Of a DNA stretch of 53,925 bases, positions 1 through 53,925 are shown piece by piece. Within the stretch, counting starts at the first letter, position 1. Each line of letters begins with the position of its first letter. The notes beneath the pieces are model-generated. The model was not told the origin of the DNA, did not search any database, and saw only the letters and a list, made by a program, of their open reading frames with translations. The DNA is from Spirochaetota bacterium (GTDB lineage: Bacteria; Spirochaetota; Spirochaetia; JABEVK01), in NCBI GenBank assembly GCA_020049045.1, contig JAIFLN010000084.1:1-53925 (forward strand), given 5' to 3'. A program made the translations under genes and the position numbers.

Positions 1-1623
1 GACCGTCCACAGGCGGTACTCAGAGAACTCTTGGACAATGGCCTGGATTCTGGTGCCACGAGGCTGGAAGTCCGCTGGGAAGACGGAGGCGTCAAAATGC
101 TGGAGGTCATCGATGATGGCCACGGCATGGGTAAGGATGATTTGGAGCTCTGCTGGCTTCCCCACACCACCAGCAAAATCGAAACAGAAGAAGACCTCGA
201 CACCCTGACCAGCCTTGGCTTTAGGGGAGAAGCACTGGCGAGCATTGCGGCCTGCAGCAGACTGACAATCGTCTCGGGGGTTCAGGGAAGCCCGGCTTTT
301 CGTCTCACTGTGGAAGAGGGGCATGATCCTGTTCTGAAGCCCATTTCGGGTGTTCCAGGAACCAGGGTTTTGGTTGAGGATCTGTTTGCGGCAATTCCTG
401 CCCGCCGCCGGTTCTTAAAATCGGCAGCAGCAGAAGGGACACTTTGTCGCCGGGTGTTTGATGAGAAAGCCCTGGCAGCCCCTCAAACATCGTTCTCCCT
501 TTGGGTGGACGGAATCCGCAAAGAGGATTATCCGGCTCAAACCGAGGCTCAGCGGGTCTTGTCGGTTCTAGGGACTCCCTGGAAGCAAGAACGAATGCTT
601 TCTTGGTCTGCGGAAGGGAGCGGGTTCTGCCTTCGAGGCTACGCTTTGAAACCACCCGAATCCCGCCAAGACCGTAAGGGAATTCGTATTTATGCCAACC
701 GGAGACCCCTGCAGGAATATGCCTTGGTTCAGGCAATCTGCCACGCTTTTGAGGGATATTTGCCCGGAGGAGCTTACCCCTTGGCGGTTCTCTTTCTTGA
801 AGTTGACCCAGCCTTGGTCGACTTCAATATCCACCCGGCCAAGCGAGAAGCACGCTTTCGGACTCTGCCTGCCATACATCAAAAAGTTGTAGAAAGTCTC
901 CGACTGGCATTGGAAGAAGAAAAACTCAGGTTTTCCCCGATGAGGTCGGCTCCAGTGTTTCAGGAAGCTCTAGGATTTGAACCGAACGCTTCTGTCCACC
1001 CTCAAAAGGGTTGGGCGCAGATAACCACGCCTTCCGTTTGGGAGACGGAAGGAACGGAACTTCGAGAACCGGCTTTAAGCGATCCTTTCCGGTATCTGGG
1101 GCAAGTCTTGGGGGTGTTTCTTGTTGCCGAAATCGGGGAGGATTTGTATCTCATCGATCAACACGCTGCCCACGAACGAATTTTATACGATGGGTTTCGT
1201 GACCACCAAGGCCAAATGCAGGAATTGCTGTTTCCCCGCCGGTTTTCTCCCGAAGAAGAGGTAGCCCCTCTGCTGAAAATGCAATGGAAAGACTACGAAG
1301 CTCTGGGAGTCAAGCTCAGACCGGTGAGTGGAGATGAGTATGAGCTGCTTGCCCTGCCCCAAACCGTTGCAGGTCTGGAAAAGACTGTCATCGAATTTTT
1401 ACGTTCCAACGTCAAACCGGTGGCGGATTTGGAAAAAGACCTGTATGCCAGTCTTTCCTGCCGGGCTGCCGTCATGGATGGCGACCCGCTGGATCCAGCT
1501 GCCGCCCGCGATCTGCTCCGCCGGACCTTCGCCTTGAAACACGCCCGTTGCCCTCACGGCCGTCCGATCTGGACAGTTTTGACCAAGAAAGAACTGTTTG
1601 CCAAAGTTGGTCGCTTGGTCTAA
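1..1623 (+). CDS. mutL: DNA mismatch repair protein MutL (5' end outside the window)
   Basis: MutL couples mismatch recognition by MutS to strand incision. The reading frame is open from base 1, and its first residues (RELLDNGLDSGAT) are ATPase motif I with the catalytic Glu and the metal-binding Asn, so only about 20-30 N-terminal residues are missing. Motif II (DDGHGM) and motif III (GFRGEALASI) follow, then the transducer domain and a variable linker near residues 310-360. The C-terminal domain carries DQHAAHERILYD, SCRAAV and CPHGRP, the three motifs of endonuclease-type MutL. The first ends in Asp where the family motif DQHAx2Ex4E has Glu. This suggests a nicking MutL, as in organisms without MutH. 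It converges on the TPR gene at 1634 with a 10-base gap. Confidence 0.96.
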   Translation, partial: DRPQAVLRELLDNGLDSGATRLEVRWEDGGVKMLEVIDDGHGMGKDDLELCWLPHTTSKIETEEDLDTLTSLGFRGEALASIAACSRLTIVSGVQGSPAFRLTVEEGHDPVLKPISGVPGTRVLVEDLFAAIPARRRFLKSAAAEGTLCRRVFDEKALAAPQTSFSLWVDGIRKEDYPAQTEAQRVLSVLGTPWKQERMLSWSAEGSGFCLRGYALKPPESRQDRKGIRIYANRRPLQEYALVQAICHAFEGYLPGGAYPLAVLFLEVDPALVDFNIHPAKREARFRTLPAIHQKVVESLRLALEEEKLRFSPMRSAPVFQEALGFEPNASVHPQKGWAQITTPSVWETEGTELREPALSDPFRYLGQVLGVFLVAEIGEDLYLIDQHAAHERILYDGFRDHQGQMQELLFPRRFSPEEEVAPLLKMQWKDYEALGVKLRPVSGDEYELLALPQTVAGLEKTVIEFLRSNVKPVADLEKDLYASLSCRAAVMDGDPLDPAAARDLLRRTFALKHARCPHGRPIWTVLTKKELFAKVGRLV

Positions 1624-1633
1624 CCAGTCGGAC

Positions 1634-3583
1634 TTATTGTTTGAGAACCGCTTCGATTTCCTTCTTTCTGGAGTAGCTTGGGAACTTGGTCAGCAGATCC
1701 TGATAGACTTTCTTTCCACCTTCGGTGTCACCAAGGTCGTAAAGCACTCCCCCCAGCCGGTAATACGCGTCCCAATATTTTGGTGCCAGTTTGATCAGAT
1801 CCTGCAGAACGGTCTTGGAAAGGTCCTTCTGATTGGTCTCAATGTAGGCCAACGCCAGATTGAAGCGAATGTCAGGTGTGTCAGTCTTTTTATCCAGGGC
1901 CTTCTTGAAGAAGTCGATGGCCTGCGTATACAGCTCCTTGGTCATATAGAGCTTGCCCAGGTTGTTGTTGACCTCAAGATTGGCCGGCTGGAGGGCATAG
2001 GCTTCTTTGAGAACATTCATAGCTCCGTCGAGGTCACCTTTCTGCTCTAGAATTGTGGCGAGATTGACCCTTGAATCAATCCGTTTGGAGTCCAGTTTGA
2101 GCGAGTTCCGGTAGGCCGTGGCTGCCAGATCGGTGCTCCCTGTCTGCTGGAGCACAAACCCGAGATTATAGGAGAAGTCGGGGTCCGTCGGATCGAGGGT
2201 AGCGGCTTTTTGAGCGTAGTCCAAAGCCTGAGTGATCTTCTTGAGTTCGAAGGAGGTCAGCGAAAGGTTGTAGGCGACTTCGGCATTTTTATTGTCAGCG
2301 GCGAGGGAACGCTGAAGTGACGCTTCAGCCTCAGCAAAGCGTCCCGCCAAATAGTACGAGCTTCCTAAACCAGCCTGGTAAGTGGCCCTGGACGGATCCA
2401 GTTTCACTGCCATTTCATAGGCTTTGAGCGCAAGATCCAGTTTTCCCTGATTGCCAAGGGTTCTGGCAACCCAGTAGTGATACATTGCTGTATCGGGCTT
2501 CAGCTTCAGGGCCGCCGAATAGGCTTCATAGGCTTTTTTGTCGTCCTTCATATTGAAATACGAACCACCCATCAAATACTGGGCCAAAGCGTTTTTAGGG
2601 TCCAATTTGACAGAGGACTGAAGTGCTTCAACAGCTTGGGAGTACTGTTTGTTCAAGAAATAGATCTTTCCCAGTTCGTACCAGTAACCAGAATTTCCAG
2701 GATCGGACTTCAAGGCGTTCCGGTAGCTGTTGACGGCTTCAGGCCAGTTCTTGGTCTCCTGGTAGATCTCGCCCTGCAAAGCGTATCCCTGGGCATTGGC
2801 AGGGTCTTTGGCAAGGCCTTTCGCTAGGACATCCAAAGCCTCACGACGGGAATCACCGGAGGTCTTGTTTTCCTTGAAAACCGCCTCGGCTTTCTTGACC
2901 AATGCTGGAGAATTGTTCGGGTCCTGGTCCAAGAGCTCATTGAACTTCTGTTTGGCCTCAGGGAACTTCCCGGAATTCAACAACGCCATAGCCTGATCAA
3001 ACAAGTCTCTCTTGGCTTTTTCCTCAGCCGAAACCCTTTCCTGGTCGGCCTTCTGCCTGGCAAGCCGGTCAGCTTCCTCTTTTTCTCTTTGGAGCTTTTT
3101 CCGGGCTTCTTCTTCGACCGCAACGGCAGCCGCGGCAGCAGCATCAGCAGCGGCCTTGGCCTTCGCCTCTTTGGCAGCCTGGGCAGCTTCTTGAGCAGCA
3201 GATTGTTTGTTCACCGCCGGAGTTGAAGCTGCAGAATCCGCCATTTTGCTGGAAAGATCCTGGAAGCTTTCTTTCAGCTTCTCATTGGCATTTTGAAGTG
3301 CATCCAGCTGTGCCTGTTTGTCGCTGGCATCGCGTTCACGTTTTTGTTTGACAACAGTCGTTCGCAGAAGCTGGGCGTCAGTGTCCTCAGAATTGGCAAT
3401 GAGCAGCTGGTCGAGAAGGTCCAGGGCCCGCTGTTCCTCTCCCTGATCCGCATAGTCCCTTGCTAGTTTCAAAATATTGGTTCGTTTGGAATCCTCTCCT
3501 GGTTTGGAGAGAAGAAAAAAAGACCCGCCACCGAGGAGGAGTACCAGAGCCACACCGCCCGCGATCAGGGTTTTGTTATTCAT
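1634..3583 (-). CDS. Membrane-anchored TPR repeat protein (649 aa)
   Basis: This is probably an inner-membrane-anchored scaffold facing the periplasm; no catalytic domain is visible. Residues 5-27 form one hydrophobic segment after a short basic N-terminus. A single TPR-like pair follows, then a coiled coil very rich in Ala, Lys and Glu (about residues 90-200). About a dozen TPR units fill the rest (about 200-649), recognisable by repeated 'A..Y..AL.LDP' helices. The start at 3583 is supported by AGAGG seven bases upstream. It lies 31 bases behind the TPR gene ending at 3615, on the same strand, so the two probably share an operon and may interact. The partner is unknown. Such TPR proteins are common in spirochaetes. 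Confidence 0.85.
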   Translation of the reverse strand: MNNKTLIAGGVALVLLLGGGSFFLLSKPGEDSKRTNILKLARDYADQGEEQRALDLLDQLLIANSEDTDAQLLRTTVVKQKRERDASDKQAQLDALQNANEKLKESFQDLSSKMADSAASTPAVNKQSAAQEAAQAAKEAKAKAAADAAAAAAVAVEEEARKKLQREKEEADRLARQKADQERVSAEEKAKRDLFDQAMALLNSGKFPEAKQKFNELLDQDPNNSPALVKKAEAVFKENKTSGDSRREALDVLAKGLAKDPANAQGYALQGEIYQETKNWPEAVNSYRNALKSDPGNSGYWYELGKIYFLNKQYSQAVEALQSSVKLDPKNALAQYLMGGSYFNMKDDKKAYEAYSAALKLKPDTAMYHYWVARTLGNQGKLDLALKAYEMAVKLDPSRATYQAGLGSSYYLAGRFAEAEASLQRSLAADNKNAEVAYNLSLTSFELKKITQALDYAQKAATLDPTDPDFSYNLGFVLQQTGSTDLAATAYRNSLKLDSKRIDSRVNLATILEQKGDLDGAMNVLKEAYALQPANLEVNNNLGKLYMTKELYTQAIDFFKKALDKKTDTPDIRFNLALAYIETNQKDLSKTVLQDLIKLAPKYWDAYYRLGGVLYDLGDTEGGKKVYQDLLTKFPSYSRKKEIEAVLKQ

Positions 3584-3614
3584 AATATGCCTCTTGATTC
3601 AGTTGGTTTCTTGT

Positions 3615-4472
3615 TCATGGTTCGAGTGAAAAATCGCCATCGTCCGACTTCACTCCGGAGGGTCCTGTGGAAAGAGCTTTGGAATCGCCGGACGCACCTG
3701 CCAAGGACTCACGGATCCTCGCTAGAATTTCTTCTTGCTTCTGTCGTTCAGCGGCAGCAGCAGACTCTTCCGCCTGCCGTTGGGCTGCCGCCTCGGCCTC
3801 GACTTTCTGGCGCTCAGCTTCTGCCGCTGCCACCGCCGCTATCTGCCGTTCTTCCTCATTCTTTTTTCTCGTCGCCTCGGCCAGCTGATTGGCAGCAAAG
3901 TCCACCACGGCCTGATCCAGAAGGGCCAAAAGCTGATCGATTTTTTCCTTCTGTGGGTTGGATGGAGCCGCCGTCTGATAGGCACGGTAGTCTTCGGCAG
4001 CTCCAGACAGATTGTTGGCGCTAACCCGAGTATTGGCCCGATTGAGAAGCGCTTCGGCAAAACTAGGATCGACTTGGAGAGCGGCTGAATAGCTCTGTTC
4101 TGCTCCCGCCCAATCCTTGGTCAAGAACTGCGCGATACCGAGATTTAGCAGAAACATTTTTTGAGAGGAACCAACGAGATCCGCCCCTTGCTTGAACGCT
4201 TTCTTCGCCTCGGCAGCCTGCCCTGTCCTCTGGTAAGCCAATCCCAAATTCAGCAGCAACCGCTCGTCGGGTGCTCCTTGTGCCAACGCAGCCTCGAGGT
4301 ATGTCAGAGCTTTGCCGGGATTGTTCAGCCCCAGCTGCTTCTCGCCTTCCGAGAGAAAATCCAAAGCAGCCAGCGAAGGGACGAACAGCAAAACGAGTAC
4401 CGCAACACCCAGGAAACGGGCGTAATTTGACAAGGGGGAGGCGATGCAATAACATGGGGTTGGGGTTTTCAT
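3615..4472 (-). CDS. Exported TPR protein with C-terminal Ala/Glu-rich coiled coil
   Basis: A protein of about 285 residues with a signal-peptide-like N-terminus (hydrophobic core GVAVLVLLFVPSLAA around residues 25-40), three or four TPR units (about 40-170), and a charged coiled coil of Ala, Glu, Gln and Lys repeats (about 180-245). It ends in a Ser/Gly/Asp-rich tail. I chose the ATG at 4472 because AAGGA lies six bases upstream; an in-frame ATG at 4478 is also possible, and the frame stays open to 4598. The start codon shares the palindrome CATG with the start codon of the divergent gene at 4471. The function is unknown; the fold suggests assembly of an envelope complex together with the downstream TPR protein. 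Confidence 0.8.
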   Translation of the reverse strand: MKTPTPCYCIASPLSNYARFLGVAVLVLLFVPSLAALDFLSEGEKQLGLNNPGKALTYLEAALAQGAPDERLLLNLGLAYQRTGQAAEAKKAFKQGADLVGSSQKMFLLNLGIAQFLTKDWAGAEQSYSAALQVDPSFAEALLNRANTRVSANNLSGAAEDYRAYQTAAPSNPQKEKIDQLLALLDQAVVDFAANQLAEATRKKNEEERQIAAVAAAEAERQKVEAEAAAQRQAEESAAAAERQKQEEILARIRESLAGASGDSKALSTGPSGVKSDDGDFSLEP

Positions 4473-5835
4473 GGTCATCCTTGTCGTTGTTCTTTCCATT
4501 CTCGGCCTGATCATTGCTTCCGTGATCTTTTTCGCAGTAAAGGCCGCCCTCGCTCCCAAAAAAATCTCTACTCTCAGTGATCTTGTCAAGGCTGGCAAAG
4601 GGTCTCAAGCCGTCAAGATGGCAAAACTGATCCTAGGCAAAGATCCAAGAAATCCTGAAGCCCATTATTTTCTCGGTATGGCCTATTTGGTCGATGGTAA
4701 GGCCGAGTTGGCTTTGATGGAATTCAAAACCGTCAATCAGATGGGTTTGTTTCAGGGTCTTTTGGTGGAAAAAGACTTCCGAAAACAAATTGCCGCCCTG
4801 TTTGAACGTTTTGACCAAGGAGAAGAAGCTCTGAAAGAGTATATTCTTCTGGTCAAACTCGATCCCGCCAACCCAGAAAATTACTATAAGGCTGGCTTTT
4901 ATTTCGAGGAACGGGGAAAAGCCGACAACGCCTTGAAATATTACCGTAAAACATTGGAAATGCAGCCCGACCACTCGGACGCACACCTGCGGCTGGGTAT
5001 GCTTTTTCTGAGGGCAAACCGCCCCTTGGAGGCCCGTCAAGAACTTGATCAGGCGCTGAAGTTGAAGCCCGATAATTACCACGCCTGGTTCTCCATGGGA
5101 CGACTTCTCAAAGAAGGCCACGACCTCAATGGTGCCCTGTCGGCGTTTGAAAAGGCTCAGAAAGACCCTGATCTGAAGGTAAAGGCCCTGGTCGAGCGGG
5201 GAAGCTGCTTCATGACTCAGAAAAACTATGACCGTGCGACAGTAGAATTGGAACGAGCCCTCAAACTGGCCACCAATGACTCGGAAAAAGATATTCTCTA
5301 TGCACGGTATTTCTTGGCCCATTGTTACGAGAAGAACCGTTTTATCGACAAGGCCATTGGTGAATGGGAAAAGATCTATTCCAAGAAACCGACTTTTAAG
5401 GACGTTGCAGAAAAGCTCTCTGCCTACCAGGATTTGCGTGTCGATGACAGGATCAAAGACTATGTCACGAGCGGGAAGCCTCAGTTCCTGGCAATCTGTC
5501 AAGGTTTGGTGGGTGCCATGGGTTTCTCGGTACAGGACAGTACCGAAATGCCCAATGGAACCATTAAAATCATCGCTATTGAAAACGAATCGGAAAAGTG
5601 GCGTGCCGTCAAAAAAATGCCTAAGATCCTCCTGTTTCATCGAACCAGTGAACCCATCGATGAGGCCCCTCTCCGAGAGGTTTCTGAAGAGATCCGCAAG
5701 TTAGGCGCCAACAAGTGCTATGTTGTTACGAACACAACCTTCACCCGCGCTGCCGTATCCTTTGCCGAAACAAGGCCCTATGAACTGGTTGGCAAGGATC
5801 AGCTTCAAACCCTCTTGAAGCGGACCGAAGGCTGA
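4471..5835 (+). CDS. Membrane-anchored TPR protein with a degenerate Mrr-like nuclease domain
   Basis: The protein has one N-terminal transmembrane helix (residues 2-25) and about seven TPR units (about 35-320). Its C-terminal domain (about 325-454) resembles the Mrr-type PD-(D/E)XK restriction endonuclease fold: the segment VVTNTTFTRAAVSFAETRPYELV matches the conserved Mrr C-terminal strand-helix region in shape. The expected catalytic residues appear lost: where active enzymes have D in 'GGID' and K in 'QxK', this protein has GTIKI and LFHR. It may therefore bind rather than cut. The ATG at 4471 has no strong Shine-Dalgarno sequence; a GGGGGAGG lies 30 bases upstream before a start-stop minigene (ATG CAA TAA). 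It leads an operon with the metallophosphoesterase seven bases downstream. Confidence 0.8.
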   Translation: MVILVVVLSILGLIIASVIFFAVKAALAPKKISTLSDLVKAGKGSQAVKMAKLILGKDPRNPEAHYFLGMAYLVDGKAELALMEFKTVNQMGLFQGLLVEKDFRKQIAALFERFDQGEEALKEYILLVKLDPANPENYYKAGFYFEERGKADNALKYYRKTLEMQPDHSDAHLRLGMLFLRANRPLEARQELDQALKLKPDNYHAWFSMGRLLKEGHDLNGALSAFEKAQKDPDLKVKALVERGSCFMTQKNYDRATVELERALKLATNDSEKDILYARYFLAHCYEKNRFIDKAIGEWEKIYSKKPTFKDVAEKLSAYQDLRVDDRIKDYVTSGKPQFLAICQGLVGAMGFSVQDSTEMPNGTIKIIAIENESEKWRAVKKMPKILLFHRTSEPIDEAPLREVSEEIRKLGANKCYVVTNTTFTRAAVSFAETRPYELVGKDQLQTLLKRTEG

Positions 5836-5842
5836 GGGAACC

Positions 5843-6514
5843 ATGAAGATCCTGTGTGTCGCTGACCACATCGATCCGCTGGTTTATAGTACTCAGGTCA
5901 AACACCGATTCAGGGATGTTGAGCTGGTACTGGGGGCTGGCGACCTTCCGTTGGAATACTACAGCTTCATTGTCAGCAGTTTGAATGTCCCCCTTCTGTT
6001 TGTTTATGGAAATCACAACCTGAGCCAACTGGACTATTATCAGGGAAAATCCACCTCATCGGAATTCCGAAATATCGATGATCATATGAAATTTAAGAAC
6101 TCGGTAGGTGCCACGTTCCTTGAGGACCGGCATCACAAACACGGCAGGCTTTTGGTCGCCGGCTTGGGAGGGTCCATGCGCTACAACGGCGGTGACCACC
6201 AGTTCACCGAGTTTCAAATGCTGATGCGGATCTTCGGCATGGTACCCCGGTTGTGGTGGAATAAAGTGGTTCATGGACGGTATCTCGATATTCTTTTAAC
6301 CCACGCACCACCGCGTGGAATCCATGACCGTGAGGATAAATGCCATTGGGGGTTCAAAGCTTTTTTGAAATTCATGAAGTGGTTCGAGCCCCGCTACCTC
6401 ATTCATGGGCATATTCATCTCTATGAACTCAACGAAGTGCGGCGTTCCGTCTATCAGAAAACCGAAGTGATCAATTGTTATGACCATTTGATTCTGGAGG
6501 TTGAAGATGATTAA
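5843..6514 (+). CDS. Calcineurin-like metallophosphoesterase
   Basis: A 223-residue phosphoesterase of the calcineurin-like superfamily. The dimetal motifs are in order: ADH near residue 8 (Asp and His), GAGD (about 34), GNHN (about 55), THAPP (about 154) and HGHIH (about 192). These fit a cytoplasmic phosphodiesterase or phosphatase. The substrate cannot be read from the sequence, although this short single-domain form is common among predicted nucleotide or phosphoprotein hydrolases. GAGGGAA precedes the start. The gene sits seven bases after the TPR-Mrr gene and overlaps the start of the ParB-like gene by eight bases, so the three are probably translated from one mRNA and may act in one process. 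Confidence 0.85.
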   Translation: MKILCVADHIDPLVYSTQVKHRFRDVELVLGAGDLPLEYYSFIVSSLNVPLLFVYGNHNLSQLDYYQGKSTSSEFRNIDDHMKFKNSVGATFLEDRHHKHGRLLVAGLGGSMRYNGGDHQFTEFQMLMRIFGMVPRLWWNKVVHGRYLDILLTHAPPRGIHDREDKCHWGFKAFLKFMKWFEPRYLIHGHIHLYELNEVRRSVYQKTEVINCYDHLILEVEDD

Positions 6515-7409
6515 CAACGGCTCGCTCAACGTCCAGGCCCAATCCGACTTCAACAAAGCCCGCTCGAAAGAATTTTTCAGCCGGGTCCTGCACATTCTGC
6601 AGCCGCAGAAGAACCGTCTTTTGAATTTTCACGAAATCAAATCCTTGCTGCGGCCACAAGGGGAAATCTACCGGGGGATGCAGGTGGTCGATGTTGACCA
6701 GATCATCGGCAGCGAGGGACGATACCGAGATTTCAATTCCGCCTTTCTTCCTAAGACAGACCATACCCGTTCACGATGGGAGTCGGTCGACAAGGCTCAT
6801 ATTCAGGATGTGATCCTGCCACCCATCAAACTCTACAAAGTAGGAAGTTTTTTCTTCGTCCGCGACGGCAACCATCGCGTCTCTGTAGCCCGCATGCAGG
6901 GTGTCCAAGCCATTGACGCGGAAGTAACAGAGCTCAAAACCCTCTACAAGCTTGAGGCTGAAAAGACTATCGAAGAGCTGGCTTCCCAGCTGATTGGATA
7001 CGAGCGTGAGCGGTTTATCGAACAGACGCACCTCGACCAGGTGATCCCTATGGAACACTTGGAGTTCAGCGATGCCGGTCGCTTTGATGAGATTGTCCAA
7101 CATATTGAAGGGCACAAGTACTTTATCAATCAGAATATGGATGATGAAATGAGTTTCTCGGATGCGGCTCTTTCCTGGTACTACAATGTTTTTTCACCCA
7201 TCATCCAGCAGATTGTCAACGACGGTGTGATGGCACGTTTTCCAGGACGCACCAAGGCAGACCTTTACCTCTGGATTGTCAAACATTGGGACGAACTCAA
7301 ACAGCGCTACGGTGATAAAATCTCGCTGAAGGATGCCACAAGGGATTACTCAAACCGAAAAGGAACCAGTGTCTGGAAACAAATCTTTGAGTGGTTCAAG
7401 CGCGGGTAA
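6507..7409 (+). CDS. ParB/Srx-fold-like protein of unknown function
   Basis: A 300-residue protein whose segment VRDGNHRVSVARMQG (about residues 115-130) matches the signature of the ParB/sulfiredoxin-like nuclease fold, in which the DGNHR loop binds nucleotide or phosphate. No helix-turn-helix typical of chromosomal ParB is evident, and no parA lies nearby, so a partitioning role is unlikely. The C-terminal half is helical, with many aromatic and charged residues. I chose ATG 6507 because GGAGG lies six bases upstream; an in-frame TTG at 6501 is the alternative. It is the last gene of the operon starting at 4471 and converges on proB with six bases between stops. Confidence 0.7.
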   Translation: MINNGSLNVQAQSDFNKARSKEFFSRVLHILQPQKNRLLNFHEIKSLLRPQGEIYRGMQVVDVDQIIGSEGRYRDFNSAFLPKTDHTRSRWESVDKAHIQDVILPPIKLYKVGSFFFVRDGNHRVSVARMQGVQAIDAEVTELKTLYKLEAEKTIEELASQLIGYERERFIEQTHLDQVIPMEHLEFSDAGRFDEIVQHIEGHKYFINQNMDDEMSFSDAALSWYYNVFSPIIQQIVNDGVMARFPGRTKADLYLWIVKHWDELKQRYGDKISLKDATRDYSNRKGTSVWKQIFEWFKRG

Positions 7410-7415
7410 ATTCCG

Positions 7416-8543
7416 TTAAATCATACCGGGATCAAGAAATACAGTATCTTCAGGACGAGCTATAACATCTTTGCGGCCAAGAATTTGCGCAACTTCTAAG
7501 CTGCCTTTTCCGGCCAGCTGACGCAGTTCGTCCGAGGAAAATTTACTGACAAGCTTGATGATGCCATTGACCAGAACCACTGCTCCCTTGTCAAATTCAC
7601 CTTCGACTGCTGTGACACCCTTTGGCAGCAGACTCTTTCGATGATACAGGGCTTCAAGAGCTCCTTCATCGACGGTCAGCTGACCTTGCGGCAAACTGTT
7701 GAGAATCCAACGCAGCCGGTTCTTCATGCGCGGCTTGGCCAGAAAAACGGTGCCAAGGGTCTCTCCGCTGAGAATGCGGGTGACAACCTCGGGCTCGCGG
7801 CCATGGGCAAGAACCGTTGTGCAGCCGCCTTTCTCGGCAATCAAGACCGCCCGGATTTTGGTGCGCATACCGCCCGTGCTGAAGGCACTTCCCGCAGCAC
7901 CGGCCCCTTCTACAATTTCCGGGGTGATCTTCTCAACCACTGAGATGGGTTTCGCCCCGGGAAACTGCCGGGGATCTTTGTCGTAGAGGGCATCAATATC
8001 GCTAAGGATGATCAGCAAATCAGCGTCCACCTTGCTTGCCACCAGGGCAGAAAGACGGTCGTTGTCTCCGAAGGCTTTGCTGATTTCCGCAATGCTGATG
8101 GTATCGTTTTCGTTGAAGATGGGAATGCCTCCCAAATTCAGAAGAGTCTCCACGGTTGAACGCAGGTTCAGGTAACTTTGACGGTCCGATAAAACATCGT
8201 TGGTCAATAGAACCTGCCCCACCGGCACGGCAAAAGCACCAAAGGCACGTTTGTATTCGTTCATCAATGTGGGCTGACCGATGGCCGCACAAGCTTGGCG
8301 CATCCGGACGTCCGTGGGGCGTTCTTTCAATCCCAATTCACCCGCCCCCAGACCGATGGCCCCCGAAGTTACCAAAAGCACCTGCCGACCGCTTTTCTGA
8401 AGCGCCACCAGTTGGGTTGCCATGGTATCAACATAGTCACGGTCGATACCCGCACCCTTCGATAAAGTCGCAGTTCCAACTTTGACAACAACTCTTTTGA
8501 CTTTGGTGAAGTCCCGGGCATTAACAAAGAGAGGGTCACTCAA
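7416..8543 (-). CDS. proB: Glutamate 5-kinase
   Basis: This enzyme catalyses the first step of proline synthesis, ATP-dependent phosphorylation of glutamate. The amino-acid kinase domain spans residues 12-260 and shows VVVKVGTATL, the VTSGAIGLG loop, FNENDTIS and SDIDALYDKDP. A C-terminal PUA domain (about 285-365) is present, as in the longer ProB enzymes that proline inhibits. Length (375 aa) is normal. The start codon is TTG, with a strong GGGAGG six bases upstream. It overlaps the proA stop codon as TTGA, so translation is probably coupled. The order here is proA then proB, the reverse of the common order. Confidence is high for function and good for the start. Confidence 0.95.
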   Translation of the reverse strand: MSDPLFVNARDFTKVKRVVVKVGTATLSKGAGIDRDYVDTMATQLVALQKSGRQVLLVTSGAIGLGAGELGLKERPTDVRMRQACAAIGQPTLMNEYKRAFGAFAVPVGQVLLTNDVLSDRQSYLNLRSTVETLLNLGGIPIFNENDTISIAEISKAFGDNDRLSALVASKVDADLLIILSDIDALYDKDPRQFPGAKPISVVEKITPEIVEGAGAAGSAFSTGGMRTKIRAVLIAEKGGCTTVLAHGREPEVVTRILSGETLGTVFLAKPRMKNRLRWILNSLPQGQLTVDEGALEALYHRKSLLPKGVTAVEGEFDKGAVVLVNGIIKLVSKFSSDELRQLAGKGSLEVAQILGRKDVIARPEDTVFLDPGMI

Positions 8544-9853
8544 TGATGGCCTCCCGTCAAAGGCAACTCCCTGTGAGTGAAGGACTTAGGATCGGAACCA
8601 GAATAGTGGGCCACGAGATGGCCTTTTCCGTAGAGCTTATATTTGTAGATCACCAGTCCCTCGAGGCCCACGGGTCCCCGAGCATGAATTTTCGCCGTAC
8701 TGACGCCTACCTCAGCACCCAGACCATAGCGGAAACCATCGGCAAACCGGGTGGACGCATTCCAGAAAACGTTGGCGCTGTCGACTTCGCTCATAAAGCG
8801 TTCCGCCGTGGAACGGTTTTCAGTAACGATGGCATCGGTGTGCTTGCTGCCATACGTGTTGATATGGCCGATGGCCTCATCGAGATTCCCAACAACCTTG
8901 ATGGAAAGGATGAGATCCAAGTACTCGGTCTCCCAGTCCTCCTCCACAGCTTCTTCAATGGTAGGCAGATACTTCCTGGTCTCAGCGTCACCGCGAAGCA
9001 CTACGGCCCGCGCCTCCATGGCCATACGGAGAGGAGGAAGCAAAAATGGAGCAATATCGCGGTGGATCAACAGGGTCTCGACAGCATTGCAAACAGCCAC
9101 GTACTGGGTCTTGGAGTCAACAATGATGGGAATTGCCTTGTCTACATCGGCGTTGCCGTCCACATAGATGTGGCAAAGTCCGTCCGCGTGCCCCAGCACC
9201 GGAATGGTCGTGTTCTTCATGATGTATTGAACAAATTCATTGCTGCCGCGGGGAATGATAAGGTCGACCGAGTCGGTGAGTTCCAGCAGGGTTTTCACAT
9301 CTTCGCGGGTTTCTGCCAGATGGAGCCACCCCTTGGGCAGACCTGCTTTGACTCCGGCAGCGAGCATCAAGTCTGCCAGCAGCCGGTTGGAGTGTTTGGC
9401 TTCGCTTCCGCCTTTGAGAATCACGGCATTGCCGCTTTTCAGTGCCAAACCGGCCATTTGCACCAAGGCGTCGGGTCGGCTCTCGAAGATCATTGCCACC
9501 ACGCCCAGCGGACAGGTGACCTGATACAGCTCCAGACCCTGATCGAGCTCTCGGGCACTCAGGGTACGGCCAACCGGATCGGGCAGACGCACCAGGGCCT
9601 CGAGTCCCTGGGCGGCCCCTTCAATTTTCTCCCCCTGAAATTTCAACCGGATCATCAAGGGTTTTTCCAGGCCGACAACCTCTGCTTCCTCGAGGTCCTT
9701 CTGATTGGCTTCGGCAATGCTCTGGGCATTTTGCCGGAGGGCTTGAGCCATTGCCGCCAGGGCTCCGTCTTTCACTGAGGTTTTCAAGGAGGCCAGTGTG
9801 GGAGTAAGGGCCTTCATAGACCTGGCTGCGACGCGAAGCGAGGGGGTACTCAT
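8540..9853 (-). CDS. proA: Gamma-glutamyl phosphate reductase
   Basis: This enzyme reduces glutamyl phosphate with NADPH to glutamate semialdehyde, the second proline step. The 437-residue length is typical. The aldehyde-dehydrogenase-like fold shows FESRPDALVQMAGLALKSGNAVILKGG, IPRGSNEFV, GHADGLCH and the catalytic-Cys region YVAVCNAVETLL. The frame is open to 10348, far into divergent topA, but ATG at 9853 (MSTPSLRVAARSMK) is where family similarity begins. Upstream of it is a -10 (TATCTT) ending seven bases before the ATG and no Shine-Dalgarno sequence, suggesting a leaderless message. proB follows with overlapping codons. Confidence 0.95.
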   Translation of the reverse strand: MSTPSLRVAARSMKALTPTLASLKTSVKDGALAAMAQALRQNAQSIAEANQKDLEEAEVVGLEKPLMIRLKFQGEKIEGAAQGLEALVRLPDPVGRTLSARELDQGLELYQVTCPLGVVAMIFESRPDALVQMAGLALKSGNAVILKGGSEAKHSNRLLADLMLAAGVKAGLPKGWLHLAETREDVKTLLELTDSVDLIIPRGSNEFVQYIMKNTTIPVLGHADGLCHIYVDGNADVDKAIPIIVDSKTQYVAVCNAVETLLIHRDIAPFLLPPLRMAMEARAVVLRGDAETRKYLPTIEEAVEEDWETEYLDLILSIKVVGNLDEAIGHINTYGSKHTDAIVTENRSTAERFMSEVDSANVFWNASTRFADGFRYGLGAEVGVSTAKIHARGPVGLEGLVIYKYKLYGKGHLVAHYSGSDPKSFTHRELPLTGGHH

Positions 9854-9860
9854 GGCGCCG

Positions 9861-9889
9861 AAGATACCATGAAGGAAGGACTTGGTAAA
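9861..9889 (-). promoter_or_regulatory. Candidate sigma70-type promoter for proA-proB
   Basis: On the minus strand TTTACC (9889-9884), 17 bases, then TATCTT (9866-9861). The -10 box ends seven bases before the proA ATG. The match is moderate. Confidence 0.45.
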
Positions 9890-9934
9890 AGGGGGCTTGA
9901 AGTTTCCCTGATTTTGTTCATTGTTAGTGGAGCC

Positions 9935-12520
9935 ATGGAAAAGAACGTTCTGGTCATTGTAGAGTCGCCCACCAAGGCTCGGACCATCAAGCAATTCCTC
10001 CCCGCCCGCTTCCAAGTCGAAGCCAGTGTCGGTCATATCCGTGATCTTCCGCAGACTGCAGCTGAAATTCCAGCATCGGTCAAGGCGGAAGCCTGGTCGC
10101 GCCTCGGAATCGATGTCGACAAAGACTTCACTCCTCTCTATGTCGTTCCCAAGGACAAAGCGGCCTTGGTGCGGCAATTGAAAGCCCTGGTAAAGGAAGC
10201 CGGAGAGATTTACCTGGCAACGGACGAAGACCGCGAGGGAGAGAGCATTTCCTGGCATCTGCTCGACGTTTTGAAACCCAAGGTACCTGTCAAGCGCATG
10301 GTGTTTCACGAGATCACAGAGCGGGCCATCCATGAGGCACTCGACCATACCCGCACCATAGATATGAACCTTGTCAACGCCCAGGAAACCCGGCGCATTC
10401 TTGACCGCCTTTACGGTTATACGCTCAGTCCCCTGATCTGGAAAAAGGTTGCCTACGGCCTTTCAGCGGGCCGTGTTCAAAGTCCCGGGCTCCGCCTTCT
10501 TGTCGAACGGGAACTAGCCCGCTGCCGGTTCAAAAGCGCCGAATACTGGGACCTGAAAGTTACCCTGAAGAAGACCGACGGAAAGGGTTCTGCTTTTGAA
10601 GCAAAACTTGCCGAGGTAAAAGGCCGGAAGGTCGCGAGCGGTAAAGATTTCGATCCCGAGACGGGGTTGCTCAATCCTGGCAGCAAGGCGGTCCTTTTGT
10701 CGGCGGATGAAGCCGCCGCCCTTGAAAAAGCTGTCAAAAGCTCTTCTTGGTCCGTCACCGAAGTCAACGAAAAAGAAACGGTCCAAAAACCCATGGACCC
10801 GTTCACCACCAGTACCTTGCAGCAGGAGGCCAACCGAAAACTGGGGTTGGCCACCAAGGATACCATGCGGGTAGCTCAGAAGTTGTATGAAGAAGGCTTC
10901 ATCACCTACATGAGAACCGACAGTCCTTCGTTGAGCCAGGAAGCCCTCACCGGGGCCCGTCAGACCATTGCCGAAATGTTCGGCGCCGAATACCTTCCGG
11001 CCCAGGCACGTCAGTACAGTGCCAAGTCGGGTTCCGCTCAGGAAGCCCATGAGGCTATCCGTCCCGCCCTTCCCTTTCGGACCCCTGAAACCACAGGGCT
11101 TACCGGGAGAGAACGGGCCCTCTACGAACTGATCTGGAAACGTACTCTCGCCAGTCAGATGGCGGAAGCCCGCAAATCGATTGTTAACGCCAAGATTTCT
11201 TCTGGAGACGCACTGTTCACCGCCAGCGGAGTCCGGATCCTCTTTCCTGGTTTCTTACGGGTCTATGTTGAGGGCTCCGACGATCCCGATCAGGCCCTCG
11301 ATAACATGGAAGTACTCCTCCCACCGTTGAAAATGGCCGATCCTCTAACCCCTGAAACGCTGGCAGCCGAACGGCATTTGACCAAACCCCCGGCCCGATT
11401 CACCGAAGCCGCTCTGGTTCAGCGGCTGGAGAAAGAAGGAATTGGCCGACCGTCCACCTACGCTACCATTATTGCCACCTTGCAGGAACGGGGGTATGTG
11501 TTCCGCAAAGAAAACACCTTGGTACCGACGTTCACGGGGATGGCCGTTACGGCTCTACTCGAAACAAACTTTCCTCAGCTGGTCGACTATGAATTCACGT
11601 CCCGCATGGAAAAAAGTCTGGACGAAATAGCCCTGGGTGAACACGACCGCCTGGCGTATTTGAAGGAATTCTATAACGGCGCAGCCGGTCTCAATGAAGT
11701 GGTGGCCCGGACTGAGAAAACGATCGATGCGACGACCAGCCGTTCGCTCAACCTGCCACAGCTGCGACCTGATCAGACAATCAAAATCGGCCGGTTTGGC
11801 CCTTATATTGTCGAGCCCCGAGAAGATGGCACGGAAACCAAAGCCAGTTTACCGGAAGATCAAGCACCTGCTGACCTGAAAGCGAGCGATGTGGCAGGTT
11901 TGCTCACACGCCAGGAATCGGGTCCCCAATCCCTGGGCGTCGAACCGGTCACCGGTCTTCCCGTCTATGCCTTAACCGGCCGTTTTGGCCCCCACCTCCA
12001 GCTGGGCGATAAAGCAGAGGGATTCAAGCCGCGGACTGTCAGCCTTCCCAAAGGAATCACTCTCGAGACAGTGACTTTCGAAGACGCACTGAAACTGCTG
12101 TCTCTCCCCCGTACCTTGGGAAATCATCCCCAGCTCGGCCATCCAATCACGGCGAACAACGGACGTTTTGGTCCCTATATCGCCTGCAACGGCGAATTCC
12201 GCTCGCTGAAGAAGGGCGATGATCTGTTTGAAGTCACTTTGGAACGGGCATTGGAACTATTTTCCGAAGAGAAAAAAAGCCGGACCACCGCCAATGTCAT
12301 CAAAGAATTCGCTGTCGGTGAAGGCGGCCTGAAACGCAAAGTCACGGTGATTGCGGGCAAATACGGTGCCTATATGAAGTCTGGTGTGCGTAATATTGGC
12401 CTCCCCGAAGATAAGAAGACTCCAGAAGCAGCGGCCAAACTCACTGCGGAAGAAGTTTTTGCCTTAGTGGAAAAACCTGTCGTGCCCAAGGGCAAAGCTG
12501 CCGCAAAGAAAAAAAAGTAA
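9935..12520 (+). CDS. topA: DNA topoisomerase I
   Basis: A type IA topoisomerase that relaxes negative supercoils. The TOPRIM domain (residues 1-150) shows VIVESPTKA and TDEDREGE. The catalytic Tyr is Y325 in ITYMRTDS. The IERPSTYA-type loop appears as GIGRPSTYA. Instead of the Cys4 zinc fingers of the E. coli enzyme, the C-terminus (about 610-850) holds about four 'GRFGPY'-type topoisomerase C-terminal repeats (KIGRFGPYI, LTGRFGPHL, NNGRFGPYI, IAGKYGAYM) and a Lys-rich tail (KGKAAAKKKK), as in actinobacterial and some other TopA proteins. The frame is open from 9869, but family similarity starts at MEKNVLVIVESP (9935), so I use that ATG. It is divergent from proA. Confidence 0.96.
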   Translation: MEKNVLVIVESPTKARTIKQFLPARFQVEASVGHIRDLPQTAAEIPASVKAEAWSRLGIDVDKDFTPLYVVPKDKAALVRQLKALVKEAGEIYLATDEDREGESISWHLLDVLKPKVPVKRMVFHEITERAIHEALDHTRTIDMNLVNAQETRRILDRLYGYTLSPLIWKKVAYGLSAGRVQSPGLRLLVERELARCRFKSAEYWDLKVTLKKTDGKGSAFEAKLAEVKGRKVASGKDFDPETGLLNPGSKAVLLSADEAAALEKAVKSSSWSVTEVNEKETVQKPMDPFTTSTLQQEANRKLGLATKDTMRVAQKLYEEGFITYMRTDSPSLSQEALTGARQTIAEMFGAEYLPAQARQYSAKSGSAQEAHEAIRPALPFRTPETTGLTGRERALYELIWKRTLASQMAEARKSIVNAKISSGDALFTASGVRILFPGFLRVYVEGSDDPDQALDNMEVLLPPLKMADPLTPETLAAERHLTKPPARFTEAALVQRLEKEGIGRPSTYATIIATLQERGYVFRKENTLVPTFTGMAVTALLETNFPQLVDYEFTSRMEKSLDEIALGEHDRLAYLKEFYNGAAGLNEVVARTEKTIDATTSRSLNLPQLRPDQTIKIGRFGPYIVEPREDGTETKASLPEDQAPADLKASDVAGLLTRQESGPQSLGVEPVTGLPVYALTGRFGPHLQLGDKAEGFKPRTVSLPKGITLETVTFEDALKLLSLPRTLGNHPQLGHPITANNGRFGPYIACNGEFRSLKKGDDLFEVTLERALELFSEEKKSRTTANVIKEFAVGEGGLKRKVTVIAGKYGAYMKSGVRNIGLPEDKKTPEAAAKLTAEEVFALVEKPVVPKGKAAAKKKK

Positions 12521-12563
12521 CGAATTCTGAAGCAAACATGCTCTTTTTCCTGTTTAGGAGAGC

Positions 12564-13949
12564 ATGGACGAACGCCTTGAAGCGGCCCTGAAAACCTGGG
12601 GCATTTCTTATCTCTTTCCTTATCAAGAACTCGTGATTCAAGGTCTGCTTGACCGCGAAGCAGTCCGGCAGGCTGTTATCCTTCCGACGGGAGCCGGAAA
12701 GAGCCTTTGTTTTCAACTGCCCGCGGCTTTGTTTGAGAATCCTACCCTGGTCGTGTACCCCCTCAGATCTTTGACGGCTGATCAGAAGCGGCGCAGTGAT
12801 CAGGCGGGTCTTACGACCGTGATATTGCAGGGGGGACAGACCAAACCACAGCGCCAGCAAGTCTGGGACAAGCTTGCAGCCGGAAAGGTCAAACTCATCC
12901 TCTCCAATCCCGAAACCTTAGCGCAGCCCAAGGTTTTGCGGGAGTTGCAAAAGGTTGCCTTGAGCCATGCGGTGATCGACGAGGCGCACTGTGTTGAGCT
13001 TTGGGGAAACAGCTTCCGACCCGGTTATCGAGAACTGGGTTCGGTACTGAAAAAGCTTGAAGTCCCACGAATCACGGCCTTCACTGCGACCGCTACCAGC
13101 AGAATTGTCGAGGATTGGGCGCAGTCCCTGTTTGGAGGAGAGGCTTTCTCCTTGATCAGAGCTACGGCCGACCGTCCCAATCTGGATTTTGTCCATGAGC
13201 CCTATCTTTCCCTTCGCCGAAGCCTCCCGAGGGCCGTGTTGCGGGAGGCCCGGCCTGCCTTGGTCTTCTGCCGCAGCAGAGAGCAAGTGAGACGATGGGC
13301 CCACCACTTGCACAGAGAAACCGCCCTCGATGTTCGCTTTTACCACGCAGGTCTCACCCGTGAAGAAAAGACAGGCATAGAGCAATGGTTTTTCCAATCG
13401 CAGGATGGAGTGCTTCTGGCGACAAATGCCTATGGTATGGGCGTTGACAAGTCTGGGATCCGAACAGTTTTTCATCTCGAGGAGGCACCGGGTCCTGAAG
13501 ATTATTTGCAGGAGGCAGGCCGGGCTGGACGCGACGGGAATCCAGCCAGGGCCATCCTGTTTGTACGCGCCAAGGCGAAAAAGGCAGTCTGCACCTGCCG
13601 CCGGGCAACCCTGCTGTCAGCTTTCGGAGAAGAGGCACCCGCCTGTTCAGGTTGCGATGTCTGCCGAGGGCAAGACAGCGTACCGCCACCGGATCTCAGC
13701 CCCGTATTGCGAAGGCTGGAAAAAGCGGTTCACCGCCTTGACCGGGAAGAAGTCAGAAGTTTTTTAGCAGGCCGGATCCCCCCGGCTCTTTGGGAGTCGG
13801 GTCTTCCCCAAGTGCCGGGCTGGGGGCTCTGGAAAGATGAAGACGACTTGACTGTACGGGAACTATGGAAGGCTCTCGAGGAAGGGGAATGGCTGAAGTT
13901 TCATGAGAGAGGTCTTTGGAAAGGTCTGCTAAAGCCACTTCCAGTCTAG
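12564..13949 (+). CDS. recQ: RecQ-family ATP-dependent DNA helicase, short form
   Basis: A superfamily 2, 3'-5' DNA helicase for recombination and repair. Walker A is PTGAGKS (near residue 44), the DEAH box with aromatic-rich loop is DEAHCVELWGNSFRP, motif III is TATAT, and motif VI is QEAGRAGRDG. A zinc site (CRRATLL...C.GCDVC, about residues 345-373) is present. The protein is 461 residues, shorter than the roughly 600 of E. coli RecQ. After the zinc site only about 90 residues remain, so the winged-helix part looks reduced and the HRDC domain is absent. AGGAG precedes the ATG. It follows topA by 43 bases and may be co-transcribed with it. Confidence 0.9.
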   Translation: MDERLEAALKTWGISYLFPYQELVIQGLLDREAVRQAVILPTGAGKSLCFQLPAALFENPTLVVYPLRSLTADQKRRSDQAGLTTVILQGGQTKPQRQQVWDKLAAGKVKLILSNPETLAQPKVLRELQKVALSHAVIDEAHCVELWGNSFRPGYRELGSVLKKLEVPRITAFTATATSRIVEDWAQSLFGGEAFSLIRATADRPNLDFVHEPYLSLRRSLPRAVLREARPALVFCRSREQVRRWAHHLHRETALDVRFYHAGLTREEKTGIEQWFFQSQDGVLLATNAYGMGVDKSGIRTVFHLEEAPGPEDYLQEAGRAGRDGNPARAILFVRAKAKKAVCTCRRATLLSAFGEEAPACSGCDVCRGQDSVPPPDLSPVLRRLEKAVHRLDREEVRSFLAGRIPPALWESGLPQVPGWGLWKDEDDLTVRELWKALEEGEWLKFHERGLWKGLLKPLPV

Positions 13950-13960
13950 ATTTCCCCAGG

Positions 13961-13989
13961 TTGACAGCCCCATGTTGGAGCTCTAAAAT
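13961..13989 (+). promoter_or_regulatory. Strong sigma70-type promoter for the receiver-CheC-kinase operon
   Basis: TTGACA (13961-13966), a 17-base spacer, TAAAAT (13984-13989). The -10 ends six bases before the ATG at 13996 and there is no Shine-Dalgarno sequence between, so the transcript is predicted to start at or next to the A of the ATG. Confidence 0.7.
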
Positions 13990-13995
13990 ACTTGT

Positions 13996-14349
13996 ATGGC
14001 CAAGATTCTTGTCGTTGATGATTCGTGGGTTGCCCGCTTGGGTATGAACAAACTCCTGGTTTCTTTGGGCCATGAAGTCGTTGAGGCTCAGGATGGGAGT
14101 CAAGCCCTGGAATTGATCCGGCAGAATCCTCCCCAGGTTGTTTTCCTCGATCTTCTCATGCCTGGTTTGGATGGCTTTGGAGTCCTGGAAGCTCTGGCAC
14201 AGCAGAATAGTCTCGTGCCGGTCTTTGTGTTGTCCGCAGATATTCAAGAAACAACCCTTCAGAAGTGTCGGGAGCTCGGAGCCAAAGGGACTCTTCCCAA
14301 GCCCCCCACCCGGCAGGTAGTGGAATCCACACTCCGGGCATTTGTATGA
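13996..14349 (+). CDS. Single-domain response regulator (CheY-like receiver)
   Basis: A free-standing receiver of 117 residues. The acidic pocket is D8-D9, the phosphorylation site is D52 (FLDLLMP), S80 is the switch Ser/Thr, and K102 (LPKPP) is the conserved Lys, so it should be phosphorylatable. It lacks an output domain and therefore must act by protein contact, as CheY does. The next genes encode a CheC-type phosphatase and a histidine kinase, giving a complete phosphorylate/dephosphorylate set. It overlaps the CheC gene as ATGA. No chemotaxis genes occur in the window, so the target need not be the flagellar motor. Confidence 0.93.
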   Translation: MAKILVVDDSWVARLGMNKLLVSLGHEVVEAQDGSQALELIRQNPPQVVFLDLLMPGLDGFGVLEALAQQNSLVPVFVLSADIQETTLQKCRELGAKGTLPKPPTRQVVESTLRAFV

Positions 14350-14945
14350 TTTCTGAAAGAATTCTCGGCATCCTTCAAGAACTGATCAATATTGGGGTAG
14401 GCAAGGGTGCCCAGGTTCTAAACACCCTTCTGAGCCATCATGTCGTACTCGCAGTGCCGGAAGTGCTGGAGACAACCCAGCAAGGCATGGCGGAAGCCTT
14501 GGGGCTTGCACATTCCCAGGAGCTAGCCTGTGTACAGATGGGCTACCGTGGATCGATGCAGGGAGAAGTGCAGCTGCTTTTTCCTGTCGAGTCGGCAACA
14601 CAAATGGTCAACTTGATTATCGGTGACGGGTATGCCCCCGAAGAACTCGATTTCATACGACAGGCAACCTTGACGGAAGTAGGGAACATCGTCATTAATG
14701 CCGTCGTTGGGACCCTGAGCAATCTTCTTGGTTTTCAACTGCAATACACTTTGCCCGTGTACCGTGGCGGTACGATTGAGATGATCGAAGCCCAAGAAAG
14801 TGTGTCTTCCATGGAGATCATTCTCCTGGCGAAGACGACCTTCACCATCGAAGAATTGTCTCTCACCGGCAGCATGCTCTTGTTTTTCTCAATGCCCACC
14901 TATCGCAATCTAGAAGAAGCCGTTGAACATTATGTCCGCCACTGA
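14346..14945 (+). CDS. CheC-family receiver phosphatase
   Basis: CheC and FliY proteins remove phosphate from CheY-like receivers. This 199-residue protein has both active-site signatures of the family, E-x2-N-x22-P. The first is E12, N15 and P38; the second is E111, N114 and P137, each with exactly 22 residues between Asn and Pro. Both centres look intact, as in classical CheC. The start ATG overlaps the stop codon of the receiver gene, so the two proteins are probably made together, and the receiver at 13996 is the likely substrate. No CheD lies in the window. The stop codon overlaps the start region of the kinase. Confidence 0.9.
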   Translation: MISERILGILQELINIGVGKGAQVLNTLLSHHVVLAVPEVLETTQQGMAEALGLAHSQELACVQMGYRGSMQGEVQLLFPVESATQMVNLIIGDGYAPEELDFIRQATLTEVGNIVINAVVGTLSNLLGFQLQYTLPVYRGGTIEMIEAQESVSSMEIILLAKTTFTIEELSLTGSMLLFFSMPTYRNLEEAVEHYVRH

Positions 14946-15963
14946 TCTTTCAGTCCTTTCTCAAACCCACCGTCGGTTTGCCGATCTTGATCATCTGCCC
15001 ATTGGACTAGCTGTCTTGGACCAGAAGTTGAAGGTATTGTATTGGAACTCTGCTCTGGAAGAGTGGACTGGTTTTGTGCAAACCCAGGCCTTGGGGCGGT
15101 CCATGGCTGAGCTTAATTCCGAATGGAGTCTTCCACACTATAGCGAGCGTCTGTCCATGGTTTTTGAAGGGGGACCACCAGTTGTGTTCTCTCCCCTCCT
15201 CCATCCCAGAATCGTACCTATGGTTTCTACCCGAAATCGTTCCTTCCACGTCAAGGCAGTGGCGGTCAGCGACAGTCAAGGCGGTTGGTGGGCAATGCTG
15301 TCCATCGAAGATATCACCGTTCTTTCCCGCCGGGTCGAGGAACTGCGGGACCTCAGGACGCAGCAAGACCGTCTGATGCGCGAAATTCACCACCGTGTCA
15401 AGAACAACCTCAATATGATTTCGGGACTGATCACACTGCAAAAAAGTCAGGCGAAACCAGGAGCCGACCTGACATCGCTATCCGACCTCCAAAGCCGAAT
15501 TGTGGCACTCAGCGAAATTCACGATCTCCTTTACCATTCTTCCGACCTTTCTGCAGGCAGCAGCGCCGAATACCTGGAATCACTGGCTCACCTGTTACAC
15601 CAGAACCTTTCGCTGACAGGGAAGCACGAACTCCGTCTGAATTTAGACCATACCATCGTGCTGAAGACCGATACCACGGTTCTCCTGGGTCTGGTTCAAG
15701 CAGAGCTCATGACCAATGCCATGAAATACGGTTTAGCGGGAGGAAGGGGAGAATTTCTGGCATTAACCCTTTTGCGGCTGGGATCTCGTGAGTATTTGTA
15801 CGAATTATGCCACTCCGGCGACAGATTACCCGAGGATTTCAATCCCTCAACCTCGGAGGGGCTTGGTATGGTTCTGCTGACCGCTTATGCCGATCAGTTG
15901 GGAACTACCTTCTGCTGGTCGAAGGGAGATCCGACCCGCTTCTGGCTGAGGTTCAGTGAATGA
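14932..15963 (+). CDS. PAS-containing histidine kinase (HisKA_2 type)
   Basis: A 343-residue soluble sensor kinase with no membrane segment. A PAS domain (about residues 15-135) starts at LPIGLAVLDQKLKVLYWNSALEEWTG. The dimerisation domain has EIHHRVKNNLNMISG, the HisKA_2 signature, with H153 as the likely phosphoacceptor. The ATPase domain (about 230-343) has an N-box (ELMTNAMKYG) and a G-box (GLGMVLL). I chose ATG 14932 over 14923 because it gives the short overlap typical of this operon. The probable partner is the receiver two genes upstream. It overlaps pth as ATGA. Confidence 0.92.
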   Translation: MSATDLSVLSQTHRRFADLDHLPIGLAVLDQKLKVLYWNSALEEWTGFVQTQALGRSMAELNSEWSLPHYSERLSMVFEGGPPVVFSPLLHPRIVPMVSTRNRSFHVKAVAVSDSQGGWWAMLSIEDITVLSRRVEELRDLRTQQDRLMREIHHRVKNNLNMISGLITLQKSQAKPGADLTSLSDLQSRIVALSEIHDLLYHSSDLSAGSSAEYLESLAHLLHQNLSLTGKHELRLNLDHTIVLKTDTTVLLGLVQAELMTNAMKYGLAGGRGEFLALTLLRLGSREYLYELCHSGDRLPEDFNPSTSEGLGMVLLTAYADQLGTTFCWSKGDPTRFWLRFSE

Positions 15964-16499
15964 CCATACCAGAAGCGCTGGTGTTTTTGGGAAACCCTGG
16001 AAAGGAATACGAAAGGACGAGACACAACGCCGGTTTTTTGCTGGCGGGCCGGTGGCCCCGAATTCAGGGTGCTTCCTGGCAGCAGAAATTCAAAGGTGAA
16101 TGGACATCGTTGCTCTGGGATGAAAAAAAGCGGTTTCTTCTCCGTCCTCTGACTTTTATGAACTCGGCCGGTGAAAGTGCCCAAGCCCTCGGCGAGTTCT
16201 TCAAGATTGCTCCCCAAGCTTGGATTGCCGTTCACGATGATATTGACTTGCCCTTCGGCGAAGTGAAGTTCCAGACCGGTGGAGGATTGGGAGGGCACAA
16301 CGGCCTGCGGTCGCTCAAACTCCATCTGGGAACCAATGAGTTTCATCGCCTGCGCATCGGCATTGGGCGTCCCGCACGAGGAGACGTTGCCTCCTTCGTC
16401 TTAGGACGCTTCACACCTGATGAGGAAATCGAACTGGAACGAGTCCTGGACAGAGCCTTAGGGCTGCTGGAACAGGCTCTCGGTTCCCCTCAACGATGA
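15960..16499 (+). CDS. pth: Peptidyl-tRNA hydrolase
   Basis: An essential recycling enzyme that cleaves peptidyl-tRNA released from stalled ribosomes. The sequence shows FLGNPGKEYERTRHNAGF with catalytic H22, FMNSAGES, HDDIDLPFGEVK with the conserved Asp, and GGGLGGHNGLRS. At 179 residues the length is slightly below the usual 185-195. It starts inside the kinase stop codon (ATGA) and ends inside the avtA start (ATGA), so a housekeeping function is embedded in a signalling operon. Confidence 0.97.
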   Translation: MTIPEALVFLGNPGKEYERTRHNAGFLLAGRWPRIQGASWQQKFKGEWTSLLWDEKKRFLLRPLTFMNSAGESAQALGEFFKIAPQAWIAVHDDIDLPFGEVKFQTGGGLGGHNGLRSLKLHLGTNEFHRLRIGIGRPARGDVASFVLGRFTPDEEIELERVLDRALGLLEQALGSPQR

Positions 16500-17764
16500 T
16501 GAAATTCTCTCTTTTCGGACAACGTTTTACTCAGCAAGCCGGCATTCTTGAGCTTATGGAGGACCTGGGACGGGCTCTGGAAAGCCCAGAAGGCAAAATC
16601 ATGCTGGGAGGGGGAAACCCTGCTTCCATACCGGAAATGAACCGCATCTGGCGAAAACGCTTGAGTGAAATTCTATCTCAGGAAGGAGAGATCGAGGCCT
16701 TAGTCGCGCAATACGATGCCCCGGGCGGTAGGGAGAGTTTCAAACGGGCCATGGCGTCCTTCCTTTCCAGAAATTTCCATTGGGAGTTGGGTCCGGAAAA
16801 TATTGTCGTGACGGGAGGCAGTCAAGCCGGCTGCTTCCTGCTGTTCAACCTTTTGTCGGGCGAATTCGCCGGTGGACACCAGCGGAAAATTCTGTTTCCA
16901 TTGGCCCCCGAATATATCGGGTACGCCGACCAAGGCTTGAGTCCGGGGCAATTTGTCAGCCATCGTCCCAGGGTTGTTGAGGAAGAAGCTCCCTTTTTCA
17001 AATACTACGTCGATTTTTCCGACTTGACCGTCGGCCCGGAAATCGGAGCGTTGTGTGCAGGGCGTCCGACCAATCCGACGGGCAATGTCCTTACTGACGG
17101 CGAGGTGCACCACTTGGCGGGGTTGGCCCGTGATGCCGGGATTCCACTGATTCTCGACAATGCTTATGGAGCACCCTTCCCCTCCATCCTCTTCGAGCCG
17201 GTAGAACCCTATTGGGACAATAACACAGTGCTGTCGATGAGCCTTTCAAAGCTGGGGCTGCCCTCAGCCCGCACTGGAATTCTGGTGGCTCCTGAATCCG
17301 TTGCCAGCGCAGTCGCCTCCGCCAATGCCATTCTCAACCTCACAAACCCGGGACTCGGGCAAGCCTTGGTTCAACCGCTGATCGAAAACGACGCCCTCTT
17401 GATGCTGAGCCGGCAGGTGATCAAACCTTTCTATCTAGCAAGAAGAGACTTCGCCCTGGAAGTCGTGGCGAAGGTGTTCGGTCAGCGGTTTCCCTACAGG
17501 ATTCATCGGCCCCAAGGTTCGATCTTCCTTTGGTTCTGGTTTCCAACACTCACCATCGGCACCCGTGAATTGTACCGCCGCCTGAAGGAAAGGGGACTTT
17601 TGGTCGTACCAGGTGATGGTTTCTTCTTTGGTTTGGGACCCGAGGACCAGGACTGGACCCATCGCCGTCAGTGTGTGCGGGTTCATTACGCCAGGAAGCC
17701 CGAAGAGGTGGAAGCAGGGCTGAAGATTCTGGCCGACCTTGTGGAAGAAGCAGAACGGTCCTGA
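16496..17764 (+). CDS. avtA: Valine-pyruvate aminotransferase (AvtA-like)
   Basis: A PLP-dependent fold-type I aminotransferase that interconverts valine/2-oxoisovalerate with pyruvate/alanine. The whole 422-residue chain resembles E. coli AvtA: the N-terminus MKFSLFGQRFTQQAGILELMEDL, IMLGGGNPA, LFPLAPEYIGYAD, RPTNPTGNV, DNAYGAPFP, and SMSLSKLGLPSAR with K252 as the Schiff-base Lys. A second Met in the start region (ATGATG) leaves the exact start open by one codon. It overlaps pth, and radC follows 17 bases later. It could contribute to alanine and valine pools together with cimA, which feeds the isoleucine branch. Confidence 0.92.
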   Translation: MMKFSLFGQRFTQQAGILELMEDLGRALESPEGKIMLGGGNPASIPEMNRIWRKRLSEILSQEGEIEALVAQYDAPGGRESFKRAMASFLSRNFHWELGPENIVVTGGSQAGCFLLFNLLSGEFAGGHQRKILFPLAPEYIGYADQGLSPGQFVSHRPRVVEEEAPFFKYYVDFSDLTVGPEIGALCAGRPTNPTGNVLTDGEVHHLAGLARDAGIPLILDNAYGAPFPSILFEPVEPYWDNNTVLSMSLSKLGLPSARTGILVAPESVASAVASANAILNLTNPGLGQALVQPLIENDALLMLSRQVIKPFYLARRDFALEVVAKVFGQRFPYRIHRPQGSIFLWFWFPTLTIGTRELYRRLKERGLLVVPGDGFFFGLGPEDQDWTHRRQCVRVHYARKPEEVEAGLKILADLVEEAERS

Positions 17765-17781
17765 TTCCCGTCAGGGAGAAT

Positions 17782-18450
17782 ATGAATGTATCCTATCTTC
17801 CATCACCCGGGCTGTTGAGGCCACGGGAAAAGCTTATAGCCAGGGGGCCCCAGGGGTTGAGCGATCTGGATCTGCTTCAACTTCTGCTCGGGTCCGGTTG
17901 CCGCCAGGTTCCTCTTGAAACCCTGGCACTCCGATGCCGCGATATTCTGGACCATCATGGAACGGCCCTCGGTCCCGAATCGCTTGAAGGCATTGCTGGT
18001 CTGGGTCCGGCCAAGGCAGGCCAATTGTCGGCGGCCCTTGAACTGGCACGCAGGCTGGGGCGTCCCCATCATTTGCGGATCAAAGGTCCGGCGGATCTGG
18101 TTCCACGGTTGGTGCACTGGACAGACAGACCACAAGAAGTATTTCTGACAGTCACTCTCAATGGAGCCCAGGAAGTCCTGGGAATCCGGCCCGTCACTGT
18201 CGGTCTATTGAACCGGACCCTCATTCACCCCAGAGAGGTCTTTGCCCCGGCGCTGGAGGACAGAGCCGCCTCGATTGTTCTGGCACACACCCACCCTTCC
18301 GGGGCAGTGGAACCCAGCCGGGAAGATCGTGAGGCGACAAGCCGTCTCAGTCAGGCCGGAAAGCTTCTGGGGGTTGAGGTGCTGGACCATCTGATCCTGT
18401 CGGCCTCAAGCTATTACAGTTTTCGAGAAAACGGTGAAGTTTTCCTTTGA
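17782..18450 (+). CDS. radC: RadC/YsxA-family JAMM-domain protein
   Basis: A 222-residue RadC-family protein with an N-terminal helix-hairpin-helix segment (GIAGLGPAKAGQL, about residues 72-84) and a JAB1/MPN+ (JAMM) metal site: HTHPSGAVEPSREDREAT, where the two His and the Asp are in place. Its molecular function remains unclear despite the radiation-repair name. AGGGAGA lies just upstream of ATG 17782; the longer frame from 17671 runs inside avtA and shows no similarity there. It is the last member of the operon that begins at 13996. Confidence 0.93.
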   Translation: MNVSYLPSPGLLRPREKLIARGPQGLSDLDLLQLLLGSGCRQVPLETLALRCRDILDHHGTALGPESLEGIAGLGPAKAGQLSAALELARRLGRPHHLRIKGPADLVPRLVHWTDRPQEVFLTVTLNGAQEVLGIRPVTVGLLNRTLIHPREVFAPALEDRAASIVLAHTHPSGAVEPSREDREATSRLSQAGKLLGVEVLDHLILSASSYYSFRENGEVFL

Positions 18451-18476
18451 CGGCATCCGAAGCGATTTCCTACAAT
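18447..18476 (+). promoter_or_regulatory. Candidate promoter for the hybrid kinase gene
   Basis: TTGACG (18447-18452), an 18-base spacer, TACAAT (18471-18476). The -10 overlaps the first possible ATG (18475), which argues that translation starts later, at GTG 18484 or ATG 18487. Confidence 0.5.
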
Positions 18477-18486
18477 GAGTGTTGTG

Positions 18487-20397
18487 ATGGACGACGTACT
18501 AACTTTTGCCGATGAGAACCCCCAAGCTGGTGCCGAAGGAGGGTCTCCTTGGAAAATCCTGATTGCTGATGATGAGCCCTCGGTTCACTTGGTCACGAAA
18601 CTCGCCTTGGGAGACTTCTCGCTGGAAGGTCGGCGTTTGCAACTTCTGAGCGCTTACGGCGAAGAAGATACCAGACGGTTGCTGACAGAGCATCCCGATA
18701 TTGCACTCATCCTTCTCGACGTTGTGATGGATACCATTGACTCAGGCTTTACCCTGGTCCGGTTTATTCGAGACACACTGAAAAACAAGGATGTAAGGAT
18801 CATTATGAGGACAGGTCAGTCTGGAAATGCCCCAGAAGACCGGATCATCATCGATTATGACATCAACGATTTTAAAGACAAAACCGAGTTGACCGTGGCC
18901 AAGTTGAGAACCACCCTGATTTCCTCCTTGCGCACCTTCAGCCATTTGAAAATCATCGCGGAGGAACAGCGAAAGTCTTCTTCGAACCGGACCTACCTGC
19001 ATACCATCATCGACAGCCTCACGAGTGTCCTGATTACTTTGAGTCTGGACCGGGAAGTTCTCCTCTGGAACCGAGAGGCGGAACGATGGACGGGAATCAG
19101 CGCTGAAAAAGCAGCCGGGCGGAACCTTTTTGAGATCGCGCCGGTTTTTGGCCCGCTCAGGGCACTGTTCCACCAGCTTGTATCGCAGGGAACCAGCGGG
19201 TTACAGCGCATTGAACATGCTTCGGTTCCTTTATGGAAAGGTGAACAAGTCTTCGTTCACCTGATTCTGCAGACTCTCGAGGGGTCTAATGGACCGGAGA
19301 TCCTGTTCCGGCTGGACGACCGGACCCTTGCCAAGCAACAGGACGACCTGCTGCTTAGAAGCCAGAAAGTCAGCGCTTTCAGTTCATTGGCTCAGGTTCT
19401 GCCGCAATCTGAGAGCGAACTGAATGCTTCGGGGTTGCTGCAGCGGCTGGTCCGCTTCTCGCCCGTACCCGTAACGGATCGGACAGCTTTGGATTGGGCG
19501 GAATTGGTGAAAGTGCGGTTGAAGCCCTGGACGGCAAAGCAGGGCATCACCGTCTCCTTTCAGAGTTTCCCGAAAAAAGCCTGGGTTGTCGCCCATGGGA
19601 AAGGGCTTGAGGTTGTGGTCGACAGCCTTCTAGAAAACGCTTATGAAGCCATGACTTCGATGCCTGGAGCCGCAGAATTGTCGGGACCTAAAACCGTTGA
19701 CCTCGTTCTAGACCAATGGGAAATGGGAGACACCGAACGTCTGAAGCACCCGGACCTGTCAGCCACACACTTCTGGCGCCTGTCCATTCAAGATCATGGG
19801 GTGGGTATGCTCCCCGAGGTGATCCATCAAGTCTTTGACCCGTATTTCACCACCAAAACCCACGGTCAGGGCTTGGGGTTGGGTTTACCCTTGGTCCACA
19901 GCCTGGCCGAAGACTGGGGGGGATTCCTGAATCTTTTCTCCCAACCCGGATTGGGAACGCTGGTTCAAGTCTTCCTTCCTGTGTGGAAAGAAACAAAAGG
20001 AACCCATGACCGTCCGAGTGAGGGAGCAATCCTTCTCTGCGATGACGAACCGCTTATGAGGCAGGTGGCCGGCAAGGTTCTAAGAAATCATGGTTATCAG
20101 GTCCTGGAAGCAGAGGATGGTACCGTCGCCTTGGACTTGTTTCAGGCACAATCCCACCAAATCCGGCTGGTTATCCTCGATGTCGTTCTACCTGGAATTT
20201 CCGGGCTTGAGGTCTTTCGTAAGATTCATGCGCAGCGTCCAGATCTGCCGGTTTTGCTTTCCTCGGGATTCGGACGGGGTGATGGGATTGACCAGGCCCT
20301 GGAAGAGGGCGTGGCGGGATTTCTCCAGAAGCCCTATCGAGCCGAAGGCCTGGTCGAAGCAGTCCGTCGCCTGCTTTCTCCTCAGACATCGGGATAG
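18487..20397 (+). CDS. Hybrid sensor protein: receiver-PAS-HATPase-receiver, without phosphoacceptor His
   Basis: A soluble protein of 636 residues (from ATG 18487). Domains in order: receiver 1 (about 18-150; LIADDEPS, LLDVVMD, MRTGQS, FKDKTELT), PAS (about 170-280), a short helical region, HATPase (about 365-500; N-box LLENAYEAM, DHGVGM, GLGLGLPLV) and receiver 2 (about 512-634; LLCDDEP, VILDVVLP, LQKPY). In the place of a HisKA helix it has QKVSAFSSLAQVLPQSES, where a typical kinase has AHDFNN; no His occurs between the PAS domain and the HATPase domain. It may trans-phosphorylate another protein or act as a pseudokinase scaffold. The start at 18475 is disfavoured because the -10 box overlaps it. 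The 3' end overlaps the convergent HD-GYP gene by 16 bases. Confidence 0.88.
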   Translation: MDDVLTFADENPQAGAEGGSPWKILIADDEPSVHLVTKLALGDFSLEGRRLQLLSAYGEEDTRRLLTEHPDIALILLDVVMDTIDSGFTLVRFIRDTLKNKDVRIIMRTGQSGNAPEDRIIIDYDINDFKDKTELTVAKLRTTLISSLRTFSHLKIIAEEQRKSSSNRTYLHTIIDSLTSVLITLSLDREVLLWNREAERWTGISAEKAAGRNLFEIAPVFGPLRALFHQLVSQGTSGLQRIEHASVPLWKGEQVFVHLILQTLEGSNGPEILFRLDDRTLAKQQDDLLLRSQKVSAFSSLAQVLPQSESELNASGLLQRLVRFSPVPVTDRTALDWAELVKVRLKPWTAKQGITVSFQSFPKKAWVVAHGKGLEVVVDSLLENAYEAMTSMPGAAELSGPKTVDLVLDQWEMGDTERLKHPDLSATHFWRLSIQDHGVGMLPEVIHQVFDPYFTTKTHGQGLGLGLPLVHSLAEDWGGFLNLFSQPGLGTLVQVFLPVWKETKGTHDRPSEGAILLCDDEPLMRQVAGKVLRNHGYQVLEAEDGTVALDLFQAQSHQIRLVILDVVLPGISGLEVFRKIHAQRPDLPVLLSSGFGRGDGIDQALEEGVAGFLQKPYRAEGLVEAVRRLLSPQTSG

Positions 20398-21557
20398 CGT
20401 TCAAAAATCTGCCGAAGGTTGGGGAGACACTCAAAGAAAAGATCGACAACTTCGGGATCAAACTGCCTTGCCGATTGTGTCCTGATTTCTTCCAGCACCC
20501 GCTCTTCGGGCCAAGCATCTTTGTAAACCCGATGACAACTCAGAGCGTCATACACGTCTGCCACGGCAGTAATCCGGCCCCAGAGAGGAATTGCCTGTCC
20601 CTTAAGACCTGTCGGGTACCCCGTGCCGTCCCAACGTTCATGGTGTGTGGCGCTTACCTGAGTGGCCATCACATCGAAATCGGAGAGGGAATCCTCAAAC
20701 AAGCTCGCTCCGATGTTTGTATGGGTTTTCATGACTTCGTATTCGGCGGGCTCGAGCTTGCCGGGTTTCTTCAAAATGGCGTCGTCGATGCCAACTTTCC
20801 CCACATCATGAAGCATAGCAGCCATTCGGAACACATCGGAAATCCGATCCGCTTCCCGGGACGGCACCTGATGCCTTGAGGCCCAGCGCTGATAAATTTC
20901 AGTGGCGTAACCAGCTACCCGGTTGACGTGGGGACCGGTCTCCTTGGGGTCGCGGAGTTCGGCCATTTTTGTCATCCGCAGAATCATCGTTCTCGTCAGC
21001 TGGGCCCGCTGGAGAGCGAGGGTAGCGCTGGTGCCAAAGTGAGAAACCAGCCGCTCGTCGTCGGCGGTGAAAGTTCGGATTTTCCCTTCCGAATCCCTGG
21101 CATTGATAAGCTGCAACACCCCGATAAGGGCTCCCGTATTGGTTTTCAAAGGAAAGGCGAGAATGGAATGGGTTTCATAATGCCCCAGTCTGTCAAACTG
21201 GGGGTTGAAGGAATAGGGAGATTTCTTAGGAATCCGATAGGCATCGGGAATATTGAGTGCCCGTCCCTTGAGAGCGCAATAGCCGGCAATGGTTTTATTG
21301 TCGACATCAAGAGAAAAGATGCTGTACACCAACCGCTCACCCGCAGGCAATCGTTTTTGAAGGGTCTCATTCTGGCTGTAACGGATCTGAAGCTGGGAAG
21401 ATTCCAGCAGATAAATGGATCCCGCATCGGCATTGGCGGTCAATCGGGCTCCGCGCAAAACCTCTTCCAACAACAAGTCCAAGTCCTGAATCCGGTTGAG
21501 GTCGGCGTCGAGTTCAAAAAGCAATCGAAGCTGGTCGTCACGGATCGTTTCGTTCAT
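20382..21557 (-). CDS. GAF-HD-GYP cyclic-di-GMP phosphodiesterase
   Basis: A 391-residue cytoplasmic enzyme. A GAF domain (about residues 15-180) is followed by an HD-GYP domain (about 185-380). The key motifs are HDVGKVGI, HHERWDGTGYP (GYP intact) and ADVYDALS, so hydrolysis of c-di-GMP is expected; what the GAF domain binds is unknown. The usual GxHFDP motif is ARQFDP here. A promoter candidate lies at 21576-21604 with a short leader and no clear Shine-Dalgarno sequence. Together with the GGDEF protein at 39431 it indicates c-di-GMP signalling in this organism. Confidence 0.94.
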   Translation of the reverse strand: MNETIRDDQLRLLFELDADLNRIQDLDLLLEEVLRGARLTANADAGSIYLLESSQLQIRYSQNETLQKRLPAGERLVYSIFSLDVDNKTIAGYCALKGRALNIPDAYRIPKKSPYSFNPQFDRLGHYETHSILAFPLKTNTGALIGVLQLINARDSEGKIRTFTADDERLVSHFGTSATLALQRAQLTRTMILRMTKMAELRDPKETGPHVNRVAGYATEIYQRWASRHQVPSREADRISDVFRMAAMLHDVGKVGIDDAILKKPGKLEPAEYEVMKTHTNIGASLFEDSLSDFDVMATQVSATHHERWDGTGYPTGLKGQAIPLWGRITAVADVYDALSCHRVYKDAWPEERVLEEIRTQSARQFDPEVVDLFFECLPNLRQIFERYPDV

Positions 21558-21575
21558 AGGGGCTTGTTCTTGTGA

Positions 21576-21604
21576 ATAGTAATGAACTCTCCCGGGGGAG
21601 TCAA
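21576..21604 (-). promoter_or_regulatory. Candidate promoter for the GAF-HD-GYP gene
   Basis: On the minus strand TTGACT (21604-21599), a 17-base spacer, TACTAT (21581-21576). The predicted mRNA leader is only about 12 bases. Confidence 0.5.
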
Positions 21605-21643
21605 ATGCGACCCTACGCTTTGACCTGGAACAATTTCCTTATT

Positions 21644-21652
21644 TGGTATAGA
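21644..21652 (+). promoter_or_regulatory. Candidate extended -10 element for the DEAD-box gene
   Basis: TGGTATAGA at 21644-21652 fits an extended -10 (TGnTATAAT-like). It would give a leader of only about seven bases before ATG 21666. No well-spaced -35 is visible. Confidence 0.35.
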
Positions 21653-21665
21653 ATTGGGAATCTTT

Positions 21666-23480
21666 ATGAATACTCCCCCCACATTCGCCGATTTAGGCTT
21701 GTCTGCTCCTGTTTTGGAAGCATTGTCCCGCAAAGGGTTCGAAGAACCCACCCCCATTCAAGCGCTGGTTATTCCAGCCCTGCTGGCCGCCGAGTGCGAC
21801 CTCATCGGCCAGGCCCAGACGGGTACTGGTAAAACCGCTGCCTTCGCCCTTCCTCTGATTGAAAAACTCACCCCCGGTGCCGGCGGTGTCCAAGCTTTGG
21901 TTCTCGCCCCCACGCGCGAGCTGGCAGTCCAAGTCTGCGAGGAAATTTCCTCTTTGAGAGGAACCAAAGCCTTTTCCGTGGCTCCCGTTTACGGTGGACA
22001 GTCCTATACCGAGCAGTTCCGCCGCTTCAAACAAGGAGTCGATATCCTGGTAGGAACACCAGGCCGCATCCTTGATCATCTTGAGCGAGGCACCCTCAAG
22101 CTCGACAAACTGAAGTATCTGATTCTTGACGAAGCCGACGAAATGCTCGATATGGGTTTTTCCGAGGACATCGAGACCCTTCTGGAACAAGTGAATCCCG
22201 ACCGGCGGATGTTGCTGTTCTCCGCAACCATGCCGGACCGCATCCGGGTGATCGCAAACAAGCACATGAAGAACCCCAAGACGCTGACGGTCAAGGCGAC
22301 AACCCTGACCATCGAGCTGACCGAGCAGATTTACTTTGAGGTCAACGAGGGCGACAAATTTGAATCTCTTTGCCGCATCCTTGACCTCGAAGAAGATTTT
22401 TTTGGAATGGTGTTCTGCCGGACAAAAATTCAAACCGATGAGCTGGCCCACAAGCTGGCCGACCGCGGTTACGGTAGTGAGGCCTTGCACGGCGACCTTA
22501 CCCAGGGCCAGAGGGAACAGGTTCTCAAGAAGTTTAAAAACAAGAGGATCAACGTGCTGTGCGCCACCGATGTGGCTGCCCGCGGCATCGACGTGGAAGG
22601 GTTGACTCACGTCATCAATTTCAGTCTTCCCCAGGACCCCGAGGCCTACGTTCACCGGATTGGGCGGACGGGACGAGCCGGTAAAGAGGGAACAGCGGTC
22701 ACCTTTATCACCCCGATTGAGTACCGGAAGCTGGCATTTATCGAGCGGGTCTCGAAGGCCCGTATCCGCAAGGAACGGGTTCCCGGTATTTCCGAAATCA
22801 TCAACCTGAAAAAAAGTCGGCTGATGGGCAAAATCACTGAAGCCATTGGTGCCGACGTAAAACCAGCCGTGGGTGAACTTGCCCACGAACTTCTCGAAGG
22901 CCGGGAAGCAGAGGCCGTACTGGCGGCAGTTCTGCAGCAGTACGTTGCCGACGAATTTGATGAAAGCACCTACGCTCCCATTCGTGACCTGTTCGATCGA
23001 CCCAAACGTGAACGGACAGAATTCGGAGGCACAACAGGGTTCCCGGGAGCCCCTTATGGAGCTCCTGGTTTCAACCGGGCTGCCCCTCCTCCGAGATTTG
23101 AGGGACAACGCCCGTTCGACGACAACGGTCCTGGTCCTCGAGGCAAGGCACGGTTGTTCATTGCCATGGGTCGTCAAGACGGTCTGTCACCAAAAAAGCT
23201 GGTGGAGCTGTTGGAGTCCCAGGGCGGCGTCCCCGGCCGGTTTGTCGACGATGCCGCCGTGATGGAAGACTTCAGTTTTGTAACGGTTCCGTTCCGTGAT
23301 GCCGAGAGGTTGATTCATGCTTTCCGAACCCAAGGTCAGCAGGGCAAACCGCTGATCAAGCTGGCAAGGCCCGAGGATGGACAAACAAGCGGCGGCAATA
23401 CTGGCGGAGCACCGTTCAAGAAGCCCTATTCGCCCAAACCTTTCGCTGCCAGGGGTTCAAAACCCTGGGAGCGAAAATAA
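21666..23480 (+). CDS. DEAD-box ATP-dependent RNA helicase with DbpA-like RNA-binding tail
   Basis: A 604-residue RNA helicase for ribosome assembly or RNA turnover, similar to the DeaD/CshA group. The helicase core (about residues 1-370) shows the Q motif, AQTGTGKT, PTRELA, DEADEMLDMGF, SAT and HRIGRTGRAG. A linker rich in Gly, Pro and Arg follows (about 455-495), then an RRM-like DbpA RNA-binding domain (about 496-560; LFIAMGRQDGLSPKKLVELL). A low-complexity tail rich in Gly, Lys and Pro ends the chain. I use ATG 21666 (MNTPPTFADLGLS) rather than an in-frame TTG at 21654, because the family begins at this point. Confidence 0.95.
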   Translation: MNTPPTFADLGLSAPVLEALSRKGFEEPTPIQALVIPALLAAECDLIGQAQTGTGKTAAFALPLIEKLTPGAGGVQALVLAPTRELAVQVCEEISSLRGTKAFSVAPVYGGQSYTEQFRRFKQGVDILVGTPGRILDHLERGTLKLDKLKYLILDEADEMLDMGFSEDIETLLEQVNPDRRMLLFSATMPDRIRVIANKHMKNPKTLTVKATTLTIELTEQIYFEVNEGDKFESLCRILDLEEDFFGMVFCRTKIQTDELAHKLADRGYGSEALHGDLTQGQREQVLKKFKNKRINVLCATDVAARGIDVEGLTHVINFSLPQDPEAYVHRIGRTGRAGKEGTAVTFITPIEYRKLAFIERVSKARIRKERVPGISEIINLKKSRLMGKITEAIGADVKPAVGELAHELLEGREAEAVLAAVLQQYVADEFDESTYAPIRDLFDRPKRERTEFGGTTGFPGAPYGAPGFNRAAPPPRFEGQRPFDDNGPGPRGKARLFIAMGRQDGLSPKKLVELLESQGGVPGRFVDDAAVMEDFSFVTVPFRDAERLIHAFRTQGQQGKPLIKLARPEDGQTSGGNTGGAPFKKPYSPKPFAARGSKPWERK

Positions 23481-23494
23481 CCCAGGTTAAAACC

Positions 23495-24139
23495 TCACAC
23501 CCAGGGTTCGTCGGAACGAAGATACGGGTTTGAGGTTTTTTCCCGGCCGACGGTGGTTGAACCGCCATGGCCGGGCCTAACCCTGGTGTCATCAGGCAAC
23601 AGGCATAAACGTTTCAAACTGCGTCTCAGGTCATCACGGTCACTTCCGGGAAAGTCCCACCGTCCTACCCCCAACCGAAAAAGCACATCACCAGAAAAGA
23701 GTTCGTTTTCAGCTTCAAACCAGTAAGCGACACTGCCAGGGCTATGGCCCGGAAGGTGCAGAACTTTCACCACAAGCTGATTCAGGTTGAGACTCTGAGC
23801 CTCGTCAACATAGCCTTGAGCAGGAGCCGCGGTGACTGCGTTACCAAGCCAAGCCGACAGATTGGCTGAGGGGTCGGAGAGCCAAGAGGCCTCCAACTTG
23901 TGTTGAAAGACAGGAACCCCGGGAAACGCCTTCCGAAACTCCTCGATCCCTGCCATATGGTCGACGTGAGCATGGGTCAGGTACAGACCGCGTGGATGAG
24001 CCTGACGGTCGGCCAGAGCTTCCAGCAGCGGCTGAGGGTCGCCGGGGCAATCAAAGATCCAGCAGTCTGGGGTTCCATCTAGAGAAACCACATACGCGTT
24101 TGTTTGCATGTCACCAAGACAAAATGTTTCGACGGTCAT
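23495..24139 (-). CDS. Metallo-beta-lactamase fold hydrolase (glyoxalase II-like)
   Basis: A 214-residue cytoplasmic hydrolase. The dizinc motif is THAHVDHMAG, followed by HLPGHSPGSVAYW, the metal-bridging Asp in FSGDVLFRLGVGRWDFPGSD, and the last His in RPGHGGSTTVGREK. This arrangement matches the short YcbL/glyoxalase II-like group that hydrolyses thioesters such as S-lactoylglutathione, but the substrate is not determined. ATG 24139 is preferred on similarity (MTVETFCLGDMQTNAYVV); in-frame ATGs at 24169 and 24184 would extend it into divergent queG. No good Shine-Dalgarno sequence is visible for any of them. Confidence 0.85.
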   Translation of the reverse strand: MTVETFCLGDMQTNAYVVSLDGTPDCWIFDCPGDPQPLLEALADRQAHPRGLYLTHAHVDHMAGIEEFRKAFPGVPVFQHKLEASWLSDPSANLSAWLGNAVTAAPAQGYVDEAQSLNLNQLVVKVLHLPGHSPGSVAYWFEAENELFSGDVLFRLGVGRWDFPGSDRDDLRRSLKRLCLLPDDTRVRPGHGGSTTVGREKTSNPYLRSDEPWV

Positions 24140-24144
24140 ATACT
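24116..24144 (+). promoter_or_regulatory. Candidate promoter for queG
   Basis: AAGACA (24116-24121), a 17-base spacer, TATACT (24139-24144). The -10 ends seven bases before ATG 24152 and no Shine-Dalgarno sequence is present, consistent with a leaderless message. Confidence 0.45.
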
Positions 24145-24151
24145 GCCAACC

Positions 24152-25213
24152 ATGCTTCCTTTGAGCCATCCTACCATGGATCACCCCCTCAATCCTGTTT
24201 TCGGAGAGCAGGGGTTGGTGTTTCTAGGGATAGCGGCTGTGCCTGACGCAGAGTCTTTTGCGGACCAACGTCAACGTTACCATCAATGGCTTGGGGAACA
24301 CCGCCATGGTACCATGGCATTTCTGGAGCGCCATGAAGCGGGAAAATATGATCCGGAGGCATTATTGATCGGTACCCGCTCGGTGATGGTTGCCGCGTTA
24401 CCCTACCATCAAGTCCGTCCCGAGCCCAAAGAAGCTACCGGACAAATTGCCCGCTACGCCTGGGGCAGGGATTATCACAAGGTTCTTCTGAGCAAACTGA
24501 AGCGTGTTGAACAACAATTAGCCGCAAGCTCACCCGCCGATCGCTGGCGTTGCTTTACCGATACAGCTCCCCTGGATGAGCGGCACTGGGCAGCACTCAC
24601 CGGCTCTACCTTTGTTGCCAAAAACACCCTGGCAATCAACCACAATTTGGGGAGCTGGTTTCTGCTGGGTGAAATTTTGACTACACAGGCAATGGAACCC
24701 ACAGGACCGGGCCGCCATGCATCCTGTCCATCGGGCTGCAGCCGCTGCCGTCAAGCCTGTCCCACCGGTGCGCTGGATGCTGAAGGGAGGATGGACGCGA
24801 GAAAGTGCCTTGCGTACCTCACCATTGAACACGAAGGTATTATCGAAGATGCCCTCAAGCCGAAGATCGGCAACTGGCTTTTCGGATGTGACCTTTGCCA
24901 GGAGGTCTGTCCCTTCAACCTGAGGGTGCAAACCACAACCGAAGCAGAATTCTTAACTTGGAAAGCAGGTCCTGAGCTTTCTTTGGCCCCATTACTGATT
25001 TTGGACGCCACCAACTTCACCCGCCGTTTTGCAGGTAGTCCGGTGCATCGAGCTGGGCGTAACGGATTGGTTCGGAATGCCAGCCTTGTCGCCGCGAATA
25101 CAGGGCAGACGGGACTTCTCCCGCTGCTCGAACCCTTGCTGACCGATGGCGATGCCGGAGTGGCCGATGCCGCAAAGTGGGCCGTGAGCCGGCTGCAAAG
25201 AGATATCCGATGA
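24152..25213 (+). CDS. queG: Epoxyqueuosine reductase
   Basis: This enzyme performs the last step of queuosine tRNA modification, reducing epoxyqueuosine with cobalamin and two [4Fe-4S] clusters. The 353-residue protein shows CFTDTAPLDERHWAALTGSTFVAKNT, the LLGEILT segment, a first Cys set CPSGCSRCRQACP and a second CDLCQEVCPFN, and a C-terminal HEAT-like region. The first Cys set has three residues between its first two Cys instead of the usual two. The start is uncertain: ATG 24152 fits the promoter spacing, while ATG 24176 and the longer frame from 24104 are alternatives. It overlaps the next gene as ATGA. Confidence 0.93.
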   Translation: MLPLSHPTMDHPLNPVFGEQGLVFLGIAAVPDAESFADQRQRYHQWLGEHRHGTMAFLERHEAGKYDPEALLIGTRSVMVAALPYHQVRPEPKEATGQIARYAWGRDYHKVLLSKLKRVEQQLAASSPADRWRCFTDTAPLDERHWAALTGSTFVAKNTLAINHNLGSWFLLGEILTTQAMEPTGPGRHASCPSGCSRCRQACPTGALDAEGRMDARKCLAYLTIEHEGIIEDALKPKIGNWLFGCDLCQEVCPFNLRVQTTTEAEFLTWKAGPELSLAPLLILDATNFTRRFAGSPVHRAGRNGLVRNASLVAANTGQTGLLPLLEPLLTDGDAGVADAAKWAVSRLQRDIR

Positions 25214-25929
25214 TACGAAAAGCAACTCTCGTGTTCCTCATATCCCTCATGTTCGATTTACCGCTGTCAGCGTTGGGCTTTAGCGAAGACCCCCAGGAAC
25301 AACTGACGAAAACTTGGACTCTGGCCGAGGTCAAAACCCTGGAAATACGGGGAGAGATTGTTTTTGAACTGGTTTCGGGACCTCAGCCACAGGTTACGGT
25401 GAGGACAACCCGTGCTTTATTTGATCAATTAACAGTCGCCAACTGGTGGGGAGCTGCCACGGTTGCTATCGAGAGCGGACTGCGCGGACCACGCGAGCTT
25501 GGCGTTGTTCAAGTCCGCATTGAACTCCCCTCCCTCCGGGAACTGACGGTTCTCGACAGGTCGTCTGGTCAAATCACCTGGCCGACAGCTGCTGCGCTCT
25601 TGAGGGTAGGAGACGAAAGCAACGTCACACTCACCTTTGAAGGAACCAAGCTGAACGTCGAAGCCTCGTGGCTTTCCGCAGTGACACTGAAGGGTGCCAC
25701 AAGCCAGATGACGGCGGTTTTACGCCACCAAGCCCGCATCGATGCCCGCAAATTACAGGTGGAAGTCCTTGGGCTGACCCTGGATGAAGGATCGGCTTAC
25801 CAAGCAGGTCAGACCGGCCTTGCAACAGGTTCCGCCCGCCATCGAAGCCGTCTTGAGGTCTTGGAAACAGAGGCCTGGCAATCGATGATTCTAAGGGAGA
25901 ACTCCGTTCTGCTTTTGCAAACGGAGTAA
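25210..25929 (+). CDS. Exported DUF2807-like (GIN-domain) protein
   Basis: A 239-residue protein with a signal peptide (ATLVFLISLMFDLPLSALG, cleavage around residue 22) and then repeated short beta-strand units such as LRELTVLDRSSGQI, LRVGDESNVTLTFEGTKLNVEAS and VTLKGATSQMTAVL. This pattern fits the parallel beta-helix 'putative auto-transporter adhesin head GIN' family (DUF2807), found in the periplasm or on the surface; its function is unknown. It begins inside the queG stop codon, so it is likely translated from the same mRNA. A functional link to queuosine is not expected. Confidence 0.7.
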   Translation: MIRKATLVFLISLMFDLPLSALGFSEDPQEQLTKTWTLAEVKTLEIRGEIVFELVSGPQPQVTVRTTRALFDQLTVANWWGAATVAIESGLRGPRELGVVQVRIELPSLRELTVLDRSSGQITWPTAAALLRVGDESNVTLTFEGTKLNVEASWLSAVTLKGATSQMTAVLRHQARIDARKLQVEVLGLTLDEGSAYQAGQTGLATGSARHRSRLEVLETEAWQSMILRENSVLLLQTE

Positions 25930-25937
25930 CTCCTCAA

Positions 25938-26225
25938 TCAGAATTCAAAATCAACGGCGACAGCCTGTTCATAGAGTGGCCCCAGAAACTTTTTGATGGG
26001 TTGATGTTCGGGGTGATCGTTGTAGGATTCCAGAGCCTTGCGGTCCTTGAGAATCACCACCAGGCCCAAATCGTACGACCGGCCCGAGTGGAGAAAGTCC
26101 TTACCAACTTTCAAATCCAGAATTTCTCCCACCCGTCCTACCATCGATTGCACTTGCCGTACTGCCTCATCGAGCTGATTCTTGGATTCTTCTTTGAACC
26201 GGAACAGAACAATGTGAGCAACCAT
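25938..26225 (-). CDS. Stress-responsive A/B-barrel (Dabb) domain protein
   Basis: A 95-residue dimeric alpha+beta barrel-type protein. It starts with VAHIVLFRFKEE, the usual first strand of the Dabb family, and contains the DLGLVVILKDRKALESYNDHPEH segment. Members are small stress-associated proteins or enzymes without a general reaction assigned. The ATG at 26225 shares one base with the stop codon of the peroxiredoxin (TGATG), so it is probably co-translated with it and may belong to the same oxidative-stress response. Confidence 0.85.
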   Translation of the reverse strand: MVAHIVLFRFKEESKNQLDEAVRQVQSMVGRVGEILDLKVGKDFLHSGRSYDLGLVVILKDRKALESYNDHPEHQPIKKFLGPLYEQAVAVDFEF

Positions 26226-26794
26226 CAGATTTTTCCGACCAACGCGATACCGGGTTTCAGGGTTTCTTTTCCGGGTTCCCAGTTGGCAGGACAAACTTCT
26301 CCGTGCTCGCGGACAAACTTGGCTGCCCGGAGCTTTCTGAGGGTTTCGCGGGCGGCCCGACCGATGCCGTTGTCATTCATTTCGATGGTTTTGAGAACGC
26401 CTTCGGGGTCAATGATGAAGGTGCCGCGATAGGCAAGACCGGCATCACCACCCTCGGCGATATAGACCCCGAACTGCTGACTGACCGCACCAGAGGGATC
26501 GGCAAGCATGGGATATTGAATCTTCTTGATGGTGGGAGAGGACTCATGCCAGGCCAGATGCGTGAAATGGGTATCGGTGCTCACCGAAAGAACCTCGGCT
26601 CCTTCCTTCTGAAATTCGGCATAATGATCGGCCATGTCACCCAGTTCTGTGGGACAGACAAAGGTGAAGTCCGCTGGATAGAAAAACACAACCACCCACT
26701 TTCCCTTGTAGTCTGACAGTTTGACAGGACGAAACTCTCCCTTCTGATAGGCAGTTACCTGAAAATCAGCCACCTTTTCGTTCAATTTGATCAT
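26225..26794 (-). CDS. ahpC: AhpC/Prx1-type 2-Cys peroxiredoxin
   Basis: A thiol peroxidase that reduces hydrogen peroxide and organic peroxides in the cytoplasm. The peroxidatic C47 is in FVCPTEL and the resolving C168 is in EVCPANW, so it is a typical 2-Cys enzyme. The other landmarks are FYPADFTF, STDTHFTHLAWH and FIIDPEG. The length (189 aa) is normal. AAGGAG lies seven bases before the ATG. A strong promoter at 26823-26851 and a 15-base inverted repeat at 26808-26822 suggest repressor control. No ahpF is in the window, so thioredoxin or another reductase must recycle it. Confidence 0.96.
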   Translation of the reverse strand: MIKLNEKVADFQVTAYQKGEFRPVKLSDYKGKWVVVFFYPADFTFVCPTELGDMADHYAEFQKEGAEVLSVSTDTHFTHLAWHESSPTIKKIQYPMLADPSGAVSQQFGVYIAEGGDAGLAYRGTFIIDPEGVLKTIEMNDNGIGRAARETLRKLRAAKFVREHGEVCPANWEPGKETLKPGIALVGKI

Positions 26795-26807
26795 AGAGTC
26801 TCCTTGT

Positions 26808-26822
26808 TTAGAATTGATCTAA
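26808..26822. promoter_or_regulatory. Candidate PerR/Fur-like operator
   Basis: TTAGAATTGATCTAA is an inverted repeat with perfect 5-base arms around ATTGA. It matches the 15-base PerR box pattern (TTATAATNATTATAA) at 10 of 14 defined positions. It begins immediately downstream of the ahpC -10 box, over the expected transcription start. Confidence 0.5.
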
Positions 26823-26851
26823 TTAATAGTCATCTTTGAAAATTATGTCAA
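26823..26851 (-). promoter_or_regulatory. Sigma70-type promoter for ahpC
   Basis: On the minus strand TTGACA (26851-26846), a 17-base spacer, TATTAA (26828-26823). Confidence 0.7.
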
Positions 26852-26881
26852 AGGGAACTTCTTTAGTATATTCCAACCAAC

Positions 26882-27523
26882 ATGGCAGAGACCCGGACGA
26901 TCCCCCTCTTTCCGCTCAATGTGGTCCTTTTTCCGCATCAACCGCTTCCCCTACATATTTTTGAACCCCGCTACAAGGTCATGGTTCGCGATTGTCTGGA
27001 AAACAACATAGATTTCGGCGTTTTGTTGGTACACCAAGGACAGTTGTTCCAAAATGGTACCTGTGCCCGCATTCAAAACATTCTTGAGCGTTTCGAGGAT
27101 GGACGGCTGAAAATTCTCACCTTGGGGAAACAACGGTTCAGAGTCAAGAAAATCATTGAGGGTAAACCCTATCTGGAAGGAGAAGTGGAGTTCTGGGACG
27201 ATGATCAGGTGCTCAGTCCGGCAGTGGAAGCGCTGTTCGAGCAGGTTCATCTGCTTTTAAAAGACTATTCCAAGCTGACAGGTAAAATGACTGATCAGAG
27301 TCTGCTAGAGGACTTTTCTCCGTACGGGTTCTCCTTTTTTCTCGCTGAGATCAATATGTACAGCCTCACTCGACAGCAGGAGATTCTTGAGATGACTTCG
27401 GCAGAAGAACGATTGGCCTGCGGTATAAAAAGTTTGGCGACCATGATCCAAAAATTGAAACTTGACCAGAAACTGCAGAAGGTTCTCGGTGATAGCAGAA
27501 GCTTTTTCAATATTTGCAACTGA
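26882..27523 (+). CDS. LON-substrate-binding-domain protein
   Basis: A 213-residue protein with only the N-terminal (LON) domain of Lon protease and no ATPase or peptidase part. IPLFPLNVVLFPHQPLPLHIFEPRYKVMVRDCL at the start is the family hallmark, and a helical C-terminus follows (about 115-213). Such proteins are thought to bind unfolded or specific client proteins; no activity can be assigned. A -10-like TATATT lies nine bases before the ATG without a good -35, and no Shine-Dalgarno sequence is visible. Confidence 0.88.
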   Translation: MAETRTIPLFPLNVVLFPHQPLPLHIFEPRYKVMVRDCLENNIDFGVLLVHQGQLFQNGTCARIQNILERFEDGRLKILTLGKQRFRVKKIIEGKPYLEGEVEFWDDDQVLSPAVEALFEQVHLLLKDYSKLTGKMTDQSLLEDFSPYGFSFFLAEINMYSLTRQQEILEMTSAEERLACGIKSLATMIQKLKLDQKLQKVLGDSRSFFNICN

Positions 27524-27548
27524 CAATCTGTCTTCCATCTATTAAAAT
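27520..27548 (+). promoter_or_regulatory. Promoter for the ATPase/cNMP-binding gene
   Basis: CTGACA (27520-27525), a 17-base spacer, TAAAAT (27543-27548). The -10 ends exactly six bases before ATG 27555 and no Shine-Dalgarno sequence is present. The -35 overlaps the stop codon of the LON gene. Confidence 0.65.
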
Positions 27549-27554
27549 AGAAGA

Positions 27555-28826
27555 ATGGAAACGATTGTTCTCGCCTCTACATCGTCCTCCATCCTCGAAC
27601 GTATGGACCGACAAGTTCCGGTGGCCATGAGAAAAACGGCTACCGTGACCCAGTCGGCTCCCGGCGAGTTCTTTCTTGATTTTCTCCGCTATGAAATTCC
27701 TGATCTTGTCGTGCTTCATGCCGAAGAAGATCCTAAATCGCTCGTTCCTTTTTTTGAGGGTCTCGAAGAAGATCCCTGGCTTGATTCCGTCGGCATCATT
27801 TTGGTTGTCCCCGATGTCGAAGAAGTGATTGAACTTTACCAAGGTTACAACATCGCCTATTTTCTCAATGAATTCGAATTGGACCGCAACTTGGGCCGCG
27901 TTATGACCATTTTGGATGACAAAAGGGAGTTCCTGAATTACGACGGTATCATCAAGAAAATCACTTCTCTTTCGGGGGAATTGATCCTCGAGACCGATCT
28001 TCTTTTGGTTCAATACTACTCCTCCTTGTTTTCCAATTATCTTTTCAAGGAAGGTCTGATTGACCGCGGCAAGAAATTTTCGGTGAAATTAGCTCTGGAA
28101 GAGCTGCTGACCAACGCTATGGAACACGGCAATGCGGGTATCACCTACGACGAAAAGACCCGTTTGCAGGAAGAACTCAAGTCGGTTCAGGACTTTGTGG
28201 AAACAAGGATGCAGGAAGTTCCCTGGAAGGGTCGTCAGGTGACTTTGGAGTATAACATCGGTCCTCTGACAAGCCGTTTCGGCATTACTGATCAGGGTGA
28301 AGGATTTGATACCTCTAAGCTGCCGACCCGCAAGGACATGATGAGCCTAGACCTCTCCCATGGCCGCGGCATTTTTATGTCGATGCATAGTGCAGACACC
28401 TTGGTCTACAACCAAAAAGGAAACCACGTTACGGTGGAGTTTGGTCACAACGGCAAGGCGGAACGAATCGTTCCACCTGGTTTCATCCAAACTGAACCGA
28501 GAATTTTGGCAGCTGGTGACCTTGTCTTCAAAGAAGACGCTACAGGGGACCATATCTACTATATCGTTTCGGGTGAATACGATGTCTTTGTCGGGGGAAA
28601 GCACATTGCCAGGCTGACTCCCCGCGATGTGTTTATGGGCGAAATGTCATTCCTCTTGGGAAACCGAAGAACTGCCACTGTTATTGCCGCTACCACAGGA
28701 AAACTTGTCGAAATCAGCCGGCAGGCGTTTACCGAGGCCGTCAAGCAATACCCCAATTACGGCATCTTTCTCTCGAAGATGCTGGCCCGGCGTCTCCGTG
28801 ACAATAACCGCCGGTACGCCAGTTGA
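27555..28826 (+). CDS. RsbW-like ATPase fused to a cyclic-nucleotide-binding domain
   Basis: A 423-residue soluble signalling protein. Residues 1-125 look like a receiver fold but lack a clear phospho-acceptor Asp motif. Residues 150-305 form a HATPase_c_2 domain like anti-sigma factor kinases (RsbW/SpoIIAB), with KLALEELLTNAMEHGNAG as N-box, DQGEGFD as G1 and GRGIFMSMHSAD as G2. Residues 315-415 are a CRP-type cNMP-binding domain; its phosphate-binding cassette GEMSFLLGNRRTATV keeps the Gly-Glu and Arg that contact cyclic nucleotide. There is no DNA-binding domain. A reasonable model is a kinase of an anti-sigma-factor antagonist, controlled by cAMP. The adenylate cyclase at 35584 is a possible source. 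Confidence 0.85.
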   Translation: METIVLASTSSSILERMDRQVPVAMRKTATVTQSAPGEFFLDFLRYEIPDLVVLHAEEDPKSLVPFFEGLEEDPWLDSVGIILVVPDVEEVIELYQGYNIAYFLNEFELDRNLGRVMTILDDKREFLNYDGIIKKITSLSGELILETDLLLVQYYSSLFSNYLFKEGLIDRGKKFSVKLALEELLTNAMEHGNAGITYDEKTRLQEELKSVQDFVETRMQEVPWKGRQVTLEYNIGPLTSRFGITDQGEGFDTSKLPTRKDMMSLDLSHGRGIFMSMHSADTLVYNQKGNHVTVEFGHNGKAERIVPPGFIQTEPRILAAGDLVFKEDATGDHIYYIVSGEYDVFVGGKHIARLTPRDVFMGEMSFLLGNRRTATVIAATTGKLVEISRQAFTEAVKQYPNYGIFLSKMLARRLRDNNRRYAS

Positions 28827-28851
28827 CACAAGACCTGACCATCAGTATCCT
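28823..28851 (+). promoter_or_regulatory. Promoter for the 45-residue basic protein
   Basis: TTGACA (28823-28828), a 17-base spacer, TATCCT (28846-28851). The -35 overlaps the upstream stop codon. Confidence 0.7.
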
Positions 28852-28875
28852 TTCGTGACGTTACTGGAGGATACC

Positions 28876-29013
28876 ATGGGTTCGGATACCAAGCTGACCA
28901 AGACCCGCCGCAGAATGAAGGCAGCCAAGCGTGCAGAATTGCGCGCCAAGAAATCCAACAAAAAGTTGGTTCAGTTGCAGGCCAAAGGCTTCAACAAGCC
29001 CCTTTCTGTTTGA
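28876..29013 (+). CDS. Small, very basic protein (45 aa)
   Basis: A 45-residue protein with about 15 Lys/Arg residues in a predicted helix (LTKTRRRMKAAKRAELRAKK) and a short tail (GFNKPLSV). Support for a real gene comes from signals: a TTGACA-N17-TATCCT promoter, GGAGG five bases before the ATG, and a strong intrinsic terminator three bases after the stop codon. It thus forms its own short transcription unit. The composition suggests RNA, ribosome or DNA binding. I do not recognise a family, and the frame is open upstream only because it passes through the preceding gene. Confidence 0.75.
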   Translation: MGSDTKLTKTRRRMKAAKRAELRAKKSNKKLVQLQAKGFNKPLSV

Positions 29014-29016
29014 GTC

Positions 29017-29044
29017 AAGCCGCCTGAAAAGGCGGTTTTTTTTT
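29017..29044 (+). terminator. Intrinsic terminator after the small basic gene
   Basis: Perfect stem AAGCCGCC / GGCGGTTT with loop TGAAAA, followed by nine T in total. Confidence 0.9.
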
Positions 29045-29074
29045 GCCCTGACTTCAGTGTGAAGGAAGCTGCCC

Positions 29075-29980
29075 ATGCGTATGTCAGTTCCTGTTTCAAT
29101 CCCCGAACTATCCGAACTCGAGTCCTGGCTAGCCGACAAGGAAGCACGTTTTCCTGAAATGAAGCCCGGTGTTGCCGCCGGAATTGTCTGGGCAGACCCT
29201 CAAGCCAAAAAAGCCACACCGCTTTCCCTGGTCTACCTGCATGGATACACGGCCTCCAGGGGGGAAATATCTCCGGTGGCCGACCGCATAGCACAAAAGC
29301 TCGGTGCCAATTTGTTTTACGCCAGATTGACCGGTCATGGGATTGGACCCGATGGGCACCGCACCGTTACTACCGAGGACTGGATGCACGACGGTTTGGA
29401 AGCCCTGGAGATTGGGCGCCGTCTGGGAACCCAGGTGGTGGTTATGGGCACAAGCACAGGCGGAACCTTGGCTTGCTGGATGGCATTGGGGCCGGCTGCC
29501 GGGAAGATGGCGGCTACCCTTCTGGTTTCCCCCAATCTGACTGTCAAGGATAGAAAGTCCGAATTGCTTTTGTGGCCGGGAAAAGAATGGGTGCTGAGAA
29601 AAACGGTGGGAGAATCTGTCACCATCGAACCGAAAAATCTCTTGAACGCCCAATACTGGGACTTGATCCACCACACCCAGTCCTTAATCCCTATGATGAA
29701 GCTGGTCAATGTGACTCGAAAACTCCGGTTCCAACGGTGGCCGTCGCCCGTTCTCGTTGTCTATGACCTCAAGGATCCGGTGGTTGATGAAAAGGTCACA
29801 GAAAGGTTGTTTTCCAAGGTGCCTGAAGAACTGGTAACGCGGCACCGCTGGACAACGAAACCGGGAGACGATACCCACGTGCTGGCTGGGGATGCCCTTT
29901 CACCAGGGGGAACAGAACCACTGGTGCAGCTTTCGGTGGCCTTTCTGAGAAATGCCCTGGGCCTTGCCAAGCCGTTCTAA
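29075..29980 (+). CDS. Alpha/beta hydrolase (esterase/lysophospholipase-like)
   Basis: A 301-residue cytoplasmic hydrolase. The oxyanion region is VYLHGYTASRGE, the nucleophile elbow is GTSTGG (Ser near residue 131), the acid is probably in YDLKDPVVDE, and the catalytic His in DDTHVLAGD. These fit a serine hydrolase of the Hydrolase_4/monoglyceride lipase-like group. The substrate is unknown; the convergent plsC gene, whose stop overlaps this one, hints at lipid metabolism but gives no proof. GAAGGAAG lies six bases before the start. Confidence 0.85.
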   Translation: MRMSVPVSIPELSELESWLADKEARFPEMKPGVAAGIVWADPQAKKATPLSLVYLHGYTASRGEISPVADRIAQKLGANLFYARLTGHGIGPDGHRTVTTEDWMHDGLEALEIGRRLGTQVVVMGTSTGGTLACWMALGPAAGKMAATLLVSPNLTVKDRKSELLLWPGKEWVLRKTVGESVTIEPKNLLNAQYWDLIHHTQSLIPMMKLVNVTRKLRFQRWPSPVLVVYDLKDPVVDEKVTERLFSKVPEELVTRHRWTTKPGDDTHVLAGDALSPGGTEPLVQLSVAFLRNALGLAKPF

Positions 29981-30651
29981 ACGAACTCCAAATACTTTGT
30001 GGTCAACTTGCTCATATCAGAATAGTAACCCCGGTATTGGGGGGGCATAACTTCCGCCATCTGGTACATCATCTCATCGGTCATGGCCTGCAGCTCATCA
30101 CCATGAGCGTGGTGCCCCTCGGGAGTCCTGACAAGAAAGGGACGGCCGAGTTTGATGGTGACACGCGGCCGCCTTAGGTGGGCCAATTCATGAAAGATAT
30201 CCCTGCAACCCCATTGAACCATCGGATAAATCGGAATGCCTTTATCGGCGGCAAACCAGGTGGCTCCCGGTTGTCCTTTCAAGAGATTTCCATCCTTGCT
30301 CCGTTTTCCTTCCGGGGCTAGACAGAGAAACTGGCCTTGAGCCAAAACCTTGGCGCAGCGGGTAATCGCCTTGCGGTCCAAGCGTCCTCGGCGGACCGGT
30401 ACCGCTTTCCAAGCCTGCATGATCATCCGTGTGACAAAGAATTGCCACAACTCAATTTTCGCCATGGCGATGGTGGGCCGGGGTCTCATTCTGACATAAA
30501 ACAGTGGCCCCTCAAGATTCGAGGTATGATTGCTGATCAGGATGGCAGGTCCCATTTGTGGCAACTTTCGAAGATCCCGATCATCGATTTTGCAAAAGAT
30601 GCGAAACAGCGTTCCCAGGACGGTGTCGATGACGGCGGCTCGGATTCCCAT
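29977..30651 (-). CDS. PlsC-like 1-acylglycerol-3-phosphate acyltransferase
   Basis: A 224-residue acyltransferase of the PlsC/AGPAT family, expected at the inner membrane where it adds the second acyl chain to lysophosphatidic acid. The motif usually written NHx4D appears as NHTSNLE, with Glu in place of Asp. The second motif, APEGKRS, corresponds to FPEGTRS, and PVRRGRLDR to the substrate-binding block. The Glu variant is seen in some PlsC-like proteins of unproven substrate, so the exact reaction is uncertain. AGGAG lies about 12 bases before the ATG, slightly far. Confidence 0.85.
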   Translation of the reverse strand: MGIRAAVIDTVLGTLFRIFCKIDDRDLRKLPQMGPAILISNHTSNLEGPLFYVRMRPRPTIAMAKIELWQFFVTRMIMQAWKAVPVRRGRLDRKAITRCAKVLAQGQFLCLAPEGKRSKDGNLLKGQPGATWFAADKGIPIYPMVQWGCRDIFHELAHLRRPRVTIKLGRPFLVRTPEGHHAHGDELQAMTDEMMYQMAEVMPPQYRGYYSDMSKLTTKYLEFV

Positions 30652-30700
30652 GAAGATGAAATCTCCTATTGAATGACCAAACTATCCGGAAAACCCTTCC

Positions 30701-30729
30701 TTGACAACTTCCCCCTGTCGGGCTACCGT
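30701..30729 (+). promoter_or_regulatory. Candidate promoter for cimA
   Basis: TTGACA (30701-30706), a 17-base spacer, TACCGT (30724-30729). It gives a leader of about 23 bases containing GGAGG before ATG 30759. Confidence 0.5.
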
Positions 30730-30758
30730 GGCCGGACCCCGTTTTCGGAGGCATCCCG

Positions 30759-32351
30759 ATGGATCAAGTTTTCTTGTTCGACACTACGCTGCGCGATGGA
30801 ATGCAAGGCACAGGCATCAATTACACCCTCAAGGACAAGCTTGAGATTGCCCGAAGGCTTGATGATATCGGCATTGATTACATCGAGGGTGGGTTTCCCC
30901 TCGCCAACGATAAAGAAGCGGCCTTTTTTCAGCATATGAAAAAGGAACCTCTCAAGCGCGCGAAACTGGCGGCCTTTGGATCGACAAGAAAACCGGGTAA
31001 CAAAGCCGCTTCTGATCCCAATCTCAAAGCTTTGCTCGATGCTGAAACGCCCGTGGTGGTGGTGGTGGGAAAAGCCTGGATTCTTCATGTGGAGCATGTG
31101 CTGGGCACCAACGGGGAAGAAAATCTTGCCCTGATCGACGACTCCATCCGGCTTCTGAAGGCTGCCGGCCGGGAAGTCATTTTCGATTTGGAACACTTTT
31201 TTGACGGTTGGAAGGTCCACCCTGAGTACTCTGGTAAAGTGGTTCAGATTGCCCTGGCTGCCGGCGCTGATTGGGTCGTCCCCTGCGATACAAACGGAGG
31301 CACCCTTGTCGATGAAGTTTCCGATGCGTACCGGTTCCTGGCAGCGCTTCCGGGAGTCGGGGGAAAACTGGGTGCGCACTTTCATAACGATCTGGGCTTG
31401 GGCGTCGCCAACAGCTTGGTTGCTGTCACTGCAGGGGCCCGTCAGGTTCAGGGTACGATCAACGGCTGGGGTGAGCGCTGCGGTAATGCCAATCTGTGCT
31501 CCATTGCCCCTTCCCTGTCCCTGAAACTTCCCTATACGACCAATCTGGATTTGATTCACCTCACAGAGCTCAGCCGTTTCGTGAGCGAGAAAGCCAACAT
31601 GATTCCCGACAGGCGGCAGCCCTTTGTCGGTGACGCCGCCTTCAGCCACAAAGCAGGCCAGCATGCCGATGTTCTGGCCAAGGCTGCGACCATCCAAAAG
31701 GACGGTTTCACCCAGGGTGGCATGATGGAGCATATGGATCCCAGTCTGATCGGTAATACCCGCCGCATTCTGTTGTCCGAACTGGCCGGGAAATCTACCG
31801 TTGCCATGAAACTTGGCAAATTCGGCAGCTTCGACAAGGCCAGCAAAGAAGTGGCCGAACTGACCCGGATTCTCAAAGAAAAAGAGAACGCAGGATACGA
31901 ATACGAAGCGGCTGAAGCCAGTTTTGAGCTTCTGGTCCTCAGGGTTCTGGGCCGGTACCAACCGCTGTTCGAACTCGACAACTACCATCTGGAAAGTTAC
32001 AAGACCTGGGATAGGGACAGTCAGACTGTGGGGCGAATTTTTGTGACCGCTCAGGGAAAACGCTCAATGGGGGCTTCTGTCGGGGTCGGACCAGTCGGTG
32101 TTCTTCACAGAGCCCTCTGCAATGCCCTTGAGGTCACCTACCCTTTTGTAAAAAACCTTGTCCTGACCGACTTTTCTGTCAGGGTACTCAATGCAGGTGA
32201 GTCAAGCACAGATTCGAAAGTGCGTCTGTTTATCAGCTGGTCTGACGGGACAACCTCCTGGGATACTGTAGGCGTCCATGACAACATCATCGAGGCTTCC
32301 TGGCAGGCACTGGTGGATAGCTTTGAATACTACGCCCTGATGAAAATCTGA
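30759..32351 (+). CDS. cimA: (R)-citramalate synthase
   Basis: This enzyme condenses pyruvate with acetyl-CoA to make citramalate, the entry to threonine-independent isoleucine synthesis. The TIM-barrel catalytic part (about residues 1-370) begins FDTTLRDGMQGTG, with the metal/substrate residues in that Asp-Arg pair and in HFHNDLGLG. The LeuA-type regulatory domain (about 395-530) is present, so feedback inhibition is likely. The length of 530 fits the long citramalate synthase group (TIGR00977-like) rather than 2-isopropylmalate synthase; the call between the two rests on overall pattern. GGAGG lies eight bases upstream. No leuBCD genes are in the window. Confidence 0.92.
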   Translation: MDQVFLFDTTLRDGMQGTGINYTLKDKLEIARRLDDIGIDYIEGGFPLANDKEAAFFQHMKKEPLKRAKLAAFGSTRKPGNKAASDPNLKALLDAETPVVVVVGKAWILHVEHVLGTNGEENLALIDDSIRLLKAAGREVIFDLEHFFDGWKVHPEYSGKVVQIALAAGADWVVPCDTNGGTLVDEVSDAYRFLAALPGVGGKLGAHFHNDLGLGVANSLVAVTAGARQVQGTINGWGERCGNANLCSIAPSLSLKLPYTTNLDLIHLTELSRFVSEKANMIPDRRQPFVGDAAFSHKAGQHADVLAKAATIQKDGFTQGGMMEHMDPSLIGNTRRILLSELAGKSTVAMKLGKFGSFDKASKEVAELTRILKEKENAGYEYEAAEASFELLVLRVLGRYQPLFELDNYHLESYKTWDRDSQTVGRIFVTAQGKRSMGASVGVGPVGVLHRALCNALEVTYPFVKNLVLTDFSVRVLNAGESSTDSKVRLFISWSDGTTSWDTVGVHDNIIEASWQALVDSFEYYALMKI

Positions 32352-32372
32352 CTATTTTTCTCTGATTTACTC

Positions 32373-32401
32373 TTGCCCCACTCTATAGGTAGTGCTATCC
32401 T
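32373..32401 (+). promoter_or_regulatory. Promoter for the 46-residue Cys protein
   Basis: TTGCCC (32373-32378), a 17-base spacer, TATCCT (32396-32401). The -10 is identical to that of the other small gene (28846-28851). Confidence 0.5.
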
Positions 32402-32426
32402 CCTAATCAGATAGGAGACACACACT

Positions 32427-32567
32427 ATGGAAACCGGAGAAGCCCTCAAAAAAGCAACTTTGATCCAGGCTTGGGAAGACTGGGACGAAGCTGAAAAGAA
32501 GCCGTCTGCCACCGACGGACCCAAACTCTGCAAAATCGAGAACCCCGACTGCGAAGCCTGCCAGTAG
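32427..32567 (+). CDS. Small acidic protein with a C-terminal Cys cluster (46 aa)
   Basis: A 46-residue protein beginning METGEALKKATLIQAWEDWDE and ending CKIENPDCEACQ. Three Cys in the last 12 residues (C-x6-C-x2-C) suggest a metal or redox site. TAGGAGA lies nine bases before the ATG, and a spaced promoter precedes it. It is too short for ordinary gene callers. The following sensor gene has its own promoter. I do not recognise a family. Confidence 0.65.
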   Translation: METGEALKKATLIQAWEDWDEAEKKPSATDGPKLCKIENPDCEACQ

Positions 32568-32573
32568 TCGTCA

Positions 32574-32602
32574 TTGCAAACAAGTTGGGCACCCGTTAGG
32601 AT
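32574..32602 (+). promoter_or_regulatory. Candidate promoter for the sensor-MFS/adenylate cyclase operon
   Basis: TTGCAA (32574-32579), a 17-base spacer, TAGGAT (32597-32602), upstream of ATG 32621 with AGAGG in the leader. Confidence 0.4.
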
Positions 32603-32620
32603 GGTGTGAGAGGTATAGGC

Positions 32621-35587
32621 ATGAAGAACACCATTCTCAAGGGAAGTGCCGGGCTGATAATTCTCCTTTTGCTGGGGGGAACTTTCTGGCTTCTTCGCGA
32701 TGGCTTTCTTCTCAACCCGTTTCAAGCAGACCTTCCGTTTGAGTATCCCGGATTTGCAGCTGCTGATGCAGGCAATACCTATCTGATTGACCGGTCCCTC
32801 AAAAGAATCGTCAAGACGAATGCAGACGGCGAGCTCGCCTGGACCATACAGGGTGGCAGCCGGTCACCGGGAACCTTCTTCTTTGCCGATGAGCTGACCA
32901 TCGACGACAAGGGTTTTGTCTATGTTCTCAACCGGGTGCCGGATGCTCCGGGCTTCTACACAGTTTTAACTCAAATTCTGAGGTTTAAACCGGACGGCAC
33001 GTTCGATCAAGTGATCGCTGAAAAAGCCTATGGTCTGGATGAACGCTTGCCAACGTTGGTACAGCGTGGCCAATGGCACTCGCTCCAGACAAGCGGGGAC
33101 CAGATCCGTTGGTTTGACTCCAATGCCAAAAACTTGATTCTCCATGGGGGTCGTGCCGGTTCCATCACCGAAACTGTCATTATCCCGGATTATCCCGCGG
33201 ATCTGATGGTGCCCTCCGCAGCGGTTCTCCCCGATGGCGGAACCGTCGTAGTGACCAAACAGGGGCGTATCACCCGGATCGATGCCGGCAGCCAAACAAA
33301 CCTTTACGACGCCTCGGGGTCGGAAAGCACATCCGTACCCTGGAAGATCCGGGCTTTTGAAAACCGGCTGTTCTTTACTGACCTTGCCAGAAACGGCGTG
33401 GCGGAACTGTTGGCCGACGGTACAGCACCGCTTCGGTTTTCAACCAACGAAGCAACAAGCTACAGCCTTTCCTCGGGGCAAGAAGTCCTCGCAACTACTG
33501 GTGACGCGGGACCAAAATTCTTCCGGCCTGAAGGAACCTCGGTGGCAGCCCCCGAGTCGGCTCGATATTCGTTAGCCACAGGAACACTCCATTTGGGCTT
33601 ATGGCTGTTGTTGGCGGCAGTTCTGGTAGTGTTGGTCTTTCTGGGACGCCTGGTCTATGTCGAGGGGTTCAAACGGGTGATTCCCCCCTTTCTCAAGACC
33701 GTTGCGGGAGTCATTTTACTGACAGCAATCGTTGGGGGTCTGGTCTCTACCATGATTCTCAACAACTTCAGCCAACGCTATTCCACGGAAGTTCTGAACA
33801 AAATCACTCAGTTGGTCCACCTGGTTCCCCGTATCATTGACGCCGATCATTTCACCGCTGTGACCGAGCCTTCTCAGTTCGGGGGTCCAGAGTACTTGGC
33901 GTTGCGCCAACAGATCATCGGGGCCATCTACGGTGACAAATCTCAGGAAAACCAGGGATTGTACTTTGCCCTTCACCGGGTCTCCGGATCGAATTTGTCC
34001 ACCTTTATGTACCTGAACGGCGATACAACTATCCATCACCCCTTCAGTTACCTGAATGATCCTGAAGGCCCCTACCAGAAGGCGCTCAAAGGAGAGACGG
34101 TGGCCCAATACGCTCTCGATGCCTGGGGAAGCTGGATGTATTCCACTGGTCCCATTCGAGACAAAGCGGGAACCATTGTGGGTGTTTTTGAAATGGGGGG
34201 AGACCTCTACAGCTTCACCCAGGAGAACAACCGCCTTATTCAGAATCTGCTGGTGAGCATTCTGACCGTGCTGGTGATCTTCCTGCTGGTGTTGGTTGAG
34301 CTGACCTTCCTTCAAGATCAACTGCGAAAAAGATCCCTGGAGCAAGTTCTAGCCGATCAGGGGCTCAAGCCCCGACGCATCGAAGATGTGTTTCACCGTG
34401 TCTTTCTGGTCCGGTCTGTCACAGGTCTGTTTTTTGTCGCCGCTTCGGTTTCTCTGCTGTTCCTTCCTCTGATGATGAAGGGTTTCTACCAGCCGCTTTG
34501 GGGCCTGCCGGAAAACGTTGTTTACGGTCTTCCTGTGTCTTTGCGTCTGTTCTTCTTTGGTTTAGGCACTGTCTTGGGCGGAAATCTGACACGCCGCTGG
34601 GGTTGGCGACCGGTCTTTCTGGCCGGTCTGGCAGTTTCTGCGCTGGGCTTGATTGTTGCGGCTCTGTCAGCAGACATGACAATGTTCCTGATTTCCAGCA
34701 TCGCCATTGGCCTGGGTGCGGGATTCGGTATGATCGGTATGCGTTCGCTGGTGAATGCCGAGGCCGACCCGGACACCAAGGCCACGGCATATAGTCACTT
34801 CTATGCGGGGATCATCGCAGGCACCAACGTAGGTGTTATTGTCGGAAGCGCTTTGGCTGATATGATCGGCTTTGCCAACGTGTTCTGGCTGGCCCTTGCC
34901 CTTACCGTCTCAACACTTTTTATTGTTCTCAAACTCTTTCCCAAGCCGGCCAAAGTATCGCCCCCTGCCGCAGGTGACCTCCGTATCGGCCAAGCTCTTG
35001 GGATGTTTTTCGCCAACCCTGCAGTGGGACGTTTTGCACTGTTGATTATCCTTCCGGTCTATGTCGCAAGCATGGTTCTGTATTTTTTTCTGCCGGTCTT
35101 TGCCCAGGAACAGGGAGTCAACAACGCTGATATCGGCCGAATCTTCCTTCTTAACGGATTGGTCGTCGTGTATTTGGGCCCGGCGCTGAGCCAGTTTCTG
35201 CAATCCAAGCTGGGAATCCGCCGTTCTCTGCTAACTTCTTCGGTGCTTTGGACCCTCAGTCTGCTACCCTTTGTCATCACCGGCAGCCTGGCAGGCCTGG
35301 TGGCCACGGTTATCCTGATGGGGATTGCCGAAGGAGTTGCGGCGGTCGCTCAGAATGAGCACCTGCTTTCGCTTCCGGTTTCCGGGACTGTCGGAAACGA
35401 CCGCGCGGCGGGCTTTTTCGAGGTTGTAGCAAAAATCGGGGAGACGGCAGCACCGATTCTGATCGGATTTGCCATGCTGCTGGGTCCCCAATGGGGCATC
35501 GGGCTGGTAACCGGAGTCTTGGCCCTGGCACTCGTGGTTTTCTGGATCACCGACAAGACCGCACAGCCTAGGGAGGCTCGTTCGTGA
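32621..35587 (+). CDS. Fusion protein: propeller-like and Cache-like sensor joined to an MFS transporter
   Basis: A 988-residue membrane protein. In order: TM helix (about 8-26), an extracytoplasmic beta-propeller-like region (about 40-320; repeated 'DDKGFVYVLN' and 'RFKPDGTFD' units like NHL/SMP-30 repeats), TM (about 322-345), TM (about 360-381), an extracytoplasmic Cache-like domain (about 382-543; LYFALHRVSG, FSYLNDP, DAWGSWMYSTGPI), TM (about 544-562), a short cytoplasmic linker, and a 12-helix MFS-type permease (about 590-985). The sensor half is a clear paralogue of the next gene's. A transporter with its own two-part sensor suggests substrate- or signal-gated transport; the substrate is unknown. 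The stop overlaps the next start (GTGA). Confidence 0.85.
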   Translation: MKNTILKGSAGLIILLLLGGTFWLLRDGFLLNPFQADLPFEYPGFAAADAGNTYLIDRSLKRIVKTNADGELAWTIQGGSRSPGTFFFADELTIDDKGFVYVLNRVPDAPGFYTVLTQILRFKPDGTFDQVIAEKAYGLDERLPTLVQRGQWHSLQTSGDQIRWFDSNAKNLILHGGRAGSITETVIIPDYPADLMVPSAAVLPDGGTVVVTKQGRITRIDAGSQTNLYDASGSESTSVPWKIRAFENRLFFTDLARNGVAELLADGTAPLRFSTNEATSYSLSSGQEVLATTGDAGPKFFRPEGTSVAAPESARYSLATGTLHLGLWLLLAAVLVVLVFLGRLVYVEGFKRVIPPFLKTVAGVILLTAIVGGLVSTMILNNFSQRYSTEVLNKITQLVHLVPRIIDADHFTAVTEPSQFGGPEYLALRQQIIGAIYGDKSQENQGLYFALHRVSGSNLSTFMYLNGDTTIHHPFSYLNDPEGPYQKALKGETVAQYALDAWGSWMYSTGPIRDKAGTIVGVFEMGGDLYSFTQENNRLIQNLLVSILTVLVIFLLVLVELTFLQDQLRKRSLEQVLADQGLKPRRIEDVFHRVFLVRSVTGLFFVAASVSLLFLPLMMKGFYQPLWGLPENVVYGLPVSLRLFFFGLGTVLGGNLTRRWGWRPVFLAGLAVSALGLIVAALSADMTMFLISSIAIGLGAGFGMIGMRSLVNAEADPDTKATAYSHFYAGIIAGTNVGVIVGSALADMIGFANVFWLALALTVSTLFIVLKLFPKPAKVSPPAAGDLRIGQALGMFFANPAVGRFALLIILPVYVASMVLYFFLPVFAQEQGVNNADIGRIFLLNGLVVVYLGPALSQFLQSKLGIRRSLLTSSVLWTLSLLPFVITGSLAGLVATVILMGIAEGVAAVAQNEHLLSLPVSGTVGNDRAAGFFEVVAKIGETAAPILIGFAMLLGPQWGIGLVTGVLALALVVFWITDKTAQPREARS

Positions 35588-38364
35588 AGCGTTCCACCAG
35601 TGTCCTGATCATTCTGCTGCTTCTGGCTGCCCTTGGTGGATTTCTCACCATTTTGTATCCTCAACAGCTTTTTCAGGTTCCATGGCAATCAGAATTTGCC
35701 CTGGAATACCCTTCTTTTGCCACGATGGACGGAGTTGGTGATACTTTTGTCATCGACCGCTCACTCAGTCGAATTCGAAAAATAGCACCCGATGGGTCTT
35801 TTGTTTTTCAGATTGACGGACAAAACCGGACTCCGGGCAAACTTTTTTACGCCGTCGAGTTAGTCGTCGACGACAGGGGCTACCTCTACGTTCTCAATCA
35901 GGTGATGCAGGAAAATGGTTTTTATACCGAACGGGAAGAAATTCTTCGATACGATCCTGCTGGCAACTTCGACAGGATTGTCGGATCAAGAGTTTACAGT
36001 CCCGAAGAAATCAACAACAACAACGTAACCCGGGGACGGTTGACAGGACTTGCCTTCGCAGCCCGTAAAGTCTCCTGGTATGAATTGGGAAAAGCAGGGG
36101 TCATTGAAAATTCGGTCGACACCGATACCTGGCGGCTGGAACAAAAGTTGGTGGTGGTCTGGCCTGAGGCAATGGTTCATATCGCCTCTGTGGTCAGAAC
36201 CGACAGCCGCACCCTGGTGTTTTCCACCAAGCAAGGTCTCATACTCCGGCAAGTCGGCCTGGCTACCGAAACTCTCTACTCAGGCGATGGGGAGTCGCGT
36301 CCTGGAGACCTCTCGGTTCCCTGGTGGGTCGGTGCTGATGCCCAGGGAAATTTGCTGTTCAGTGATCTGACCCGCAGCAGAATCCTTCGACGCGATGCTC
36401 AAGGTGCTCTCACGGTGGTTCTCGACAGCGCTCGTTACAAAGAGGCTACCGGCGACAGTTTTCCTTACATTTACTACACGTTCTCGGTGACGGGAGACGG
36501 CCGGGTGGTAACCACCAATGACCTGTCTGTGCTGGGTGTCAATCCACAAGGTCGCCTTGACAGCATTGTTACAGGAGGACACTTTCCCGTTCTTCTGCTG
36601 GCCGTCAGGGCTTTTCTGTGGCTTGGACTGGTGGCGGCTGCAGCAGCCCTGGTCATACTGGTCTTCCTGGTTTACAAGAATCTGTTCAGGCGCCGCGTTT
36701 CACTGATTTTCAAACAGCTGCTGGTTACTCTCCCGTTGATGACCGCCATTTTGATGGTGGTGGCCGGTACACTGATCGATAGTTTCACGGCCCGATACGA
36801 GGCTCAGTCCATCGATCTGATCAGTCAAGCGATTCAGGTCATTGCCCAGAAAATCGATACAGACAGGCTGGACCGGATCACAAAGCAGTCAGACTTCATG
36901 AATGCGGATTACCAGTACATCCGAAACCAACTGCACACTGCCCTCAACCACAACCAGGATGCCTGGAACAGCAAGTTCTACTTTGCCCTCCACCGGTTGA
37001 GAGACGGCAAGATCTACACCTCCATGTACCTCAATGACGGAGTGGGATTGTTCCAACCTTATACCTACCTCAACGATCCGACCAATTTGTACTGGAAGGC
37101 CGTTCAGGGCAAGATCGCCACCAGCAAGGCCTCGGACGCCTGGGGTACCTGGGTCTATGGGGTTGGTCCTATTTCCAATTCCCAGGGACAGGTTTCGGCC
37201 CTATTGGAAGTGGGCCGAGACCTTTATGGGTTCCAGAAGGAAACTGATCAGCTGCTCTGGTCAATGGTGCCATATGTCGGAGTTGGCTTTGGGGTGCTGA
37301 TTCTGCTGTTCGTTCTCTCAACCTGGCTGTTCCTGGCTCCCTTGCGCAGCCTAAGGTCAGGTGTGAACAACATTGCTCAGGGCAAGTGGGACACCAATCT
37401 CCCCATACGGGGGAGCGATGAAGTTGCTGACCTCACCGTAGTCTTCAACAGAATGACTCAGTACATACGAAACTACATCGATGAAATCATGGCCCTCAGC
37501 CAAGGCTACCGCCGCTTTGTTCCGCAACAGTTTCTGGTGCATCTCCAAAGAGAAAGCGTGAAGGAGATTCAGCTTGGCGACCAGATTCAACGGGAAATGA
37601 GTGTGATGTTCACTGACATCCGGTCGTTCACCAGCATCAGTGAGAAGATGACTCCCAAGGAGAACTTCGACTTTCTGAACCGGTACTTGAGCCTGGTAGG
37701 ACCCGAGGTCCGCAAGCACGAAGGTTTTGTAGACAAGTACATCGGCGATGCCATCATGGCGCTTTTTCCCCGCAGTCCCGACGACGCCCTTCAAGCAGCC
37801 ATTGAAATCATCGACCTTCTCGATGAGTTCAACAGCCGGCAGCTCGCCGAGGGAATGCCCGAAATCCGCATCGGCCTGGGCATTCATACCGGCCTGTTGA
37901 TGCTGGGAATTCTGGGAGAAGAAGAGCGGCTGGAGGGCACGGTCATCAGCGACAACGTCAATCTGGCAAGCCGTCTGGAAGGACTGACCAAGTTTTTTGA
38001 TGCCTCCATTATTGTCAGCGAAACGACCTATGCCGGAGTAAAAAACCATGACAGGTACCACTTCCGGAATTTAGGGAAGGTTAAAGTCAAGGGAAAGAAA
38101 GAGCCTGTGGGCATCTATGAGGTTCTCGATGGCCTTCCCGCTGATATCAAGGTCAAGAAAGCCAAGGCTCAGCAGAATTTGGAAGCTGGTATCCGTTTCT
38201 ACCAGCTGCAGGATTTTGAAGGTGCCAAACAAGAATTCCAGACTGCTTTGGAACTTTCTCCCGAGGATACCACCGTCAAAGTGTATTTGACGCTGTGCCG
38301 CCACGCTCTCGCCAATCCACCTACCGGTGAATGGACCGGGGCCATTACCATGAATGCAAAATAG
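35584..38364 (+). CDS. Class III adenylate cyclase with propeller-like and Cache-like sensor
   Basis: A 926-residue membrane enzyme predicted to make cAMP. TM (about 7-26), a propeller-like extracytoplasmic region (about 38-335), TM (343-364), TM (378-398), a Cache-like domain (399-560; FYFALHRLRDGK, YTYLNDP, DAWGTWVYGVGPI), TM (563-584), HAMP (585-640), the signalling helix with RRFVPQQFL, and the cyclase domain (about 670-840). FTDIRSFT and GDAIMALF supply the two metal Asp, DKYIGD the adenine-selecting Lys, and ISDNVNLASR the adenine Asp plus catalytic Asn and Arg, so ATP is the likely substrate. A C-terminal TPR pair ends it. The start is GTG, overlapping the preceding stop codon. Confidence 0.93.
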   Translation: MKRSTSVLIILLLLAALGGFLTILYPQQLFQVPWQSEFALEYPSFATMDGVGDTFVIDRSLSRIRKIAPDGSFVFQIDGQNRTPGKLFYAVELVVDDRGYLYVLNQVMQENGFYTEREEILRYDPAGNFDRIVGSRVYSPEEINNNNVTRGRLTGLAFAARKVSWYELGKAGVIENSVDTDTWRLEQKLVVVWPEAMVHIASVVRTDSRTLVFSTKQGLILRQVGLATETLYSGDGESRPGDLSVPWWVGADAQGNLLFSDLTRSRILRRDAQGALTVVLDSARYKEATGDSFPYIYYTFSVTGDGRVVTTNDLSVLGVNPQGRLDSIVTGGHFPVLLLAVRAFLWLGLVAAAAALVILVFLVYKNLFRRRVSLIFKQLLVTLPLMTAILMVVAGTLIDSFTARYEAQSIDLISQAIQVIAQKIDTDRLDRITKQSDFMNADYQYIRNQLHTALNHNQDAWNSKFYFALHRLRDGKIYTSMYLNDGVGLFQPYTYLNDPTNLYWKAVQGKIATSKASDAWGTWVYGVGPISNSQGQVSALLEVGRDLYGFQKETDQLLWSMVPYVGVGFGVLILLFVLSTWLFLAPLRSLRSGVNNIAQGKWDTNLPIRGSDEVADLTVVFNRMTQYIRNYIDEIMALSQGYRRFVPQQFLVHLQRESVKEIQLGDQIQREMSVMFTDIRSFTSISEKMTPKENFDFLNRYLSLVGPEVRKHEGFVDKYIGDAIMALFPRSPDDALQAAIEIIDLLDEFNSRQLAEGMPEIRIGLGIHTGLLMLGILGEEERLEGTVISDNVNLASRLEGLTKFFDASIIVSETTYAGVKNHDRYHFRNLGKVKVKGKKEPVGIYEVLDGLPADIKVKKAKAQQNLEAGIRFYQLQDFEGAKQEFQTALELSPEDTTVKVYLTLCRHALANPPTGEWTGAITMNAK

Positions 38365-38373
38365 GAGAGTCCC

Positions 38374-39411
38374 ATGGCTCATCGCCTTCTGTTGTGTACG
38401 TCCTGGTTTCGTCCTCAACTTGGTTTGGACATGGGAACCGATCTCCTGGACCGTTTGAACCGGAAAGGGCTGAAGCTGGTAGGAGTGATTGGTCCTGATG
38501 AGGAAAAGCTGGCTTCGGAGGCTCGGGACAGAGGTTTGCCTTACTTTCCCCTGCTGCCGGAGTTTCAATGGACCTCCCAGACTTTGCGGCGCCGTTTGAC
38601 CGAAGATTTCTCACTCGCTTCCAGAATGGAACAGTGGGTCGATCCCATCCGCAGACTCAATGCCGAGCTCGGAGTTCTATACTTTGCGACTTGGATTCCA
38701 CCCGCCTTGCTGGCTGTACCGCAGAGAGGCTGGCTGAATTTTCATCCGGCTCCGCTGCCCGAACTACGCGGATTCCTTCCAGAAGACTTTGCCGTACTTT
38801 GGGGCTGGAAAACCATGCCTGGTACCCTGCATGTCGCGACAGAGGAAATCGATGAAGGGCCCATCCTCCTGAAAAGCCGCCCTGCCCGCTTGAACCGATG
38901 GGACACTCCAGACTCAGTCATGCAGAAAGTCGGTCAGACCGCACGTAGCTGCCTAGCCTCGGGAATCAAGGATTATCTGAATGGTCAAGCAGTACTTGTC
39001 CAGCAGAAACAGGTACCAGGGTTCTTCGCTGGGTATACGGAATTTTACCCTGAGTCGTATTTAAACTGGGAAACCGATGATCATGCCCAGCTTCACCGGA
39101 GGTTTCAGACCTTTCGGGGACAACACCACCGGGTGGAACTCAAGGCGCGGTTTGACGACGGCATCTGGCAGGTAGAGACTCTGGAATTGCACCGGTGTCG
39201 GGCCAAAGGTCGGCCTGGAGACCTTCTAGCAACCTGGAACCAGTTGAAGCTCATCAGAACGACGCAGGGTGTTGCGTTGGTCGGGTGCAAGCCCTTTGTG
39301 AAAGACCCTGGGTTGGCTTCCCACCTCGACCGGCAACAACAACAGATTATTCCAGCGGGTTCGCGGCCTCAGAAATACCATGTTTCTGAGTTCCGCCACC
39401 TGATCCGTTAA
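38374..39411 (+). CDS. Formyltransferase-family protein
   Basis: A 345-residue protein of the formyltransferase fold. The catalytic Asn and His are in WLNFHPAPLPELRG (near residues 112-114) and the Asp is in EEIDEGPIL (about 155), so folate-dependent formyl transfer or its reverse is plausible. A C-terminal domain (about 225-340) resembles the Fmt C-terminal half only loosely. It is not a normal methionyl-tRNA formyltransferase because the N-terminus lacks the usual Fmt opening and the chain is long in the loops; the acceptor is unknown. AGGAGAG lies before the ATG, nine bases after the cyclase stop, so it may be in that operon. Confidence 0.75.
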   Translation: MAHRLLLCTSWFRPQLGLDMGTDLLDRLNRKGLKLVGVIGPDEEKLASEARDRGLPYFPLLPEFQWTSQTLRRRLTEDFSLASRMEQWVDPIRRLNAELGVLYFATWIPPALLAVPQRGWLNFHPAPLPELRGFLPEDFAVLWGWKTMPGTLHVATEEIDEGPILLKSRPARLNRWDTPDSVMQKVGQTARSCLASGIKDYLNGQAVLVQQKQVPGFFAGYTEFYPESYLNWETDDHAQLHRRFQTFRGQHHRVELKARFDDGIWQVETLELHRCRAKGRPGDLLATWNQLKLIRTTQGVALVGCKPFVKDPGLASHLDRQQQQIIPAGSRPQKYHVSEFRHLIR

Positions 39412-39430
39412 CCTTGCTTAAAGGACCAGT

Positions 39431-42409
39431 TCAGCCTGCGGTGAACACCTTGTGGCGGCCTGCTGCCTTTGCCTGATAAAGGGCTTGATCTGCCTGCTGA
39501 AGAAGATCCGTAAACGATCGGTCAGAAGTTGGTATTTCGGCAGAAACCCCTACCGAGATCGTCACATGATCGACAGCGGAAGCCATCTGATGGGGCATGG
39601 CCAATTCGTCAATCGATTCCATAAGACGTTCTGCCACAATGCGCGCACCTTCAAGATCGGTATCATGGAGCAGAACGACAAATTCTTCTCCCCCATAGCG
39701 GGCACAAAAGTCGGTGGTTCTCAGCAGGCTGGCAGCCAAAGTTCCTGCTACCGCTTTGAGGCAGGCATCACCGGCCAGATGCCCATAGAAGTCGTTGTAC
39801 CTTTTGAAGTCATCGATATCCATCATCAGTACTGCCATCGGCTGGCGCTGCCGCAACGCTCTTGCCCACTCCTCAGAGATCCAAGTGTCCAATGCACGGC
39901 GGTTGGGAATTCCGGTCAATCCATCGAGCCGTGCCAACTGGTCGAGGCGACTGTTTGCCTCTTCCAGCTGGGAACGCAGAACCTCAAGCTCTGCCACTTT
40001 ATTCGACAAAAACCGGGTGATTCGAGATTTTTGGAAGAGGTACACCATGGTTACCAGAATGGCAGCATAAGCCAATACGGCGTACCAGGATGCCCAGGGA
40101 GCCGCTTCCACCTCCAAAGTCAGAGTCTGAGTCGATTCTGCCCAGACCTCGGCGGGATTGGCACCCCGAAAACGGAACCGGTAGGTTCCGGGCCAGAGGT
40201 TGGTATAAGTAGCTTCATGGCGTGTTCCGGCTTCAATCCAGGTCTTGTCGAACCCTTCCAGCTGATAGGCATAGAGGTTTTTCGCTGGATCGCGGAAATC
40301 GAGGGCAGAAAAGCTGAACGTAACGGCATTTTCCTGCCAGCCAAGGGTCAAGCGGGGAGCGATGGGACGAGACTGTCCAAGCACCTGCACGTCGGTGAGC
40401 GCAACCAGCGGCTGGGCATCGGCCATCGAAAGCCTGCCTGGATAGATCAGGAGCACCCCTTTGAGGCCCCCGAAGACCAATTCCCCCTCAGCGGATTTTA
40501 AGGAACCTGATGAGAATTCTGCCGAGGTTAAGCCGTCTGCCATCGTATAACGCCGAAAGGTTCGGCTTTCAGGCCGGAAAGAGAACAGACCATTGGCCGA
40601 TGCGATCCAGAGTAATCCTGCCGAATCCTCGAGTGCTGAGTACACAGACAAACTGGTCAGGCCCTCTTTCAAGCCAAAATTCTCCAGCATTCCCGTCTCA
40701 GGATCGAGTCTGGACAGCCCTCCGCCGTTGGTGACAATCCAGAACCTACCTTGAGAATCCTCCAGAAGACTCCGTACGGTATTGCTGGGAAGCGTTTTGG
40801 GATCCTCTGGATTGTAACGCCAAACCTGAAAATCATCAGTTTCTGGACGATACAAGGCCAAACCTCCGTTGGTCCCCACCCAAATTCGTTCCTTTCGGTC
40901 CTGATGAACGAAATAGACTAAGTTGTCGGGCAAGCTACCGGGAACCTTGGCGTCGGCCAGATAATGGGTTGCAGGACCGGGAGTTCCTGGCTTAGGCATC
41001 TTCACAACCCCTGAACGGTAAGTACCAAACCAGAATTGTCCTTTTTGGTCGATGGCGAGAGAGTTGACGACCTCATCCGGGAGAGAATCGGCGGCCTTCA
41101 TATCGACAGACCACCTTTGAACAGCCCCCGTAGCAGGATTAACGATGCTGACACCCCCGTTGGTACCGAGCCACAACTGACCTTGGGAGTCTTCAGTGAT
41201 GCAATTGATGATGTCGTTGGACAACGAACGGGGATTCTTGGCATCGTGTTTCCAGGTTTTCTGAACCCCATGGGGATCCACTTGCACCAAACCTCCGTTG
41301 TAAACCCCGATCCACAACGAGCCGTCCTTGGTCTGATAGAGAGTCGGAACTTTTCCAATCGTGGGGAGATACTGAAACTGCTGCTGACGGGGATTATACC
41401 GGCTAACTCCCCCGCCGTTGGTTGCTACCCAGATCAGACCGCCACGATCCTGAAAAGTACCGTAAACCACATTGTGTGCCAGGGTGTCACTTCGCAAAGG
41501 ATCGTTGCGGAAGGTGAAGCTGGTCCCTGTGGAAGGACGGAAAACGACCAAACCACCACCCCAGGTTGACACATGCAAGTCGCCGGCCTCTCCGCGGTTG
41601 AGTCCGAACAACCGCTCATCGGAAAGCGGAAACACTTCATAATCGCCGTTGGCAGGGTTGAGGCGGACCAGGCCCTGACCCCAAACCGCCAGCCAAAGAC
41701 TGGTATCACCCGGAAGGCGCAGGGAACCCATCACACCCCCGGTTGGAAAGACTTTGCCGGGAAAAACCTGGGGAAACCGAAGGAGCTTGTCTTGGACGGC
41801 ATCATACAAATCAAGACCACCGCTGGATCCGACCCAAAGCCTGCCCTGGCCATCTTCGGCCATAGTCCGTACCGTCTTACCCGATAAACCGTCATTCGAG
41901 CCCTCGGAGTAGGGAAATGTCTGAAAGGTTCCCTTCGCCTCGTCCATACGGTTCAGACCATCGAGGGTTCCTACCCAGAGTTTGCCCCTGCCATCGCGGT
42001 AGATTCGCGTCACGACATTGTGGGAAAGGCTGCCAGGAACTCCCTCTTGATGACGGAAGGAAGTGAAGTTCTCTGTGGCGATATCAAAACGGTCAAGGCC
42101 CCCGTAAGTCCCCAGCCAAAGAGTCTTTCCGTGATCCAAGGTCATGGTCTGAATCAAATTGTGGCTTAAGGTATTTCTGGAAAACGGTTCTTTCTGCCAG
42201 ACCCGCATTGTATAGCCATCCCAACGGTTCAAACCACTCTGAGTGCTGAACCAAAGGTACCCGGTTTCATCCTGTGCAATGGCCGTGACCGAAGAACCAG
42301 AAAGCCCCTCTTCACGACCAAAAGACTCCCAAGGCGAGAGAGGTTCGAGAGAGAACCCGAGTTCAGACATCAACAGAAGAATCCCAAGGAAACCAACGGC
42401 AAAACGCAT
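39431..42409 (-). CDS. Propeller-Y_Y_Y sensor diguanylate cyclase
   Basis: A 992-residue membrane protein expected to make c-di-GMP. A signal peptide (about 1-20) is followed by about a dozen two-component regulator propeller units (about 25-650; repeats such as LWFSTQSGLNRWDG, LWLGTYGGLDRFD, LWVGTLDGLNRMD), a Y_Y_Y domain (about 690-770), one TM helix (about 780-800), a coiled coil (about 805-830) and a GGDEF domain (about 835-990). The active site is GGEEF, and RTTD five residues upstream is an allosteric I-site, so it should be active and product-inhibited. The promoter lies directly at the start codon, without a Shine-Dalgarno sequence. Confidence 0.94.
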   Translation of the reverse strand: MRFAVGFLGILLLMSELGFSLEPLSPWESFGREEGLSGSSVTAIAQDETGYLWFSTQSGLNRWDGYTMRVWQKEPFSRNTLSHNLIQTMTLDHGKTLWLGTYGGLDRFDIATENFTSFRHQEGVPGSLSHNVVTRIYRDGRGKLWVGTLDGLNRMDEAKGTFQTFPYSEGSNDGLSGKTVRTMAEDGQGRLWVGSSGGLDLYDAVQDKLLRFPQVFPGKVFPTGGVMGSLRLPGDTSLWLAVWGQGLVRLNPANGDYEVFPLSDERLFGLNRGEAGDLHVSTWGGGLVVFRPSTGTSFTFRNDPLRSDTLAHNVVYGTFQDRGGLIWVATNGGGVSRYNPRQQQFQYLPTIGKVPTLYQTKDGSLWIGVYNGGLVQVDPHGVQKTWKHDAKNPRSLSNDIINCITEDSQGQLWLGTNGGVSIVNPATGAVQRWSVDMKAADSLPDEVVNSLAIDQKGQFWFGTYRSGVVKMPKPGTPGPATHYLADAKVPGSLPDNLVYFVHQDRKERIWVGTNGGLALYRPETDDFQVWRYNPEDPKTLPSNTVRSLLEDSQGRFWIVTNGGGLSRLDPETGMLENFGLKEGLTSLSVYSALEDSAGLLWIASANGLFSFRPESRTFRRYTMADGLTSAEFSSGSLKSAEGELVFGGLKGVLLIYPGRLSMADAQPLVALTDVQVLGQSRPIAPRLTLGWQENAVTFSFSALDFRDPAKNLYAYQLEGFDKTWIEAGTRHEATYTNLWPGTYRFRFRGANPAEVWAESTQTLTLEVEAAPWASWYAVLAYAAILVTMVYLFQKSRITRFLSNKVAELEVLRSQLEEANSRLDQLARLDGLTGIPNRRALDTWISEEWARALRQRQPMAVLMMDIDDFKRYNDFYGHLAGDACLKAVAGTLAASLLRTTDFCARYGGEEFVVLLHDTDLEGARIVAERLMESIDELAMPHQMASAVDHVTISVGVSAEIPTSDRSFTDLLQQADQALYQAKAAGRHKVFTAG

Positions 42410-42415
42410 GCTTTC

Positions 42416-42444
42416 ACTATAGCCGAAGGTGTTTGAAATTTCAC
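42416..42444 (-). promoter_or_regulatory. Promoter for the GGDEF gene
   Basis: On the minus strand GTGAAA (42444-42439), a 17-base spacer, TATAGT (42421-42416). The -10 ends six bases before the ATG at 42409. The sequence AGGTG...CACCT (42427-42446) spans the region shared with divergent rocF. Confidence 0.55.
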
Positions 42445-42482
42445 CTGTTTTAGTTTAGGGTCTGGTTCAGGAGCGGCCATAA

Positions 42483-43391
42483 ATGACAATTCGTTTGATC
42501 GATGTACCCATGGATTTTGGAGCCAACAGACGTGGGGTCGATATGGGGCCTTCGGCTCTCAGGCAAGCGGGAATTAAAAGTGCCTTGACACAGCTGGGAC
42601 ACCATCTGGAAGAAGAAAAGCGAACAGTCAGGGTTCCCATTGCCGACCATGCCGAGGAAGGCGATCCGCAGGTCAAGTTCTTAGCTCCGATCCTGAAAGG
42701 TTGCGAAGATCTGTCGGTTCTGGTGCGAGAATCAATGGCAGGAGGAGCTTTTCCCTTGGTGATGGGAGGTGACCATTCCATTGCCATAGGAACGTTGGCG
42801 GGACTGGGGGCCCATTACAAGACGGCAAATCAAACCTGGGGTGTTGTCTGGATCGATGCCCACGCCGATTTCAATACACCCGAAACCTCACCTTCAGGGA
42901 ATGTCCATGGTATGGGTTTGGCCGCTGCCGCAGGATTGGGACACCCAGCTTTAACACGCCTAGGAGGAGATTTTGCGAAGATTGATCCACGTAGGATTGT
43001 CATCATCGGTGCCCGTGATATCGATACGGGAGAGAAACAAAACCTAAAACAAGCAGGTGTGACTGTCTTTACAATGGCCGACTTGGACCGTTTGGGAATG
43101 GCCGAAGTAGCCCGAAGGACATTGGAAGAGCACCTTGGTTCTGTCCAGGCACTCCATGTGAGTTTTGACGTTGACAGTCTAGACCCCGAAGTCGCCCCCG
43201 GGGTGGGAACACCAGTCCGAGGAGGACTCACCTACCGGGAACTTCACTTTCTAATGGAAACATTGGGTGCCGACGGGCGAGCCCGAAGTGCCGAAGTCGT
43301 GGAAGTCAACCCCATTCTCGACATACGCAACCAGACAGCGCTGACCGCAGTGGAAATGCTGGCGTCGTTGATGGGTGATACGATTTTATAG
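42483..43391 (+). CDS. rocF: Arginase
   Basis: A ureohydrolase that splits arginine to ornithine and urea. Its 302 residues match bacterial arginase. The dimanganese motifs are GGDHS, DAHADFN and DVDSLDP, and the family-specific segment GNVHGMGLAAAAG supports arginase over agmatinase. The ornithine formed could feed proline or glutamate metabolism alongside proA-proB elsewhere in the window. GGAGCGG lies before the ATG. It is divergent from the GGDEF gene, and a repeat block starts at its stop codon. Confidence 0.93.
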   Translation: MTIRLIDVPMDFGANRRGVDMGPSALRQAGIKSALTQLGHHLEEEKRTVRVPIADHAEEGDPQVKFLAPILKGCEDLSVLVRESMAGGAFPLVMGGDHSIAIGTLAGLGAHYKTANQTWGVVWIDAHADFNTPETSPSGNVHGMGLAAAAGLGHPALTRLGGDFAKIDPRRIVIIGARDIDTGEKQNLKQAGVTVFTMADLDRLGMAEVARRTLEEHLGSVQALHVSFDVDSLDPEVAPGVGTPVRGGLTYRELHFLMETLGADGRARSAEVVEVNPILDIRNQTALTAVEMLASLMGDTIL

Positions 43392-43567
43392 AGGGCGCAG
43401 AGTGGGAATGGGGGGTCACCGCGGAGGCGCAGAGGGCGCAGAGTGGGAATGGAGTTCACCGCGGAGACGCGGAGGGCGCAGAGTGGGTTGGGGTTCACCG
43501 CGGAGACGCGGAGGGCGCAGAGTGGGGATGGGGGTTCACCACCGAGGCGCAGAGGACACAGAGCGGG
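43391..43567. repeat. Tandem repeat, about 40-base units, five copies
   Basis: Units begin with GAGGGCGCAGAGTGGG at 43391, 43432, 43472 and 43511, and in diverged form at 43552 (GAGGACACAGAGCGGG), spaced 41, 40, 39 and 41 bases. Each contains TTCACCGCGGAGACGCG or a variant. No protein gene is supported here. Confidence 0.9.
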
Positions 43568-43681
43568 ATCGGGTGGCTTTGTTGGACCGGTCGCCTGCTG
43601 TTTTTCTTTCCTTGTCTTCCTCACCAAAAGCTCTCTGTGATCTCAGCGTCTCTACGGTTATCTCCTGACCAGCTGGGTGTT
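43534..43681. repeat. Long interspersed repeat with inverted ends, copy 1
   Basis: A 148-base unit, nearly identical to the copy at 43694. The left part (CACCGAGGCGCAGAGGACAC) and the right part (43631-43658) are partly complementary, so a hairpin can form. It resembles the widespread CGCAGAG-type repeats of environmental bacteria. Confidence 0.85.
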
Positions 43682-43693
43682 CAGGGATTAAGC

Positions 43694-43841
43694 GTTCACC
43701 ACCGAGGCGCAGAGGACACAGAGCGGGATCGGGTGGCTTTGTTGGACCGGTCACCTGCTGTTTTTCTTTCCTCGTCTTCCTCACCAAAAGCTCTCTGTGA
43801 TCTCAGCGTCTCTGCGGTTATCTCCTGACCAGCTGGGTGTT
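43694..43841. repeat. Long interspersed repeat with inverted ends, copy 2
   Basis: Second 148-base copy, offset by 160 bases from copy 1, with about three mismatches. Twelve bases separate the copies. No transposase or other gene is seen in 43392-43860. Confidence 0.85.
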
Positions 43842-43860
43842 GCGGGTTGCACCGGAGAGA

Positions 43861-44082
43861 TCAGGTACCCGCAGGGGGGGTAGCGGAGGCCTGGGGTAAG
43901 CCGGAGGCGTCCCCGAGGCCGGAGCGAGGGGGGTGCCCCCCCCTTCCCGCTTTTTTGACGGCTTCGACCAACAGGAACTCGATCTGTCCGTTGACACTGC
44001 GTAGTTCGTCGGAAGCCCAGCGTTCCAGCGCATCGTGCAGAACTGGATCGAGACGCAGCAGAAACTTCTTTTTTTCGGCCAT
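43861..44082 (-). CDS. Arc-type ribbon-helix-helix protein with a repeat-derived C-terminal extension
   Basis: A 73-residue protein. Residues 1-46 (KKKFLLRLDPVLHDALERWA...NGQIEFLLVEAVKKAG) fit an Arc/MetJ-like ribbon-helix-helix DNA-binding domain. The remaining 26 or so residues (GGHPPRSGLGDASG...) are translated from a very G+C-rich stretch (43861-43941) next to the repeat block and look unlike protein; the original stop may have been lost there. The start ATG overlaps the SPFH stop codon (TGATG). SPFH and small RHH genes are commonly paired, and this one may regulate the operon through the inverted repeat at 44992. Confidence 0.8.
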   Translation of the reverse strand: MAEKKKFLLRLDPVLHDALERWASDELRSVNGQIEFLLVEAVKKAGRGGHPPRSGLGDASGLPQASATPPAGT

Positions 44083-44954
44083 CAGTACAGGGATCCGGTG
44101 TTGATGATGGGCTGGCTGTCCTTATCGGAAACCAGTGCCACAAGCAGATTGTTGACCATAGCGGCTTTGCGTTCTTCATCGAGGGTGACGATGTTGCGGT
44201 CCGCGAGGGCTTGGAGGGCACCTTGAACCATGGCAACGGCACCTTCGACGATTTTGCTGCGGGCGGCGACGATGGCTTGTGCTTGCTGGCGGCGGAGCAT
44301 GGCATGGGCGATTTCAGGGGCGTAGGCCAAGTGGGTCAGACGGGCTTCGAGAACGGTTACTCCCGATAGGTCGAGCCGGGCTTGAAGTTGGGTCTTGAGG
44401 AGGGTTGCCACTTCGGTGGGATTGGAGCGAAGGGACGATCGGACTTCATCCTGGGCGTCGTAGGGGAATTCGCTGGCCAGGGCCCGCAGGGCCGTTTCAC
44501 TCTGGACGGTGACAAACGACTCAAAGGCATCGACGTCAAAACTGGCTTTGGCGGTATCGGTGACCTGCCAGACGACGACGGCGGCGATTTCGATGGGGTT
44601 ACCGTGCAGATCGTTGACCTTGATTTGTTCGCTGCTGAAGTTGCGGATACGCAGAGACAACTTTTTTTTGGTGGCGAGTGGGTTGGCCCACCAAAAGCCA
44701 CTGTCACGGACGGTGCCGGTGTAGGTACCGAAAACCGTCAGAACTTTGGCTTCATTCGGCGCATTGATAAAAAAACCCACGGAGACCAGCATGGTAGCCA
44801 GGAACCATAAAACCGAGGGTATGAGAAAAGCGGGGTTTTCCGTTTCCACTCCGGGAATGAAAAAAGCAAGTGTGGTCGCAGCGAGAACCAATGCGATCAG
44901 CACAAAGAACAGACCAGGGAAGGCAACGGCCTTCTTCTCAGTAACATTGACCAT
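44082..44954 (-). CDS. SPFH (band 7/stomatin-like) membrane protein
   Basis: A 290-residue protein with two N-terminal membrane segments (about 12-35 and 42-63) and then an SPFH domain (about 65-260): VLTVFGTYTGTVRDSGFWWANPLATKKKLS, FDVDAFESFVTVQSETALRALAS and LEARLTHLAYAPEIAHAMLRRQQAQAIVAARSKIVEGAV. SPFH proteins form membrane oligomers that organise proteases or lipid domains; no partner protease is adjacent. AAGGAG lies six bases before the ATG. The promoter at 44986 contains an operator-like palindrome. Confidence 0.9.
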   Translation of the reverse strand: MVNVTEKKAVAFPGLFFVLIALVLAATTLAFFIPGVETENPAFLIPSVLWFLATMLVSVGFFINAPNEAKVLTVFGTYTGTVRDSGFWWANPLATKKKLSLRIRNFSSEQIKVNDLHGNPIEIAAVVVWQVTDTAKASFDVDAFESFVTVQSETALRALASEFPYDAQDEVRSSLRSNPTEVATLLKTQLQARLDLSGVTVLEARLTHLAYAPEIAHAMLRRQQAQAIVAARSKIVEGAVAMVQGALQALADRNIVTLDEERKAAMVNNLLVALVSDKDSQPIINTGSLY

Positions 44955-44985
44955 AGGGAACTCCTTAAGGTATCACTATGGAATC

Positions 44986-45014
44986 AATATGATATCACTT
45001 TGATATTTTGTCAA
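44986..45014 (-). promoter_or_regulatory. Promoter for the SPFH-RHH operon
   Basis: On the minus strand TTGACA (45014-45009), a 17-base spacer, CATATT (44991-44986). It lies about 25 bases upstream of the leader with AAGGAG. Confidence 0.65.
44992..45006. promoter_or_regulatory. Operator-like inverted repeat inside the SPFH promoter
   Basis: ATATCA CTT TGATAT, a perfect 6-3-6 inverted repeat filling the spacer between the -35 and -10 boxes, the position expected for repression. Confidence 0.55.
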
Positions 45015-45020
45015 TGACTT

Positions 45021-45908
45021 TTAAAGCTCTTCCAGTTCTTCAGACGCTTCGGCGGTTCTGCGGGCCCGGAGGATGGATTCGATTTCCATTCGTTTGCGGG
45101 GCAAATCAATGGCGTCGTTGAGGGCTCCCATCAACAGACGTTGTCCATCTTGAATGCGGGCTTTCGCCTGCTCGTCGGAGTCGAGCGCAGGGGCCAGATC
45201 GGGGGTGTGGTAGAGGCGGAAAAGCAAATGCCGGAGCAATTGACGGGCAGTCAGGGTCAGCTGAGCGCTCCGCTGGGTATCGAGGATGAAGTGGTAACCC
45301 TTCTCGGGAAGTGGAAATGCAATTTTGGGGTCACACCTGTCCTTTCGGATGGTTCGACTGAAGGTAGCCTTGTACACGGTGTCGAGAATTCGGCGGACGT
45401 TCAGACCGTCCTGCTGAGGAAACGTCATCGAGAGCAGACCTTCCAGTTCCGTGGCCAGAAAGTGCCGCGGATGAAGGACGGTACCGAGGATTTCTTGCAG
45501 GCAGACCTCATTGAGAGTAAAAATGGGCTTGGGGAGCTTCAGATTTCGCACAAGCTCACGATGGAATCCCAACTGCTCGCCACTGCTTGGTACGGTGATG
45601 ACCACCAACGGCTCGCCCAACACCAGTGGATCGGTTTGACCGAGGCGGGCATGATGCGCGGAAACGAGAACCCCGACGTCGTCGATGCCAAGCGGTTGAC
45701 CCTGGGTCAAAATCCGCTTTTTCACCAGGGCCAATTCATCATAGACACCCTGAAGGCAACCACCTTGCTTCAGAGTGGCGCAGAGCCCCTGGAATAGCGT
45801 CGACAGGGACGAAAAAGACTCGACCCTGCCTCGGTAAGTGAGCGTCCGAACCACTTTGACACGGATGGGGAGTTCAGAATTACCTGGGTTCATGACACTT
45901 TCTGTCAT
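45021..45908 (-). CDS. Protein of unknown function (295 aa)
   Basis: I do not recognise this protein. Codon use and the absence of a competing frame support a gene. It has no signal peptide or membrane segment. The N-terminus (about 1-45) is strand-like with RVKVVRTLTYRG; the middle contains several His (VSAHHARLG, TVLHPRHFLATELEG) without a clear metal motif; the C-terminus (about 250-295) is a charged helix (PRKRMEIESILRARRTAEASEELEEL). I chose ATG 45908 with AGGA nine bases upstream; other Met starts exist at 45893 and 45932. It lies nine bases from the M16C gene end, with SPFH on the other side. Confidence 0.6.
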   Translation of the reverse strand: MTESVMNPGNSELPIRVKVVRTLTYRGRVESFSSLSTLFQGLCATLKQGGCLQGVYDELALVKKRILTQGQPLGIDDVGVLVSAHHARLGQTDPLVLGEPLVVITVPSSGEQLGFHRELVRNLKLPKPIFTLNEVCLQEILGTVLHPRHFLATELEGLLSMTFPQQDGLNVRRILDTVYKATFSRTIRKDRCDPKIAFPLPEKGYHFILDTQRSAQLTLTARQLLRHLLFRLYHTPDLAPALDSDEQAKARIQDGQRLLMGALNDAIDLPRKRMEIESILRARRTAEASEELEEL

Positions 45909-45941
45909 GATGGCAATCCTACCCTGCCCCAAGAGGTTTTG

Positions 45942-48848
45942 CTAGTCCTCCAACCAGTCTGGCCCGTCCAGCAAGGGTCGTGCGACGGCCTCTCCTGCCA
46001 AGACAAAGGTCTGACCCCCGCCAAACGAAGCTTCCAGCCGGGCAGCCGCTGCGACAAGGTCCCGCGGCTTCACTCTCAACAGGGCATCGCGCTTTTCCTG
46101 CCTCATACCATCGGTAATCCCCAGATGCCGCCTCTGGAGAGAAAGGAAACCATCTTCTGCGGGACTGCGCGGACTGAGGTCGTTGCTCACCGTACCGATA
46201 ATGGTATTCCGCAATTCAGCACCTGTCAGCGGTTCAGCCCGGCTGGCTTGGAGGCTTTCACGGAAGGCTTCCAGACTGGAAAGCAGGTTCGGGTCGCGGT
46301 AGGTGGCAAAGGTGAAAGTGCCTTCCAGACCGTTGGGCATGGAAAAGGCACCGTAGGCCCCCCCCTTCATCCGGATCCGTTCCCACAAAAAGCCTGTTTT
46401 GAGACGATGGCTCAGCACCAGTTCGGCAGCATGGCCAGGTTCCGTCATCCGGCTGCCCCGCAAGGATCGTGCCACGAACCCTACTGCCGACGGAATCAGA
46501 CGGATGCGGGGTTTTCCCGGTCCGGATGGTGGTGTCGGAACTTGGGCAGACCTGTTTGAGCAGGGAAGGTCTGCGAGCCTTTTCACCAACTCAGAAACTT
46601 TCTGACCTAAGGACCCCAAAGAAGACTCACCCCCGGTCAGAAGGGCCTCCACCCCGGTCGAGGTCCAGATCAGACGCGAGAGATCTTGCAGGGAGTCCAG
46701 AAGGACTCTCAAGCCCGTCTCGTCGGACTCAGCCAGTTTCGCCAGAAAATCCAGCTGAGATAGGCCCCCCGTCAACTCGCCGATCCGCCCCCCCAGGCTT
46801 AATGCGGAAGCACTTCTGGTTGAGGCGAAAACATGACCCCGAGGAACCAGCGACCCTTGATAGTCATTTTTCATCTCGAGAATCAAATCACGAAGGCGGG
46901 AGGGGTTGTTCCAGTCCGTACAGGTCAGAACCCGTTCCAGCAGCGATAGTGCCGCGTCACGCCGTTCTTCGAGCATGCGAACACGCACATAAAATTTGGT
47001 GACAAGCTTTCCATCGGCAAGGGACTCATCTGCATTCACCCGGAAGGAGAGCCCTCCCGTGTTCAGGGAGATTTCACGGGCCAAAAGGTCCCAACCCAGA
47101 CCGACCAAGCCGAGACTTTCCAAACACCTTTGAAGGAGAGGGAGGAGCTTGTAGTCATCGTCGCTCAGACCTGGCAAATCAAACGCCAGGTCTGCATACA
47201 GGACTCCGTTGGTGAATACGGAATGAACCCCCAGGGTGAGGGGACCTTCGATGCGCCAGTCGACCCGGGGAAGTTCCACCTTGGGGGGAATATCTTTGAG
47301 GCGGAGTTCAGGTAGGGTTCTGACAGCCTGAGCCGTGTCGGGGGTCTCTTGAAAGGCTTTAAGGGCTGCCTGTTCCGCCTTGAGCGAGTCGATATCTTGC
47401 GCAGCCAGACCCATACGCAGGCTTGCCAGATCTTCTTCCTCGGTTTCTTCATTGCGTTTCAACAAGGTTGCATCAGGAAGGCATACTACCGTTGCCCGGT
47501 GAGGATTTTCGAGCAGCGCATCACGAAGCAGTTTCTCAAACACAGGTTCGCCAGAGTCCAACCTGGCTTTCAAGGCTTGAAGGCGGGGTTGGAACTTCAG
47601 GCTTTCTCCTAAAGTGGACCCATGCAGCCAGCCACGGGTGGCCCGGCTGAGAAACCGTAGTCCCATGCCTCCACCGCGCACTTCGCGGATGCTGAACTCA
47701 TAACTGGCAACCACCGAGTCGATGAGTTCCCGGGGAAAGCCCTGTTCCGACCAATGGCGAAGCTGGTTCAGGACCAAGGTTTCAAAGGCTTCTTTTTTCT
47801 CTTCCCCCGAACCTCGCAGGCCGACGGTGAAACTCACATCACGAATTTCTGTGAAAAGACCCGAGACTGGTGAGAGATCCTCCCCCAAGCCAGATTCCAG
47901 CAAGGCTTTCTGAAGCGGTCCCGCATCGCCTAGAAGAATTTCTGACAGCAGATCCAGGGCTAAGACCCGGTCATGATCGGGGGCATCGGCCACCAGCCAC
48001 GTCAGCGCGAGGGTGCCGGTGTCGGCGGGTTCGTCGGCAGAGGTGGGGTACACACCCTGCACGGTGCGGGGTTCCAGCCAGCGTTTTTGGGGCTCAATAA
48101 CCGGAGCGGGAGGCCGCCTGTCAAAAAACCGGAAATACTTGGTGTCGAGAAGTTTGAGCACCGGACCGGGGTCTTGGTCGCCATAGAGGAAAACCAGGCC
48201 CCGGCTGGGGTGATAATGGTCGGAATGGAACTTTCGGAAGGCTTCGTAAGTCAGTTCGGGAATGTGGGCGGGGTCACCACCGGAGTCGTACTGGTAAGGT
48301 CCCCGATCAAAAAGAGACCTTTGTACCAAATCACCGATAACGCCTTCCGCACTGGCATAGTTGCCTTTCATTTCGTTGTAGACCACACCGCTGCGGACCA
48401 AACCGCCCTGTTCATCCCACTCGAGCCGATGGCCCTCCTGCCGGAAAGCCTCGGGTTTTAAAAGAGGGAAAAAAACCGAGTCGGCATAAACGCTTAAAAG
48501 ATTCAGGAAGTCCTTGGGCACAACGCTGGCGACTGGGTACAGAGTTTTGTCCGGGTAGGTCATGGCATTGAGAAAGGTGTTCAGACTGCTTTTCAGCAGG
48601 TAGAGGAAGGGATCCTTGGTGGGATAGTTCTTCGAGCCGCAAAGGACAGAGTGCTCAAGGATGTGGGCGACTCCCGTATGGTCGTCAGGCGGGGTGGGAA
48701 AAACGAACGAGACCAGATTCTCACGGTCGGCCGCCGAAAGGTGATAGACCTGAGCACCGGTTTTTTCATGGATCCAGAGGGTACCTTTGGCACGGAATTC
48801 CGCCAGATCATCGACTGAGACGGCGGTGAAGCCGTGAACGTTCTTCAC
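45942..48848 (-). CDS. M16C zinc metallopeptidase (PreP/Cym1-like)
   Basis: A 968-residue oligopeptidase of the presequence protease group, which degrades unfolded or signal peptides inside a closed two-half chamber. The inverted zinc motif HILEH (H62, E65, H66) is intact, and the distal Glu lies in the VVYNEMKGNYASAEG block. The second half (about 500-968) shows the non-catalytic partner domain with LSLNTGGLSFRV and the late SRMTEPGHAAELVLS segment. I prefer GTG 48848 to ATG 48866: AGGGGA lies at the right distance and the GTG overlaps the rhodanese stop (GTGA). Confidence 0.93.
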   Translation of the reverse strand: MKNVHGFTAVSVDDLAEFRAKGTLWIHEKTGAQVYHLSAADRENLVSFVFPTPPDDHTGVAHILEHSVLCGSKNYPTKDPFLYLLKSSLNTFLNAMTYPDKTLYPVASVVPKDFLNLLSVYADSVFFPLLKPEAFRQEGHRLEWDEQGGLVRSGVVYNEMKGNYASAEGVIGDLVQRSLFDRGPYQYDSGGDPAHIPELTYEAFRKFHSDHYHPSRGLVFLYGDQDPGPVLKLLDTKYFRFFDRRPPAPVIEPQKRWLEPRTVQGVYPTSADEPADTGTLALTWLVADAPDHDRVLALDLLSEILLGDAGPLQKALLESGLGEDLSPVSGLFTEIRDVSFTVGLRGSGEEKKEAFETLVLNQLRHWSEQGFPRELIDSVVASYEFSIREVRGGGMGLRFLSRATRGWLHGSTLGESLKFQPRLQALKARLDSGEPVFEKLLRDALLENPHRATVVCLPDATLLKRNEETEEEDLASLRMGLAAQDIDSLKAEQAALKAFQETPDTAQAVRTLPELRLKDIPPKVELPRVDWRIEGPLTLGVHSVFTNGVLYADLAFDLPGLSDDDYKLLPLLQRCLESLGLVGLGWDLLAREISLNTGGLSFRVNADESLADGKLVTKFYVRVRMLEERRDAALSLLERVLTCTDWNNPSRLRDLILEMKNDYQGSLVPRGHVFASTRSASALSLGGRIGELTGGLSQLDFLAKLAESDETGLRVLLDSLQDLSRLIWTSTGVEALLTGGESSLGSLGQKVSELVKRLADLPCSNRSAQVPTPPSGPGKPRIRLIPSAVGFVARSLRGSRMTEPGHAAELVLSHRLKTGFLWERIRMKGGAYGAFSMPNGLEGTFTFATYRDPNLLSSLEAFRESLQASRAEPLTGAELRNTIIGTVSNDLSPRSPAEDGFLSLQRRHLGITDGMRQEKRDALLRVKPRDLVAAAARLEASFGGGQTFVLAGEAVARPLLDGPDWLED

Positions 48849-49219
48849 TGAAGTTCCCCTTTCCATTGTGAAATAGAACCGAAAAGGATCACATTCAGAT
48901 AACCCCTCGTCCGCAGAATATCGGCGACCTTACGGGCGTCGGACGAGGCTGGCCGACCGTAGACCAAAAGGGGAGTCTTGGCACTCTTCGACGGGTATTC
49001 GTTGAACGCCCTGTCCGGTGGAAGGTTGATGGCTCCAGGTATATGACCGGCTTTGTAGTCTTCAGGGGAACGCGCATCGATAATGACCAATCCTGGAACA
49101 GATTTTTTGGCGATCACTTCAGCAAGAACTTCGTAATTGCTGAGGTCTGGCCCTTTGAGTTCTTGTGCAGGCAGGTTGACGGTCAACAATAGCAGTAGCA
49201 GAGGAAGGTAACGGGGCAT
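48845..49219 (-). CDS. Exported rhodanese-like protein lacking the catalytic Cys
   Basis: A 124-residue protein. A signal peptide (MPRYLPLLLLLLTVNLPA) precedes a rhodanese domain with IDARSPEDYKAGHIPGAINLP. At the active-site loop, where the sulfur-transfer Cys normally follows VVY, the sequence is LLVYGRPASSD, with Gly, so sulfurtransferase activity is not expected. It may bind a partner or ligand in the periplasm. GGGAGG lies five bases before ATG 49219; an upstream ATG at 49234 is less likely. It is probably co-translated with the M16C gene. Confidence 0.85.
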   Translation of the reverse strand: MPRYLPLLLLLLTVNLPAQELKGPDLSNYEVLAEVIAKKSVPGLVIIDARSPEDYKAGHIPGAINLPPDRAFNEYPSKSAKTPLLVYGRPASSDARKVADILRTRGYLNVILFGSISQWKGELQ

Positions 49220-49273
49220 GAAGCCTCCCTTCAAAGGGTTTCCTCAGATCATCGGCAGGGCCAGGGACCAACT

Positions 49274-49309
49274 AAAAAAAAAGCCGCCCCATTCGGGGGC
49301 GACTTTTTT
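49274..49309 (-). terminator. Bidirectional intrinsic terminator after rpsU
   Basis: A G+C-rich stem of about eight base pairs (GCCGCCCC / GGGGCGAC, one mismatch) is flanked by A9 on the left and T6 on the right. On the minus strand it ends the pdp-recJ-M23-rpsU unit with nine T. Confidence 0.85.
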
Positions 49310-49313
49310 GGAC

Positions 49314-49532
49314 TCAGCCCTTGTTGGTGGTCTGAATCTTCCGAAGCTTCTTCAGCTGTTTACGCTGGAGGGCTTTCTTTTTCCGGTTGTTGATGGTGGA
49401 AGGTTTCTCAAAGTATTCACGCTTCTTCCATTCGCGGATGATGCCTTCTTTTTCGACAATGCGTTTAAAACGCTTGATGGCCTTTTCAAGGACCTCGTTG
49501 TCATCCAAGTGGATGCTGGCTATGGTAATCAC
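49314..49532 (-). CDS. rpsU: 30S ribosomal protein S21
   Basis: A 72-residue basic protein. [27 protein letters not shown] and [15 protein letters not shown] are the S21 signature, and the C-terminal part is Lys/Arg-rich. S21 binds near the 3' end of 16S rRNA and aids initiation. The start is GTG (49532), directly next to a run GAGGGGG, an unusually short Shine-Dalgarno spacing. It lies nine bases after the M23 gene and just before a terminator. Confidence 0.95.
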
Positions 49533-49541
49533 CCCCCTCTT

Positions 49542-50516
49542 TCAATGAATCACTCGTTCGATGGAAGAGATTACCGCGCTCACGCTGTTCGTGTCAAGAA
49601 GACCGTCGGTGACCAAGTCGAGGGGATCCACAGGAACACCGTTGCTGCGGACCTCCCAGTGGAGATGAGGGCCGGTTGCCAGTCCTGTAGCACCGGAAAG
49701 GGCAAGCCTTTCGGCCGCTTTGACCTTTTGACCGACCTTGACATTGGCTTTGGAAAGATGAAAGAAGACCGAATATACCCCGGGGGCGTGTTCGAGAACC
49801 ACGGTGATTCCGGTCAGCATGCGGTCAGAAACCAGAACGACGGTTCCCGGTGCAGGAGCCTGCACGGGGGTGCCGACAGGAACAGCGAAATCGGTGCCCC
49901 GATGATAGTCCCGCGAGGAGGTGCCGTCCGCATACTGATAATGCCGTACATCACCAAAATGGGCAGACGATGGAAAGATCGGGGAGACAGGCAGCAAAAA
50001 GCGGCCACCAGGCCAGTGGAACTGTGGCTCGAAGCGCTGGTAGACAGCCCAGATGGCCACCGCCTCGCGGTCTTTGCGAGGGTCAGGCTTGGCTCTCAGA
50101 CGCGTCATTTCGGGGCTGAGGGGAATCTCCTCCACGGGAAAATTCCGGGGCATCAGCTGAGAAGGGGTTTCGTGCAACAGCTCCCCTTTCGAAGTCAAAA
50201 AACGGACTTTCACGGGCCCGGGGGCCTCAAGAACCTCGGGACAGACCAGAGCAGCCGCCCAGAGCAGCGGCTTTTTTGCCGCCCCCAGAACGGGCAAGGG
50301 CCGGTTGACGGAAAAACCTCGGGCTGCCAAAAGGGGCTTGGAAGCACCGTCTTTCCACACCTCAACGGTAAAGGGGGCGACGGACACCTCATCCCAAACA
50401 TACAACTCGTTAATGGCACCGATTCGGAGAAAGGTCGGGCCAAAAAACCTTGGCTCAGCCCAGGTCGACCAAAGCGGTATCACGAGCAGGAATGCCAGCA
50501 GGATGCTTCGACTCAG
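49542..50516 (-). CDS. Exported M23 metallopeptidase with a CTG start
   Basis: A peptidoglycan endopeptidase-type protein of about 324 residues. A Zn site is formed by HRGTDF and GPHLHWE (about residues 205-295). The N-terminal region (about 25-180) shows Ig-like strands. The first normal start codon, GTG 50483, would cut the signal peptide in half. In-frame CTG at 50516 gives the complete signal peptide LSRSILLAFLLVIPLWSTWAEP, sits inside the recJ stop as CTGA, and has GGAG six bases upstream. I therefore start at CTG. This fits the TGA-overlap starts used elsewhere in the window, and the enzyme would act in the periplasm on the cell wall. Confidence 0.88.
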   Translation of the reverse strand: MSRSILLAFLLVIPLWSTWAEPRFFGPTFLRIGAINELYVWDEVSVAPFTVEVWKDGASKPLLAARGFSVNRPLPVLGAAKKPLLWAAALVCPEVLEAPGPVKVRFLTSKGELLHETPSQLMPRNFPVEEIPLSPEMTRLRAKPDPRKDREAVAIWAVYQRFEPQFHWPGGRFLLPVSPIFPSSAHFGDVRHYQYADGTSSRDYHRGTDFAVPVGTPVQAPAPGTVVLVSDRMLTGITVVLEHAPGVYSVFFHLSKANVKVGQKVKAAERLALSGATGLATGPHLHWEVRSNGVPVDPLDLVTDGLLDTNSVSAVISSIERVIH

Positions 50517-52651
50517 AGGGAACTCCGAACCAGGTCGAGGATGGTCATCTGAAGCTTTTCCTGGCCCTGAAAGTAATTGCGGCTGATCTGGAAGGCAGCG
50601 TCAACGCGGTCTCCGGCGGCAAAGTCCCCCTGCTCCAACCGATCCAAAGCGTTCCAGTAGATAGCGGGCCATTTGTGAGCCCCCCCGTCGAGGGTCAGTC
50701 GCACATGCTGGGCACCCGCCTTGCCCACCAGGTCGAGGTTGACAATGGACAGGCCTTTGCACGTGAACACCAGGGGCCGGCAGCCTTCTCCATAGGGTTC
50801 AAGCCTATCGACAACGTTCAGGAGATCCGGTTTTAAATACTCCAGCGGGAGATCGGCATCGACTTCCAGCAGGTCCTCTCCCCCAGACCTCAACGGAAAA
50901 CCGGGAAGGATCGAGGCCAGCCGAGCTTCAAATTCCGACCTTTTTTCTTGGGGAAAGTTGAAACCGGCAGCCTGATCATGACCGCCGTAGTCGGTAAACA
51001 AATCGGAAAAGGCATCGAGAAACCGCCTTGTCTCAAACCCGCGGTTGGCCCGCAGTGAGCCGATGCACCGGTCATCTTGAAGCGTCACGACCACAGCAGG
51101 AACCCCGAGCAGGTTCATGAGGCGGCTGGCCAGAATGCCGGTGATGCCGCGCGCGATAGAAGGGTCGTACACCAGCACAAACTTCTGTGCCAGGGCCTCA
51201 AACGAAATCCGAGCCGCCGGCAGCACCTGGTCCCAGGCCGTGGAACCAAGCTGACGCCGCTGGTGGTTCAGATTTTCCATTTCAACAGCCAAGGTGCGTC
51301 TTCGTTCCTCATCGGTGGTCAGCAGCAGCTCTACGGCCTTTTCGGGGCAGCCCAGACGACCGGCGGCGTTGATGACAGGGGTGAGCGACCAACTGACATC
51401 GGTAGTCGAAAGGGGTTTGCCCAGCATTTTCAACCGCATCAGCAGGGCCCGCAGACCTTCCCGCTTGGTGGTGTTGAGGCTCTGCATGCCCAGCTTCACC
51501 AGAATTCTGTTCTCCCCCTCAAGGGGCATCAGGTCGGCCAAGGTGCCGAGCGCCACCAGGTCAAGAACGGCCAGGAAATCAACCCCCAACGAAGGATAAA
51601 CCTTGTAAACAGAACTGGTGAACAAACTGATCAGAATGTCCAGATCACCGGTCTCGGGACGATAACGCGGCAACCGGCTTTTCGCCCTCACCTCATCAAA
51701 ACTGAGGTTGGCGAGGCTGGGAAAGGTTTGACGGATCTGAGGAGCCAGATCAAACACACCGATTTCGACACCGGCACCAAAGAGCTGGCGCATCAGACGG
51801 ATTTGAACCTTCTCATCGAAAACAAAAATCTCCTGATCCTGCAGAAAGGTCACCAATGTCGCCAGGTCATCGGAACGGCTCTTGGCGTTGAACAGCAGGC
51901 GAAGCCGGCGGCGCTCGGTCAAGTTGACCAAGCGAACCACTTCAACAAGCAAACCATCTTCGGTTTGCCTCGAGTGCAGAAGACACATGCGCTGGTTGTA
52001 GAGCGGCGTTTCGGCAAACCGCAGCGCCCAAACAACTTTAGAAGCAACAGCACAGGCCGCCAGGCTGGCAAACGGGTACGTCTCACCGGCGATTTTGGGA
52101 TTGATAAAGGCATGCGCCGGGGGCAGTTCTTCCGGTGCCACATGGTGGTCGATCACCAGAACGTCGATGCCCAGCTGACGGGCATGCTCAATTTCTTTGA
52201 AGTTGCTGATTCCACAGTCCACTGTGACAATCAGGCCCCCGCCCGCCTCGGCAAAGGTGTCGACGGCCTCCAGCGTCAGACCGTAGGCCGCATCCCCCTG
52301 GGGAACACGCCATTCGACCTTGAGCCCCAACGCCTGAAAACCTTCGACCAAAATCACCGTCGAGGTAATTCCATCGGCATCGCGGTCTCCAAAGACCAGT
52401 ACGGTTTCTTCATCGTCGCGGGCGCCGGTCAGCCGGTCAACCACATCTTCCATATCCTTGAACAGAAAAGGATTGGGAGTAAACCTCAGATCGTCTTCTA
52501 AATACGAGAGCAGAGATTCTCCGTCAGACACGCCCCGACGGAGCAGGATGGAGGATTCCAGAAGGCCGAGATCGTATCGGGCCGCCAGGTTCCGGACCTC
52601 TTCGGCCACCAGTTCTTTTTTGTTCCAGACCATAGCACCAGCCGTCCTCAC
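50513..52651 (-). CDS. recJ: Single-stranded-DNA-specific exonuclease RecJ
   Basis: A 5'-3' single-strand exonuclease for recombination and mismatch repair, matching mutL in the same window. DHH-family motifs: DRDADG (motif I, where most enzymes have DYDADG), VTVDCGIS, DHHV and NAAGRLG. The DHHA1 and OB-like parts follow in the 712 residues. The start is GTG 52651, which overlaps the phosphorylase stop as GTGA; ATG 52633 (MVWNKKEL) is a good alternative that fits family N-termini. Confidence 0.92.
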   Translation of the reverse strand: MRTAGAMVWNKKELVAEEVRNLAARYDLGLLESSILLRRGVSDGESLLSYLEDDLRFTPNPFLFKDMEDVVDRLTGARDDEETVLVFGDRDADGITSTVILVEGFQALGLKVEWRVPQGDAAYGLTLEAVDTFAEAGGGLIVTVDCGISNFKEIEHARQLGIDVLVIDHHVAPEELPPAHAFINPKIAGETYPFASLAACAVASKVVWALRFAETPLYNQRMCLLHSRQTEDGLLVEVVRLVNLTERRRLRLLFNAKSRSDDLATLVTFLQDQEIFVFDEKVQIRLMRQLFGAGVEIGVFDLAPQIRQTFPSLANLSFDEVRAKSRLPRYRPETGDLDILISLFTSSVYKVYPSLGVDFLAVLDLVALGTLADLMPLEGENRILVKLGMQSLNTTKREGLRALLMRLKMLGKPLSTTDVSWSLTPVINAAGRLGCPEKAVELLLTTDEERRRTLAVEMENLNHQRRQLGSTAWDQVLPAARISFEALAQKFVLVYDPSIARGITGILASRLMNLLGVPAVVVTLQDDRCIGSLRANRGFETRRFLDAFSDLFTDYGGHDQAAGFNFPQEKRSEFEARLASILPGFPLRSGGEDLLEVDADLPLEYLKPDLLNVVDRLEPYGEGCRPLVFTCKGLSIVNLDLVGKAGAQHVRLTLDGGAHKWPAIYWNALDRLEQGDFAAGDRVDAAFQISRNYFQGQEKLQMTILDLVRSSL

Positions 52652-53925
52652 AAAGCCGTGACTTCCCCGAGGACCAAGGGTTCGGGGGCCGGCTTGAAAG
52701 CCGACAGGGTCCAGGCCGTTTTCAGCCTAGACAGGGTTTCGTCGAGTTTTGCTTGCGAATCGGCCCAGATTTTCAACACTTCTTGGCCGGCAACCAGCTT
52801 ATCGCCCTTTTTGGCCAGAAATTCCAGGCCGACCTCGGGAAGCACCGCGTCTTCCTTTTTGTTGCGGCCGGCACCCAAAGCCGTGGCTGCCAGCCCGCAT
52901 TCCAACGCGTCCCAACCGCCATGCCACCCCTCGCCGACGGCTTTGAGCTCCCCATGGAACGGTGAGCGGCGTACGCCCAGCTGCGAATTCAGAAGCGCCA
53001 CGTCACCCCCCTGGAAAGCAACATTTTCTTCCCACTTTTTGAGAGCCGAGCCATTTTCCAGATTTTTTCGGGCCAGAGCTTCGCCTTCGGCAACGGTTTT
53101 GACCAGTCCGCCGGCCACCAGCATCCAGGCTACCTGCCGGTAGGTGAGTTCCATCAAGTCAGCGGGACCCTGGCCGCGCAGACAAAGGATAGACTCTTCC
53201 ACTTCGAGGAAATTGCCTGTCATACGCCCCAGGGGCTGGCCCATGTCGGTAAGGACACCGACGGCCTTTCGGCCGAGACTGCGGGCAGTTTCCACGAGGC
53301 TGACGGCCAGTGCTTTGGCCTTTTCCGGGGTGTCCATAAAGGCACCGCGACCAGATTTCACATCAAAGATCAGCGCTTCGGCCCCTTCGGCGAACTTTTT
53401 GCTTAAAATACTGGCGGTGATCAGCGGTACCGACTCGACGGTGGCGGTGACATCGCGCAGGGCGTACAGCAGGCGGTCGGCGGGAACGACTTCCTTACTC
53501 TGGCCTGTCATGATGTAGCCGACAGTTTTCAGTCCCTCGCGGATCTTTTCCTGGCTGAGGGCCGTTTTGAAGCCGGGAATGGCGTCAAGCTTGTCGAGGG
53601 TGCCGCCGGTGTGACCCAGCGCGCGGCCGGACATCATGGGGATTCGCAGACCGCAGGCTGCCGCCAAGGGGGCAAGAATCAAACTGATTTTGTCACCGAC
53701 ACCACCGGTGGAATGCTTGTCGACCAAGGGGCCGGGGACGCCTTCCAGATGCAGCACGTCTCCGGAGTCAATCATGGCCCTGGTGAGAAAGCCCGTTTCG
53801 GGAAAGGTCATACCCTGAAAGAAAACTGCCATTGTCCAGGCAGACATCTGATAGTCGGGAATTTCACCCTTGGTGTAGCCTTGGATCAAAAACCGGATTT
53901 CAGCCTCAGACAACTCGTTCCCAGA
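52648..53925 (-). CDS. Pyrimidine-nucleoside (thymidine) phosphorylase, 5' end outside the window
   Basis: This enzyme converts pyrimidine nucleosides and phosphate to base and sugar phosphate. The frame stays open to the right edge, and the visible part begins SEAEIRFLIQGYTKGEIPDYQMSAW; about 15-20 residues are missing. VDKHSTGGVGDK, MMSGRALGHTGGTLDKLD and FDVKSGRGAFM are the family's phosphate and nucleoside motifs. Which of thymidine or general pyrimidine phosphorylase it is cannot be told from these motifs. It heads the visible operon with recJ, M23 and rpsU. Confidence 0.93.
   Translation of the reverse strand, partial: SGNELSEAEIRFLIQGYTKGEIPDYQMSAWTMAVFFQGMTFPETGFLTRAMIDSGDVLHLEGVPGPLVDKHSTGGVGDKISLILAPLAAACGLRIPMMSGRALGHTGGTLDKLDAIPGFKTALSQEKIREGLKTVGYIMTGQSKEVVPADRLLYALRDVTATVESVPLITASILSKKFAEGAEALIFDVKSGRGAFMDTPEKAKALAVSLVETARSLGRKAVGVLTDMGQPLGRMTGNFLEVEESILCLRGQGPADLMELTYRQVAWMLVAGGLVKTVAEGEALARKNLENGSALKKWEENVAFQGGDVALLNSQLGVRRSPFHGELKAVGEGWHGGWDALECGLAATALGAGRNKKEDAVLPEVGLEFLAKKGDKLVAGQEVLKIWADSQAKLDETLSRLKTAWTLSAFKPAPEPLVLGEVTAL

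Follow-up and report, generated by a model that had tools for sequence, protein, structure and literature searches.

A Spirochaetota contig (GenBank JAIFLN010000084.1, positions 1 to 53,925, forward strand; the whole 53,925-nucleotide stretch is called the window here) contains two overlapping genes in which the same kind of extracytoplasmic receptor module precedes two different outputs: a predicted major facilitator superfamily (MFS) carrier in the first gene (sensor-MFS) and a predicted class III adenylate cyclase in the second (sensor-cyclase). Our preferred reading, to which we give a probability of about one half, is that a receptor-controlled, probably export-type MFS protein and a receptor cyclase answer one signal; we infer the common ligand, the gating, the direction of efflux and the substrate chemistry. 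Because the arrangement recurs beside enzymes that modify small molecules in many distant relatives, the pair looks like a real and apparently undescribed coupling of outside sensing to transport.

Two overlapping genes and their common sensor

The genes run in the same direction with intact open reading frames, at the coordinates of the initial annotation (Table 1). They overlap by four bases, the GTG start of sensor-cyclase lying within the stop codon of sensor-MFS, which suggests translational coupling. BLASTP aligns residues 33-564 of sensor-MFS with residues 33-584 of sensor-cyclase at 175 identities in 556 columns (31%; 254 bits; E 3e-75), well past chance. The paralogy over some 560 residues claimed in the initial annotation is thereby upheld, and every local identity motif that it listed falls inside the alignment. 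The host genome holds this one pair and no other copy of the sensor. Chance similarity and a frameshift or assembly fusion are ruled out by intact reading frames in more than 20 genomes.

Table 1. Features of the three-gene unit, in window coordinates
Feature	Position	Strand	Evidence
Sensor-MFS gene, 988 aa: TM, NHL-like propeller, TM-TM, Cache-like domain, TM, 12-helix MFS	32621..35587	+	Pfam, AlphaFold2, Foldseek, orthologues
All-beta propeller of sensor-MFS, residues 37-315	32729..33565	+	AlphaFold2 secondary structure; NHL fold matched via the paralogue's model
TM2 and TM3 with long helix into Cache-like domain, sensor-MFS residues 318-405	33572..33835	+	AlphaFold2 model
Cache-like domain of sensor-MFS, residues 406-528	33836..34204	+	Model; weak CitA/DcuS profile match; conserved columns
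TM4 and cytoplasmic extension joining sensor to predicted transporter, residues 529-579	34205..34357	+	AlphaFold2 model
Predicted MFS transporter domain, 12 helices, residues 593-987	34397..35581	+	Pfam MFS_1; Foldseek VMAT2, NorA, MdfA, SotB
GTGA overlap of stop and start codons	35584..35587	+	ORF coordinates; suggests coupling
Sensor-cyclase gene, 926 aa: paralogous sensor followed by HAMP, class III cyclase and weak TPR	35584..38364	+	Pfam, AlphaFold2 model, Foldseek
NHL-like propeller of sensor-cyclase, residues 37-333	35692..36582	+	Model; Foldseek TRIM71 and Thin NHL domains
Cache-like domain of sensor-cyclase, residues 424-546	36853..37221	+	Model; weak CitA/DcuS profile match; conserved columns
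HAMP domain	37321..37470	+	Pfam PF00672 E 2.1e-10
Predicted class III cyclase domain; D678, D722, K718/T786, N793, R797	37591..38106	+	Pfam Guanylate_cyc E 4e-19; CyaB/CyaC folds; motif positions
Weak TPR-like C-terminal segment	38179..38280	+	Sub-threshold Pfam TPR matches
Formyltransferase-family gene, 345 aa, third gene of the unit; N122, H124, D160 invariant	38374..39411	+	Pfam Formyl_trans_N E 1.3e-11; PDB relatives; alignment of nine; synteny

The two proteins were modelled independently with AlphaFold2 (pLDDT 85.8 for sensor-MFS and 85.5 for sensor-cyclase). Both models run through TM1, an all-beta propeller, TM2-TM3, a long helix into a Cache-like sheet, and TM4. The initial annotation had named different folds of the N-terminal halves, or a lack of intact transporter helices, as outcomes that would speak against it. 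Neither was found: the secondary-structure elements stand in the same order in both models, and the MFS half retains 12 helices and superposes on solved MFS structures.

As modelled, the propeller is of the all-beta NHL type with NHL-like blades; that of sensor-cyclase matches the NHL domains of TRIM71 and Thin in Foldseek (TM-score by target 0.61-0.68), and a relative has a Pfam NHL match (locus L016, 9137-11857). The domain between TM3 and TM4 is called Cache-like from the models, both of which fit the topology of a long N-terminal helix and a PAS-like sheet between two TM helices, and from PDB profile matches to CitA/DcuS sensors that are weak (E 0.01-0.6); it has no Pfam match. Cache structures are absent from the best 50 Foldseek matches of either full model, probably because the larger domains dominate the ranking.

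Outputs and the third gene

The C-terminal half of sensor-MFS has, by its model, an MFS fold. Pfam MFS_1 covers residues 602-912 (E 9.7e-27; 94 bits against a cut-off of 33.4), and Foldseek aligns this half with VMAT2, NorA, MdfA and SotB at a TM-score by target of about 0.8 (0.81 for VMAT2 and NorA). Together with the HAMP and cyclase matches of its partner (Table 1), this bears out the picture of two proteins that diverge into an intact MFS domain and an intact cyclase. The sensor-MFS architecture corresponds to no catalogued Pfam or NCBIfam family, in agreement with its early description as non-standard. As for the transport output then proposed, the complete fold is confirmed and carrier function is predicted, with fold relatives that indicate efflux over nutrient uptake; profile relatives of the domain are drug transporters, VMAT and NorA.

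Two canonical DHA motifs are not kept. Motif A (G-x3-D-[RK]-x-G-[RK], between TM2 and TM3) is replaced by GGNLTRRWGWRPVF in the window protein, and its acidic residue is absent there and from most of 24 relatives; at motif C (GP in TM5) the window protein has GIIAGTNVGVIVGSALADMIG, and it and all relatives keep a glycine ladder and have no proline. With these residues missing, efflux by the standard DHA mechanism is not assured, and the MFS part may be receptor-like or otherwise altered. Motif-A loss was rejected as a special mark of the family: a loose regular-expression control on the host's MFS proteins was also patchy, so the loss serves only as a caution.

The sensor-cyclase is, by its catalytic motifs, a class III adenylate cyclase. 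Its cyclase domain resembles the CyaB and CyaC folds (Foldseek), and the class III residues are all present, with D678 and D722 presumably binding metal, K718/T786 forming the purine pair and N793 and R797 stabilising the transition state. The proposed HAMP-adenylate cyclase-TPR tail stands for its first two parts; the TPR matches are weak and below the Pfam threshold. The 4-Mb host genome is rich in cAMP-type signalling, with 20 class III cyclase domain matches and 12 cyclic-nucleotide-binding domain matches available to read cAMP. A Pycsar anti-phage system was considered and rejected, as the PycC model matches only via the generic cyclase domain and the adjacent genes have no cyclic-nucleotide-binding effector.

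Several other genes touch on cyclic nucleotides. About 4 kb upstream of sensor-MFS, 27555-28826 (+) encodes a 423-aa protein with an anti-sigma-type HATPase_c_2 and a cyclic-nucleotide-binding domain, possibly a cAMP-controlled regulator kinase. A same-genus genome (L016, 6562-17159) carries a tandem run of four sensor-cyclases and lacks an NHL/Cache-MFS; in its 853- and 895-aa copies the cyclase domain is either degenerate or not recognised by Pfam, so these may be regulatory or pseudo-cyclase partners. Next to two sensor-cyclases at L054, 6206-9064 encodes a 952-aa protein in which cyclic-nucleotide-binding domains and a cupin are combined with a TLC ATP/ADP-transporter-like region, a further link between a transporter and cyclic nucleotides.

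Ten bases after sensor-cyclase begins a formyltransferase-family gene that was overlooked when the locus was described as a two-gene unit; the tandem pair stands, within a three-gene operon that is followed by a convergent gene starting at 39431. From its sequence, the product belongs to the 10-formyl-THF-dependent formyltransferase family with catalytic residues intact, the Asn-His-Asp set being unchanged in an alignment of nine relatives. Its relatives include sugar-amine, methionyl-tRNA and GAR formyltransferases, and it falls far under every specific NCBIfam cut-off. Methionyl-tRNA formyltransferase was rejected as its identity (55 bits against the fmt equivalog cut-off of 201.5). The convergent gene (39431-42409, -) encodes a two-component-type propeller (Reg_prop, Y_Y_Y) fused to GGDEF, a further propeller sensor with a nucleotide-messenger output.

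Recurrence, descent and a possible shared signal

Sensor-MFS loci were gathered by profile searches of class, phylum and genome contigs; in the genome contigs, a single-sequence nucleotide-pattern search with sensor-MFS gave no match and a four-row profile gave five loci. About 26 NHL/Cache-MFS loci were found, nearly all in Spirochaetota; those outside are in Chromatium weissei, C. okenii and one Pseudomonadaceae MAG. The search of other genomes for the fusion beside cyclases, suggested at the outset, thus shows it to be recurrent: a sensor-cyclase is the immediate neighbour in 12 loci (that of L102 cut by the contig end) and lies nearby in two more. The order MFS-cyclase-formyltransferase is found in eight genomes (the window, L015, L049, L050, L051, L100, L101 and L103), whose proteins are about 25-37% identical. 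Eight loci have a DUF2156/LPG_synthase_C-type GNAT gene in place of the formyltransferase (Pfam; homologue 2hqy, E 1e-42), again an amine/acyl-type enzyme. In five loci of one genus (L066-L069, L118) the gene directly before sensor-MFS is always a member of one family (about 450 aa; unmatched in Pfam and NCBIfam), and the gene directly after it encodes a HAMP-SpoIIE phosphatase.

Chromatium weissei has the formyltransferase and sensor-MFS with no sensor-cyclase or other sensor copy, so the sensor pair is not obligatory and the link of MFS to enzyme may be more basic than that of MFS to cyclase. Searches of the order that includes C. weissei and of the class to which the Pseudomonadaceae MAG belongs gave no further members, a pattern suggestive of transfer from spirochaetes into these lineages. 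What look like relics of the system were seen in a same-family genome (L017, 2056-2467; sensor fragments with stops) and in C. okenii (L052, 8607-12783; sensor-MFS and formyltransferase broken into several frames).

These neighbourhoods bear on an unlikely alternative in which the MFS part is a receptor and not a carrier: it would report a cytoplasmic or transported substrate via the sensor, the paired sensors would assemble, and MFS occupancy would tune the cyclase. Homologous sensors encoded by co-directional, overlapping genes could heterodimerise, the motif-A acidic residue is lost in most members, and transporter-type receptors are known (CbrA, UhpC). However, the five loci with a SpoIIE phosphatase instead of a cyclase and the solitary sensor of C. 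weissei count against it, as does an MFS core that is complete, with polar TM residues conserved among formyltransferase-type members (those of loci with that enzyme).

Bacterial receptor modules swap among kinases, cyclases, phosphatases and chemoreceptors. The present sensor ends in HAMP-cyclase, MFS or HisKA-HATPase-REC-Hpt, the last in hybrid histidine kinases at L057 (427-3819) and L065 (7592-11443); the MFS domain therefore occupies the usual output position. When outputs are mapped on a tree of 61 sensors, 10 changes of label are required, compared with 23 for shuffled labels; outputs are clustered yet have been swapped several times. For the formyltransferase-type set a single split into MFS and cyclase sensors is not rejected (p-AU 0.395), and in the Spirochaetales/Pseudomonadaceae group the two types form separate clades, leaving a recent lineage-specific duplication unsupported. 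The receptor duplication seen in the initial annotation holds, then, as tandem paralogues of old origin.

In a quick tree, every MFS domain that bears a sensor falls into one clade (98% SH-aLRT), from which the host's other MFS proteins are excluded. Since proteins of 822-839 aa, with a pair of shorter sensor domains in the same layout (TM1-sensor-TM2-TM3-sensor-TM4), also belong to this clade, a particular MFS lineage seems to bear extracytoplasmic sensors of variable type. Among host MFS proteins with long reading frames, checked for a sensor, one of 784 aa has a C-terminal extension and no sensor. The double-sensor type (L016, 1818-4286; L054, 1277-3796; L113, 2309-4822) lies near tandem sensor-cyclases; its neighbours are genes for a TrpX-like binding protein and an ornithine-racemase-like product, joined in two of the loci by D-Ala-D-Ala-ligase-like genes.

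Uptake is the opposite possibility, and to us an improbable one: the Cache domain or propeller would capture or sense an outside nutrient and drive its import by the MFS protein, with the cyclase reporting that the nutrient is available. Nutrients are what Cache receptors usually detect, importing what is sensed is the simplest logic, and the TrpX-like binding protein would fit; but the fold and profile relatives of the MFS domain are exporters and antiporters, and the companion enzymes are modifying, not catabolic.

The initial proposal that one signal reaches both transport and cAMP finds indirect support in formyltransferase-type pairs. Across the eight pairs, Cache identity is 0.478 within a genome's own pair against 0.431 for mismatched genomes (permutation p 0.0005), also exceeding the between-genome values of 0.452 (MFS-MFS) and 0.435 (cyclase-cyclase). 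Correcting for composition and centring rows and columns leaves the excess in place (p 0.0002); the propeller shows a smaller one (p 0.03) and the TM segments none (p ~0.4). Shared descent or gene conversion could contribute to the excess. With both outputs taken together, conservation reaches at least 14 of the 16 sequences in 27 Cache columns and all 16 at Y448, N466, D500 and W505. In DUF2156-type pairs other Cache domains are closer than the own partner's, which restricts the claim to the formyltransferase type present in the window.

Such residues, kept with both outputs, also make it very unlikely that the MFS sensor is an uncoupled relic of recombination with the neighbouring cyclase gene: adjacent paralogues do favour recombination, and coupling of sensor to MFS is itself deduced, but full-length sensors are retained over about 26 loci at 15-37% identity and members of the same MFS clade carry a second type of sensor.

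Proposed mechanism and known systems

In our preferred reading, the three-gene unit would link an external chemical signal to transport and cAMP. The receptor module would have been duplicated long ago, its last TM helix feeding HAMP and a class III adenylate cyclase in one copy and, in the other, leading straight into an MFS carrier in the usual place of a kinase, phosphatase or cyclase. Both Cache domains would bind the same ligand, or ligands of one class, and thereby alter the tilt or packing of TM3/TM4. This movement would set cAMP output in the cyclase twin and bias the alternating-access cycle in the MFS twin, so that the signal would start, stop or grade transport. An exporter is favoured by fold and sequence kin among drug/amine antiporters and by companion genes for modifying enzymes. 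An amine-type compound may be the cargo after modification by the enzyme encoded alongside, a formyltransferase here and DUF2156/GNAT elsewhere, and the cyclase would report to the cell the presence of signal or product outside.

We offer a broader version tentatively, as rather doubtful: a dedicated MFS lineage gated by its attached extracytoplasmic receptor would be a ligand-gated secondary transporter and, with the twin receptor-cyclase and a cargo-modifying enzyme, would form a make-export-sense circuit, possibly for a cell-to-cell signal.

A carrier at the output position would mean that TM signals of the kind used for kinases can likewise govern how fast a secondary transporter works, and receptor-gated transport could be tested with ready-made twin constructs that have the same sensor and two outputs. 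Spirochaetes are a phylum rich in cyclases with few ligands known; if the adjacent enzyme makes the cargo, the operon would represent an unexplored small-molecule signalling or protection circuit there.

In the open-access literature we found no description of an extracytoplasmic receptor module with MFS at the output position, nor of the paired operon; for sensor-MFS fusions only the SK-MFS family name and the SLC5 transceptors were found. The arrangement is thus apparently undescribed, while transporter-receptor fusions are already known. The Sensor Kinase-MFS Fusion (SK-MFS) family, TCDB 2.A.1.34, is listed with function unknown (PMC3924187). It similarly has an MFS domain and a signal-transduction module in one polypeptide; by its name the partner is a sensor kinase, whereas here it is an extracytoplasmic receptor module, and Pfam and NCBIfam find in sensor-MFS no kinase domain that would place it in that family. 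The CbrA/CrbS SLC5-STAC histidine kinases are described as 'transceptors' that likewise combine transporter and receptor functions in one protein; there an N-terminal transporter domain is the sensor feeding the kinase, whereas here the receptor is N-terminal and the MFS domain C-terminal, at the output position (PMC13022988, PMC7096432).

Sensor-cyclase shares an extracytoplasmic sensor, TM helix, HAMP and catalytic domain with Cache/HAMP class III adenylate cyclases and Cache histidine kinases (CitA/DcuS), and differs in the extra NHL-type propeller on its own TM hairpin before the Cache domain and in having a twin with MFS output. Sensor-MFS has the 12-helix fold of the DHA antiporters NorA, MdfA, SotB and VMAT2, preceded by a receptor of about 580 residues. 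UhpC, an MFS glucose-6-phosphate receptor that acts on a histidine kinase, is likewise an MFS protein inside a signalling pathway; it has no extra sensor domain, whereas sensor-MFS bears an added receptor module.
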